From positions 1 to 42,965 of the forward strand of contig JAUIIP010000003.1 of assembly GCA_030431555.1 (NCBI GenBank): a stretch of DNA of 42,965 nucleotides. Direction: 5' to 3'. Below, in pieces: positions 1 to 42,965 of this stretch. The stretch is from a bacterium. GTDB taxonomy: Bacteria; Bdellovibrionota_C; UBA2361; SZUA-149; JAGRAN01. A model generated the notes under the pieces. It was not told the DNA's origin. It did no database searches and saw nothing but the letters and a program-made list of their open reading frames with translations. Position 1 is the first letter of the stretch; every line of letters begins with the position of its first letter. Made by a program: the position numbers and the translations under genes.

Positions 1-2
1 AC

Positions 3-266
3 CAGCAGCTCGAAAAGGCGGGACGCGTCGCCGACTACCTGGAATTTGCTGAGCTTATGTGCCGCGACGCTCTGATGCGCAACGAATCCTGCGGTGGACA
101 TTTCCGCGAAGAATATCAGACAGCAGAAGGCGAAGCGCTGCGAGATGATGAAAACTACGCCTTCGTCGGTGCCTGGGAATACACCGGAGAGGGAAATTCG
201 CCGAAGCTTCACAGAGAGCCCCTTGAATTCGAAAACGTTGAACTGGCGGTAAGGAGCTACAAGTAA
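3..266 (+). CDS. sdhA: Succinate dehydrogenase/fumarate reductase flavoprotein subunit, C-terminal end (partial)
   Basis: Only the last 87 codons are inside the window; the frame is open from base 3 and enters from the left edge, so the ATG at 57 used in the ORF track is internal. The tail ([11 protein letters not shown], then a segment with paired tryptophan/tyrosine and a final ELAVRSYK) matches the C-terminal helical and capping domain of SdhA/FrdA, where the His-Phe-Arg stretch sits close to the active site in this family. The catalytic subunit carries covalent FAD and oxidises succinate to fumarate on the cytoplasmic side of the inner membrane. The stop codon TAA shares one base with the ATG of sdhB, so the two are translationally coupled. 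Identification rests partly on the sdhB neighbour. Confidence 0.9.
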
Positions 267-1009
267 TGAATTTTACGCTTCACGTTTGGAGGCAAAGCAG
301 CAAAGACGCGCCGGGCAAGATGGTTGTTTACGAAGCGCGCGATATCAGTCCCGACTCCTCGTTCATCGAGATGATTGATATCGTCAACTCTGAGCTTGCC
401 GAAAAGGGCCAGGATCCTATCGCTTATGAAGCCGACTGCTTAGAAGGTATCTGCGGTTCTTGTTGCATGACTATCAACGGTCTGCCGCACGGTCCGGGAC
501 GCGGAGCAACCACTTGTCAGCTTCACATGAGGAGCTTTGAAGACGGTCAGCATATTTTCATCGAGCCATTCCGCTCCGCAGCCTTTCCACTGATCAAGGA
601 CTTGATGATTGATAGAAGCTCCTTTGACCGAATTATCCAAGCCGGCGGCTTTATCAGCGTTAATACCGGCGGCCCGCAAGACGCAAACAACATACCGATC
701 GCGAAGCAAGAAGCAGATCTCGCGTTTGACGCTGCGCAATGTATCGGCTGCGGCGCATGCGTTGCCGGATGTAAGAACGGAGCGGCAATGCTGTTTACTG
801 CGGCAAAGGTGGCTCAACTGGCCCATCTGCCCCAGGGACAGCCCGAGCGCTACCGGCGTGTGATTCGCATGGTCGAGTCTATGGACAACGAGGGTTTTGG
901 CGGCTGCACGAACCAATACGAATGCGAAGCCGTGTGCCCCAAGGAGATATCTGTCCGATATATCGCGGAAATGAACCGCGATTTTATCAAGGCCAAGCTT
1001 TGTAAGTAA
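266..1009 (+). CDS. sdhB: Succinate dehydrogenase/fumarate reductase iron-sulfur subunit
   Basis: The 247-residue protein carries all three iron-sulfur cluster motifs. Cys58, Cys63, Cys66 and Cys84 (CLEGICGSC, then TTC) hold [2Fe-2S] in the N-terminal ferredoxin domain. Cys159, 162, 165 and 169 ([11 protein letters not shown]) start the C-terminal ferredoxin domain, and Cys214, 220 and 224 complete the [3Fe-4S] and [4Fe-4S] sites. It passes electrons from the SdhA flavin to quinone in the membrane anchor. The gene overlaps sdhA by one base. No anchor gene follows it, so sdhC probably lies upstream of sdhA outside the window, the C-A-B order of non-classical (B-type) enzymes. The sequence style fits the Bacteroides/Bdellovibrio type more than the E. 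coli type. Confidence 0.96.
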
Positions 1010-1021
1010 GCGTTCTTAGCG

Positions 1022-1048
1022 GCAGCTGAGCCCCGTCAGCTGTTTCTT
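1022..1048 (+). terminator. Putative weak intrinsic terminator after sdhB
   Basis: CAGCTGA (1023-1029) and TCAGCTG (1036-1042) form a 7-bp stem with a 6-base loop, followed by TTTCTT. It lies 13 bases after the sdhB stop codon. The stem is short and the U-run is interrupted, so the call is tentative. Confidence 0.45.
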
Positions 1049-1120
1049 ACTGAAGCATCCCCACAAACCAGGTAAGCTTTTCGGCTGAGGGCCCCGTGAT
1101 TCCTCCAGCCGAGCAACGCA

Positions 1121-3526
1121 ATGTTTTTCAGGCTAAATACAAAGCGAACTGTGCTTTCCTGCCTGGCGGCCGCCGGGTTAAGCGTCATAAGTGTCGTACT
1201 GGCACTCACGCTCAGCATACGCGAAGCGATCCCCGGAAGTGTTCTGCATCTAGATCCACGAGTAGAAGGAGTGCTTGAGGACGGCAGAATCGCCGGCTTG
1301 CTGCATTTTAGCGATCCGCGAGTTTCCCCCTTATTCACCGGCCTGGAACTCACGTTAAAAAAGCGCAATTCAAACTCCATTGATGCTCGCTACCGCTGGG
1401 GGGAGCGGACAAGTGAGGAAATCAATCTGAAAGGCCCGACTCTGCTCACTCCTCCCGTAGAGCACGGCTACAGCACGCTCGGCGGCTTAGACCTAAGTCT
1501 TCAGCCCTCAGTCAGCCGCCAGCCGACTTTTGTCCGCTCGCTGCATGTCCGGAGCAGCTTCGCATTTGCGGTTCCAAGTCTAAAATTTGGACTACTGACC
1601 AGCGGTGCATTGCTGATGCTCGTCTTATTTGCGGCCCTATGCTCCTACGATCCGTCCCTTCGCGGAGTAATGATCGCACCGATTGTCTCGACCTATCTCT
1701 TATCAACAGCATTACTCTTGATTTCTCCAACTCCCGACTGGGCATACTTAATCTGGTTCTTCATCCTGGGCGGCTTGCTGCTGGCCGGTTACGGCATCCG
1801 TCATTTGCTTCAACTCAGGGCCAGCGCACCGCCTTATCAACCGCCTTCGGGCCTGCGGCTTCGCGATCAACCGTGGCTGCTTGGCAGTCTACTAGCGGTC
1901 GCAGCCGGTGCTGCTTTGATTCGTTTGACCGGCGTCGCCTTCGGTCTTCCGCAGTTCTATATTCCCGACGAGGAGTGGGTGGCTACGCGGGCGGCACAAA
2001 TGATATACGAGCGAACGGTGCTTCCCGGAACATACGGCATCGCGAGCGGAGTAGTATATCTAGCCTGCCTGCTTAGCTTGGCTTTGGACCCCCTACTCGG
2101 AGGAGTCAGTGATCCCGTCAGCATAGCGATTGTCGGGCGCTGTTTCGTAGCAGCTCTTGGAGTGCTGAGCGTACTTCTGGTTTTTGGAATTGGAAGAATT
2201 CTCTTCGGGATTGAAGCCGGTCTGCTGGCCGCGGCGATGCTGGCAGTTGCACCGCTCCATGTAATATGCAGCCGCTACTTACTACACGGCGTGCCCTTTG
2301 TTTTTTTAGTCCTGCTGACAACGCTGTTTAGTGTCCAAGCGCTTTCTCGCAAGAGCTGGCGCGCGTTTTTGCTCGCTGCAATCAGCGCGGGGATTTCGCT
2401 TTCGTTTTCATGGCAGGCAGCGGCCTTGATTCCTGTTGTTTTCGCCGGACCGTTTATAGCTTTTGCAGCGGCGCAGCCCGAACGGTTCTCGGGAAACTCG
2501 TCTGCGTTTAGAGATTATCTCCTGACTTGGAATCCACGCCGACATATTATACCAATGTTCCGTCGTGCAATTCCCGGCCTCGGCTTGTTTGTGTTGAGTT
2601 CATTTGTCAGCATGCCGTTTGTATTTGCTGACTTTGCGGGATTTCGCGCTGCGACGGCTGCAAAGCTCAAGCTGTGGGTCTCCGACGCATCTCTTATCTT
2701 TTCACCGGCCTCGGATTTCCTGATGCAGCACTTCAGAGAAAGTCTCTGGACCTCTCTCAGCATCCCTCCGGCAGTACTCGCACTGCTAGGTTGCGGCTGG
2801 CTTCTGGCAAGACGCAGGCTGCCCGACATCATTTTGCTTTATCTGCTTGCTGCCTCGTATTTAGCTGCAGAACTCTCTCTCCCGCGTGATGCCTTGTTTC
2901 CTGAGCAGGCTTTTTTGATTTGCGTTCCCTTTCTGTCACTTGCATTCGGAGCAGGTGGTTCGGCGCTGTATCGCTGGTTCTTAAGCCTTCCAAGTAAGCG
3001 CTGGGTCATTCCGAAGCGCGGAAGCTCCACAACAATCGAGGCCCTCCCTTCTTCATGGCGAGTTCACTTCGTAGTGCTCGTAGCGGCATTAGTTCTAGCG
3101 CAGGCAGCTTTTGACGATTTGCGACTAGCAGCGGGGATTACGGCCGATACGCGGGAACTTGCCGCAGATTGGATGAAGCAAAATGTCACCGCGCAGTCTA
3201 AAGTCATTATCGACTCCGGCAAGTATGGTCCGAAGCTTGATGAACTTGGGTTAATTTCAGTCGATGCCGCTAGTTCGAATATTTTACTATCGACTCAGAG
3301 CGTGCTGCGAAGCGACGCAGACTATCTCGTTATTTCAAGTTTATACGGCCGGTATCTGGCCAAGCACGGCAGCATGAAGCAGCGCTATCTCTACGAAAGA
3401 CTGCGAGACTCGCTTGAGCCGACAGCAGTATTCGAGGACCGCAGGCAGCAGTACGGCTTTCATCAGCCGATCATTCGAATCTACAATCTGGAGCAGATTC
3501 GCGACGAGTCGCAGCGCAGTTATTAA
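1121..3526 (+). CDS. GT39/ArnT-like polytopic membrane glycosyltransferase
   Basis: This 801-residue protein has a first membrane segment at about 10-32, an extracytoplasmic region of about 110 residues, then about ten further hydrophobic segments and a soluble C-terminal tail of about 150 residues. After the third or fourth segment comes FYIPDEEWVATRAAQMI, matching the acidic D-E motif in the first large periplasmic loop of GT-C fold enzymes (GT39/GT83, PMT and ArnT families), where it takes part in transfer from polyprenyl-phosphate sugar donors. The long inserted periplasmic region between the first two segments is unusual. No clear Shine-Dalgarno precedes the ATG, and a GC-rich hairpin (CGGCTG...CAGCCG, 1081-1111) lies just upstream. 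The substrate cannot be read from the sequence. The family call is fairly secure; the exact family is inferred. Confidence 0.75.
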   Translation: MFFRLNTKRTVLSCLAAAGLSVISVVLALTLSIREAIPGSVLHLDPRVEGVLEDGRIAGLLHFSDPRVSPLFTGLELTLKKRNSNSIDARYRWGERTSEEINLKGPTLLTPPVEHGYSTLGGLDLSLQPSVSRQPTFVRSLHVRSSFAFAVPSLKFGLLTSGALLMLVLFAALCSYDPSLRGVMIAPIVSTYLLSTALLLISPTPDWAYLIWFFILGGLLLAGYGIRHLLQLRASAPPYQPPSGLRLRDQPWLLGSLLAVAAGAALIRLTGVAFGLPQFYIPDEEWVATRAAQMIYERTVLPGTYGIASGVVYLACLLSLALDPLLGGVSDPVSIAIVGRCFVAALGVLSVLLVFGIGRILFGIEAGLLAAAMLAVAPLHVICSRYLLHGVPFVFLVLLTTLFSVQALSRKSWRAFLLAAISAGISLSFSWQAAALIPVVFAGPFIAFAAAQPERFSGNSSAFRDYLLTWNPRRHIIPMFRRAIPGLGLFVLSSFVSMPFVFADFAGFRAATAAKLKLWVSDASLIFSPASDFLMQHFRESLWTSLSIPPAVLALLGCGWLLARRRLPDIILLYLLAASYLAAELSLPRDALFPEQAFLICVPFLSLAFGAGGSALYRWFLSLPSKRWVIPKRGSSTTIEALPSSWRVHFVVLVAALVLAQAAFDDLRLAAGITADTRELAADWMKQNVTAQSKVIIDSGKYGPKLDELGLISVDAASSNILLSTQSVLRSDADYLVISSLYGRYLAKHGSMKQRYLYERLRDSLEPTAVFEDRRQQYGFHQPIIRIYNLEQIRDESQRSY

Positions 3527-3650
3527 TTCTGGCGTAATTACAAGGCCTTAGAAGCGCAAAACGTTCGCTACCCAACCCAAGCTTCACTCAAGTGCACGTC
3601 CGACTAAGTCGATAATATTACTGAGGCTTGTCCTCCCCAAACTTGAGGTC

Positions 3651-5597
3651 GTGTTGGATTCAACAGAAACGCAAACCCATGACACGCTCGTCGAAGAGCT
3701 AACGCCCGGTTCGCTTATCGCCGGACGCTACGAGATTGTTAAGCTGCTTGGGACTGGCGGCATGGGTTCCGTTTACCTTGCCAGGGACCGAATACTTGGT
3801 GCAGAAGAAGTCGCCGTAAAAATTCTACATCGTCAATTTGCATACGACACGAAGTATACGCAGCGCTTCCTGCGCGAAGTGCAGCTGATGCGCCGAGTAA
3901 ATCATAACAATGTTATTCGCACATATGATGTCGGAGCCGACGGCGACATAGTCTATTTCTCAATGGAGCTTATCAGAGGGACCTGTCTGCTGAGTGTCAT
4001 GGAGAACGGCGAACTGTCTATCGACCAGCTGCTCGATATCACAGTGCAGATCTGTGAAGGTCTCGAAGCAATTCACAGCGCCAACATTATTCACCGCGAC
4101 CTAAAGCCGGAAAACGTAATGTACCTTCGCGACGGCTCAATAAAGATTGCCGACTTCGGCGTTGCCAGGCCGGAGCAGTCTCAGCTGACTGAGCACAACG
4201 AGGTAATAGGATCCGCCGCCTACATGGCTCCGGAGATTTGGCTCGGAGAAGGTATTTCTTCAAAAATCGATTTATACAGCCTGGGGATTATCTTATACGA
4301 ATTGTTTACAGGCATCTTGCCGTTTGAAGCGGAAACTCCCGCTTTAGCGATGCGAATGCACCTTGACCGCACACCGACACCTCCGAATCAGCATAATCCT
4401 GAAATCCCGCGCTGGCTTAATCGGCTGATTCTACGCCTGCTGGAAAAGTCACCAAACCATCGCCCCAGCAGCGCTCGGGAAGTGATAGAGTACATAAAGA
4501 ACTCTCGTGAAAGATCGAAAAAGTCCGGTCGAAACGGCATGTCGAGCTCTCATGCTTTTCTTAAGCAGCTCGAAGCTACTACTCGCAAGGCGACTGATGA
4601 GACCGCCGAAAAGACCAGCAAACGAGATTCCAGCAAGATACGCCGCTCGCTTTCTTTGCCGGTGCTCAAAAAGCAGCCGCGATTTATCCATAAGATAACA
4701 AAGCGTAAAAAATCTGCTGTTCACAAGGAGCGGCATTTCGATCCGGCCGTGCTGTTGCGAACCGGATTGAAAGCAGTGCTAAGCTGCGTCCTCCTACTCT
4801 CGGCAGCTGCCTTGGTCGGCCATTGGTCCGGGTTTGAGTACACAATGCTCGACGAAGGCACGCAGACAGTTTTCTCGATTACCCTGCCCGACATCTCGCC
4901 GAGCGCTGAAGTGAGTGAGGTCTTATGGGCTCTTTTCGGCCCTTCAATCGTCTTCATTATGCTGCTAGCGCTGCCGGGAACTGCCTTAGGTGCATTAGGA
5001 GGCTCGCTTCGAAGATCGTTTGGAGCGTGGACTTCATTTTGCGGCCTATATCTCTGCACGGGCGTGGGCCTGTTCCTGTACCACTTGTATCCCATTATCG
5101 AGCGCTGGGAGTTCGACAGTCTTTCTATTATCGGTGCAGCCAATGCGGCGAGGACTCAGCTTGCTGAGCTGGCATCGCTTCTTCCGCAGATCACTTCATT
5201 CACTGCGACGGTTCTTTCCAGCGGGGTCATCCTCGAACAATCGAACTCACAGTCGATACTTAGCAATGTCGTTTGGTTCGCCCTGTTCGCCGTGCATGTT
5301 TGGATAATTGTGGTGATAGGACGCCGAGCCTTAGGCAGAACCTGTAAGAAGCCGGAACAGATTTATTTCGTGCTGCCCACCGCAATTGCGGCTCTGATTG
5401 GAATGGCAATGTATTCGGAGAAAGTGCAGGCGCTTTTGGACGCGCTGACATTGTCAAAACTCCAAGTCGGCTCGTATGTGCTTAATCTTCCGGTAGTAAT
5501 TCCCGGCACGGCTCTAGCCTGCTGGTCGCTTATTCTGCTCTGCGTCTGGGCTTTAATCCCGGCAGTCGGTGGAACTCACGCTAAGAGCGACTTATAA
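3651..5597 (+). CDS. Serine/threonine protein kinase with polytopic C-terminal membrane domain
   Basis: The 648-residue protein starts at a GTG preceded by GAGG. Residues 26-285 form a complete Hanks-type kinase: glycine loop GTGGMGSVY (34-42), Lys57 in VAVKIL, Glu76, catalytic HRDLKPEN (148-155), DFG (168-170), APE (193-195) and a late Arg271. All catalytic residues are present, so it should be active. A basic Ser/Lys-rich linker (about 286-370) follows, then five or six hydrophobic segments up to the C-terminus. The usual bacterial plan is one membrane helix and an extracellular PASTA or similar sensor; here the C-terminus is instead a multi-pass domain, so the signal may be read within the membrane. 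The gene converges on a YdjM-like gene with a 7-base gap. Confidence 0.93.
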   Translation: MLDSTETQTHDTLVEELTPGSLIAGRYEIVKLLGTGGMGSVYLARDRILGAEEVAVKILHRQFAYDTKYTQRFLREVQLMRRVNHNNVIRTYDVGADGDIVYFSMELIRGTCLLSVMENGELSIDQLLDITVQICEGLEAIHSANIIHRDLKPENVMYLRDGSIKIADFGVARPEQSQLTEHNEVIGSAAYMAPEIWLGEGISSKIDLYSLGIILYELFTGILPFEAETPALAMRMHLDRTPTPPNQHNPEIPRWLNRLILRLLEKSPNHRPSSAREVIEYIKNSRERSKKSGRNGMSSSHAFLKQLEATTRKATDETAEKTSKRDSSKIRRSLSLPVLKKQPRFIHKITKRKKSAVHKERHFDPAVLLRTGLKAVLSCVLLLSAAALVGHWSGFEYTMLDEGTQTVFSITLPDISPSAEVSEVLWALFGPSIVFIMLLALPGTALGALGGSLRRSFGAWTSFCGLYLCTGVGLFLYHLYPIIERWEFDSLSIIGAANAARTQLAELASLLPQITSFTATVLSSGVILEQSNSQSILSNVVWFALFAVHVWIIVVIGRRALGRTCKKPEQIYFVLPTAIAALIGMAMYSEKVQALLDALTLSKLQVGSYVLNLPVVIPGTALACWSLILLCVWALIPAVGGTHAKSDL

Positions 5598-5604
5598 AGC
5601 GGCG

Positions 5605-6264
5605 CTACAACGAGCTAAGCCGCTGAACTGTAGGATAGAGATCCCAGTAAACGAACCAGCCCAACACAGCTACGCAGGCATAGATTGCCGCCGTGGAAAA
5701 CCAGGTATCGCCGGAGAATGATAATGCCGGTCTCGGCCTGGATTTGTCGCCCATCGCCTTGCCGAGAAAATTCAAATTACCCGATGCGTCGAGCAACAAA
5801 TGAGAGAAGAAACCGATAAACGCTGCGCCTGCTACGTAAACACGGTCAAACCAATACAGGTCATCAAAAATCAAATATGCTAGTTGAAAAACTATAATTG
5901 CAGCAGGGATGCTGTGAATGATTCCGCGCTCTTTCGTGAACATCTGGAGTGCCCTCACAACGAAAACGCGGGTAATCAGGTAGCAGACAATCACCACCAA
6001 AGCCATTCGGGTCATTCCTCCTGCCCGCAGCTCAGGGAAGGCTTCGATAATCACTAGAGGCGCGATTGCGGCCAGGAGGGCTCCGAGTTCATGAGCAGGC
6101 TTTCCGCTGCCGTGGTCTATGTCGGGCAGCATCCCGGCGATAATGATTAGCGCCAAGGCCAACATCGCATGTTCGGGATAGATGCCAAGCACCAATATCC
6201 CACACAGCGAGTAGGCAATTCCCACTACAGTTGAAAAGGTTATGTGGCTTTCCTGCTTGGCCAT
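5605..6264 (-). CDS. YdjM-like inner-membrane metal-dependent hydrolase (DUF457-type)
   Basis: The 219-residue protein has five or six hydrophobic segments and the conserved polar motifs of the YdjM/DUF457 family: an N-terminal HITFS, GMLPDIDHG after the second segment, ERGIIHSIP before the fourth, and FFSHLLLDA near the C-terminus. These His/Asp residues are thought to bind metal at the membrane face; in E. coli ydjM is an SOS-regulated inner-membrane gene, but no LexA-like site was recognised here. The gene is divergent from the lipoprotein gene over a 136-base spacer. Family assignment is by motif; the biochemical role is unproven for the family. Confidence 0.8.
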   Translation of the reverse strand: MAKQESHITFSTVVGIAYSLCGILVLGIYPEHAMLALALIIIAGMLPDIDHGSGKPAHELGALLAAIAPLVIIEAFPELRAGGMTRMALVVIVCYLITRVFVVRALQMFTKERGIIHSIPAAIIVFQLAYLIFDDLYWFDRVYVAGAAFIGFFSHLLLDASGNLNFLGKAMGDKSRPRPALSFSGDTWFSTAAIYACVAVLGWFVYWDLYPTVQRLSSL

Positions 6265-6400
6265 ACGATGAAAAAATATCAGGAAGAAAGCTGCGGGAAA
6301 AGAAAAACCAGCATTCCCGCCGGCTTCTCAAACATTGCTCAGGCACAGAGCCGCATGATAAACATGCTGCAAGGTACAGCGAGAAACTCGGAGTTCATTA

Positions 6401-6988
6401 ATGAATACCACCAAGCGCATCATGCTTACCGCTGCAGCCTCCCTGCTGCTGCTGGCCGGATGCTCCAAAATCTGGGGCAGCGGCGACAATACGGAAGCCC
6501 GTAAAGAACGGCTCGAAAACCCGGAAGCCATGGCCGCGGCTGATCCCGATACGCTTACGCCTGAGGAGCTTGCAATCCGGGACGCCCGCCGGGAGCGTGA
6601 CGACGAACTTCGCAGTATCGGCTCGCAGATCGATCAAAACTACGCTCGTCGGGACCAAAAGCCTTCTCCCTTCGACGATGAAATTAGAGGGCCTATATTT
6701 GTCGAAGTCCTTTGGAAGGTTCCAAAGGAAGAAGTCTTCGCTTTTCACCTGCACTACGGTCTCGCCCCGGACTCCCTGAACAAGAATGTTAGGATACCAG
6801 TTGAAAAGTTGGAGCGAGTAAGCCATCCGCTTTATGGACCAACATACCGCTATCGGCTCTACGGCATGTCGCCGGAGCAAACGACTTACGTCTCGCTTCA
6901 GGCTGAAAATCAGAACGGCATTTCGCCTCGCTCACCGGTGCTTAAAATCCCGGCGATCAATAAGCTGCGCTCCCAAGACGCGCGCTGA
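6401..6988 (+). CDS. Lipoprotein with FN3-like domain
   Basis: The protein is 195 residues. The N-terminus (two basic residues, a hydrophobic stretch, then the lipobox LLAGC with Cys22) is a clear type II signal peptide, and the mature protein begins CSKIW. Residues about 30-80 are highly charged and probably unstructured. Residues about 95-190 resemble a fibronectin type III beta-sandwich: an early hydrophobic-Trp strand (VEVLWKV), a central YRYRLYG strand and an ending like TTYVSLQAENQNGISPRSP, typical of the FN3 F and G strands. No enzymatic motif is visible. It is likely a surface or periplasmic adhesion or scaffold lipoprotein. An 8-bp inverted repeat (6989-7011) directly follows the stop codon. 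Confidence 0.75.
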   Translation: MNTTKRIMLTAAASLLLLAGCSKIWGSGDNTEARKERLENPEAMAAADPDTLTPEELAIRDARRERDDELRSIGSQIDQNYARRDQKPSPFDDEIRGPIFVEVLWKVPKEEVFAFHLHYGLAPDSLNKNVRIPVEKLERVSHPLYGPTYRYRLYGMSPEQTTYVSLQAENQNGISPRSPVLKIPAINKLRSQDAR

Positions 6989-7011
6989 TGTGAGCGGCTC
7001 CGTCGCTCACA
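6989..7011 (+). other. Hairpin directly after the lipoprotein gene
   Basis: TGTGAGCG (6989-6996) and CGCTCACA (7004-7011) are perfectly complementary around a 7-base loop and begin at the base after the stop codon. No U-run follows, so it is either a factor-dependent or mRNA 3'-end hairpin, or an operator. A second hairpin (CTAAG...CTTAG with an inner GCC-GAGA-GGC) lies at 7022-7046. Confidence 0.5.
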
Positions 7012-7200
7012 ACTTCTATCACTAAGCGCTGCCGAGAGGCCCTTAGCGCGCAAAGAGTCGTTTAAACTCAGAGAGTTACGATTCAGGCCATAGGCTATGT
7101 TTGTTTTTGGTTCGTGTCCTGTTAGGCTAAATATCCGCCAAACAAGATGTGCAGCGTCGGAATTCCCTTTCCGAGCCGCCGCGTACTACGGGGTTAATAG

Positions 7201-7938
7201 ATGAAATTCGAATGGTGCCCGCGCCGCATTGTTGCGGTGCTTGGAATCGCTGCTTTCATACTTCTGCTGGGAAACATTGCGGGGATATTTTCCAAGTACT
7301 ATCTCGGCTATGACTATGTTCATGGGCTGGTTCCTCTTTTTAACTTCGATGAGGAAAACAACCTTCCCTCGCTATTTTCCACACTTCTGCTCCTTAGCTG
7401 CAGTGCCCTGCTGTGGCTGATCGGAGCTTGCCGCAAGAAGCAAGCCGCGAGCGATACGCTATACTGGTTCGGCCTTGCCATCATTTTTGTTTTCCTGGCA
7501 TGCGATGAATCATTGGAAATCCACGAAAAGCTCGACCGCCCGATTAGAGCTTTACTTAACACATCAGGCCCCCTTTACTTCGCTTGGGTAATTCCTTACG
7601 GCACATTTGTCGCAGTTCTTGGCATCGTGTACTCGCGCTTCATCCTGGCTCTACCCCCGAGGATACGTTTCTTAACAATTATGTCCGGCGTATTATTTTT
7701 AACTGGTGCGCTCGGCTTTGAGCTGATTGGGAGCCAGCTGTTTATTTGGAGCGGAAAGACCGGCGGCCTAGCGTTTCGCTCTGCTGTTACACTCGAAGAG
7801 AGCTACGAAATAATCGGCGTTCTTACGTTTATTTACGCCCTGCTTTCTTACATCGAACAAGAGTTCGGAAGAATCAGCATTTCGCTGCCCAAGCGCATCA
7901 CTGAGCCCGATCAGGCTGCGCCTATGCGGGCTGCTTGA
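7201..7938 (+). CDS. Polytopic membrane protein with conserved-looking acidic/His residues
   Basis: The protein has 245 residues and about six or seven hydrophobic segments. GGGG lies 8-9 bases before the ATG, which supports this start. I do not recognise a named family. Polar residues sit at the ends of the membrane segments: FNFDEENNLPS after the first, CDESLEIHEKLD after the third, FELIGS near the fifth and TLEESYEIIG before the last. Groupings such as DExxxxHE and EExxE are what one would expect of a metal site at the membrane face, but this is inference from spacing only. The 212-base upstream spacer separates it from the lipoprotein gene. Its 3' end overlaps the M32 peptidase gene tail-to-tail by 17 bases. 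Confidence 0.7.
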   Translation: MKFEWCPRRIVAVLGIAAFILLLGNIAGIFSKYYLGYDYVHGLVPLFNFDEENNLPSLFSTLLLLSCSALLWLIGACRKKQAASDTLYWFGLAIIFVFLACDESLEIHEKLDRPIRALLNTSGPLYFAWVIPYGTFVAVLGIVYSRFILALPPRIRFLTIMSGVLFLTGALGFELIGSQLFIWSGKTGGLAFRSAVTLEESYEIIGVLTFIYALLSYIEQEFGRISISLPKRITEPDQAAPMRAA

Positions 7939-9427
7939 AGATACCTAGGTATTTTTCGCGCAGGTAGCGCATAAGATATTTCGCGGCAGGTGCCTCGCCG
8001 GCAGCGTTTGATATCAGCTCTCGGGGGAGATAGCAGGCTCCGTGGGAGTAGATGTTTTTACCCAGCCACCTGTGTAGACCGCCAAAGTCACCCGCTTCAA
8101 AGTCATCCTTCCACTTGGGGCTTGTCTTTTCGAAAGCTGAGAAGAGCTGAGCCGCGTAAACTGCGCCTAGGGTGTAGGTCGGGAAATAACCGAAATATCC
8201 GGCATACCAATGAACATCCTGCAAGACGCCCTCACTGGGCTTTGCTGCGCTCACGCCGAGCAATGACCTGTATTTATCGTCCCAGGCGCCAGGCAAATCG
8301 CGAGGCGCTAAGCTACCGTCCATCAGAGCCGCCTCCAACTCAAAGCGCGCAATGATATGAAGGTGATAACTAATTTCATCAGCCGCTATTCGAATGAGCG
8401 AAGGTTCAACCTTGTGCACCCAGCGGTAGAATTCGGACTGGCTACATCCCGCAAGCGCCGGAAATTTCTTGCGAGCACGCGGAAAGCAAAACTTCCAAAA
8501 CGGCTCGGAGAGTCCAACTTGACGCTCCCAGATTATCGACTGGGATTCATGAACACCGAGACTTGATGGCCTGCCTTTGGCCGTGCCGAGGTATCCCTCG
8601 TCGAGCCCCTGGTCGTACAGCCCGTGACCCGCCTCGTGTATCGCACTTGTCAGCGCGAACACGAAATCATCTTCCTCGTAGCGAGTCGTAAGGCGCACAT
8701 CCTTGGGTCCACATGTGCTGCATGATGGGTGGGTCGCCGTGTCTAAGCGTCCACAGTCAAAAGAAAACCCGAGCTGCTGCACAACTTCCCGGCATAGCTC
8801 GTATTGAACAGTTCTAGGAAAAGCTCCGTCACTGAACTGAAGTTCACTTTTACCTGCGCCAAGCTCTTCCAACTCGCCTAGCAAGGTCGTAAGTTCAGGC
8901 CTAAGTTCGGAAAAGATTGTCTCTAATTCTGCGAAGGTTATTCCGCGCTCGTAGTCGTCCAGCATAGTTTGATAGGTGTTTGCCGAACTATCGATCGCCG
9001 CCGCCCTTGCTCGGCTGGCTTCAATTAGGCTGCCAAGCAAACTCTCTACGCCGGCAAACGACTGCTCAACGCGCGCCCTCTCCCAGGCTTGAACGCTGCG
9101 GACTTTGAGCAAGGCCAATTCTCTAGTCAATTCTGCCGGCACTTTGCTGATCCGCGCTATGCGCCAGTCTGCTTCGTCGACTATCTGCTGCTGCAGCGGG
9201 CTCAAATCACCCCTGGCCTTCAAGCGCTCAAGTGTCTCGCGCAGCGCAGAACTGCCTAGGATTGCGTGATGAGCTGCACTAATGTACGCGCGCTGTTCGC
9301 CACGCCCCTCTGCCGCAGGCTCACTTAGGTTCACCTGTTGATCCCAGTCCAGCAGATGATCAATTGATTCAATGCAGGCAGCTTGACGCAGCTGCTCGCT
9401 AAGAGCGGAAAAATCATTTTGAGGCAT
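7922..9427 (-). CDS. M32 family carboxypeptidase (carboxypeptidase Taq-like)
   Basis: The enzyme removes C-terminal residues from peptides in the cytoplasm using a metal ion. The zinc motif HEAGH is at about 264-268 (AIHEAGHGLYDQG). Downstream are the family's HESQS motif (GVHESQSIIWERQVG) and the ADEISYHLHI segment supplying further active-site residues. Length (501) is typical of M32. The ORF track starts one codon earlier at a TTG; the ATG at 9427 is preferred because its A is the last base of the upstream monophosphatase stop codon (TGATG), a classic coupling arrangement. The gene is the last of a minus-strand series. There is no signal peptide. Confidence 0.93.
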   Translation of the reverse strand: MPQNDFSALSEQLRQAACIESIDHLLDWDQQVNLSEPAAEGRGEQRAYISAAHHAILGSSALRETLERLKARGDLSPLQQQIVDEADWRIARISKVPAELTRELALLKVRSVQAWERARVEQSFAGVESLLGSLIEASRARAAAIDSSANTYQTMLDDYERGITFAELETIFSELRPELTTLLGELEELGAGKSELQFSDGAFPRTVQYELCREVVQQLGFSFDCGRLDTATHPSCSTCGPKDVRLTTRYEEDDFVFALTSAIHEAGHGLYDQGLDEGYLGTAKGRPSSLGVHESQSIIWERQVGLSEPFWKFCFPRARKKFPALAGCSQSEFYRWVHKVEPSLIRIAADEISYHLHIIARFELEAALMDGSLAPRDLPGAWDDKYRSLLGVSAAKPSEGVLQDVHWYAGYFGYFPTYTLGAVYAAQLFSAFEKTSPKWKDDFEAGDFGGLHRWLGKNIYSHGACYLPRELISNAAGEAPAAKYLMRYLREKYLGIFKQPA

Positions 9428-10272
9428 CAATCAGTCGAACCCCACTGCGCTTGTTGGATAACCTTAAACATAGCCGGATACAACGCTGCGCTCGAAAACA
9501 GAAAAGAACCTGCGAATACTGAGAAGTCCTCTTTTGCGGGCTCATCGAAGTTCGTGACGCGGCTGCCCGCTTCCATCGCAATTATGGATGACGCAGATAC
9601 GTCCCAGGGGGAGAGTCCGAACTCATAAAACCCGTCAAAACGTCCGCAAGCTACCCAGCATCCGTCGAGAGTCGCTGCGCCGAACCTTCGGACCCCACGC
9701 ACTTCTTTGAGGAATGCCTTAAACACATCTCCGCACCTGTCCCATGCGGCTGATTTGTCGTAAGGAAAGCCGGTAGCAATTACAGCATTGATTAACTTGT
9801 CGTTTTCGGACGATTCGATCTTCCTTGAATTCAGCGTCGCACCCGAACCGCTGGCAGCAGCGAACAATTCATCTCTGCAAGGATCGTAAACCACACCTGC
9901 TTTAGGATCTCCGTTTTCCAAGAAGCCGATCGAGATGCCGACGTGAGGGATCGAGTGAACGAAGTTCGTGGTGCCGTCGATCGGATCAATGCACCAGCTG
10001 AGGCTGTCCGCGGCTATACTCGCCAGGTTCTCGCCTTCGCTTTGCTGAAGCTTGCCAGCAGTCTCCTCGCCGATAATTTTATGACTAGGAAATCGCTTGG
10101 CTAAAAACTCCTGAATTTGGTCTTCTGCCCAGACATCAAATTCCGTCACTAAGTCGCGCGCGCCTTTGAAGTTAATTTCAAAGGCATCGGGCGAATTCAG
10201 CACATCACGCAGGCGCGCACCGACAACTCGTGCTATCTCAGCTGCTGCATCCTGCAAGCTTACATAGTTCAT
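9427..10272 (-). CDS. Inositol monophosphatase family protein
   Basis: The 281-residue protein has the Mg-dependent sugar-phosphatase signatures: Glu69-Glu70 (IIGEET), the first motif WCIDPIDGTTNFVHSIPH (D96, D99, metal-binding; T101 probable nucleophile activator) and the second motif SPWDVSASSIIAMEAGS near the C-terminus. Likely substrates are inositol-1-phosphate or other sugar phosphates; family members also include SuhB, HisN and CysQ, and the sequence does not discriminate between them. AGGAG lies upstream of the ATG at 10272. The gene lies 57 bases behind the second CpaB-like gene and is coupled to the M32 peptidase gene by a one-base overlap. Confidence 0.9.
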   Translation of the reverse strand: MNYVSLQDAAAEIARVVGARLRDVLNSPDAFEINFKGARDLVTEFDVWAEDQIQEFLAKRFPSHKIIGEETAGKLQQSEGENLASIAADSLSWCIDPIDGTTNFVHSIPHVGISIGFLENGDPKAGVVYDPCRDELFAAASGSGATLNSRKIESSENDKLINAVIATGFPYDKSAAWDRCGDVFKAFLKEVRGVRRFGAATLDGCWVACGRFDGFYEFGLSPWDVSASSIIAMEAGSRVTNFDEPAKEDFSVFAGSFLFSSAALYPAMFKVIQQAQWGSTD

Positions 10273-10329
10273 GATGACAAGCTAATCTCCTAGCTTGTCT
10301 TTACCACAAATTGCATCTGAGCGATACGT

Positions 10330-11262
10330 TCAGCGCAGGCAGTCCTCTCCGGTCGCGTACCATCTGCCATCACTTCGAAGTGTGAATTCTTTGCGCGTGC
10401 AGCTATCGTCGGAGAACCTGGCAAAGCCCTTATCTGAAAGAGTCTGCTTTAAATTGCTCTGCTTGGTCTTCAGCTCGACGCCTGCCACGGTCATCTCTCC
10501 CACACTTCCGATGTCACCGCTGTTTCGCAGCAGGAGGCTAATCTTACCCATTGCCGTAGCCGCCTGAATTGTTAGCGCGTCGCGCACGGGCGAAACCAGT
10601 GTAACAGTCGCTGTTCCATTCATCTTCAGGCGCTCCTCTCGTCTGCCCTCAAAGCGGTTCTGAGTCTGGCCGTTAAAGGACTTAACTACCGCGTCTTCTA
10701 CGACAATTTTGGCCTTCTTTTCACCGTCCGTTCTGTCGTGGAAAGTCAACACTACATCCACGTGCGCTCCCGGTCGGGCCCATCCCTCGACTCCTGCAGT
10801 CGAATCCACTGCAATCGTCGTAGCTCGATAGCTCTTAGGAATCGAGTCCGCGATTCCTCCCAGCAGTGGTGAGTCAGACAGGCTGTTGTCGCGCACCGGC
10901 TGACCCGGCGGCAAGTCAACCTTGGCGTAGCGCCCAATTAGAGAACTTCGATTCCTGACTGCTCCCTGCGGCACCTCTGTTCGCGGCCAGGTAATCGGGC
11001 GAAACTCGACCGAGTCGAGCGGAGCGCCGTACGGCACGCGCTGCGCAGGGGCCAGCAATTCGATAGTTCCGAAGTCGAGGACAGCGTCAGCAGACACCGG
11101 GGGTTCGAAGCTCTTAATAGCCTCCACCTGAGTAAAGTGGCTTTGGATTAGTGCCGCCGTCGCAGCAAGAATGAGGGCGAACGCACCGCCTGCTACACAA
11201 AACAGGCGCTCTCTAGAAGTGATAGTTCTGCTGTTCTCAATAGAACCAAATCGATGCGACAT
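10330..11262 (-). CDS. Flp pilus assembly CpaB/RcpC-like protein, second copy
   Basis: The protein has 310 residues. A short cytoplasmic N-terminus precedes one membrane helix (about 20-42). Then comes a SAF-type region (about 65-135) with the CpaB hallmarks RYAKVDLPPGQPV and a paired segment around RATTIAVDSTAGVEGWARPGAHVDVV, close to the family's G-x-V-x-P-G-x-x-V-D-V core. CpaB stabilises the outer-membrane secretin of tight-adherence (Flp) pili from the periplasm. It is clearly paralogous to the gene at 11406-12338 along its length, including a C-terminal ELRSD/FTLRSDGRWY tail. No other Flp genes lie nearby. AGGT lies about 7 bases before the ATG. Confidence 0.82.
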   Translation of the reverse strand: MSHRFGSIENSRTITSRERLFCVAGGAFALILAATAALIQSHFTQVEAIKSFEPPVSADAVLDFGTIELLAPAQRVPYGAPLDSVEFRPITWPRTEVPQGAVRNRSSLIGRYAKVDLPPGQPVRDNSLSDSPLLGGIADSIPKSYRATTIAVDSTAGVEGWARPGAHVDVVLTFHDRTDGEKKAKIVVEDAVVKSFNGQTQNRFEGRREERLKMNGTATVTLVSPVRDALTIQAATAMGKISLLLRNSGDIGSVGEMTVAGVELKTKQSNLKQTLSDKGFARFSDDSCTRKEFTLRSDGRWYATGEDCLR

Positions 11263-11334
11263 AAACTTACCTCCAGTTTATGACCGCAAATTTACCAAGC
11301 CGAACTGTTAGACTCTGACCACCGGTCAAAGTTC

Positions 11335-11368
11335 AAAAAAAAGCCGGGCGAGGTTCCCCTCACCCGAC
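11335..11368 (-). terminator. Intrinsic terminator between the two CpaB-like genes
   Basis: On the minus strand an 11-bp stem (GUCGGGUGAGG with CCUCGCCCGGC, two G-U pairs) with a GGAA tetraloop is followed by eight U (A8 at 11335-11342). It lies 38 bases after the upstream CpaB stop codon and 73 bases before the second CpaB start, so it should separate or down-step expression of the second gene. Confidence 0.9.
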
Positions 11369-11405
11369 TCAGTCGACAGAAGAAGTAGACTAGCTACTTG
11401 CGTTT

Positions 11406-12338
11406 TTAGTAATCTTCGTTAGTTAAGTACCATTTCTTATCAGAGCGAAGCTCGAGTTCTCTCGAAACTCCATCCTGACCTTCGTAACGAACATGACCGA
11501 TAGTTTGCGAACCGCCTTTGTCTTGGCGCTGAGAGCTTCTCAGGTCATCCGCACTAACGGTAACGTTTCCAACGCTCTTTAGGTCGCTGGTGTTTCGAAG
11601 CAGCAAGCTGATTCTACCCATGGCTCGCGCAGTGTGAATCTTCAAAGAATCTTCCACCGGGGTTGCCAGGGTTACAGTAGCCGTAGAACGAGCCATTCTC
11701 TGTGCTTGATCCGTTCGCGCGCCAGCCGAGTTATTTCTCGTTTGACCGTTGAACGAAACAACTACTGCATCCTCAACTGCTATTTGAGTCTTCTTTTGGC
11801 CGTCGGAGCGATCGTGATACGTAACGAGGATATCAACGTGAGCGCCCGGAGTAGCCCAACCTTCAACACCTGCGGTTGCATCAACCTCAATGGTTGTCGC
11901 ACGATGTCCAGGCGGAATCAGGTCAGCTACTCCACCAAGAAGCGGAGTTGAAGACAGATTTGCCCTTAGGATCGGCTGGTTGGCCGGTAAATCTACTTTT
12001 GAATACATATCGCGCACATCGTCCGCTCGACGAACGGCACCTTCGGGCACCTCGTTTCGCGGCCAGTGTATTTCACGCAGAGCTACTTGGCTCAGCTTAG
12101 TGCCGTGAGGAACCGGAGCTTTAGGAGCCAGCAGCACTACCGTACCGAAGGCTACTTGCTCGACCGGCTGATCGGGCACTGCCAATGTCTGGTGCGCTTC
12201 TACTTCGTTATAACTGTAAATGATTAGTGCAACTATTGCTGCAAGAGCGAAGGTGATTGCGCCACCTCCTATATACAACAAACGCTCTCGCATCGCTGCT
12301 TGACGTCGTGGGCCCATAGAGCCAAACCGTGAATTCAT
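11406..12338 (-). CDS. Flp pilus assembly CpaB/RcpC-like protein, first copy
   Basis: The ORF track extends to 12443, but the start at 12338 (MNSRFGSMGPRR) is preferred: AGGAG sits 7-8 bases upstream, and this start lines up with the start of the paralogue (MSHRFGSIEN). With it the protein is 310 residues, the same length as the second copy. One membrane helix (about 21-43) is followed by a SAF-type region with YSKVDLPANQPI and RATTIEVDATAGVEGWATPGAHVDIL. It probably acts in the periplasm with a secretin. A 516-base non-coding stretch precedes it and an intrinsic terminator follows it. The two copies look like an old tandem duplication. Confidence 0.85.
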   Translation of the reverse strand: MNSRFGSMGPRRQAAMRERLLYIGGGAITFALAAIVALIIYSYNEVEAHQTLAVPDQPVEQVAFGTVVLLAPKAPVPHGTKLSQVALREIHWPRNEVPEGAVRRADDVRDMYSKVDLPANQPILRANLSSTPLLGGVADLIPPGHRATTIEVDATAGVEGWATPGAHVDILVTYHDRSDGQKKTQIAVEDAVVVSFNGQTRNNSAGARTDQAQRMARSTATVTLATPVEDSLKIHTARAMGRISLLLRNTSDLKSVGNVTVSADDLRSSQRQDKGGSQTIGHVRYEGQDGVSRELELRSDKKWYLTNEDY

Positions 12339-12854
12339 CTTACTTCTCCTTCTGTCTATCAACCTAACCGCTGCCGCGGCTTTGTTACTTCTTCGCCTTA
12401 TTACGCGCCTGCCGGTGCTGTCGAATTCACCGCGGCAGGCCATCTGCCTTTCAGAACCTAGCCAGTTATTTCAGATGTGTTTTCGGAATGTCTTGCTGCC
12501 AACTTAGCCGGTGGCTGATGCAGGCTGTAACCAAGTAAAACCAGTCCGAAACCTCTCCTATTAACCTGGCGAGTGGGGATTCGCCTCTATGTTCTGTAAT
12601 CGACCCGCCCCCTCTTAAGCATGAGACCTGCAAAATAAATGCCGCAGGTAAAATGCGTATTTGGAGTTTAGGTCCCCAAATTTCGGGTGCCGCTGCTGCA
12701 GCCAGGCTACGTTCAAGAAATTAGTCAGTAACTTCAAACCGTTGCCTATACCCACTTTCTATTCTGCAACATCAATCGAGTTTAATCTATACCCAAGTTA
12801 CTGAAATCAATAGAACAACTGTTCGGGACAAATACCGGTTCCACACCATTTGAT
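12339..12854 (-). promoter_or_regulatory. Long non-coding leader/intergenic region before the CpaB-like genes
   Basis: This 516-base stretch has no convincing gene. On the minus strand it holds several inverted repeats that could fold in a 5' leader: GCCTGCCG/CGGCAGGC (12407-12440, 8-bp stem), ACCTGC/GCAGGT (about 12625-12648), GGCGA/TCGCC (about 12569-12586), and a nested CTGC-TAGCC-GGT-GGCTG-GCAG element (about 12497-12524). The strongest lies about 70 bases before the CpaB start. No known riboswitch consensus was recognised, and no clear -35/-10 pair stands out. Confidence 0.5.
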
Positions 12855-14651
12855 TCAGCGCAATGCGTGCGAATTTCGACTAAACCGCCGCAATTCCGAC
12901 AGATAATTACAGCCGTAGCTCTCCGAGGCAGCGAGCCCGGCGCAGCTGCCGGAGATGGCCTGATCCGGGTGTTTGGCCGGCTCGATTTGAGTTCCCTCAT
13001 TCCATTCGTTCCAAGAGGTGATGATAGTTCGGAAGTTGTCCGCGCTGCTGCCCTGCGCCCACCATGATTTCAGGGCTCGCAAAAGCAAGGAGTCTCCAGA
13101 ACTGTCGGTTCTCGGGATAATATAGTGGCCCGCTTTAGGCCGAACACCTCGGTCGTCATAAGCAGGAACAACGCCCGGTATGAAGCGCTGACCGCTGGCT
13201 GCGGCAACTCCGCGGTAAAAGCTATAGAGCTCAGCGACATCAGAAATGAAGCGCTCAACCCCCTCAACTCCGGCGTGCTCGCTGCGGCTTGAGTCGTAGG
13301 GGTTGTAGCAGGTAAGCGCATCGAAAGCGCGAAGCCGGTCCCAGTTCGCCTGCTGCTGGCCGAGCAGGATTACCTTCCCTTCAGCATTCATATCCAAAAC
13401 GTTAAAATAAACTTCGTCTCCAACCAGATAAAAATCTACACCCGTCTCCTGCTTCACCGCCTCCTTGGCCCACAAGAAGTAGCGCCCCGCTTCACCTACT
13501 ACGTGCCTGGACGCGTAAACGAAAAGAACAGGACGGCCTTCGATTCTCATGTAAGACGGGTGCGAGGCATAATGACGGGCGATATGCTCCCAGTGTCGGC
13601 GCATCCGATCTGCCCGTTCAGGCGTCATTACTAAAACATTCGCATCCTCACCGCCGCGGCGTTCTCGCTCAGTTGTTTTTAGGTCCAGCGTCTCGTACTG
13701 AACCGCAAACTCAAAATCATGGAGCATGTTTGCGGCATCATCCAAGTTGCGGCGAATCCGATTGCGGGCTGACTTTCGTTCGGGCCACCAATCGAAAACA
13801 AAAAACTCAATACCTGCCTCTTTGGCCCATTCGAGATGAGCGCCAAAAACGCTCGGATCGTCACTAAGGTATTTTCCAAGCAGCGGCTCGTACGGTGTCG
13901 CCGCCACCTCTCCGACATGTCCGGCCTTCCAATTCTCCGGAAACCAGGAGTAGTAGTGAGCACCAAGCGAAAGCTGCGACTCCCGGGTTTTTCCGCTCCA
14001 GACGTAGCAAGCGACGACGACAAACAAGATAGCGGCGCACATGAGGGACGCCGCAGGCCAAAGCGTCGCCGAGCCGGTCGCAGCAGGCTTTTTCTGAACA
14101 CCGGCGCTTAGCAGGCCCGCGAACAGTAAGGTGAGCATAGCTGAAACAAGAAGATACTGAGCAGCCATACAGACTTGCCTCGGTGCGGAGCCGGTTAACA
14201 GAATCCAGCTCTCAAGCGCCAGCATCACAAAAATTAAGCTTGATGAAGCTAACAGCAGTCTGCGCTCGCGAACAGCGATGTCGCGTGCGCAGACTGCTGT
14301 CAGTAAGAGCAAAGTCCAAAGGCTTGGTTCAATGAACCTTCTGAGCCATCTCGGCAAGTCCAGTACGATGAATCGAGTGCACCAGGATCCGGGAAGCGCA
14401 AAGCGAATTGCTGAAATTTCTCGGCCAAGAGAAAGTAGTCCGTTAAGACCTAGCAGGAGAAGAATGAAGGCCAAGAGCAATAAAGCTACGACTCCGGCTT
14501 CTGATTTCCTCCGACGCTCGGCTGCCAGTCTCAGTGCCGCAGCTCCGCAGAGCAGCACCCCAAAGGCTTGGATGCTGTCCGGCGCGCCGACGAGCGGCGT
14601 TAGCAGCAGCATAAAAAATACGATTGCAGTTAAGCGAACGGAAATCGGCAT
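12855..14651 (-). CDS. Membrane-anchored GH99-like glycoside hydrolase domain protein
   Basis: The ORF track starts at a GTG (14699); the ATG at 14651 (MPISVRLTAIVFF) is preferred because GGA lies about 7 bases before it and the membrane domain begins at once (598 residues). About seven hydrophobic segments fill the first 230 residues. The rest is a soluble domain resembling GH99/WbsX-type glycosidases: GAHYYSWFPENW at its start, IEFFVFDWWP, RPVLFVY, a DALTCYNPYD segment, PGVVPAYDDRG and the characteristic TSWNEWNEGTQIEP near the end. This family includes endo-alpha-mannosidases and polysaccharide-locus proteins acting on alpha-mannan-like glycans. The fusion to a polytopic membrane domain suggests action on a membrane-linked or exported glycan. 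Start and substrate are uncertain; the domain call is good. Confidence 0.8.
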   Translation of the reverse strand: MPISVRLTAIVFFMLLLTPLVGAPDSIQAFGVLLCGAAALRLAAERRRKSEAGVVALLLLAFILLLLGLNGLLSLGREISAIRFALPGSWCTRFIVLDLPRWLRRFIEPSLWTLLLLTAVCARDIAVRERRLLLASSSLIFVMLALESWILLTGSAPRQVCMAAQYLLVSAMLTLLFAGLLSAGVQKKPAATGSATLWPAASLMCAAILFVVVACYVWSGKTRESQLSLGAHYYSWFPENWKAGHVGEVAATPYEPLLGKYLSDDPSVFGAHLEWAKEAGIEFFVFDWWPERKSARNRIRRNLDDAANMLHDFEFAVQYETLDLKTTERERRGGEDANVLVMTPERADRMRRHWEHIARHYASHPSYMRIEGRPVLFVYASRHVVGEAGRYFLWAKEAVKQETGVDFYLVGDEVYFNVLDMNAEGKVILLGQQQANWDRLRAFDALTCYNPYDSSRSEHAGVEGVERFISDVAELYSFYRGVAAASGQRFIPGVVPAYDDRGVRPKAGHYIIPRTDSSGDSLLLRALKSWWAQGSSADNFRTIITSWNEWNEGTQIEPAKHPDQAISGSCAGLAASESYGCNYLSELRRFSRNSHALR

Positions 14652-14855
14652 CTTTTCCACATGCACAGGTTTTCTTGCAGGCCAAGCTGCTTCTAACACA
14701 AATCGAACAAGCAGAATACATAGCCGCGCACCTCGCCGTGCACTTGACTTGAATGACGTAAAAGGATTCTCTAGCCGACCTTCGACTTATTGTGTTTCAA
14801 TGAAAGCAGCAGCTTCTCTCGCTGGTTATCGTAGACTTTTTCTCAAAGGTGCCTT

Positions 14856-15689
14856 GTGGCCGTACTACCGCTTGCTTCCCTAGCAGGCTGTCTACTTTTT
14901 GTTTCCGCCTTATTCACCATGCTCGGACAGGGCGGGGGAGCTTTCTACACTCCGCTGCAGGTGATTTTCGGATATGAGTTTCACACCGCGGCGACCAACA
15001 GTTTATTCCTGATAATGGTTTCCTCGCTCTCGGCGACTATAGTCTTTAGGAAGGCTCGACGCGTCGACTGGTCACTAGCTTGGACGCTTGAGATTGCTGC
15101 AGCATCCGGCGCCTTCCTCGGCGGCTTTTTCTCTTATCTTGTTTCAGCGCACACTTTGTCGTGGGTGTTCGCAGCTGTGATCGTTTGCGCCGGCATAGCG
15201 ATGCTGCGTCAAGCGCCTGTCGCAGCGGCCAAACCGCTGCGCTCACCGAGACGATTTTTGTGGAAGCGCAGTCTCGGCAGTCACCGTTATTTGGTGAACA
15301 TGCTTCACGCAATGCCGCTAATGTTTTTAGCCGGCCTGCTCAGCGGAATGATCGGAATCGGCGGCGGGGTGCTCAAAGTGCCGATCTTTGTGCTGCTGCT
15401 CGGGGTCCCGATGGGAATCGCAATTGGAACAAGCGCGTTTATGGTCGGCCTGACTGCGACCTCCGGTTTTATCGGTCATGCAATTACCGGAAACTGGGAC
15501 CCGTTCGCATCTATCATTCTCGCTGTGGTGGTTTTCATCGGCGGCAGAATCGGCGCCCGCATGTCTATCAATTTAGATCAATTCCGACTGCGCCGAGTCT
15601 GCGCAGTGTTCCTTATTTTTGCCGCCGTATTCATGGCTTTCGAAGCCTTGATTTTTGCTGAAGCCTTAATGGCCCAGCCCGTGAAGTAG
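14856..15689 (+). CDS. TauE/SafE (TSUP) family anion transporter
   Basis: The 277-residue protein starts at a GTG preceded by AAAGGTG. It has eight or so hydrophobic segments and the internal duplication typical of the family: GQGGGAFYTPLQV in the first half and GMIGIGGGVLKVPIFVLLLGVP with GTSAFMVGLTATSG in the second. Members export sulfite, sulfoacetate or related organosulfur anions across the inner membrane; the substrate here is not evident. It is divergent from the GH99-like gene (about 204 bases apart) and ends three bases from the convergent small membrane protein gene. Confidence 0.88.
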   Translation: MAVLPLASLAGCLLFVSALFTMLGQGGGAFYTPLQVIFGYEFHTAATNSLFLIMVSSLSATIVFRKARRVDWSLAWTLEIAAASGAFLGGFFSYLVSAHTLSWVFAAVIVCAGIAMLRQAPVAAAKPLRSPRRFLWKRSLGSHRYLVNMLHAMPLMFLAGLLSGMIGIGGGVLKVPIFVLLLGVPMGIAIGTSAFMVGLTATSGFIGHAITGNWDPFASIILAVVVFIGGRIGARMSINLDQFRLRRVCAVFLIFAAVFMAFEALIFAEALMAQPVK

Positions 15690-15692
15690 ATT

Positions 15693-16259
15693 CTAACCGG
15701 CTCTCAGCACCAATTCACGCAAGGCTTCTTCCGCAGCCAAATGCGCTCGGTCAAACCGGCCTGCTTCGTTGTGCGTATTACAGCTTTCCTTTTTTCCAAG
15801 CCCGCAGTTTGGAATCAACGACCATAGACTCTGAATCAGTAGAAAGCACCACAGACCCGCTGTTATGCTGCCAGAAATTGCAACGGCATATCCGGCAAAA
15901 CCAATAGAGGCTCCTGTAAGTCCGGCATCAATCAGCCCTCGAATCAGCCCGCCGCCGACCGACACCCAGCGCACCGCCCAGATCATGACTGCCAAGCTTA
16001 GGAGATACGCCGGAAGGGCCAGAAAGAATGCTCCCGCTCCGGCCCAGACTGCTGCGCAAGTCCACATGAAGAAAACTCCGGCGCGCTTTGATCTGAGCCG
16101 CAGAAGATAGGCTGTGTAAGACAAAGCGATAAGCGCCGAAACCACCGCAATCGCCATTTTCGTCGAAAACAACCACACTGCGACAGGAAAAAAACCAGCC
16201 GCAACTATGCTGAGAACAACCGCCACCAATATGCCGTCAATTATCGCCGGGCGCTTCAT
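15693..16259 (-). CDS. Small polytopic membrane protein in the PspA/VWA operon
   Basis: This 188-residue protein is unrecognised. It has about five hydrophobic segments between residues 10 and 145 and a short polar C-terminal tail with a Cys-containing loop (NCGLGKKESCN) and an acidic helix (AAEEALREL). Its ATG overlaps the stop of the PspA-like gene by four bases (ATGA), so it is co-translated and probably works with the PspA-like and VWA proteins. A membrane partner for a PspA protein is a plausible role by position only. Confidence 0.7.
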   Translation of the reverse strand: MKRPAIIDGILVAVVLSIVAAGFFPVAVWLFSTKMAIAVVSALIALSYTAYLLRLRSKRAGVFFMWTCAAVWAGAGAFFLALPAYLLSLAVMIWAVRWVSVGGGLIRGLIDAGLTGASIGFAGYAVAISGSITAGLWCFLLIQSLWSLIPNCGLGKKESCNTHNEAGRFDRAHLAAEEALRELVLRAG

Positions 16260-16825
16260 GACACTACCTCCTCCGATTGCTGCGACGAATGATGCCTGCG
16301 TTTTTCTTTCATAAAAGCTATTTCTACTTCTTCTTCGCTGACAGACTCACAGGGGTCGCGAAAGATCGTCTCTTCGAAATACTCTTTGCGCACGCGCTCT
16401 TGCTTAACGAGAAGCTCGAGCTTTTGCTCCACGCTCTGCAAACGTTGGCGATAGTCTTCGATCTGCTTTTTCTTTGCGGCGCTGCCCTGCTGCGCACGCT
16501 CCTGAGCTTCTTGCAGCGTCTTCAAACTGCGCTGGTATTCAAGCCGCTTGCGGACAATCGACTTTGCTAAGCTCTCGTTGCCCTCCTCAAAACACAGCTC
16601 TAGCTGCTCTTCGCAGCTGCGAAGATCGCTCTGAATTTGCTCTATGCGCTGGGCACTGCGCTCCACCTCAGCCTGTCTGGACTTCAGTTCTTTCTCGCAG
16701 CGCTCGATCTCTTCTCGCATTTCGCGCAGAGCCTGACGCGCAATGGCTTCAGGCTCCTCAAGACAATCAAGAATTCCGTGAATGTCCGCTTTAAGCAGTC
16801 TTCCGACTCTCTTTAGTACTGTCAT
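16256..16825 (-). CDS. PspA/IM30-family coiled-coil protein
   Basis: The ORF track begins at 16867, but the ATG at 16825 has AGGAG 7 bases before it and yields the expected PspA start (MTVLKRVGRLLKADIHGILD), giving 189 residues. Helix 1 is amphipathic and followed by LEEPEAIARQALREM, as in PspA/Vipp1. Residues about 30-160 are an almost continuous charged coiled coil. PspA-type proteins bind stressed inner membranes and form ESCRT-III-like assemblies; IM30 members remodel membranes. The gene lies 25 bases after the VWA gene and overlaps the small membrane protein by four bases. It lacks a neighbouring pspB/C/F, so regulation probably differs from the E. coli Psp system. Confidence 0.85.
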   Translation of the reverse strand: MTVLKRVGRLLKADIHGILDCLEEPEAIARQALREMREEIERCEKELKSRQAEVERSAQRIEQIQSDLRSCEEQLELCFEEGNESLAKSIVRKRLEYQRSLKTLQEAQERAQQGSAAKKKQIEDYRQRLQSVEQKLELLVKQERVRKEYFEETIFRDPCESVSEEEVEIAFMKEKRRHHSSQQSEEVVS

Positions 16826-16850
16826 GGCTAATCTCCTATTTTCCAATCTG

Positions 16851-18323
16851 CTATTTTGTAACAACAACTCGCTGCTCCGATCTGGCCTTCAGATGCAAAG
16901 TTTTTCCGAGCCGGCTTTGCTTGCTTTGCTGCGCGCTTGGCGTGCCGACGAATGCGTCGTCAATGTCCGATTGAATCTGGTCAAGCTCGGCGCGAAGCTC
17001 TTCGTTGGCGATCCTCACACCACTTGCCGACTCCGCCTCCTGCAGCGACTTGCTATAGTCGGCAATTGTCTGGCGCGCTTTTTCCTTTTTACCTTCGCGA
17101 ATGTAGGTATTAAGGTCCTTGCGCATCCGCCCCAGGTTATTGCCGACCCACGTGCTTTTCAGCACCTCATCGTCGATTGAAGCGATAGCTTCTTCATGTC
17201 GCTCTGCGGGCAGTACAGCCAAGGCAAAGCCGCCGCTCCCGGGCAGAGTTGTAAGCGCACCCTCTCGCGAGTAGGAGAACTTAATAGGTGCAATTTCGAA
17301 CTCTGCCACGCGGCGAGTCGGCACTTGCAGCGATAGAGTTATTTGACGCTCCACTCCGCCGACAAGCTGACCCGAATCTATTGCTATTCGGTTTGCGCCG
17401 CGCAAATGTGTCGGATAACCGGCAGCATCAACCAGCCGCACATCAGCGGGAAGCTCAATTTCGATCGTGCTCGACTCCGCAAACAGGCTTCGAGACTCAT
17501 TGAGATCCTTGGCCAAAATTGCATGCAGACCTCGCACGTCCTCGAGGAAGGAATAATGACCCATGCCGTTGTCAGCAAGCGAGGCCATCACCAGTTCGTT
17601 AAAAGACAGGCCCATGCCGATTGTCGATACTACACCGCCGGCTCCGGTAATGTTTCGCGCAATCTGAGAAAGTGCCTGGGGACTCGTCTTTCCCTGGTTT
17701 GCCTCTCCGTCCGAGAGCAAGATCACACGGCGCCGTGAGTTTTGGCTGAATCGGCGGAGGATCGTTTCTGCGCGCTCCAATCCCTCACTCATATTAGTAG
17801 AGCTGCCGGGTCGAATTGCAGAGACAATGCGACGAACCATCATCTGATTTTGATGCGTCATCGGCGCCAGAGCAAAATCAACCCGGGCATGAGAATCGAA
17901 AGACACCAACGCAAACCTGTCTTCAGGATTCAGCTTTGAAACCAAACTGTAAATCGCCTGTTTTGCGTAAGGCATTTTCTGCGCCGCAGACATCGAACCA
18001 CTTCGGTCAAGCACGACGACTATGTCACTAGCTCCCACTTCTCCCGGGACGTCAATTTCCGGAGCCGCTACGGTCAGCTTTAAATAGACCTCTCCGCTGC
18101 CGCCTTCAGTCAATTTAGTCTGGGACAAACTGCCGCTGATGCTTACGCCGTCAGGACTCGTCGATGTGCTTACTGAAGGCTGAATCGCACCGACGGGCAT
18201 AGTCATCCAGGAACCGGTGCTGGTACACAGCAGCAATCCTGTGCCGATTATCGCAGCACTAAAGCATGTCGCTCCACCGCGCCTTGTTTTGGTGTAACTT
18301 CGAATTCTACCGAAAATGCTCAT
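16851..18323 (-). CDS. VWA-domain protein, membrane-anchored or secreted
   Basis: The 490-residue protein has a basic N-terminus and a hydrophobic segment (about 18-44) serving as signal or anchor. A Ser/Thr-rich beta region leads to a von Willebrand A domain with an intact metal-ion-dependent adhesion site: DRSGS (106-110), Thr176 (GSSTNMSEG) and Asp205 (LLSDGEAN). A beta-rich region (about 290-385) and a helical, Gln/Lys-rich C-terminus follow. GAGG lies 7 bases before the ATG. It is the first gene of a three-gene operon with a PspA-like and a membrane protein, and it is divergent from a two-component system. Related VWA proteins act in envelope stress and adhesion; the exact role is unknown. 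Confidence 0.88.
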   Translation of the reverse strand: MSIFGRIRSYTKTRRGGATCFSAAIIGTGLLLCTSTGSWMTMPVGAIQPSVSTSTSPDGVSISGSLSQTKLTEGGSGEVYLKLTVAAPEIDVPGEVGASDIVVVLDRSGSMSAAQKMPYAKQAIYSLVSKLNPEDRFALVSFDSHARVDFALAPMTHQNQMMVRRIVSAIRPGSSTNMSEGLERAETILRRFSQNSRRRVILLSDGEANQGKTSPQALSQIARNITGAGGVVSTIGMGLSFNELVMASLADNGMGHYSFLEDVRGLHAILAKDLNESRSLFAESSTIEIELPADVRLVDAAGYPTHLRGANRIAIDSGQLVGGVERQITLSLQVPTRRVAEFEIAPIKFSYSREGALTTLPGSGGFALAVLPAERHEEAIASIDDEVLKSTWVGNNLGRMRKDLNTYIREGKKEKARQTIADYSKSLQEAESASGVRIANEELRAELDQIQSDIDDAFVGTPSAQQSKQSRLGKTLHLKARSEQRVVVTK

Positions 18324-18361
18324 TTTGAAACCTCGCGTTTCTCTAGGTTGCAGCTCAAGTT

Positions 18362-18376
18362 CTACACCCAGTGTAG
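18362..18376. promoter_or_regulatory. Inverted repeat upstream of the VWA gene
   Basis: CTACAC-CCA-GTGTAG is a perfect 6+3+6 palindrome 39-53 bases upstream of the VWA start codon, in the spacer shared with the response-regulator gene. It could be an operator or a leader hairpin. Confidence 0.4.
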
Positions 18377-18430
18377 CGTTCGGGAAGGGTCAGCATGAAG
18401 ACATGGCTATGTAAAAAGGTAGTCAGGAAG

Positions 18431-18476
18431 TTTTACATTCGTTTTACGTTGGACCATGCGCAGAAGACGATATAAT
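18431..18476 (+). promoter_or_regulatory. Candidate promoter and PhoB/OmpR-type box for the two-component operon
   Basis: TTTTACA (18431-18437) and TTTTACG (18442-18448) are direct repeats with an 11-bp period (7+4), the arrangement PhoB/OmpR-family regulators use. Immediately downstream are TTGGAC (18449-18454) and a perfect TATAAT (18471-18476), 16 bases apart. The overlap of box and -35 is typical of promoters activated by this family. Autoregulation by the adjacent response regulator is inferred. Confidence 0.55.
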
Positions 18477-18552
18477 GCATTAGAGCAGCCTGGCATAAGT
18501 CGCTGCAGGCACTCAGCACTAGTAGACAAAGAACATTCGCTGGAAGCGCTTT

Positions 18553-19269
18553 ATGGAAGCCAAGATAAAACTGCTCGTTGTCGAGGACGAAGAGCCGATT
18601 CGGCAAGGTTTGGTCGACGTGTTCACTTTCCACGGATATGAAGTCCAGGCAGTCGACAACGGGACTGACGGACTAGCGCAGGCTAAGAGCGGCAAGTTCG
18701 ACCTTATTTTGCTTGATGTAATGCTTCCGGGCCTGGACGGCTTCTCGATTTGCGACGAAGTCAGGGCACAAAGCAGAGATCAACTGATAATCATGCTTAC
18801 TGCGAAAACGAGCGAGCAGGACATCATAACCGGCTTAAAGCTTGGCGCAGACGACTATGTTGCAAAACCATTCTCGGTCCAGGAGCTGGTTCTGCGAGTT
18901 GAGGCCGTTCTCAGGCGCTCTCGCAAGCTCGAGTCTCTAGAATCAGAACTGCTCGCGGCTGACGGATTGCGTATAGATACGCGCAACCTGATTGGAACCA
19001 GCGCACAGGGTGAAGAGATCCCGTTTACCCGGAGAGAAGTCGACCTGCTAAGCTATCTCTGGGCTAATCGCGAACGGCCGGTCCCGCGCGAGGAGCTGCT
19101 GGCCGAAGTTTGGGGCTACAAACGCGGTGCCCACATCGAGACGCGCACTGTTGATATTCATATCGCTAAGCTTCGGCGCAAAATCGAGCCGAACCCCAAG
19201 GACCCGACTTACCTTATAACTATCAGGGGCGAAGGCTATAAACTCCTTCCACCGGCTGAAACGAACTAA
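18553..19269 (+). CDS. PhoB/OmpR-family response regulator
   Basis: The 238-residue protein has a receiver domain (1-120) with the acidic pair D11/E12 (VVEDEEP), phosphoacceptor Asp55 (LLDVMLPGLDG), Thr83 and Lys105 (VAKPF). The C-terminal domain (about 140-233) is a winged helix with FTRREVDLLSYLW and a recognition-helix region TVDIHIAKLRRKIE. It is phosphorylated by the partner kinase encoded just downstream, whose ATG shares one base with this stop codon. The probable operator lies about 110 bases upstream. The adjoining VWA-PspA operon is its likely target. Confidence 0.95.
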   Translation: MEAKIKLLVVEDEEPIRQGLVDVFTFHGYEVQAVDNGTDGLAQAKSGKFDLILLDVMLPGLDGFSICDEVRAQSRDQLIIMLTAKTSEQDIITGLKLGADDYVAKPFSVQELVLRVEAVLRRSRKLESLESELLAADGLRIDTRNLIGTSAQGEEIPFTRREVDLLSYLWANRERPVPREELLAEVWGYKRGAHIETRTVDIHIAKLRRKIEPNPKDPTYLITIRGEGYKLLPPAETN

Positions 19270-21434
19270 TGGCAACTCTGCGTAAAAATGACGGTTCAGT
19301 CATGCTCTCCGAAGAGCGGGCAACCCGCAGGCTTGCGCGCACTCTCATTGTATTTTTTGTCCTGCTCGCACTGCCGGTCAGTGCACTGCTGATAAGAACT
19401 TATCGTCAGCTCTCGCAGGAGGCCTTGCTTCAATACAAGACTGCTGCAGAGGATTTAGTTGCGCGAGTCGATGAGTCCATCCACAGCCTGCTGACTGCTG
19501 AAGAACTGCGCCCGTTTGGCGACTACAACTTTTTTAGTGTCGCGGACAACCCGCTTTTCCAGCAAAAAGCCGTGAACTACTCGCCGTTATCTGCGCTGCC
19601 CGACGAAAGTCCGATACCCGGACTGGTCGGTTACTTTCAAGTTGACCCTACCGGCAGCTTTTCTTCGCCGATTCTGCCTGCCGGAACCGACTCCTGGTCA
19701 GACCCGCGACTTGCAGACCGGGCCGAGCTCACTAAACGACAAGCTCTGCATGCCAGACTTGAGTCCGTCTTGACTGACAACTACCTGCTGGCATCGAGCG
19801 AGCGGCGTCCACCATCAGCGAAAGACTCAGATGAGCATGTCGCTGCCGAAGAGGAAGAGGCTGGTGCGTCTGTTCCGATGGCTGAAGAACTTGATCGAAT
19901 GGACGACGCCTTCGGTCAAGCTGTCGGCGCGGCAGAGAATAGACAGACTCAGGCTGATAAGACACAGCTGGCGTCGAAATACTTAGCGGACGAGCTTTTC
20001 GAAGCAAAGAAGGAGGCGCCGGCCGACAACGAGCCGACCGGCTATAAGTCCAAATCCGCGTACCTCGGAAAACAGTCCAGGCGTGAGCGCAGGACCGAAG
20101 TGGTTAACATTCCCGCCACTCAGAGCTGGGAGCAAAATACTCAACGCGCTGAGCAGGCTCTTGAGCAGCGGGCCGACAGCTCCAACGCAGTCCGCCCGAG
20201 CCCGCAAATTCAGGACAACGAGGCTGCGCTAAAACTACAAGAAAGCACACCGATTTTAACCTTCGAGAGTGTGATCGATCCAATTCAAGCTCACCTGCTT
20301 GGTGATGACTACATCATCTTCTTTCGCACTGCATATCGTGATAACCAGCGCTACCTTCAGGGTTTCGTCGTAAAGAAGAATACGTTTTTAAAACGCACCA
20401 TCGACGACGCCTTCTACTCAAGCAGCCTTTCAAGCGTAGCCCAGCTTCGCGTAAAAATGTTCGGCTACTCAACGCGTCTGCTGCAGCCGAAACAAGTTTC
20501 TAGATCGCTCTGGTCCGATGAAGCAGCATCGCCGGACAGCCCAAGCGACCTGATTCTAAAGGGCGTTTTGGCACCTCCGCTCGACCAAACCCAACTGCTG
20601 TTCACCGCAGCCGTTCCGCTAACCAGCGCCGGGGCAAGTTTGGTTCATGCACTGACTTTCCTGCTGATCGCGTCGCTGCTTGGAGGTTTCTACGCCTTGT
20701 ATCGCTTGGGCAAGGCACAGATTTCCCTCGCAGCGCAGCAGACGAACTTCGTGTCAGCTATCAGTCACGAGCTTAAAACTCCGCTGACCTCGATTCGGAT
20801 GTACGGTGAAATGCTCCGCTCCGGCTGGGTTGGAGACGAAGAGAAGCGCAAGAGCTACTACGACTTTATTTTTTTCGAAAGCGAACGCTTGTCGCGCTTA
20901 ATTGCTAATGTGCTGACGCTGGCCAGAATCGGCAACAATTCTTTCGAAGAGCCCGAACGCTGCGTCATGAAGTCAAGCGCACTGCTGGACCTTGCGCGCT
21001 CCCGGGTGGACTCGCAAGTCAGCCAGGCCGGCTTTGAGCTAAAAATGTCCTGCAGCGAAGACGACGGCGACGTTGAGGCAGAGGTAGACGAGGACCTTTT
21101 TGTTCAAATCATCGTTAACCTAGTGGACAATGCGCTTAAGTTTTCAGCAAAAGCCGAAGTCAGGGAAATCGAGATCGGCTGCCGCCGCGAAGCACATCGT
21201 CCCGAGTTGGTTTGCTTCTACGTCAGGGACTTCGGCCCAGGTGTACCAAAAACGGAAATGAAGAAAATTTTCTCACTGTTTTACAGGCCTGGAAGCGAAC
21301 TGACTCGCACGACAAAAGGCACGGGTATCGGTTTGGCGCTGGTCAAAGAACTTACAGCAAGGATGAAAGGCAGAGTCGATCTGGAGAACCGCAGCCCGGG
21401 CGCAGAGTTTCAGGTTTACCTGCCGAGAGCTTAG
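19269..21434 (+). CDS. Sensor histidine kinase with large extracytoplasmic domain
   Basis: The protein has 721 residues. Membrane segment 1 is at about 23-43 and segment 2 at about 458-478; between them is a roughly 415-residue extracytoplasmic sensor region. Its middle part (about 175-345) is rich in Glu, Gln, Lys and Ala and looks disordered, so folded parts flank a flexible insert. After segment 2 there is no HAMP domain: the chain goes within about 20 residues into HisKA, with His500 (ISHELKTPLTS). The HATPase domain follows with NLVDNALKFS, DFGPGVP and GTGIGLALVKEL. It should phosphorylate the regulator encoded upstream. It ends with a 4-base tail-to-tail overlap with recJ. Confidence 0.94.
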   Translation: MATLRKNDGSVMLSEERATRRLARTLIVFFVLLALPVSALLIRTYRQLSQEALLQYKTAAEDLVARVDESIHSLLTAEELRPFGDYNFFSVADNPLFQQKAVNYSPLSALPDESPIPGLVGYFQVDPTGSFSSPILPAGTDSWSDPRLADRAELTKRQALHARLESVLTDNYLLASSERRPPSAKDSDEHVAAEEEEAGASVPMAEELDRMDDAFGQAVGAAENRQTQADKTQLASKYLADELFEAKKEAPADNEPTGYKSKSAYLGKQSRRERRTEVVNIPATQSWEQNTQRAEQALEQRADSSNAVRPSPQIQDNEAALKLQESTPILTFESVIDPIQAHLLGDDYIIFFRTAYRDNQRYLQGFVVKKNTFLKRTIDDAFYSSSLSSVAQLRVKMFGYSTRLLQPKQVSRSLWSDEAASPDSPSDLILKGVLAPPLDQTQLLFTAAVPLTSAGASLVHALTFLLIASLLGGFYALYRLGKAQISLAAQQTNFVSAISHELKTPLTSIRMYGEMLRSGWVGDEEKRKSYYDFIFFESERLSRLIANVLTLARIGNNSFEEPERCVMKSSALLDLARSRVDSQVSQAGFELKMSCSEDDGDVEAEVDEDLFVQIIVNLVDNALKFSAKAEVREIEIGCRREAHRPELVCFYVRDFGPGVPKTEMKKIFSLFYRPGSELTRTTKGTGIGLALVKELTARMKGRVDLENRSPGAEFQVYLPRA

Positions 21435-23233
21435 TCCTGCCAGACTTCGCGAATATTGAGCTGCACCGAAGACATTCCTCGGTAATTGTTAATCTCAGCT
21501 TGAAAGGCAATCGAAATTCGCTGCCCTTTAGCCAGCAGCGGATGCCCGCGAAACCTCCAGGCAACAGCCGGGATAAACAGAGAACCGTCGGTCAGGCGCA
21601 GGCGCAAATGACCGTTTCCCAGACTCTGTACCGAATCCACCCGGACATCTCGCGCAACCAGCAAAGGCGCAGGATTGCCTATACCGAACGGCTGCAAAGT
21701 TCCCAGCTCAGCCGCTACTTCGAAATTAATATCACAAACCGCTACTTCTGCGTCTGCAGTCCTTGAGCGCACATAGTCCTGCGGCTGAAGTGTCTCAGCG
21801 GCACATTGGGCGAAACGGCGCTGAAACTCCTCTAAGTTTGCACGCTCGAGGCTAAACCCTCCGGCCTGTGCGTGGCCGCCATGCTTGATCAGGATATCGT
21901 CGAGCTGCTGCAGCGCCTGCGCAACGTGAAAGCCGCGAATGCTTCGCACAGAACCTTTAACGATCCCTGCTCCGTCCTCACCCGGGCCCATAACAGCTGC
22001 CGGCTTGTGATATTGCTCGACCAAACGCTGTGCAACAATGCCGATTACACCGCTGTGGTAATCATCGCCGTACATTGCAAACGCCGGGCCCTCGTACAGA
22101 CGGCTTTCTTCGATCTCATCGAGACAGCTTTGCCTCACAGCCTCTTCGATCGTCTTGCGTTCGGAATTCAGACGATTGAGTTTCGACGCGATTGCCTTGG
22201 CCTTCCCGGAACTCCCGGTGGTCAACAGTTCGAAGACTTGACCCGGATCATCGAGTCTACCTGCTGCGTTAATACGCGGGCCAAGACCGAAAGAAACATG
22301 ACTGCAGCCAAACCGCTTCTTGTTCTCAACTCCGGCTGTATGTTTGAGCGCTGCCAGCCCCGGTCGCTTGGTTTCTCGCAGAGCTTCTATGCCCCTGGAA
22401 GCTATTAGACGATTCAGACCGACCAGCGGCACCATATCGCAGATAGTGCCCAGAGCGGCCAGGTCGAGGAAATCTTTTGGGTTTGGAATATTCGCTGCTT
22501 CGAACTCAGGGCGCGCCTCAGCTTGCCCACGAAGCACTATCAGCAGCATCCATACTAAGCCCGCAGCGCAAAGCTCATACTCGGCAAATGGACAACCCGC
22601 CTGCGCCGGGTCTACGACTACGTCTGCCGGCGGCAATTCGTGAACTTGGTGGTGGTCGATAACAATTACTTCCATGCCCGCGCGTTTAGCGGCCGCGATT
22701 TCTTTTGCGTTCGACACGCCGCAGTCAACAGTAACCAGCTGCTCGGTGGCTGCTTTGCTTAAGGTCTCGATGGCCTCAAGCGACAGTCCATAGCCTTCGG
22801 TGAAGCGGTTCGGCGTGTAGTGATTTACTTTCGCTCCAAGCGCTCTTAGAAATAAGTACAGCTGAGAGCCAGAACTCAATCCGTCTACATCAAAGTCGGT
22901 GTAAACAGTAATTTGTCGCCCGGCACTGGCCGCGTCGAGAATTCGCTTAGCCGCCTCCTCGGCTCCCAGGATTCCCTTGGGATCGGGAAGGTGTTCTCTC
23001 AGCGAGGGGTAAAGAAATGACTTCGCCAGCTCGGGAGTATCGACCCCCCTTCCGGCGAGAACTCGCGCAGTAACTAAGCTAAGCCCCAGCTCCTGAGCGA
23101 TTGTCTGCGCAGCGTCTTTCGCAGCGCTTGGGGCGCGCATTCTAATAGCCGCGGGCCGAGGAAGGTGCCGTGGAAGCTCTACTGAGTTCGTGGTGAGGTT
23201 ATCAACTGTAGACACAAGGCCGACCAAGGGCAT
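21431..23233 (-). CDS. recJ: Single-stranded-DNA-specific exonuclease RecJ
   Basis: The 600-residue protein degrades single-stranded DNA 5' to 3' in recombination and repair. It has the DHH phosphoesterase motifs: TDFDVDGLSSG (motif I, Asp113/115/117; most RecJ read DYDADG), VDCGVSN, VIDHHQVHELP (DHH at 193-195), the PRINAAGRLDDP motif and the DHHA1 signature HGGHAQAGGFS. A C-terminal OB-fold region (about 500-600) is present. No good ribosome binding site precedes the ATG at 23233; a start at 23140 is an alternative, though residues 1-31 look poorly conserved in style. It is separated from the upstream gene by an intrinsic terminator. Confidence 0.94.
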   Translation of the reverse strand: MPLVGLVSTVDNLTTNSVELPRHLPRPAAIRMRAPSAAKDAAQTIAQELGLSLVTARVLAGRGVDTPELAKSFLYPSLREHLPDPKGILGAEEAAKRILDAASAGRQITVYTDFDVDGLSSGSQLYLFLRALGAKVNHYTPNRFTEGYGLSLEAIETLSKAATEQLVTVDCGVSNAKEIAAAKRAGMEVIVIDHHQVHELPPADVVVDPAQAGCPFAEYELCAAGLVWMLLIVLRGQAEARPEFEAANIPNPKDFLDLAALGTICDMVPLVGLNRLIASRGIEALRETKRPGLAALKHTAGVENKKRFGCSHVSFGLGPRINAAGRLDDPGQVFELLTTGSSGKAKAIASKLNRLNSERKTIEEAVRQSCLDEIEESRLYEGPAFAMYGDDYHSGVIGIVAQRLVEQYHKPAAVMGPGEDGAGIVKGSVRSIRGFHVAQALQQLDDILIKHGGHAQAGGFSLERANLEEFQRRFAQCAAETLQPQDYVRSRTADAEVAVCDINFEVAAELGTLQPFGIGNPAPLLVARDVRVDSVQSLGNGHLRLRLTDGSLFIPAVAWRFRGHPLLAKGQRISIAFQAEINNYRGMSSVQLNIREVWQD

Positions 23234-23273
23234 TAGCAGTTCGTCAGCATTCAGCTAATCACGGATCGCAGAT

Positions 23274-23306
23274 AAAAAAAAGGCGGCAGAGTAAGTTCTG
23301 CCGCCT
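23274..23306 (-). terminator. Strong intrinsic terminator after the 113-residue gene
   Basis: On the minus strand a perfect 10-bp GC-rich stem (AGGCGGCAGA with UCUGCCGCCU) with a 6-base loop is followed by eight U. It lies 77 bases after the stop codon of the 113-residue gene and before recJ, so the two are separate transcripts. Confidence 0.92.
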
Positions 23307-23383
23307 GCGTGCTAGCGCACTTGCGTTAATAATGCCAGACCATTGTCAGCCCGGGCCTGGATGATGCCCCCTTCCCCGATGCG

Positions 23384-23725
23384 TTAGTTTGCCAACTGTT
23401 TCTTATCGATATCCAAAAAACTTTGTAACTCTTCGATGACTGTTGAGCTTCTGCTTTCAAGAGAATGCAGATCTCCGTGTACTGGCTTCTCGCCTACCAG
23501 CATTATCTCTCCGCACTCTTCCAATAAATCACTTACGTCGTCTTCCAGAACTGCTAAGCAGACCCTTTCGCCGACATCTTCCAAGTGAATCAAGGCGTCG
23601 CGAATATTGTCGAGACACAGCGATAAGTCGTAGTAAATCGCGCGTAGCTCGTTTTGCTCAGGGCTTGCCAACGGCTTTTTGCCCGAGCCGCGCGACACTT
23701 TTATTTCACTTAACCTACATGCCAT
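23384..23725 (-). CDS. Small hypothetical protein
   Basis: This 113-residue soluble protein is not recognised. The N-terminus is basic (KVSRGSGKKP); the rest is predicted helical and acidic (LEDVGERVCLAVLEDDVSDLLEECGE). There is no signal peptide, no membrane segment and no clear DNA-binding motif. It appears to be a single-gene unit between the GspE-like gene and recJ. A strong intrinsic terminator follows it, which argues that it is a real, separately expressed gene. The ATG at 23725 has no strong Shine-Dalgarno, so the start is uncertain. Confidence 0.6.
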   Translation of the reverse strand: MACRLSEIKVSRGSGKKPLASPEQNELRAIYYDLSLCLDNIRDALIHLEDVGERVCLAVLEDDVSDLLEECGEIMLVGEKPVHGDLHSLESRSSTVIEELQSFLDIDKKQLAN

Positions 23726-23865
23726 AGATCAATAACCAAGAAGTCTCTCCGGCTTACTTGTCTCAAATAGTTGGTCGACTCAGCCCAGGCTAAACTTGAC
23801 AATATGGGTCAGAAACTGTTCGCAGGAGCTTGGCCTTCACGCTAAATAGTCGTGAATACAAGTCT

Positions 23866-25440
23866 TTAGGCAGCCTTGTCGGCAGTGGATGCAAGACCAA
23901 GCGCGAACAGCGCGTTGGCGGGACTTACTGTGCCCTCGAGAACATGCATGCGGATTCTTTGAGGCAGTGACTGCAGTTGAACTTTTGCGAGCAGCAGTTC
24001 GAGCTGTGACTGCTTGTGCTTTGGGCTTTGCCGCGAAAACGCAAGATCGCGAAACTCCCCATGGAGCGGAATTAACTCGTAGGCGCCGACTCGGCCGAGC
24101 AGCCCTGCACCTTCGCAAACTTCACACCCGCTGCCCACTCTAAGTTTCAGCTCCGGTGGTATTCGCAGTGCTCGGGAAATGTAGGGATCGGCACTCAGCG
24201 GTATTGCGCATGAAGTACAGTTCTTTGGAAGCAGGCGCTGGGCAGCGATCAATTGAACCGAAGAGCCGATTAATTCTTCACCGACCTTGAGCTGCCGCAA
24301 GCGTTCAACGACCTCAATCGAAGTTGCTGCATGAACCGTACTAAGCACAAGATGGCCCGTTAGCCCTGCACTTAAGGCCGTCTCAGCAGTCGCCAAATCG
24401 CGAATCTCACCAACCATGATGATGTCCGGGTCCTGGCGCAGCACTAAGGGCAAGACGTCGGCGAAGGTCTGTCCCGCATCGCGATTTACCGGTATCTGAG
24501 AGACACCGCGGAGTTGTCGCTCTACCGGATCTTCAATCGTAACTATGTGCTGCCCCTGTCCCGCCAAAACACTAATCAGCAGATGCAGCAGAGTAGATTT
24601 ACCCGAACCGGTCGGACCGCCGACGATTACTGCCCCGCTGCGCCTGGCCAAAGCGGCTCGCAGGAGTTGAATTTGGCGAACCGTCATGCCGAACTGTATA
24701 AGCAGTCTTTGCGCCGCACTCCAGCTGCGGCAATCATCCAATGCGTAGGCGTCGTTGCCGAGAACTCGCAGCGCGATTTTTTCTCCTCTAACGCAACCGA
24801 CCATCGACAGCCTGAAATGAGTGAGCTTGCGGCCGACGTATGCGGAGAAACTGCCCTCGCGCGGCTCGCCGCCGCGGTCTTGAGCAAGATTGGCGAGCAC
24901 GCGAATCCTGCGCGCAATTCTCAGCGGAACACCGGGATCTGCATTGAGCATGATGCTGCCGCGCAGTGCTCCATCAACTCTGTAGCGCAGCGCACAGCCT
25001 TGCTCCGTTGGTTCAATATGCAGATCGCTCGCGCCGAGCACTACCGCGCGCTTCAGGAGCTCATCTACCAGCCTGTCAGCCTCGCCGCTTAAGGCATTGA
25101 GGTCGGGGTGCAGCTCGTCTCCAATATAGGCGGCATGAATCGCTCGCTCGATTGAGGAAGCATGGGAACACTCCCGAATCAGTTCGCAGCCGCAAGCGAA
25201 GCGCAGACTGCGCTCATCCTCAACGCTAAGTTCACTCCCGCTTAAAGCAGTAAGCATTGTTCGCCCTGCGCCGGACTCAATCACAGTCATCGGTAGGATC
25301 TGGTACTTGACGGCAAGTTCGTAGGAGACCTTCCGCCGAGCGGCACGCGCAGAGCAGCGAGCGAGTTCACGCCAACGCTGAGCCCTATCAACCTCAGCAA
25401 CCGCGGGAAGATACGACTTCCTGTAACTTAAACTTTGCAT
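23866..25440 (-). CDS. GspE/PilB-type secretion or pilus assembly ATPase
   Basis: The 524-residue protein has the family features: ASDLHIEP (137-144), an arginine-rich linker, Walker A GGPTGSGKST (274-283), the Asp box around TIEDPVERQL, Walker B/His-box region IIMVGEIRDLATAETALSAGLTGHLVLSTVH (341-370), and a zinc tetracysteine (Cys408, 411, 439, 442). All motor motifs are intact, so it should be a hexameric ATPase powering a type II secretion system or type IV pilus. It is orphan here: no GspF/PilC or pseudopilin genes adjoin it. The N-terminal domain is short and lacks an obvious second cysteine-rich element. GAGAGG precedes the ATG at a slightly long spacing. Confidence 0.9.
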   Translation of the reverse strand: MQSLSYRKSYLPAVAEVDRAQRWRELARCSARAARRKVSYELAVKYQILPMTVIESGAGRTMLTALSGSELSVEDERSLRFACGCELIRECSHASSIERAIHAAYIGDELHPDLNALSGEADRLVDELLKRAVVLGASDLHIEPTEQGCALRYRVDGALRGSIMLNADPGVPLRIARRIRVLANLAQDRGGEPREGSFSAYVGRKLTHFRLSMVGCVRGEKIALRVLGNDAYALDDCRSWSAAQRLLIQFGMTVRQIQLLRAALARRSGAVIVGGPTGSGKSTLLHLLISVLAGQGQHIVTIEDPVERQLRGVSQIPVNRDAGQTFADVLPLVLRQDPDIIMVGEIRDLATAETALSAGLTGHLVLSTVHAATSIEVVERLRQLKVGEELIGSSVQLIAAQRLLPKNCTSCAIPLSADPYISRALRIPPELKLRVGSGCEVCEGAGLLGRVGAYELIPLHGEFRDLAFSRQSPKHKQSQLELLLAKVQLQSLPQRIRMHVLEGTVSPANALFALGLASTADKAA

Positions 25441-25592
25441 GCTCGATTATTTCCCTCTCATGTCCAGCGTTTGGTCGGCCGACTTGGGAATCGGGTTTCT
25501 ATATGTTTATTGTTGGAAATTCCGCTGGAACAAGCCTTCCACCTCTGCTAACTTGAGCCGCTGAAAGAACAGCCAGTGCAAGGGAATGAACG

Positions 25593-26021
25593 ATGCTTAG
25601 GTTGATTGTAATCGCTGCTTACATCTCAGTCGGTCTCAATCCGCTCAATATGGGAGCGCTGACCACTCAGCAGCCTGTTCTAGACATTGAGTTTTCGCAG
25701 CAGAGCACTCTCGAAATTGGCGCACCGGTCGTTCTGTCCGGAAAAGCAATCGGCAAAGTCGTTTCAGTTAATTTGCAAAGCACTTCTTCGAAGAAAGGTT
25801 TTTCGGCAACAGTCGCAATCGAATCCGTTCACCGAGGCCTGGTGCGCGAGGGAACATTCGCACTTATTACGTCTCCTCTTCCTGCTTACGATAAACCTCG
25901 AGAAAACGTCGTCGAATTATTTGTACCGAAGCAAGAGTCTGCCCCGGCACTCAAAGACGGCAAAAAGCTCAAAGGCTTCGCATCATTCAAAGAGTTCTGG
26001 ACAGCCCCAAGCGCCAGCTAA
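25593..26021 (+). CDS. Stand-alone MCE/MlaD-like single-domain protein
   Basis: The 142-residue protein has a short hydrophobic N-terminus (a possible signal or anchor, about 1-25) and one domain of about 100 residues. The motif IGAPVVLSGKAIGKVVSVN matches the start of MCE domains (G-x-x-V-x-x-x-G-x-x-V-G-x-V), the lipid-binding beta-barrel of MlaD. The end of the domain is less clear and it lacks the long C-terminal helix of classical MCE proteins. It may bind lipids in the periplasm or pair with another transporter; the mla operon lies 4 kb away. It is divergent from the GspE-like gene. Confidence 0.55.
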   Translation: MLRLIVIAAYISVGLNPLNMGALTTQQPVLDIEFSQQSTLEIGAPVVLSGKAIGKVVSVNLQSTSSKKGFSATVAIESVHRGLVREGTFALITSPLPAYDKPRENVVELFVPKQESAPALKDGKKLKGFASFKEFWTAPSAS

Positions 26022-26139
26022 CTCCAATTTAGCTTCCAGCACCTGCGGGCTACACTTGGCCCGAGATCAATCATAACAACCTTGTAAGCGTGCTCTGAGG
26101 GGTTCGCATGGCATAAGGCTCTGGTATTTAAGGCTATTT

Positions 26140-26466
26140 ATGGCAGATCTCGATTCAAACAAGCGTCAGCAGCTTGGACTCACCCGATGCAGCGATGAGT
26201 CGGAGCTGGAAATCGGCAAAAGCTACCCTCTTTTGGGGATAATAACTGAAGTGTTCACTCGCTCGGGCGGAAAAACATTCATCAAGATTAACGACAATAT
26301 CACCGCAAGAATATTCCCAAAATCAGCTGACGACGACTTGGAGACTTTGCGTGAACATGCGTTCGAGACTGCGATTTTTAATTGTCGAGTCTTAAGCAAA
26401 ACCCCAACAATTCTGGTAGAATGTGATTCTATCATCTTCGGCGATCATCCTGCGTATCACGCTTAG
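26140..26466 (+). CDS. Small hypothetical protein, possibly OB-fold-like
   Basis: The 108-residue soluble protein is not recognised. AAGG lies a few bases before the ATG. A central beta-rich stretch (LLGIITEVFTRSGGKTFIKINDNITARIF, about residues 31-59) followed by ETAIFNCRVLSKTPTILVECDSI resembles an OB-fold strand order, but this is a weak inference. It lies between the MCE-like gene and lepB. A 7-bp inverted repeat (CTTAGGC/GCCTAAG, 26462-26483) spans the stop codon. Confidence 0.6.
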   Translation: MADLDSNKRQQLGLTRCSDESELEIGKSYPLLGIITEVFTRSGGKTFIKINDNITARIFPKSADDDLETLREHAFETAIFNCRVLSKTPTILVECDSIIFGDHPAYHA

Positions 26467-26483
26467 GCATTGCGTGGCCTAAG
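26462..26483 (+). other. Hairpin spanning the stop codon of the 108-residue gene
   Basis: CTTAGGC (26462-26468, containing the TAG stop) and GCCTAAG (26477-26483) are perfectly complementary with an 8-base loop. No U-run follows, so it is not a normal intrinsic terminator. Confidence 0.4.
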
Positions 26484-26606
26484 ATTAATCGTGGACTTAG
26501 CCGATGAACTCTCTAGAGACGTGAATTTTACGGCGTCTGGAGCGTTCCAACCTGAGTGCGAATAGCTTACAGTAGTGTAGAGGCTCAGCTATTTTCGGGA
26601 ATTTTC

Positions 26607-27296
26607 ATGAAGGGATCTAACGGCATGACAGCTGGCGCTCAGCGCACAGGCGACAAAGAACGGGACCGCAGGAACGACTGGCATAGAAACGCTGCTCCAC
26701 CGTCCCAATGGGGTGAATTTTTTAGTTTGGCCCGCAGTATCGCGATCTTCCTAGGTATCGCGTTTATGCTTCGCGCAAGCGTTGTAGAGGCGTTCAAGAT
26801 TCCATCTTCTTCGATGGAGCCCACGCTGCAGATTGGCGACCATATTCTCGTAAACAAACTAAGTTACGGCTTTAGACTTCCGTTAGTAAAGGAATCGCTA
26901 AAAATCTTTAGGGAACCGCATCGCGGCGACGTTGTTGTATTTACTTTGCCCGATGACTCCTCCACTCCCGAGATCGACGAATCAGACACAAACATCATCA
27001 AGCGCGTAATGGGTCTGCCCGGCGATGTATTAGAACTGCGGGGGATGAATTTATACATCAACGGCAAGTTGTTTCAGGATTCCCATGCTATTTGGCTCGA
27101 GAGCGGCAGGCGAGACTTCGGTCCCGTCGTGGTCCCTCCAGGGAAAGTCCTGCTGTTGGGAGACAATCGCGACTACTCGAAAGACTCGCGCTATTGGAAC
27201 GATCCATTTCTCGACATTCACCGCATTAAGGGCAAAGCGTTCTTCATCTATTGGTCTTGGCACTCGTTTAGACGCATTTTTAACGTTATCGACTAA
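26607..27296 (+). CDS. lepB: Signal peptidase I
   Basis: The enzyme cleaves signal peptides on the periplasmic side of the inner membrane with a Ser-Lys dyad. Hydrophobic segment at about 43-60; catalytic serine in PSSSMEPTL (Ser69), binding strand IGDHILVNK, general-base lysine in NIIKRVMGLPGD (Lys132), and the conserved LLGDNRDYSKDSRYW. The track starts at a GTG (26556); a start at 26607 (GGGA upstream) or 26625 (AGGGA upstream) is more likely. It is about 230 residues, near the family minimum, with one membrane segment visible. It starts a tight operon: ygfZ begins 14 bases after the stop. Confidence 0.94.
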   Translation: MKGSNGMTAGAQRTGDKERDRRNDWHRNAAPPSQWGEFFSLARSIAIFLGIAFMLRASVVEAFKIPSSSMEPTLQIGDHILVNKLSYGFRLPLVKESLKIFREPHRGDVVVFTLPDDSSTPEIDESDTNIIKRVMGLPGDVLELRGMNLYINGKLFQDSHAIWLESGRRDFGPVVVPPGKVLLLGDNRDYSKDSRYWNDPFLDIHRIKGKAFFIYWSWHSFRRIFNVID

Positions 27297-27310
27297 GCTC
27301 TCAGACCCCA

Positions 27311-28201
27311 ATGACCTCTCAATTTGATTTGTACAAGGCAATCAACGCCGAGTCCGGTGTCGGCTATTACGTTTACCCTGAAGCTGTGGTCATCCGTGTA
27401 AGTGGGCCTGACGCCGCTCGTTACCTGCAAGGCCGTATAACTCAGGACATTAAAAACCTGCAGGACGGTGCGTGCGCCGAAAGCCTGCTGCTCTCACCTC
27501 AAGGCAAGATTCAAGGCATCTTCACTGTTATAAAAAGCGCAGACTGTTTCTTTCTGGCAGCTCGGCGGGCCTACCCAGGTGCGGAAGAGCTCATTAAATC
27601 ATTGCTGCAGTTTAAAGTGGCCGATCAGCTCGAGGCGGAGGTCGTCCCGTGGTCACTTCTGGCGCTAGTCGGGCCCGGGCGGCCGGAAACTGCGAACCGC
27701 CTCGCCGCAGAGTCGGAGTACCTCTGCGCCGCCTCAGAGATACTTTGCGAAACGAGCCGTCTCGAGCAGCTTAAAGCGAAGCTCGAAGCCGACTCTGTTA
27801 AGCAATGCAGCCCGGAAGTATTCGAGATGTTTCGGATTGATGCCGGGATGCCTCTCGCGGGGATAGATATTAGCGAAAAAAATGCCGCACCGGATTTGGA
27901 ACTGGCCCCTCTCGTTAGCTTCAAGAAAGGCTGTTATACCGGCCAGGAAGTCGTTGAGATGTCGATAGCTAGAGGCAAACCAAACAAGCAGCTGGTCAAT
28001 CTCAGAGGTTCTGCCTCTGAGATTCCGCAGACTCCTGCGCAGCTTACGGTGCCGACGGACGGCTCCCGCGCCGGAAGTCTGACCAGCGCAGCACTCTATC
28101 CGAACGAGCCGACTCTGCGCGGCCTTGGATTTGTTAAAAGCTCGGCTCTTTCCTCACCTGAGCTAAGCGCCGGAGCGCTTAGCTTGAGCATTTCGCAGTG
28201 A
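27311..28201 (+). CDS. ygfZ: Folate-binding protein YgfZ (GcvT-like iron-sulfur cluster repair factor)
   Basis: The 296-residue protein has the YgfZ signature KGCYTGQE (206-213), which carries the conserved cysteine, in an aminomethyltransferase-like fold (the N-terminal part VIRVSGPDAARYLQGRITQD corresponds to the GcvT entry). YgfZ binds tetrahydrofolate and is needed for maturation or repair of some iron-sulfur enzymes. It lies between lepB and hemW; its stop TGA overlaps the hemW GTG by four bases, so it is co-translated with a radical-SAM enzyme of the haem/iron-sulfur sphere. Confidence 0.93.
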   Translation: MTSQFDLYKAINAESGVGYYVYPEAVVIRVSGPDAARYLQGRITQDIKNLQDGACAESLLLSPQGKIQGIFTVIKSADCFFLAARRAYPGAEELIKSLLQFKVADQLEAEVVPWSLLALVGPGRPETANRLAAESEYLCAASEILCETSRLEQLKAKLEADSVKQCSPEVFEMFRIDAGMPLAGIDISEKNAAPDLELAPLVSFKKGCYTGQEVVEMSIARGKPNKQLVNLRGSASEIPQTPAQLTVPTDGSRAGSLTSAALYPNEPTLRGLGFVKSSALSSPELSAGALSLSISQ

Positions 28202-29427
28202 AACGGCAGGCGGCAGTTTATTTTCACTATCCGTACTGCATAAAAAAGTGCCCGTATTGCGACTTCAACTCCTATGGACTCGACCACAAACGCGCTGCTC
28301 CGAACGGCGCATCGCGAAGCATTGAGGACTTGGAGCAGGAATACGTATCAGCGCTGCTTGCGGACCTTAGCTCGCAAATCGAACGTGCCAATCTGACATC
28401 GCAGATCTGCACCAGCGTATTCTTCGGGGGAGGCACGCCTTCGCTGATGAGTCCAGGCTCGGTTGAGGTGATTCTTAAACGGTTATTTTCTTTAATGCAG
28501 CCTTCACCTGAAATCGAAATTACGCTCGAAGCTAACCCTGGAACAATCCAGGAGACGCTTGGAGCCGACAAGCTCCGTGATTTTCGCAGTGCGGGAGTCA
28601 ACCGAATCAGCATGGGTGTGCAAAGTTTCCAACCGAAGAAGCTGAAATTTCTTGGGAGAATTCACTCAGCCAACGACAGCCTGGAGGCCGTTGAAAATAT
28701 CCGCAGCGCCGGATTCGAGAACTTTAATCTCGACCTGATGTTCGGTGCTGCAGGCGAGACCCTCGACGAATGGTTAAGCGATCTGAATTCTGCCTGTCTG
28801 CTTGAGCCGCAGCACATCTCGATGTACGGGCTGACGATTGAGCCGGGAACGGAGTTCGCTGTGCGCAGCTCCCGAGGCGCAAAGCTTAAGGTCGGCGAAG
28901 AGCGGGAATCTCAGATGTATCGTGCCGGAACTGAACTCCTGGCCGATGAAAACTACGGCCGATATGAGATTTCGAACTTTGCTCAGCCGGGCAAAAGCTG
29001 CAAACACAACCTCAGCTATTGGACGCGCCGCGAGTATTTGGGCGTCGGAGCCGGAGCTCATGGATTTATACAGACCGGCGCCTGGGGCCAGCGGCTTTAC
29101 AATGCTCCCGCACCGCACGACTACATTAAACGGATTAATATTTCGAGCGACGCGGTGATTCGCCGGGAAGATCTCAGCAAAGAACAGGCGCAGATAGAAT
29201 TCTTTATGCTGAATTTGCGCAAGACGGAGGGCTTTGAGGCGGACGATTACTCGATGCTTTTTGGCGAAGAAATGCCCACAGCGGTTCAAGCCGTTCTCGA
29301 TCAACTCTCTAACGCAGGGATGATTGCGCTGCAGGACGAGCATGTTCAGCTCAGTCAAGAGGGGTTCTTGTTTGCCGATTCTGTATTCGAAGAAATCACT
29401 TTGAGTCTGGAATCTGCCGGGCCCTAA
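28198..29427 (+). CDS. hemW: Radical-SAM haem chaperone HemW (HemN-like)
   Basis: The 409-residue protein starts at a GTG overlapping the ygfZ stop. The radical-SAM CX3CX2C motif is at Cys14, Cys18 and Cys21 (YCIKKCPYC) preceded by YFHYPY, then the SAM-binding segment FFGGGTPSLM, SMGVQSF and the HemW-type C-terminal region with YGLTIEPGTEF and CKHNLSYWTRREYLGVGAGAHGF. HemW proteins are often annotated as oxygen-independent coproporphyrinogen oxidase but act as haem chaperones; which activity applies here cannot be decided from sequence. It ends with a four-base tail-to-tail overlap with mlaC. Confidence 0.93.
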   Translation: MKRQAAVYFHYPYCIKKCPYCDFNSYGLDHKRAAPNGASRSIEDLEQEYVSALLADLSSQIERANLTSQICTSVFFGGGTPSLMSPGSVEVILKRLFSLMQPSPEIEITLEANPGTIQETLGADKLRDFRSAGVNRISMGVQSFQPKKLKFLGRIHSANDSLEAVENIRSAGFENFNLDLMFGAAGETLDEWLSDLNSACLLEPQHISMYGLTIEPGTEFAVRSSRGAKLKVGEERESQMYRAGTELLADENYGRYEISNFAQPGKSCKHNLSYWTRREYLGVGAGAHGFIQTGAWGQRLYNAPAPHDYIKRINISSDAVIRREDLSKEQAQIEFFMLNLRKTEGFEADDYSMLFGEEMPTAVQAVLDQLSNAGMIALQDEHVQLSQEGFLFADSVFEEITLSLESAGP

Positions 29428-30047
29428 GCCTCGGAAGCCGTCTTTTCGCGCAGCATCTCAAGCAAGCCGTCGAACTCTTTTCTGCGAATTATCGACGAGA
29501 AATCCTCGCGATAGTTGCTGACTAAGCTGATGTTTTCAATCACCACGTCGTAAACACGCCAATCAGAGCCGTAGTCCCGCAGGCGGTAGCTTATCGGATA
29601 TTTCTGGCCGTCCTTGGTCACGAGCGTCTTAACAATCGCCCGCTTACCTTTCACCTTCTCACCGATAAATTCAACTGAGCTGCTTTCGATTTCTTTAATG
29701 CGATTGAGGTAGGTTCTGGATAGGAGCTTCGAAAAAAGCTGCACAAACTCTTCTTGCTGCTTTTCGTTTCCGACCTTCCAGTTCTTGCCGAGACACGCTC
29801 GAGACATGTCTTTGAAATTGAATACCGGGAAAATAATTTCTTCGAGCTTGGGAGTAAGCGAATCTTCCGCCTTTCCGCCGGCCTCTTTTACGGTCTCGCG
29901 CACTTTGTCGATTGTCGACACTACGCGCTTCGCAGCAGCACCCTCAGGCGTACGCTCAGCCAAGACCGAGCTCGGCAGCAGAAATAGACAGCTTAAGAAT
30001 GCTGCCCAGAGCAATGAGAACCGGCTTTTACAAGAAATTGCGTGCAT
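29424..30047 (-). CDS. mlaC: MlaC/Ttg2D-family periplasmic phospholipid-binding protein
   Basis: The track begins at 30059, but the ATG at 30047 has GGAG about 7 bases upstream and gives a clean signal peptide (MHAISCKSRFSLLWAAFLSCLFLLPSSVLA, cleavage near residue 30). The 207-residue protein has the MlaC segments FPVFNFKDMSRACLGKNWKVG, EFVQLFSKLLSRTYLNRI and SYRLRDYGSDWRVYDVVIENISLVSNYREDF. MlaC ferries phospholipids between the inner-membrane MlaFEDB complex and the outer membrane. It is last in the rlmE-mlaE-mlaF-mlaD-mlaC operon. No mlaA or mlaB is in the window. Confidence 0.9.
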   Translation of the reverse strand: MHAISCKSRFSLLWAAFLSCLFLLPSSVLAERTPEGAAAKRVVSTIDKVRETVKEAGGKAEDSLTPKLEEIIFPVFNFKDMSRACLGKNWKVGNEKQQEEFVQLFSKLLSRTYLNRIKEIESSSVEFIGEKVKGKRAIVKTLVTKDGQKYPISYRLRDYGSDWRVYDVVIENISLVSNYREDFSSIIRRKEFDGLLEMLREKTASEA

Positions 30048-30109
30048 TTGAGTCTCCATGGGAATTTGACGCTATCGGACGAAGATTCTTCAAGTTCATG
30101 CTGAAAAAA

Positions 30110-30619
30110 TCAGCTTTCTTCGCCGCTGTCTAAGGAATGAATGAACTTACCGATTACCTCTTCAAACTCGACCACAGATTCTGTCATAAAAATCTCTCCA
30201 CCCGGCTGGACCAGCTTCTCCGAGCCTCCGGGGATAATTTTCACGTAGCGGTCGCCGATTATGCCTTTGGTTCTGATTGCAGCCGAATCATCGTCGCGAA
30301 TCGGAACGGATTTAAGTACCTTCATTTTAACCTTGGCTGAGGTTTCCGTAAGGCTGATCGACTCAACTTCGCCAATTGGAACTCCAGCCAATTCGACTGA
30401 AGCGCCGTCCTGCAGCCCGGATATATTATCGAACTCAGCAGTGACGTGATAATAGTTGGCGTCGAAAAGTGACATACCGGCGATATTAATCGAGAGATAG
30501 CCGAAGGCGGTGCAGCCTACCAATGCAAACAAGCCCACGAAGAACTCCACAGTGAATGTCTTCGGCGGCGGCGTGAACTGCTTCACATCGTTGTCGTTAT
30601 TAGCTTTCTGCTCTGCCAA
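30110..30619 (-). CDS. mlaD: MlaD, MCE-domain lipid transport protein
   Basis: The 169-residue protein has one membrane helix (about 22-45) anchoring it to the inner membrane, then an MCE domain with YHVTAEFDNISGLQDGASVELAGVPIGEVESI. A conserved GIIGDRYVKIIPGGSE segment closes the barrel. MlaD forms a hexameric ring through which lipids pass to or from MlaC. It is slightly shorter than E. coli MlaD. It lies 23 bases after mlaF and 62 bases before mlaC. Confidence 0.93.
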   Translation of the reverse strand: MAEQKANNDNDVKQFTPPPKTFTVEFFVGLFALVGCTAFGYLSINIAGMSLFDANYYHVTAEFDNISGLQDGASVELAGVPIGEVESISLTETSAKVKMKVLKSVPIRDDDSAAIRTKGIIGDRYVKIIPGGSEKLVQPGGEIFMTESVVEFEEVIGKFIHSLDSGEES

Positions 30620-30642
30620 GCCAAACTCCTTAGCGTTTAATG

Positions 30643-31392
30643 CTAGCCGACCTTGATCGGTCCTTCGATTTCACCACGAGTAAACTGCTGAACGATCGGA
30701 TTATCGGACTGTTGAAATTCCTCAACCTCAGCATCAATTACAACCTTTCCTTTGTATAGCATTGCAACTCTTTCGCACACCTGAAAAACCTCAGGGATTT
30801 CGTGGCTTATTACAATGCCCGTAAAACCCAAATGCTCTTGGGTTTCCGCAATCAATTCATATATTTCCTGACCAACTTGAGGGTCAAGACCGGTATTCGG
30901 TTCGTCAAACAGCAGAATGTCGGGGTCGGCGACAAGCGCTCGCGCGATACCTACTCGTTTGCGCATTCCAATAGAGACCTGCCCCGGAAGACGGTCTGCA
31001 TACTCGAGCATGCCGACCTCCTTCAGCCGTCTCGCCGTGCGCTCAACTATCTCGCTTTCCTTTAGCTGTTTGCGGTAGCGCAGCGGAAACGCCGCATTTT
31101 CAAATAGAGTAAGCGAGTCGAACAAAGCCGCGGCTTGAAACAAGACTCCCATGCGGCTGCAAATATCTAGGCGCTCTTTAACGTTCTTAGCGGCCGTCAT
31201 TGACTCTTCGCCGATCAACACTTCCCCGCTGTCAGCAAGCAGCAGGCCGGTTATAATCTTCAATAGTACACTCTTGCCGGTTCCGCTGGGACCAACGATT
31301 GCAGTAGTTTTCCCCTCTTCAATGTCGAGGTTGACCCCGTCGAGTACTACCTGCTCACCAAAGCTCTTGGAGAGATTTCGAATTCTAATCAC
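30643..31392 (-). CDS. mlaF: MlaF, ATP-binding subunit of the Mla lipid transporter
   Basis: The 249-residue ABC ATPase powers the MlaE permease. Walker A is GPSGTGKS (34-41), the Q-loop Gln86 sits in MGVLFQAAALF, Walker B is ILLFDEP (159-165, Glu164) with a GLDP D-loop, and the H-loop is VISHE. The signature motif reads VSIGM (139-143) where most relatives have LSGGM: the first glycine of the signature pair is isoleucine. Its ATG overlaps the mlaE stop by four bases. The remaining elements are intact, so activity is likely. Confidence 0.94.
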   Translation of the reverse strand: MIRIRNLSKSFGEQVVLDGVNLDIEEGKTTAIVGPSGTGKSVLLKIITGLLLADSGEVLIGEESMTAAKNVKERLDICSRMGVLFQAAALFDSLTLFENAAFPLRYRKQLKESEIVERTARRLKEVGMLEYADRLPGQVSIGMRKRVGIARALVADPDILLFDEPNTGLDPQVGQEIYELIAETQEHLGFTGIVISHEIPEVFQVCERVAMLYKGKVVIDAEVEEFQQSDNPIVQQFTRGEIEGPIKVG

Positions 31393-32186
31393 AGAAAAAC
31401 CTGAGTCAGGATTGAAGTCAGGAAGTAATCGAGGACTAAAATTACGACGGACGCGGTTACGACAGCACTGGTAGTCGCTCGGTTAACGCCGACAGCGCCA
31501 AAGCCGCAGGTCCAGCCCTTGTAACAGGCGATCCAAGAAATGCAGAGCCCAAACATGATTGACTTAACCAGACCGGACATTACGTCGATCTTTTCGACTG
31601 CAAGCACCATTTGGGCCCAGAAAGTGCCGGACGAAAGGTCCAGCGTGTAAACGCCGACGAAATAGCCGCCTAGAATTCCGACTATGTCGAAGAGTGCGGT
31701 CAGAAGCGGAACTGAAATAATGCCGGCAATGATTCGCGGGACCATCAAATAGCGCAGTGGGTCGACCGCCATCGAGCGCAGCGCGTCAACCTGCTCAGTG
31801 ATTTTCATGATGCCAAGCTCAGCGGTCATGGCCGAGCCCGCACGTCCGTTGACCATTAAAGCAGTCAATACAGGCCCGAGTTCACGAATTAAGCTCAAGG
31901 CAACAGCCGGACCCGAAAAGGCGGTAGCGCCAAATTTAGATAATGTGTATTCGCTCTGAACAGCTAGGACAGCTCCGGTAAAAACAGCGACCAGTCCTAC
32001 CACTGCCACGGACTGAACTCCGATACTATACAGCTGCTGCACAATCAACGATGGGCGAAAAGGCGGAGTAACGCAGCGATACAATACTTTGAACAGGAAA
32101 ATCCAAATTGCACCGAAAGAACCGAATCCGTTAAGGATAGTTCGTCCTGTTCGCTCGGTGGCAGTCACTAAGTACTGTACTGGCAT
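31389..32186 (-). CDS. mlaE: MlaE, permease subunit of the Mla lipid transporter
   Basis: The 265-residue protein has about five hydrophobic segments and the MlaE/YrbE signatures: LIRELGPVLTALMVNGRAGSAMTAELGIMKITEQVDAL in the middle and a C-terminal region with WIACYKGWTCGFGAVGVNRATTSAVV. The N-terminal part (about 1-55) includes an amphipathic stretch and one extra helix, as in MlaE. It lies 10 bases downstream of rlmE and overlaps mlaF by four bases. Confidence 0.94.
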   Translation of the reverse strand: MPVQYLVTATERTGRTILNGFGSFGAIWIFLFKVLYRCVTPPFRPSLIVQQLYSIGVQSVAVVGLVAVFTGAVLAVQSEYTLSKFGATAFSGPAVALSLIRELGPVLTALMVNGRAGSAMTAELGIMKITEQVDALRSMAVDPLRYLMVPRIIAGIISVPLLTALFDIVGILGGYFVGVYTLDLSSGTFWAQMVLAVEKIDVMSGLVKSIMFGLCISWIACYKGWTCGFGAVGVNRATTSAVVTASVVILVLDYFLTSILTQVFL

Positions 32187-32196
32187 AATGTCTTTC

Positions 32197-32835
32197 CTAA
32201 GACGTTTCTTCCTGCTCCGGCGAAAAACCTTTGCAAACTATATAGAGCTCCCGCGAAGTCTTTCTTGACGATTTGGGATGCACGCGATCAATTCGCTTAT
32301 AGCTGGAGCGCAGGGACTTAATAAGTTCTTCGGTGTCGTTCGAAGGAAACAATTTCGCCAGCATAACTCCACCTGGGCGAAGCAGCGAACGACATACGTC
32401 CTGCGCCATTTCGACAAGCTCGACCGAGACTGCAATATCGCGGTCACGTATTCCGCTCAGCTTGGGGCTCATATCCGACAAGACTACGTCGTATTTACCC
32501 TCAGCTTTTTCAACGAGCAGCTGCCGAACAGCTTCGGAAGTTATATCACCTTGAATTGTCACTGGAACAGCTGACCCGGCTCCCAGCTCCGCGGCACTAA
32601 ACGGAGCAATTGGCTCAAGATCTACCCCCAAAGCCCTGCCGCTTGCGCCGACCATCGAAGCCGCCACCTGCAGCCATCCACCGGGAGCGGCCCCTAAGTC
32701 GAGGACAGCAGCACCCTTCTTCAATACAGATGCTTTCTGGTTTATTTCTATAAGTTTGTATGCCGCTCTAGAACGGTAGCCCGCTTTCTTGGCAGCCTTA
32801 TATAAGTGGTCTTTTCTATTGTATTTTCCGGGCAT
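32197..32835 (-). CDS. rlmE: 23S rRNA 2'-O-methyltransferase RlmE (FtsJ/RrmJ)
   Basis: The 212-residue protein methylates U2552 of 23S rRNA using SAM. It has the N-terminal YKAAKKAGYRSRAAYKLIEI helix, the SAM motif VLDLGAAPGGWLQVA, DVVLSDMSPKLSG (catalytic Asp) and LAKLFPS followed by SRKTSRELYIVCKGF; these hold the K-D-K-E tetrad of the RrmJ family. It is the first gene of the mla operon, an arrangement not standard in E. coli. Its ATG overlaps a consensus-like -10 box on the same strand, and there is no Shine-Dalgarno. Confidence 0.93.
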   Translation of the reverse strand: MPGKYNRKDHLYKAAKKAGYRSRAAYKLIEINQKASVLKKGAAVLDLGAAPGGWLQVAASMVGASGRALGVDLEPIAPFSAAELGAGSAVPVTIQGDITSEAVRQLLVEKAEGKYDVVLSDMSPKLSGIRDRDIAVSVELVEMAQDVCRSLLRPGGVMLAKLFPSNDTEELIKSLRSSYKRIDRVHPKSSRKTSRELYIVCKGFSPEQEETS

Positions 32836-32863
32836 TATATAAGTTAAGCGCAGAAAGTTTCAA
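32834..32863 (-). promoter_or_regulatory. Sigma-70-type promoter overlapping the rlmE start codon
   Basis: On the minus strand TTGAAA (32863-32858) and TATAAT (32839-32834) are separated by 18 bases. The last two bases of the -10 are the first two of the rlmE ATG. If used, transcription would start a few codons inside the predicted gene. Confidence 0.4.
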
Positions 32864-32871
32864 AAAACTTC

Positions 32872-32900
32872 TTGACCCTTTTCTATTCTTTTTCTATACA
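32872..32900 (+). promoter_or_regulatory. Sigma-70-type promoter for the 83-residue gene
   Basis: TTGACC (32872-32877) and TATACA (32895-32900) are spaced by exactly 17 bases, close to consensus. The predicted start lies near 32907, about 60 bases before the ATG at 32968, leaving room for a leader that contains AATGTG/CACATT (32911-32935). Confidence 0.65.
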
Positions 32901-32967
32901 AGTATCATCGAATGTGACGGCAGTTTCGACACATTTACTCTCACGATAACTTCTTGAGGTAAAGGCT

Positions 32968-33219
32968 ATGACACCGCTTAGTATTCTATTTGCAGACCCC
33001 CTCGCAGCCCTTGAGACCAGCGCCCTACTTCTAGGCTTGGCCTGCCTATCTATCCAAATAGTCAGCTCACCTGAAGAAGACTGCGACACTGAGCGCGAGG
33101 AAAACCCAGATCTAGAACCTGAGACCAAGCAGCGTTTACTTGCAATGTTCGAAGTCGGAACAGCGATTTCAATGCCCAAGCGCTGTTTACAGGGGCAGCA
33201 AGTCGTTCGGCTGCACTGA
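32968..33219 (+). CDS. Small hypothetical protein in an insulated transcription unit
   Basis: This 83-residue protein is unrecognised. It has a hydrophobic N-terminal stretch (about 13-31, ALETSALLLGLACLSIQIV) that could be a membrane helix, then an acidic segment (EEDCDTEREENPDLEPE) and a helical C-terminus. GAGG lies 8 bases before the ATG. A consensus-like promoter lies 68-96 bases upstream and a 13-bp-stem intrinsic terminator follows 50 bases after the stop, so it is a stand-alone unit. This supports it being expressed; a regulatory RNA overlapping a short ORF is the main alternative. Confidence 0.6.
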   Translation: MTPLSILFADPLAALETSALLLGLACLSIQIVSSPEEDCDTEREENPDLEPETKQRLLAMFEVGTAISMPKRCLQGQQVVRLH

Positions 33220-33270
33220 TTTACAACTCCTTAGCTTGCTGAAAACAAACCAATCTTCCTCCCATCTTTG

Positions 33271-33309
33271 CCGCGGTTCGATGAGCTGCATCGAACCGCG
33301 GTTTCTTTT
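33271..33309 (+). terminator. Strong intrinsic terminator after the 83-residue gene
   Basis: CCGCGGTTCGATG (33271-33283) and CATCGAACCGCGG (33289-33301) form a perfect 13-bp stem with a 5-base loop, followed by TTTCTTTT. It ends one base before the putative uvrD -35 element. Confidence 0.92.
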
Positions 33310-33335
33310 GCACGTGCCCAAGCTCTTGTTATAAA
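33308..33335 (+). promoter_or_regulatory. Putative promoter of the UvrD-like helicase gene
   Basis: TTGCAC (33308-33313) and TATAAA (33330-33335) are 16 bases apart. The expected transcription start (about 33342) is only a few bases before the ATG at 33345, which lacks a Shine-Dalgarno, so the mRNA would be almost leaderless. Confidence 0.5.
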
Positions 33336-33344
33336 GCTCTCTAA

Positions 33345-35435
33345 ATGACAGCAGCAAACGCAGCACTCAAATTGTCCGACCGCACGTATTTAGATTCATT
33401 AAACCCTCAGCAGCGCCAGGCCGTGCTCCATGCCAATGGACCGCTGCTGGTATTTGCCGGAGCAGGCAGCGGCAAGACACGAGTCCTGACTCACCGCATC
33501 GCTCACCTAGTCCTTGAGCACGGTATCGCACCGCAGCGAATTCTTGCGGTAACTTTCACCAACAAAGCCGCGCGAGAGATGAAGGAACGCACCGCAGCGC
33601 TTTTTTCGCACCGCAGCGTGCCGGAGTGGGTGGCGACCTTTCACTCAATTGGAGTTAGGATTCTTCGCAACCACGCTAGAGAGCTGAATTATCAGCCGGG
33701 ATTTGCGATTTACGACTCCAGTGATTCGATGTCGCTTATCAAGCGAGTCTGCAAAAAACTAAAGATCGACCCAAAAGTGCTCGAGACGCGGACAATTCGC
33801 TCACAGATTGATCGCGCAAAGAATGACTACATCTTCCCCGACGGGCTTGTGGAGTGGTCAAACCTGCCTCCGCAGCTTGCAGAAATTGCGGCCGAAGTTT
33901 ACGAGCGCTATCAAGAAGAACTCCTCGCGGCAAACGCGATGGATTTCGGTGATTTGCTATGCAACGTCGTCACGCTGTTTACGCTCGAGCGCAGCGTCCT
34001 GGAGCACTACCAGGAACAGTTCCAGCACATTCTAATCGACGAGTATCAGGACACGAACAAGGTCCAATACAAACTCATCACCCAGCTCGCCGCAAAGCAT
34101 CAAAACCTCTGCGTAGTCGGCGATGATGACCAGTCGATTTACGCTTTCAGAGGAGCCTCGATCGACAACATCCTCAATTTCCAGCGTGACTTCCCTGACG
34201 CCAAGGTTGTCACCCTCGAACAGAACTACCGCTCCACCAAGACTATTCTCGCCGCAGCCAATGCCGTAATCGCCAGGAACGAGCGCAGGCAGCAAAAAGT
34301 CCTCAGAACCGACAACGAGCAGGGCGCTGATGTCGTCGGCCATAAATCCTTCGATGAAATCGATGAAGCCTCCTTTGTGACCTCCGAGATAGCGCGTTTG
34401 ATTGCCGGCGGAGTCCCCGCTTCGGAGATTGCCGTTTTCTACAGGACAAATGCCCAATCGCGGGCAATCGAAGAATCGCTGATAGAAACTTCCATTCCAT
34501 ACGAAATTTACGGCAGCCACCGCTTCTACGAGCGAAAAGAGATCAAAGATATTCTGGCTTACGTGCGGCTGCTGGCTAACGAATACGACAACGAGGCCTT
34601 CCTGCGAATCGTCAATGTCCCAACTCGCGGCATCGGTGCGAAAAGCGTGGCAAATGTCGTCGCCTTTGCCGACAAGGAGCAGCTGGCGTACCTGCCGGCC
34701 TTGAGAAAAGCAATCCTCGAAAAGTCCGCGCCGTTTATCAAGGGCGCCGGTGGCAAGAAACTGACCGCCTTCGCAGCCTTAATTGACGACTTGCAAACAC
34801 ACAAGGACCAAGTCGCGGATATCCTCGCAGACGACGACAGCCTGGAGAACTACGACCAAAAGATCAATGCCCTTGCAGGTCTCATCAACCAAATCGCCAA
34901 GAAGTCAGAATATCTCGAGCGCCTGCGCACTCAAGACACCCCGGAAGCTGAAAGCAGAGTCGAGAACATCTACGAACTGATGACCGTCGCTTCAGAATTT
35001 GTCCGAACCGCAATCAACGCCGGCCAAAAAGCAAAACTTGCAGACTTCCTCGACAGAGTATCTCTGACATCAGACAGCGACGACGCAAATATCGACACTC
35101 ATGCAGACGAAGCGAGCGGCATGCCGATTTCGCTGATGACCCTGCACTTGGCCAAAGGCCTGGAGTTCGACGCAGTATTCATTATCGGTTTCGAAGAGGG
35201 ACTACTGCCTCATGTGCGCAGCATTGATGACGCCGCTGCCCTCGAAGAGGAGCGGCGTCTGTGCTACGTCGGGATGACGCGCGCTCGCAAGCAGCTCTAT
35301 CTTACACGAGCGAGAACCCGTCAGACATTTGGGCGTCAGAGCTTTTATGGCGGAGTGCCTTCGCGCTTCATCGAAGACTTGCCGAGTGAGCTTATCGACG
35401 ATCGTGATACCGGATTCATGGAATGGTATGGATAA
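33345..35435 (+). CDS. UvrD/PcrA/Rep-type DNA helicase
   Basis: The 696-residue SF1A helicase has the Q-motif LNPQQRQAV, Walker A AGAGSGKT (38-45), motif Ia AVTFTNKAAREMKER, motif II LIDEYQDTN (about 230-238), motif III VGDDDQSIYAFRGA, motif IV EQNYRSTKTIL, motif V MTLHLAKGLEFDAVFI and motif VI CYVGMTRARKQLYL. It unwinds DNA 3' to 5' in repair and replication restart. The length lies between Rep (about 670) and PcrA/UvrD (about 720); the exact orthologue is uncertain. No Shine-Dalgarno precedes the ATG. A bidirectional terminator begins at its stop codon. Confidence 0.94.
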   Translation: MTAANAALKLSDRTYLDSLNPQQRQAVLHANGPLLVFAGAGSGKTRVLTHRIAHLVLEHGIAPQRILAVTFTNKAAREMKERTAALFSHRSVPEWVATFHSIGVRILRNHARELNYQPGFAIYDSSDSMSLIKRVCKKLKIDPKVLETRTIRSQIDRAKNDYIFPDGLVEWSNLPPQLAEIAAEVYERYQEELLAANAMDFGDLLCNVVTLFTLERSVLEHYQEQFQHILIDEYQDTNKVQYKLITQLAAKHQNLCVVGDDDQSIYAFRGASIDNILNFQRDFPDAKVVTLEQNYRSTKTILAAANAVIARNERRQQKVLRTDNEQGADVVGHKSFDEIDEASFVTSEIARLIAGGVPASEIAVFYRTNAQSRAIEESLIETSIPYEIYGSHRFYERKEIKDILAYVRLLANEYDNEAFLRIVNVPTRGIGAKSVANVVAFADKEQLAYLPALRKAILEKSAPFIKGAGGKKLTAFAALIDDLQTHKDQVADILADDDSLENYDQKINALAGLINQIAKKSEYLERLRTQDTPEAESRVENIYELMTVASEFVRTAINAGQKAKLADFLDRVSLTSDSDDANIDTHADEASGMPISLMTLHLAKGLEFDAVFIIGFEEGLLPHVRSIDDAAALEEERRLCYVGMTRARKQLYLTRARTRQTFGRQSFYGGVPSRFIEDLPSELIDDRDTGFMEWYG

Positions 35436-35464
35436 AAAGCGGGGGCCATTGCCCCCGCTTTTCC
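35435..35464. terminator. Bidirectional intrinsic terminator
   Basis: AAAAGCGGGGGC (35435-35446) and GCCCCCGCTTTT (35451-35462) form a perfect 12-bp stem with the loop CATT. Runs of A and T on either side make it work for the UvrD-like gene on the plus strand and the 1,174-residue secreted-protein gene on the minus strand. Confidence 0.93.
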
Positions 35465-35484
35465 TGTCTGACTAAACTCTCGCC

Positions 35485-38400
35485 TTAGTTGAGCCTAGTC
35501 GAGATGATAAAGTCCAGCTTAGAAGGATCTGTCGGATCTCTTCTAGTGCGGCGAACTTCCGTAACAGCCTGCTGTTCACCAGGAGTTTCAACCGTCACAA
35601 TGCCGTAGCTGTCCGCACTCGTTTGGAACACTCCTTCGTCGTTAAGGTCATATGCCTCACGAGTCAGGCCCGAGAGAGTATCGGATACGCTAGACAGCAG
35701 ATTGCCGTTCTCATACACCTTAACATCGATATTCACATCAGTTGAACTGACATTGAAAACATTCAACTTGTTTTCGATGTCGATGTAGCGGTTGTATGTC
35801 CCAGCCTGCCTAGCTCGTCCGGCGATTGCGCCGTGTGAAGCTACCGCTGTCTGAGTCAGGTTGTTGCTGCAGTCGTGGTAGTACGCCACGCTCTGCATTA
35901 TCAGCGCTCCTGACTTATTGGCGCGAAGCTCAACCGTTCCGCTTTCTCCGCTCAGCAGCATCGCGCTCGCGTTGAAGTGGAACTGCTCCTTAGCAGCAAG
36001 TGCGACAGAGCTTGAGCCAACCTCAAGGCCGGCGGAGTTTCTGAACGTCGCCGTTGCAATCACGGATTCATCCAAAGTATTCGCTACTTCCACCCAGTTC
36101 ACCGGAGTATTGCAACCTTCGCTCGCGTTCGTAATTGTTGCGAACTGCTTAGCTGCGGTTCCTCTGATACCAGGTGCTGCGAAAGCATAGTTGTAAGTGA
36201 GTGCTTCCGAGCCGCCTGCATGGTTCGAGCTGTAGCGAGACACGGTCATCGTGTAGTTCGTGTCGCCTTCATACGGAATTACTTCCGCAAGATAGACTCC
36301 CTGACCGTTTTCGTGTCCGGCGTTCAAGTCACGCTCGCCCATCGGAGGAACCGGCATCCAGTAGGTAGCGATCTTCTCTCCAGCCTGATTATACAGGTTG
36401 TATTGGAAGATGCGCTCAACCGGGTCGAGATTGATAATCTCGGTCCAGTTAGGAACCAGATATCCCATTCCCTGCGGGTCAAACGAGTTGCCCATCGCGA
36501 ACGTCTTGCCCTTAACAGCATTTCTCAGCTGCTTAGCCATGACAAACGAGAAGTTCAATCCATCCGGGTCTGGTCGGTAGTTTGTCATGCGGCCTGCGAG
36601 TGAAGCAGTCTTGCGGTCTTCACCGTCAAGCGCAGTCCAGTCAATCCTAACGATTCCATATGTATCCTTGTTGACAGCCAAAGGATTGATGTCGACATGG
36701 AACTCCTGTCCTGCATCGAGCACCACCTGCTGCGTATTGGTTACGTTTCCGTTGATGTCGAACACCGTCACCAGTGCACTAACGCCCTCGGTTCCGTCTG
36801 CCGTTAACTCAAGATAGTTAACCTGGGACAGATAAGTGTTCCACTTCGCAAACGCCGGGCTTTGAAGATCCGGCTGGAAGCTGCCTGGGTCACAAGGGTC
36901 AGTCCCTTCCTCCAGCTCAACTTCATCAGGAATGCCGTCGCCGTCGCAGTCATTGATCTCACCTGCTCGATGACCCTGGTCGACGTTGCTTCTAGTGCAT
37001 TCGTCGCCGCCTGCATCCAGCCCGATTACTCCGTAGTCGTAGATTACGTTCGGCACCGCCGATACATCATCAAACGTCATAGTAGCCTGTCCGGTCGTCG
37101 GAATCGGGCCCGCAATATCGAGCGGGCTGGTGAACACGCTGCCGCCGGTCTCGACGCGGTAAAGCTGATACGAGACAGCACATGCTTCAGTTGTCCACTC
37201 AAGACGAACGAAGTCGTCAAAGGTTCCGTCCGACGCATCGATTTCTATATCGGGATTTCCGAGCGAGCAGATAGCGCTTACGCACTTCAGAACGAAGTTC
37301 TGATTCACTGCGTTAGCTCCCGCGACCACAACCGGGTTCGGATCGCTAATCACTTCGAATCCTTCCTTACTCGCAGTCAGCGTATAGGTTCCGCTCGGCA
37401 CAGAGTTAAGCGTATACTGCCCGGCTCCGTTCGTAGCAGTGCTGCCCACACTTGAGCTAATGACCACTCCCTCAAGCGGTGACCCGGTTTCATCAACCGT
37501 AGTGATTCCGCTAATCGAGAAAACAGCCACACACTCGCCGCCGATAAAGGCGTAGCCGGAAGCACACGCAAGCAGGAAGTTCTGGTTTTCCTGATTAGCG
37601 CCGGCAACAACTATCGGGTTAGGGTCGCTGACAACAACGTAGCCCGGCTTGCTCGCGCTAAGCGTATAGCTGCCGTTCGGAACGCCGCCGTAGCTGTAAG
37701 TGCCGTTAGCTGCAGTGGTCGTCGTCCCGATGCTTCCGCTGATTGTCACACCAGCTACCGGTTGGCTGCTGCCCGACATTAATGCACTTCCGCTAATAGT
37801 ATAAACAGGCAGACACTCGGCTTTACGCTGAACGTATCCTGCAGCACAAGCCAAGAGGAAGTTCTGATTCTCAGCATTCGCACCATCTACAACTATCGGA
37901 TTCGGGTCGCTGATTACGATGTAGCCCGGCTTGCTCGCCGAAAGTGAATAGGTTCCGTTAAGTATGTTGTTAAAGCTATACGAGCCGTTCGAAGCAGTAG
38001 TGGCTGATCCGATGCTGCCGCTGATTGCAACGCCTGCAACCGGGTAATTACCCGAGGCCATCAGCGCCCTACCGCTAATCGTAAACGCCGGCAGACATTC
38101 TCCGTCTTTCTCGATGTATCCCTCGGCGCAGGCCAGAATGAAGTTCTGATTCTCAGCGTTGCCGCCCGAAACGACAATCGGGTTGGGATCGCTGATGACT
38201 ATGTAGCCCGGCTTGTTTGCATTCAGCGTATATGAGCCGTTTGCTACATCGTTAAAGGAGTATTCACCGCTGCCGTTGGTGCTGGTTGACCCGAGGCTTC
38301 CGCTAATAGTTACACCGGAAACTGGCTCACCGCTTCCCTCAAACAGAGCTCGGCCGCTGATAGAATAAGTATCGGGCTCACGGCAATAAACTAGGTTGTC

Positions 38401-39009
38401 CACCGCGCCGGAAGACGCAAAGTGCACCTTCAACTTCGTCAGGCCGACAGCCAGAGAACTGATGTCGATTGTCTGAACTGAGTTGTCACCCAGCTCTGGA
38501 ATTGGAATATTGAAAACTTGGCTGGAGCCGATGTAGCCGCGAATGGTTCCTGTCTGCGGCCCTTCCATGTCGATGATAGTAACTTCTGATACGTCTGTCG
38601 GCTCGTCGAAGTGGAAATAGATTCGCCCGCCGCCCGCTTCGTCGTCCGGGTCATCGACCAGCCCGTCTGCCGGGTTGTTATCTACAACGTCTTCAGCAAC
38701 GATGAGAATGTTGCCGAGCGGCGTATTATTGCCGTAGCCATAGCCCGGCGTGGCTAAGTCCGGGTCACCGCCCGTGGGGTGAGCGCTGTCGAAGATGATT
38801 GCCTGGTTCGGACCACCACCGGTGTTGACGGTGCTGACGGTAAATCCGTCCGATGCTGAAAACTGATTGTTTATTTTTGTTCCGGCAGGATATCCGGAAA
38901 AGTCTACAGTCTCGCAATCAGATACTATCGCGTGCGCTGCACTTCCTCCGAAACCAACTACACTTATGAAAACCAAAGTAAGAAATCTAAAAAACAGGCG
39001 GGTCATCAT
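35485..39009 (-). CDS. Large secreted repeat protein with CarboxypepD_reg-like repeats
   Basis: The protein is about 1,174 residues. The track starts at a TTG; the ATGs at 39009 or 39006 are better (GAGAG upstream). A signal peptide (to about residue 28, SAAHA) leads to a beta-rich domain (about 30-213) with GGDPDLATPG and DPDDEAGGGRIYFHFDEP, a pattern common in exported anchor-type proteins. Four tandem repeats of 94 residues follow (see repeat entry), with a carboxypeptidase-regulatory-like beta-sandwich. After them come an FN3-like part, a calcium-binding DCDGDGIPDEVELEEGTDPCD element (thrombospondin type 3 style) and a C-terminal region of about 430 residues without a recognised fold. No sorting motif was seen. 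It is probably an adhesin or matrix protein. Confidence 0.87.
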   Translation of the reverse strand: MMTRLFFRFLTLVFISVVGFGGSAAHAIVSDCETVDFSGYPAGTKINNQFSASDGFTVSTVNTGGGPNQAIIFDSAHPTGGDPDLATPGYGYGNNTPLGNILIVAEDVVDNNPADGLVDDPDDEAGGGRIYFHFDEPTDVSEVTIIDMEGPQTGTIRGYIGSSQVFNIPIPELGDNSVQTIDISSLAVGLTKLKVHFASSGAVDNLVYCREPDTYSISGRALFEGSGEPVSGVTISGSLGSTSTNGSGEYSFNDVANGSYTLNANKPGYIVISDPNPIVVSGGNAENQNFILACAEGYIEKDGECLPAFTISGRALMASGNYPVAGVAISGSIGSATTASNGSYSFNNILNGTYSLSASKPGYIVISDPNPIVVDGANAENQNFLLACAAGYVQRKAECLPVYTISGSALMSGSSQPVAGVTISGSIGTTTTAANGTYSYGGVPNGSYTLSASKPGYVVVSDPNPIVVAGANQENQNFLLACASGYAFIGGECVAVFSISGITTVDETGSPLEGVVISSSVGSTATNGAGQYTLNSVPSGTYTLTASKEGFEVISDPNPVVVAGANAVNQNFVLKCVSAICSLGNPDIEIDASDGTFDDFVRLEWTTEACAVSYQLYRVETGGSVFTSPLDIAGPIPTTGQATMTFDDVSAVPNVIYDYGVIGLDAGGDECTRSNVDQGHRAGEINDCDGDGIPDEVELEEGTDPCDPGSFQPDLQSPAFAKWNTYLSQVNYLELTADGTEGVSALVTVFDINGNVTNTQQVVLDAGQEFHVDINPLAVNKDTYGIVRIDWTALDGEDRKTASLAGRMTNYRPDPDGLNFSFVMAKQLRNAVKGKTFAMGNSFDPQGMGYLVPNWTEIINLDPVERIFQYNLYNQAGEKIATYWMPVPPMGERDLNAGHENGQGVYLAEVIPYEGDTNYTMTVSRYSSNHAGGSEALTYNYAFAAPGIRGTAAKQFATITNASEGCNTPVNWVEVANTLDESVIATATFRNSAGLEVGSSSVALAAKEQFHFNASAMLLSGESGTVELRANKSGALIMQSVAYYHDCSNNLTQTAVASHGAIAGRARQAGTYNRYIDIENKLNVFNVSSTDVNIDVKVYENGNLLSSVSDTLSGLTREAYDLNDEGVFQTSADSYGIVTVETPGEQQAVTEVRRTRRDPTDPSKLDFIISTRLN
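37276..38367 (-). repeat. Four tandem 282-bp (94-residue) repeats
   Basis: Unit starts fall at 38367, 38085, 37803 and 37521, exactly 282 bases apart; the fourth unit is shortened at its end. Each begins with [FY]-[ST]-ISG and contains KPGYIVISDPNPIVV-like and ENQNFLLACA-like segments. The fourth is the most diverged (ITTVDETG, KEGFEVISDPNPVVV). Confidence 0.9.
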
Positions 39010-39196
39010 CAACTCTCATCTCTATTAACACCACGCTCAGCACCAGAATGACCCCGCAGGCCGCTCCTACACTGAGCAATCTCTAGTCGAGTAAGAAGGC
39101 AGAGCTGCTTCACGAAAAATTTGCACTATTTTAGGGCGCTTATTCTAGCTAAGTGCCCACAGATCCGAACAGATTCGATCAGGCTTAGGAGCGCCG

Positions 39197-39208
39197 TTTG
39201 TATACAAA
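39197..39208. promoter_or_regulatory. Perfect 12-bp palindrome TTTGTATACAAA
   Basis: The palindrome lies 17 bases beyond the stop codon of the cysteine-rich gene and about 190 bases upstream of the large repeat-protein gene, in a spacer of about 215 bases. It resembles a regulator operator (flanks CCG and TCGG extend the symmetry loosely). No regulator can be assigned. Confidence 0.4.
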
Positions 39209-39224
39209 TCGGCCGGGTTCTGCC

Positions 39225-39776
39225 TCAGCGAGCAGGACGGCATTTGTTGTTCCGGCACGCACAGTCGAACTGCTTGCCCGGAGAAAGGATGCAATGGGTA
39301 GTGCAGTCTGCAACTTCGCGCCAGGCAAGCGGCTGACAGCTGCCGCAGCAGTAATAGCATTCTGCGTCAGTTCTGCAGTCGACTGCCTTCTCTTTCAAGT
39401 AGCACCGGTTGTTCTTACAGCCGCAAATCTGATTAAACGGCTTTTCACATTCTTCGTAGTATTCGTAGTCGATAGTTGGCTCTTGCTTGAGTGCCGCTCT
39501 TTCAGCTTCAGTGAATTTCGAAATGTCCGGCTTGCACGACTTCAGTCCGCAAGGCATGCAATCCGAGTCCTGATTGCAGTCGTAGTCGTAAAGCGGAATC
39601 TTCCGGCTGCAAACACCGCTGCCTGGACACTTCGACTGCTGCTCCTTCCAGGTGCCGCCAATCGCCTCACATATATCCGAGTAATCAGGCGGACACGGAG
39701 GAGTCGCCAAGGCGAAAGGGGCTGGAAAAACAGAGCTCAGCAATACAGCGCAAACCAACAATCGCTTTATTCGCAT
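39225..39776 (-). CDS. Secreted cysteine-rich protein
   Basis: The protein has 183 residues from the ATG at 39776; the track's start at 39794 is a GTG without support. MRIKRLLVCAVLLSSVFPAPFALA is a signal peptide with cleavage near residue 25. The mature chain of about 158 residues holds 22 cysteines, an even number, compatible with 11 disulfides. Cysteine spacings such as CNQDSDCMPCG, CGCKNNRCY and CRTDAECYYCCGSC resemble each other, suggesting internally repeated disulfide knots. I recognise no family. It lies between the 180-residue exported protein and the large repeat protein, on the same strand, and could be processed or assembled with them outside the cytoplasm. Confidence 0.7.
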   Translation of the reverse strand: MRIKRLLVCAVLLSSVFPAPFALATPPCPPDYSDICEAIGGTWKEQQSKCPGSGVCSRKIPLYDYDCNQDSDCMPCGLKSCKPDISKFTEAERAALKQEPTIDYEYYEECEKPFNQICGCKNNRCYLKEKAVDCRTDAECYYCCGSCQPLAWREVADCTTHCILSPGKQFDCACRNNKCRPAR

Positions 39777-39800
39777 CGTGCTGCAAAGCCTCACACAGAA

Positions 39801-40343
39801 CTACTCGGTCGGAATCGGCCTAGCAGAATTTAATACTACGTCGATTTTCTGCTGAGATTTGCTGCCGTGCTTAGGGAAATAAATCCCCTGAACGTGGAGA
39901 AAGTGCTTCCCGTCAGTCAACACATAGTAGTCGCTGTACTGCTCAAAGCCGCGGCCCTTAAACATGTTCATATGTATTTGCTGAGTGGCGCCGCTTAAAT
40001 GCTTAAGCACTACACTAGTCACATCCGAAACCGCCAGCAGACCGCCCTGTTGTTTGAGCTTGTTGCGGTGCGACATAATAATCCCGCCGAGTGCTCCGAT
40101 CGCAAGCTGCGTCGGGTTTTGCTTGGGGTTTTCAACGCGAACTTTATTTAGGGCCAGCATCTCAACAACAGTAATCTGCACACTCTCCGGAACCTCACCT
40201 TCTTCAGGCTTGGGACCCAAATAACGCAGCAAGTGAATTACTCCCTGCGATGAGTCTTTTGTTTCGTGCACGAACTCTTTGCCGAACTCGAAGACAAAAT
40301 GCTCAGTCTTAGCTTCAAGAGCGACCACTTCGTCTTCGGCCAT
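39801..40343 (-). CDS. Exported hypothetical protein, signal peptide out of frame
   Basis: This 180-residue ORF begins MAEDEVV, which is the mature end of a signal peptide whose coding sequence lies upstream but is out of frame by one base (see the entry at 40375-40393). The mature protein is mixed alpha/beta, with a hydrophobic IGALGGIIM segment at about 84 and an Arg/Lys-rich loop after it. I do not recognise the family. It lies 24 bases before the cysteine-rich gene. With the shift the protein as annotated would lack export. Confidence 0.7.
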   Translation of the reverse strand: MAEDEVVALEAKTEHFVFEFGKEFVHETKDSSQGVIHLLRYLGPKPEEGEVPESVQITVVEMLALNKVRVENPKQNPTQLAIGALGGIIMSHRNKLKQQGGLLAVSDVTSVVLKHLSGATQQIHMNMFKGRGFEQYSDYYVLTDGKHFLHVQGIYFPKHGSKSQQKIDVVLNSARPIPTE

Positions 40344-40374
40344 CGCTGGAACAGTAAACAGCGCGATATTCAGT

Positions 40375-40393
40375 AAAAAAGATAAGCTCGCAT
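40375..40393 (-). other. Frameshifted signal-peptide start of the 180-residue gene
   Basis: ATG at 40393-40391 has a good GAGGA ribosome binding site (40404-40400) and reads MRAYLF before a run of six T (A6 at 40375-40380) and then a stop. One more T in the run would give MRAYLFFLLNIALFTVPAMA joined in frame to EDEVV, a classic signal peptide ending AMA. So a single base is missing by deletion, phase variation or sequencing error. Confidence 0.75.
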
Positions 40394-40476
40394 TAAAAGT
40401 CCTCGGATTATGCGGATAAAAAGATGTGATTCGATGATACTCCGGGAATCTTCACCGAAGCAAGGCACAGAGAAAG

Positions 40477-40941
40477 TCAGCGCATTTCGTCTGCTATTGC
40501 ATCCTGCACGCCGGGTTTTTGCATGCAGAGCAGCTCATACATGTAGTCAATTTCATTTAGACTCATGTTTGCGGTGTAGATTGTTACGCTAAGGACTAAA
40601 TCGTAATTTACGAGAGAGAGTTTCGCGCCTATCAGCGTATCAGCCACAGCTAATGCCGCGGCTAAACACTTCTGACTGTCCTTCAAGGGAACCGTCAGCA
40701 CATTTACCCCCATATACAGCGTAGTCTCAGCCGGGCGATTTAGTCCCTCAAGGCTGACTTCAAGTTCTTCGTCGCCGTTTAAGGGAACTGACCAGCTGGC
40801 AATGTCGCCCGTTCGCTGCTGCAGACACTCGGCGGGATCGAAGCCGCGGCGCACCATAAACTCCTCGACGAGTCTAAGCGGTTGCTTCCCTCCGGTAATC
40901 TTGCGAATCCGGTTTGCAGGCATTCTGCGAACTTTTGCCAT
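40477..40941 (-). CDS. YbjN-like small protein
   Basis: The 154-residue soluble protein has a basic N-terminus (MAKVRRMPANRIRKI), and a beta-rich centre with ETTLYMGVNVLTVPL then an alternating hydrophobic segment and a helical C-terminus (LNEIDYMYELLCMQ). The order (N-terminal helices, strand set, helix pair) resembles YbjN/type III chaperone-like folds, which I infer only weakly. It lies 112 bases after the GT4 glycosyltransferase on the same strand and before the exported proteins. There is no signal peptide. GAGAG is about 10 bases before the ATG. Confidence 0.6.
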   Translation of the reverse strand: MAKVRRMPANRIRKITGGKQPLRLVEEFMVRRGFDPAECLQQRTGDIASWSVPLNGDEELEVSLEGLNRPAETTLYMGVNVLTVPLKDSQKCLAAALAVADTLIGAKLSLVNYDLVLSVTIYTANMSLNEIDYMYELLCMQKPGVQDAIADEMR

Positions 40942-41053
40942 ATAGTGGTCTCTCGAAAATATGTTCCTACTATCAAGATGCCGCTTCGACCCAGCAGAGT
41001 GCGCGAAAATCTGAGGCGAGGCAAGCTACTGTAATTTAAGCACTAATACTCGA

Positions 41054-42277
41054 TCAGGCAAATTTACTATCAATAAACGCGGATAATTCAGCACCCCAGC
41101 TAAACATCAACTGCCGAGCCCGATAGCGGCTGAGCTGGCGCACCTTCTCGCGCTCAGCCTTAGAGTCAGCAATTGACTCGATTCTAGCGGCGAGGCGGCC
41201 GACATGCCCGGCATCAAATAGCAGCTCGTCATACTCCAAAATTTCTCTCATCTCAGGCGTATCTGCTGCCAGAACCGGCACGCCCGCACCAAGTGCCTCG
41301 AGCATCGAGTTTGAAATTCCATCGTATTTAGACGGCAAAACATACAGATCGCAGCCTGCAAGAATGTCGGCGAAGTTCGGCAGCCAACCCTCGATCACGA
41401 CTCGCTCGCCGAGACCGAATCCGGCAGCGACGGTTTTTAAGCGGCTGGCCTCCTGACCAAGCCCCGAAATGATAACAACTGCACGCTCGCTCTCGATTGC
41501 ATTCATTGCGCGAAGAATAAGTTCGGCATTCTTGCGGTCTGTCAGCTCACCGCTTACCAGCATAACAAGCGAGCGCTCCGAGAAATCGAAAATTCTGCAC
41601 ACGCTGCTTTTTCTCGCCGAGAAACCTTCAAGCCACTGCTTCAGCACCTGCGGTTCTTCAGTATGCTGTTTCATGGCTTGCTCGTAAGTGATCTTCGGCT
41701 GTTCGCCCTCGAGTGACTGCGGCAGCACCACCGGCACCCTGAGCAAGCGCAGACGGCTGCGCAGAATTCGCGACCGAGCAAACAGTGACTCTTTAACGCT
41801 CCGGCTGAACACAACTACCCGCGACGCCAGAGCTAGCCCGGCCCAAGCTGCGTAGTAGCGCACTCGTCCTGCAACTGCCGAGCGATAAAGCGGATCAGCT
41901 CGATTGGGAATTGTGCGTTGAAACACAATCGTAGGCACAAGCAGCAGGACTGTCACCAAGCGTGTTACCAGGCAGTAGTATGGAGAAAATAAAATTAGTG
42001 CCTGAAATCTACGACGCAGCAAGACACCGAGCAGGATCAGCGGCGCAATAACTGTGAACCACGTCCAAAACAAAAAGCCGCGCCGAGCTTTGAGTGGGAT
42101 CGGTATTTCATGTCTAAACAAACGCGGGTGATCGTCAAGACGAAGTGGGTCGACCGAGAGGTAGTGCACTTCGAATCCTTCATCGAGCAGGCCCTGGACG
42201 GTTAAGTACATCCGTTTGCACACACCGCCGGGTCGATGCCGATACTGAATGCTGACTACTCGCTTCGTCTTAGCCAC
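41054..42277 (-). CDS. GT4-family glycosyltransferase
   Basis: The track starts at a TTG (42298) with no ribosome binding site; the GTG at 42277 has GGCGGA upstream and starts MAKTKRVVSIQYR, giving 407 residues. The C-terminal half has the GT-B signatures: MLVSGELTDRKNAELILRAM, VIEGWLPNFADILAGCDLYVLPSKYDGISNSMLEALGAGVPVLAADTPEMREI with the Glu of the E-x7-E donor motif. A hydrophobic segment (about 66-90) may associate it with the membrane. It likely transfers a sugar from a nucleotide donor in exopolysaccharide or LPS synthesis. It is divergent from the prepilin peptidase gene. Confidence 0.9.
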   Translation of the reverse strand: MAKTKRVVSIQYRHRPGGVCKRMYLTVQGLLDEGFEVHYLSVDPLRLDDHPRLFRHEIPIPLKARRGFLFWTWFTVIAPLILLGVLLRRRFQALILFSPYYCLVTRLVTVLLLVPTIVFQRTIPNRADPLYRSAVAGRVRYYAAWAGLALASRVVVFSRSVKESLFARSRILRSRLRLLRVPVVLPQSLEGEQPKITYEQAMKQHTEEPQVLKQWLEGFSARKSSVCRIFDFSERSLVMLVSGELTDRKNAELILRAMNAIESERAVVIISGLGQEASRLKTVAAGFGLGERVVIEGWLPNFADILAGCDLYVLPSKYDGISNSMLEALGAGVPVLAADTPEMREILEYDELLFDAGHVGRLAARIESIADSKAEREKVRQLSRYRARQLMFSWGAELSAFIDSKFA

Positions 42278-42318
42278 TTTCAATCCGCCGGGCGGCAAGT
42301 AATGCTAGTGCGCAAGAA

Positions 42319-42348
42319 TTAACCGCCTCACTCTTGCGGTTATATAAT
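42319..42348 (+). promoter_or_regulatory. Putative promoter of the prepilin peptidase gene
   Basis: TTAACC (42319-42324) and a perfect TATAAT (42343-42348) are spaced by 18 bases. The -35 is weak. The start codon used here lies 88 bases downstream. Confidence 0.35.
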
Positions 42349-42435
42349 TATGCTAGCGCCGTCGCAAGAATCATTAGATATTTCTGCTACGCAAAAAGTT
42401 TACACCTACTTGGTCGAACAACGAATCTTAATCTC

Positions 42436-42965
42436 GTGGACGCAACACTAGCAATTCTTATCTTTTTATTCGTTATTGGGCTGAACATAGGCAGCTTTCT
42501 CAACGTATGCATTTACCGTGTGCCGCTGAAGATGTCGGTCACGCGGCCGCTGCGCTCAATTTGTCCGAACTGTGAACGACAGCTGACATGGTACGAGAAC
42601 ATCCCGGTAGTAGCCTGGGTGGTTCTGGGAGCTAAATGCCGAACCTGCAAAAACCCGATTTCCGGTCAGTATCCACTGGTGGAAATCCTTTCCGGTTTCG
42701 CGATGGTAGCCAGTTTCCTGTTCACGGCAGACATACCGACCGCAATTTTGGTTTTCGCTCTCACGGCTACACTGATCGTAATTACTTTTATCGATCTCGA
42801 GTACAAGATCATACCCAACCGAATCAGCTACCCCGGAATCATTATCGGTCTTTGTGTTGGTGTGGTTCAACAGTTCTATCCGATCTTCACCTATCCGATT
42901 ACGACTGACCTTCTCGATTCGGTTTACGGCTTCCTTCTCGGCGGTGGATTCTTCTATGTGATTGG
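42436..42965 (+). CDS. Prepilin peptidase (PilD/GspO), 5' part
   Basis: The gene runs off the right edge and so is missing from the ORF track. From the GTG at 42436 there are 176 codons. The N-terminal GLNIGSFLNVCIYRVP region and the cytoplasmic zinc tetracysteine (Cys43/46 in CPNC, Cys68/71 in CRTC) identify the bifunctional prepilin leader peptidase and N-methylase. FIDLEYKIIPN (about 118-128) supplies the first catalytic aspartate of the aspartyl-protease pair; the second would lie beyond the window. It cleaves leaders of type IV pilin and type II secretion pseudopilins, consistent with the GspE/PilB ATPase at 24 kb. No Shine-Dalgarno is obvious, and the frame is open upstream to about 42256, so the start is not certain. 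Confidence 0.9.
   Translation, partial: MDATLAILIFLFVIGLNIGSFLNVCIYRVPLKMSVTRPLRSICPNCERQLTWYENIPVVAWVVLGAKCRTCKNPISGQYPLVEILSGFAMVASFLFTADIPTAILVFALTATLIVITFIDLEYKIIPNRISYPGIIIGLCVGVVQQFYPIFTYPITTDLLDSVYGFLLGGGFFYVI

What the first reader, a model, noticed from the sequence alone, without database searches (positions are those of the whole stretch)
40341..40404. One-base slip in a T6 tract cuts a perfect signal peptide off its gene
Seen: upstream of the 180-residue ORF is GAGGA, then ATG, then MRAYLF, six T and a stop. Adding one T joins it in frame to FLLNIALFTVPAMA and the mature protein. Known: homopolymer runs in surface-protein genes can be phase-variable, and homopolymers are also common sequencing-error sites. 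Inference: either the protein is switched on and off by slippage, or the assembly has a one-base error; transcriptional slippage is a third option.
Basis: partly seen in the sequence, partly recalled or inferred. Interest (0 to 1): 0.6.

Follow-up and report, generated by a model that had tools for sequence, protein, structure and literature searches.

The report
One-base break in secreted-protein leader
An ordinary gene for an exported protein of unknown function has lost one base in its secretion signal in this metagenome-assembled genome. The loss is probably a sequencing or assembly error or a recent chance mutation, because its only known relative has an intact signal and lacks the T-run.

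Summary
On the minus strand, GAGGA (40404-40400) precedes ATG (40393-40391), then MRAYLFY and TGA (40372-40370), with T6 at 40380-40375. One more base there would join this leader to the 180-residue ORF. The only relative found, in the one same-genus genome (HKST-UBA19), lies in the same gene order. It has an intact signal peptide, MRAYLTLAVLFFLPTVPTLA, behind the same start region. So the upstream ATG is the ancestral start and the window lacks one base. The T6 is not conserved: the relative reads TTGACCCTTGCG there. Six T is below the 7-T minimum reported for slippage by E. coli RNA polymerase (PMC6260861) and below the 7-nt cut-off used in a survey of phase-variable frame breaks (PMC3711429). 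The -1 heptamer U UUU UUA is present but out of phase. Among 96 gene pairs (31,311 codons) no other convincing frame break was found, and about 46 other runs of six or more lie in intact frames. Best reading: an unprogrammed one-base loss, either assembly error or recent mutation, which cannot be separated without reads. It is not a switch or recoding site. Interest is low.

The parts
40400..40404 (-). GAGGA, Shine-Dalgarno-like, 6 nt before ATG 40393
   Evidence: sequence; conserved as GAGGACTATCT-ATG in the relative
40370..40393 (-). short frame ATG CGA GCT TAT CTT TTT TAC TGA (MRAYLFY, stop): start of the ancestral signal peptide, broken off
   Evidence: MRAYL identical in the relative P0001
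40375..40380 (-). T6 run at or next to which one base is missing
   Evidence: no T-run at this place in the relative
40344..40376 (-). rest of the signal peptide in the frame of the mature protein (LLNIALFTVPA, continuing into M-A at 40343; AMA before EDE)
   Evidence: aligned to the relative's signal peptide
39801..40343 (-). 180-residue ORF: mature part of a presumed exported protein of unknown family; its ATG 40343 is the signal peptide's own Met (A-M-A), not a likely start
   Evidence: 69% identical to the relative, dN 0.21 against near-saturated dS; no Pfam or NCBIfam match

Best explanation
The locus is a normal gene for a small protein exported by the Sec route, family unknown. Its true start is ATG 40393 and it should carry a roughly 19-residue signal peptide ending A-M-A. 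In this assembly one base is missing at or beside the T6 run, without any programme behind it. The cause is either a base-calling or assembly error (about 0.45) or a recent indel in the sampled population (about 0.43). If real, translation from the good ribosome-binding site stops after seven codons. Any product from ATG 40343 would lack the export signal, so the gene is off or its product mislocated in that cell line. Shown: the frame break, the homologous intact leader in the relative, the absence of the run there, and purifying selection on the mature part. Inferred: Sec export, and loss of function if the break is real.
For: The relative has the gene in the same order (glycosyltransferase, 154-aa, this gene, Cys-rich, CarboxypepD_reg protein), with an unbroken signal peptide and the same start region. 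The mature frame is unbroken over 179 codons and constrained (69% aa identity, pN 0.18 against pS 0.70), so the break is recent or false. There is only one copy in the genome. The T-run is absent in the relative. Among 96 gene pairs (31,311 codons) no other convincing frame break remains, and about 46 other runs of six or more sit in intact frames. The survey PMC3711429 expects BLAST-validated singleton frame breaks to be mostly sequencing errors. The genome is a fragmented draft of 354 contigs, 87.6% complete.
Against: Only one relative exists, so conservation of the tract within the species cannot be judged. The low rate of other breaks means that neither error nor mutation is common in this assembly. 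No reads were available. The scan of pairs is blind to most breaks in the first 20 or so residues, which is the kind seen here.
Confidence: 0.88

Rival explanations
1. Phase variation: replication slippage in the T-run switches export of a surface or secreted protein on and off.
For: A homopolymer lies in the leader of a presumed exported protein; phase-variable genes often code for exposed proteins (PMC3711429).
Against: The run is six long; the cited survey requires at least 7 nt. The relative has no run at that place. Such runs are ordinary here: the 568 kb sampled hold 267 A/T runs of six, and T6 runs are common in intact matched frames (18 including this one). Phe and Leu codons of signal peptides make such runs by themselves; the relative has its own TTTTTT elsewhere in its leader, in frame.
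Confidence: 0.05
2. Recoding: RNA polymerase slippage or -1 ribosomal frameshifting at the run makes some full-length protein from the broken frame.
For: A -1 slip on the Phe codon (UUU to UUU), or one added U, gives the intended peptide. UUUUUUA is present. The downstream RNA folds somewhat better than shuffles (z -1.88).
Against: No slippage was detected for E. coli RNA polymerase below seven T (PMC6260861); known cases use about 9-11 bases (PMC1088944, PMC4256274). The heptamer U UUU UUA is out of phase: frame 0 reads CTT TTT TAC. The relative needs no recoding. The 13-bp stem begins more than 30 nt downstream of the run, beyond the usual spacing of a stimulator (general knowledge).
Confidence: 0.05
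3. The 180-residue protein is a genuine cytoplasmic protein started at ATG 40343, by re-initiation after the seven-codon upstream ORF.
For: The short ORF ends 26 nt before ATG 40343.
Against: There is no Shine-Dalgarno sequence before ATG 40343. The relative has an unbroken leader and no Met there, so this Met is simply part of A-M-A. Signal-peptide homology upstream would be unexplained.
Confidence: 0.02

Closest known systems
Singleton frame-broken genes of GeneTack surveys (PMC3711429)
   Same: One genome has a break, the relative is intact, and no recoding signal is conserved
   Different: Here the break is inside the signal peptide, near the 5' end
Transcriptional slippage rescue, e.g. 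tssM1 of Citrobacter rodentium (PMC4256274)
   Same: A homopolymer sits at a frame break and one added base restores the frame
   Different: tssM1 has 11 A and experimental proof; here there are six T with no conservation
Phase-variable surface-protein genes with homopolymer tracts
   Same: Presumed exported product, homopolymer in the 5' coding part
   Different: The tract is below the 7-nt cut-off used for such genes and is not shared with the relative; no length variants could be looked for

Membership tests
Sec-exported protein with N-terminal signal peptide | Positively charged n-region, hydrophobic core, A-x-A before the mature part, in an intact frame | tested here: inconclusive
   Met-Arg, best 12-residue mean hydropathy 2.15 (relative 2.33), A-M-A before EDE; intact in the relative but the frame is broken in the window; no signal-peptide predictor was available
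Homopolymer phase variation | Tract of at least 7 nt at the break | tested here: not met
   Six T; cut-off from PMC3711429
Homopolymer phase variation | Tract kept in relatives | tested here: not met
   The relative has TTGACCCTTGCG at that place; only one relative
Homopolymer phase variation | Length variants in one population | not testable with these tools
   No reads
Transcriptional slippage site | At least 7 T or 8 A for E. coli-type RNA polymerase | tested here: not met
   Six T; PMC6260861
-1 programmed ribosomal frameshift | X XXY YYZ heptamer in phase with frame 0 | tested here: not met
   Frame 0 is CTT TTT TAC TGA; UUUUUUA is out of phase by one
-1 programmed ribosomal frameshift | Conserved break in relatives | tested here: not met
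   The relative has one unbroken frame
Known protein family | Pfam or NCBIfam match | tested here: not met
   None up to E = 1; PDB best E = 1.2

The most novel reading that the evidence does not exclude
A short T6 run in the signal peptide acts as a real on/off or leaky switch that sets what fraction of an uncharacterised genus-restricted protein is exported.
Probability: 0.06. Interest if true: 0.5.

Novelty: already known. Interest (0 to 1): 0.12.

Why it matters
It matters mainly for annotation. Automatic gene calling would list a 180-residue cytoplasmic protein, whereas the relative shows a 200-residue protein with a signal peptide. It also shows that one related genome can make a homopolymer switch unlikely. 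The protein family itself is undescribed in Pfam and NCBIfam and was found only in two species of one genus.

Tried and rejected
Relatives in the 46 genomes held for the class and phylum, and in the GTDB 220 contigs: only the one congener. Plasmids and viral contigs: no match. Structure prediction: mean pLDDT 39.7, too poor for a fold search. PDB by sequence: nothing. Apparent frame breaks examined and dismissed: window 11265 (conserved non-coding DNA upstream of a shared ATG); L121 near 4300 (two overlapping genes, with the relative holding a run of N); L063/L043 and L056/L130 (conserved DNA upstream of the gene); L026 13200 and 15400 (N runs in the relative). L103/L035 lies at a contig edge and was not resolved. 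A downstream RNA stem is only modestly better than shuffles and far from the run.

Full report
What is there. The minus strand reads GAGGACTTTTA-ATG-CGA-GCT-TAT-CTT-TTT-TAC-TGA, with the ATG at 40393-40391, the T6 at 40380-40375 and the stop at 40372-40370. The 180-residue ORF 40343-39801 begins at an ATG without a ribosome-binding site. Its frame is open further upstream through FLLNIALFTVPA, but has no usual start codon.

The relative. The window is contig 276 of a 354-contig draft genome, 87.6% complete. Among the 46 genomes held for the class and phylum, only one other genome has the gene, a member of the same genus. A scan of GTDB 220 contigs found the gene once, on a contig of the same length (14,249 bases) titled Bdellovibrionales bacterium HKST-UBA19, so it is taken to be the same contig. 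The gene order around it is the same. The relative's protein is 200 residues with an unbroken leader MRAYLTLAVLFFLPTVPTLA. The start region, GAGGACTnnnnATGCGnGCTTAT, is nearly identical in both. The joined window leader scores against it at a level reached by 30 of 20,000 shuffles. The upstream ATG is therefore the inherited start, and the window copy lacks one base at or near the T6.

Is it a switch? Three points speak against it. First, the run is not conserved: the relative has TTGACCCTTGCG at this position, and its own TTTTTT is elsewhere, in frame, from Phe codons. Second, the run is short: E. coli RNA polymerase showed no detectable slippage below seven T (PMC6260861), nine is the length at which selection against A/T runs shows in many genomes (PMC1088944), and the survey of frame breaks used seven as the minimum for phase variation (PMC3711429). 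Third, runs of six or more are ordinary: 47, this one apparently included, lie inside matched open frames among 96 gene pairs. A ribosomal shift is also unlikely, because UUUUUUA is out of phase with frame 0.

Error or mutation? In 96 gene pairs, 31,311 codons, no other convincing frame break was left after inspection. The assembly is therefore not full of homopolymer errors, as a raw long-read assembly would be, but one error or one recent indel fits equally well. That last comparison of rates is inference. The scan would also miss most breaks within the first 20 or so residues. The mature part is under purifying selection against the relative (dN 0.21, dS about 2.1 and near saturation) and has no other damage, so if the break is real it is recent. 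PMC3711429 expects BLAST-validated singletons to be mainly sequencing errors. I split error and mutation about evenly.

What the protein is. It has no Pfam or NCBIfam match and no PDB relative, and the model is poor. The secondary-structure pattern recalls small secreted beta-alpha proteins, but this is an impression and not a test.

Verdict. A real frame break in the assembled sequence, unprogrammed, in an ordinary exported-protein gene. Low interest.

Noticed in passing
window 35485-39012 (-): 1175-residue protein with four CarboxypepD_reg-like repeats; the relative's ORF is shorter (1080) and tblastn pieces overlap on the repeats, as if the window has one more repeat copy.
   Followed up: no
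window 11270-11393 (-): Non-coding stretch between two related genes (10330-11262 and 11406-12443), well conserved in the relative; includes a GTCGGGTGAGGGGAACCTCGCCCGGC hairpin followed by T8, probably a terminator.
   Followed up: partly
window 40477-40941 (-): 154-residue protein without a family match, 95% identical to the relative, above the other genes compared (69-89%).
   Followed up: no
window 40285-40340 (-): 13-bp RNA stem in the first codons of the mature part; fold z-score -1.88 for the stretch.
   Followed up: partly
window 39225-39794 (-): Cys-rich small protein with its own leader, 71% identical to the relative, no family match.
   Followed up: no
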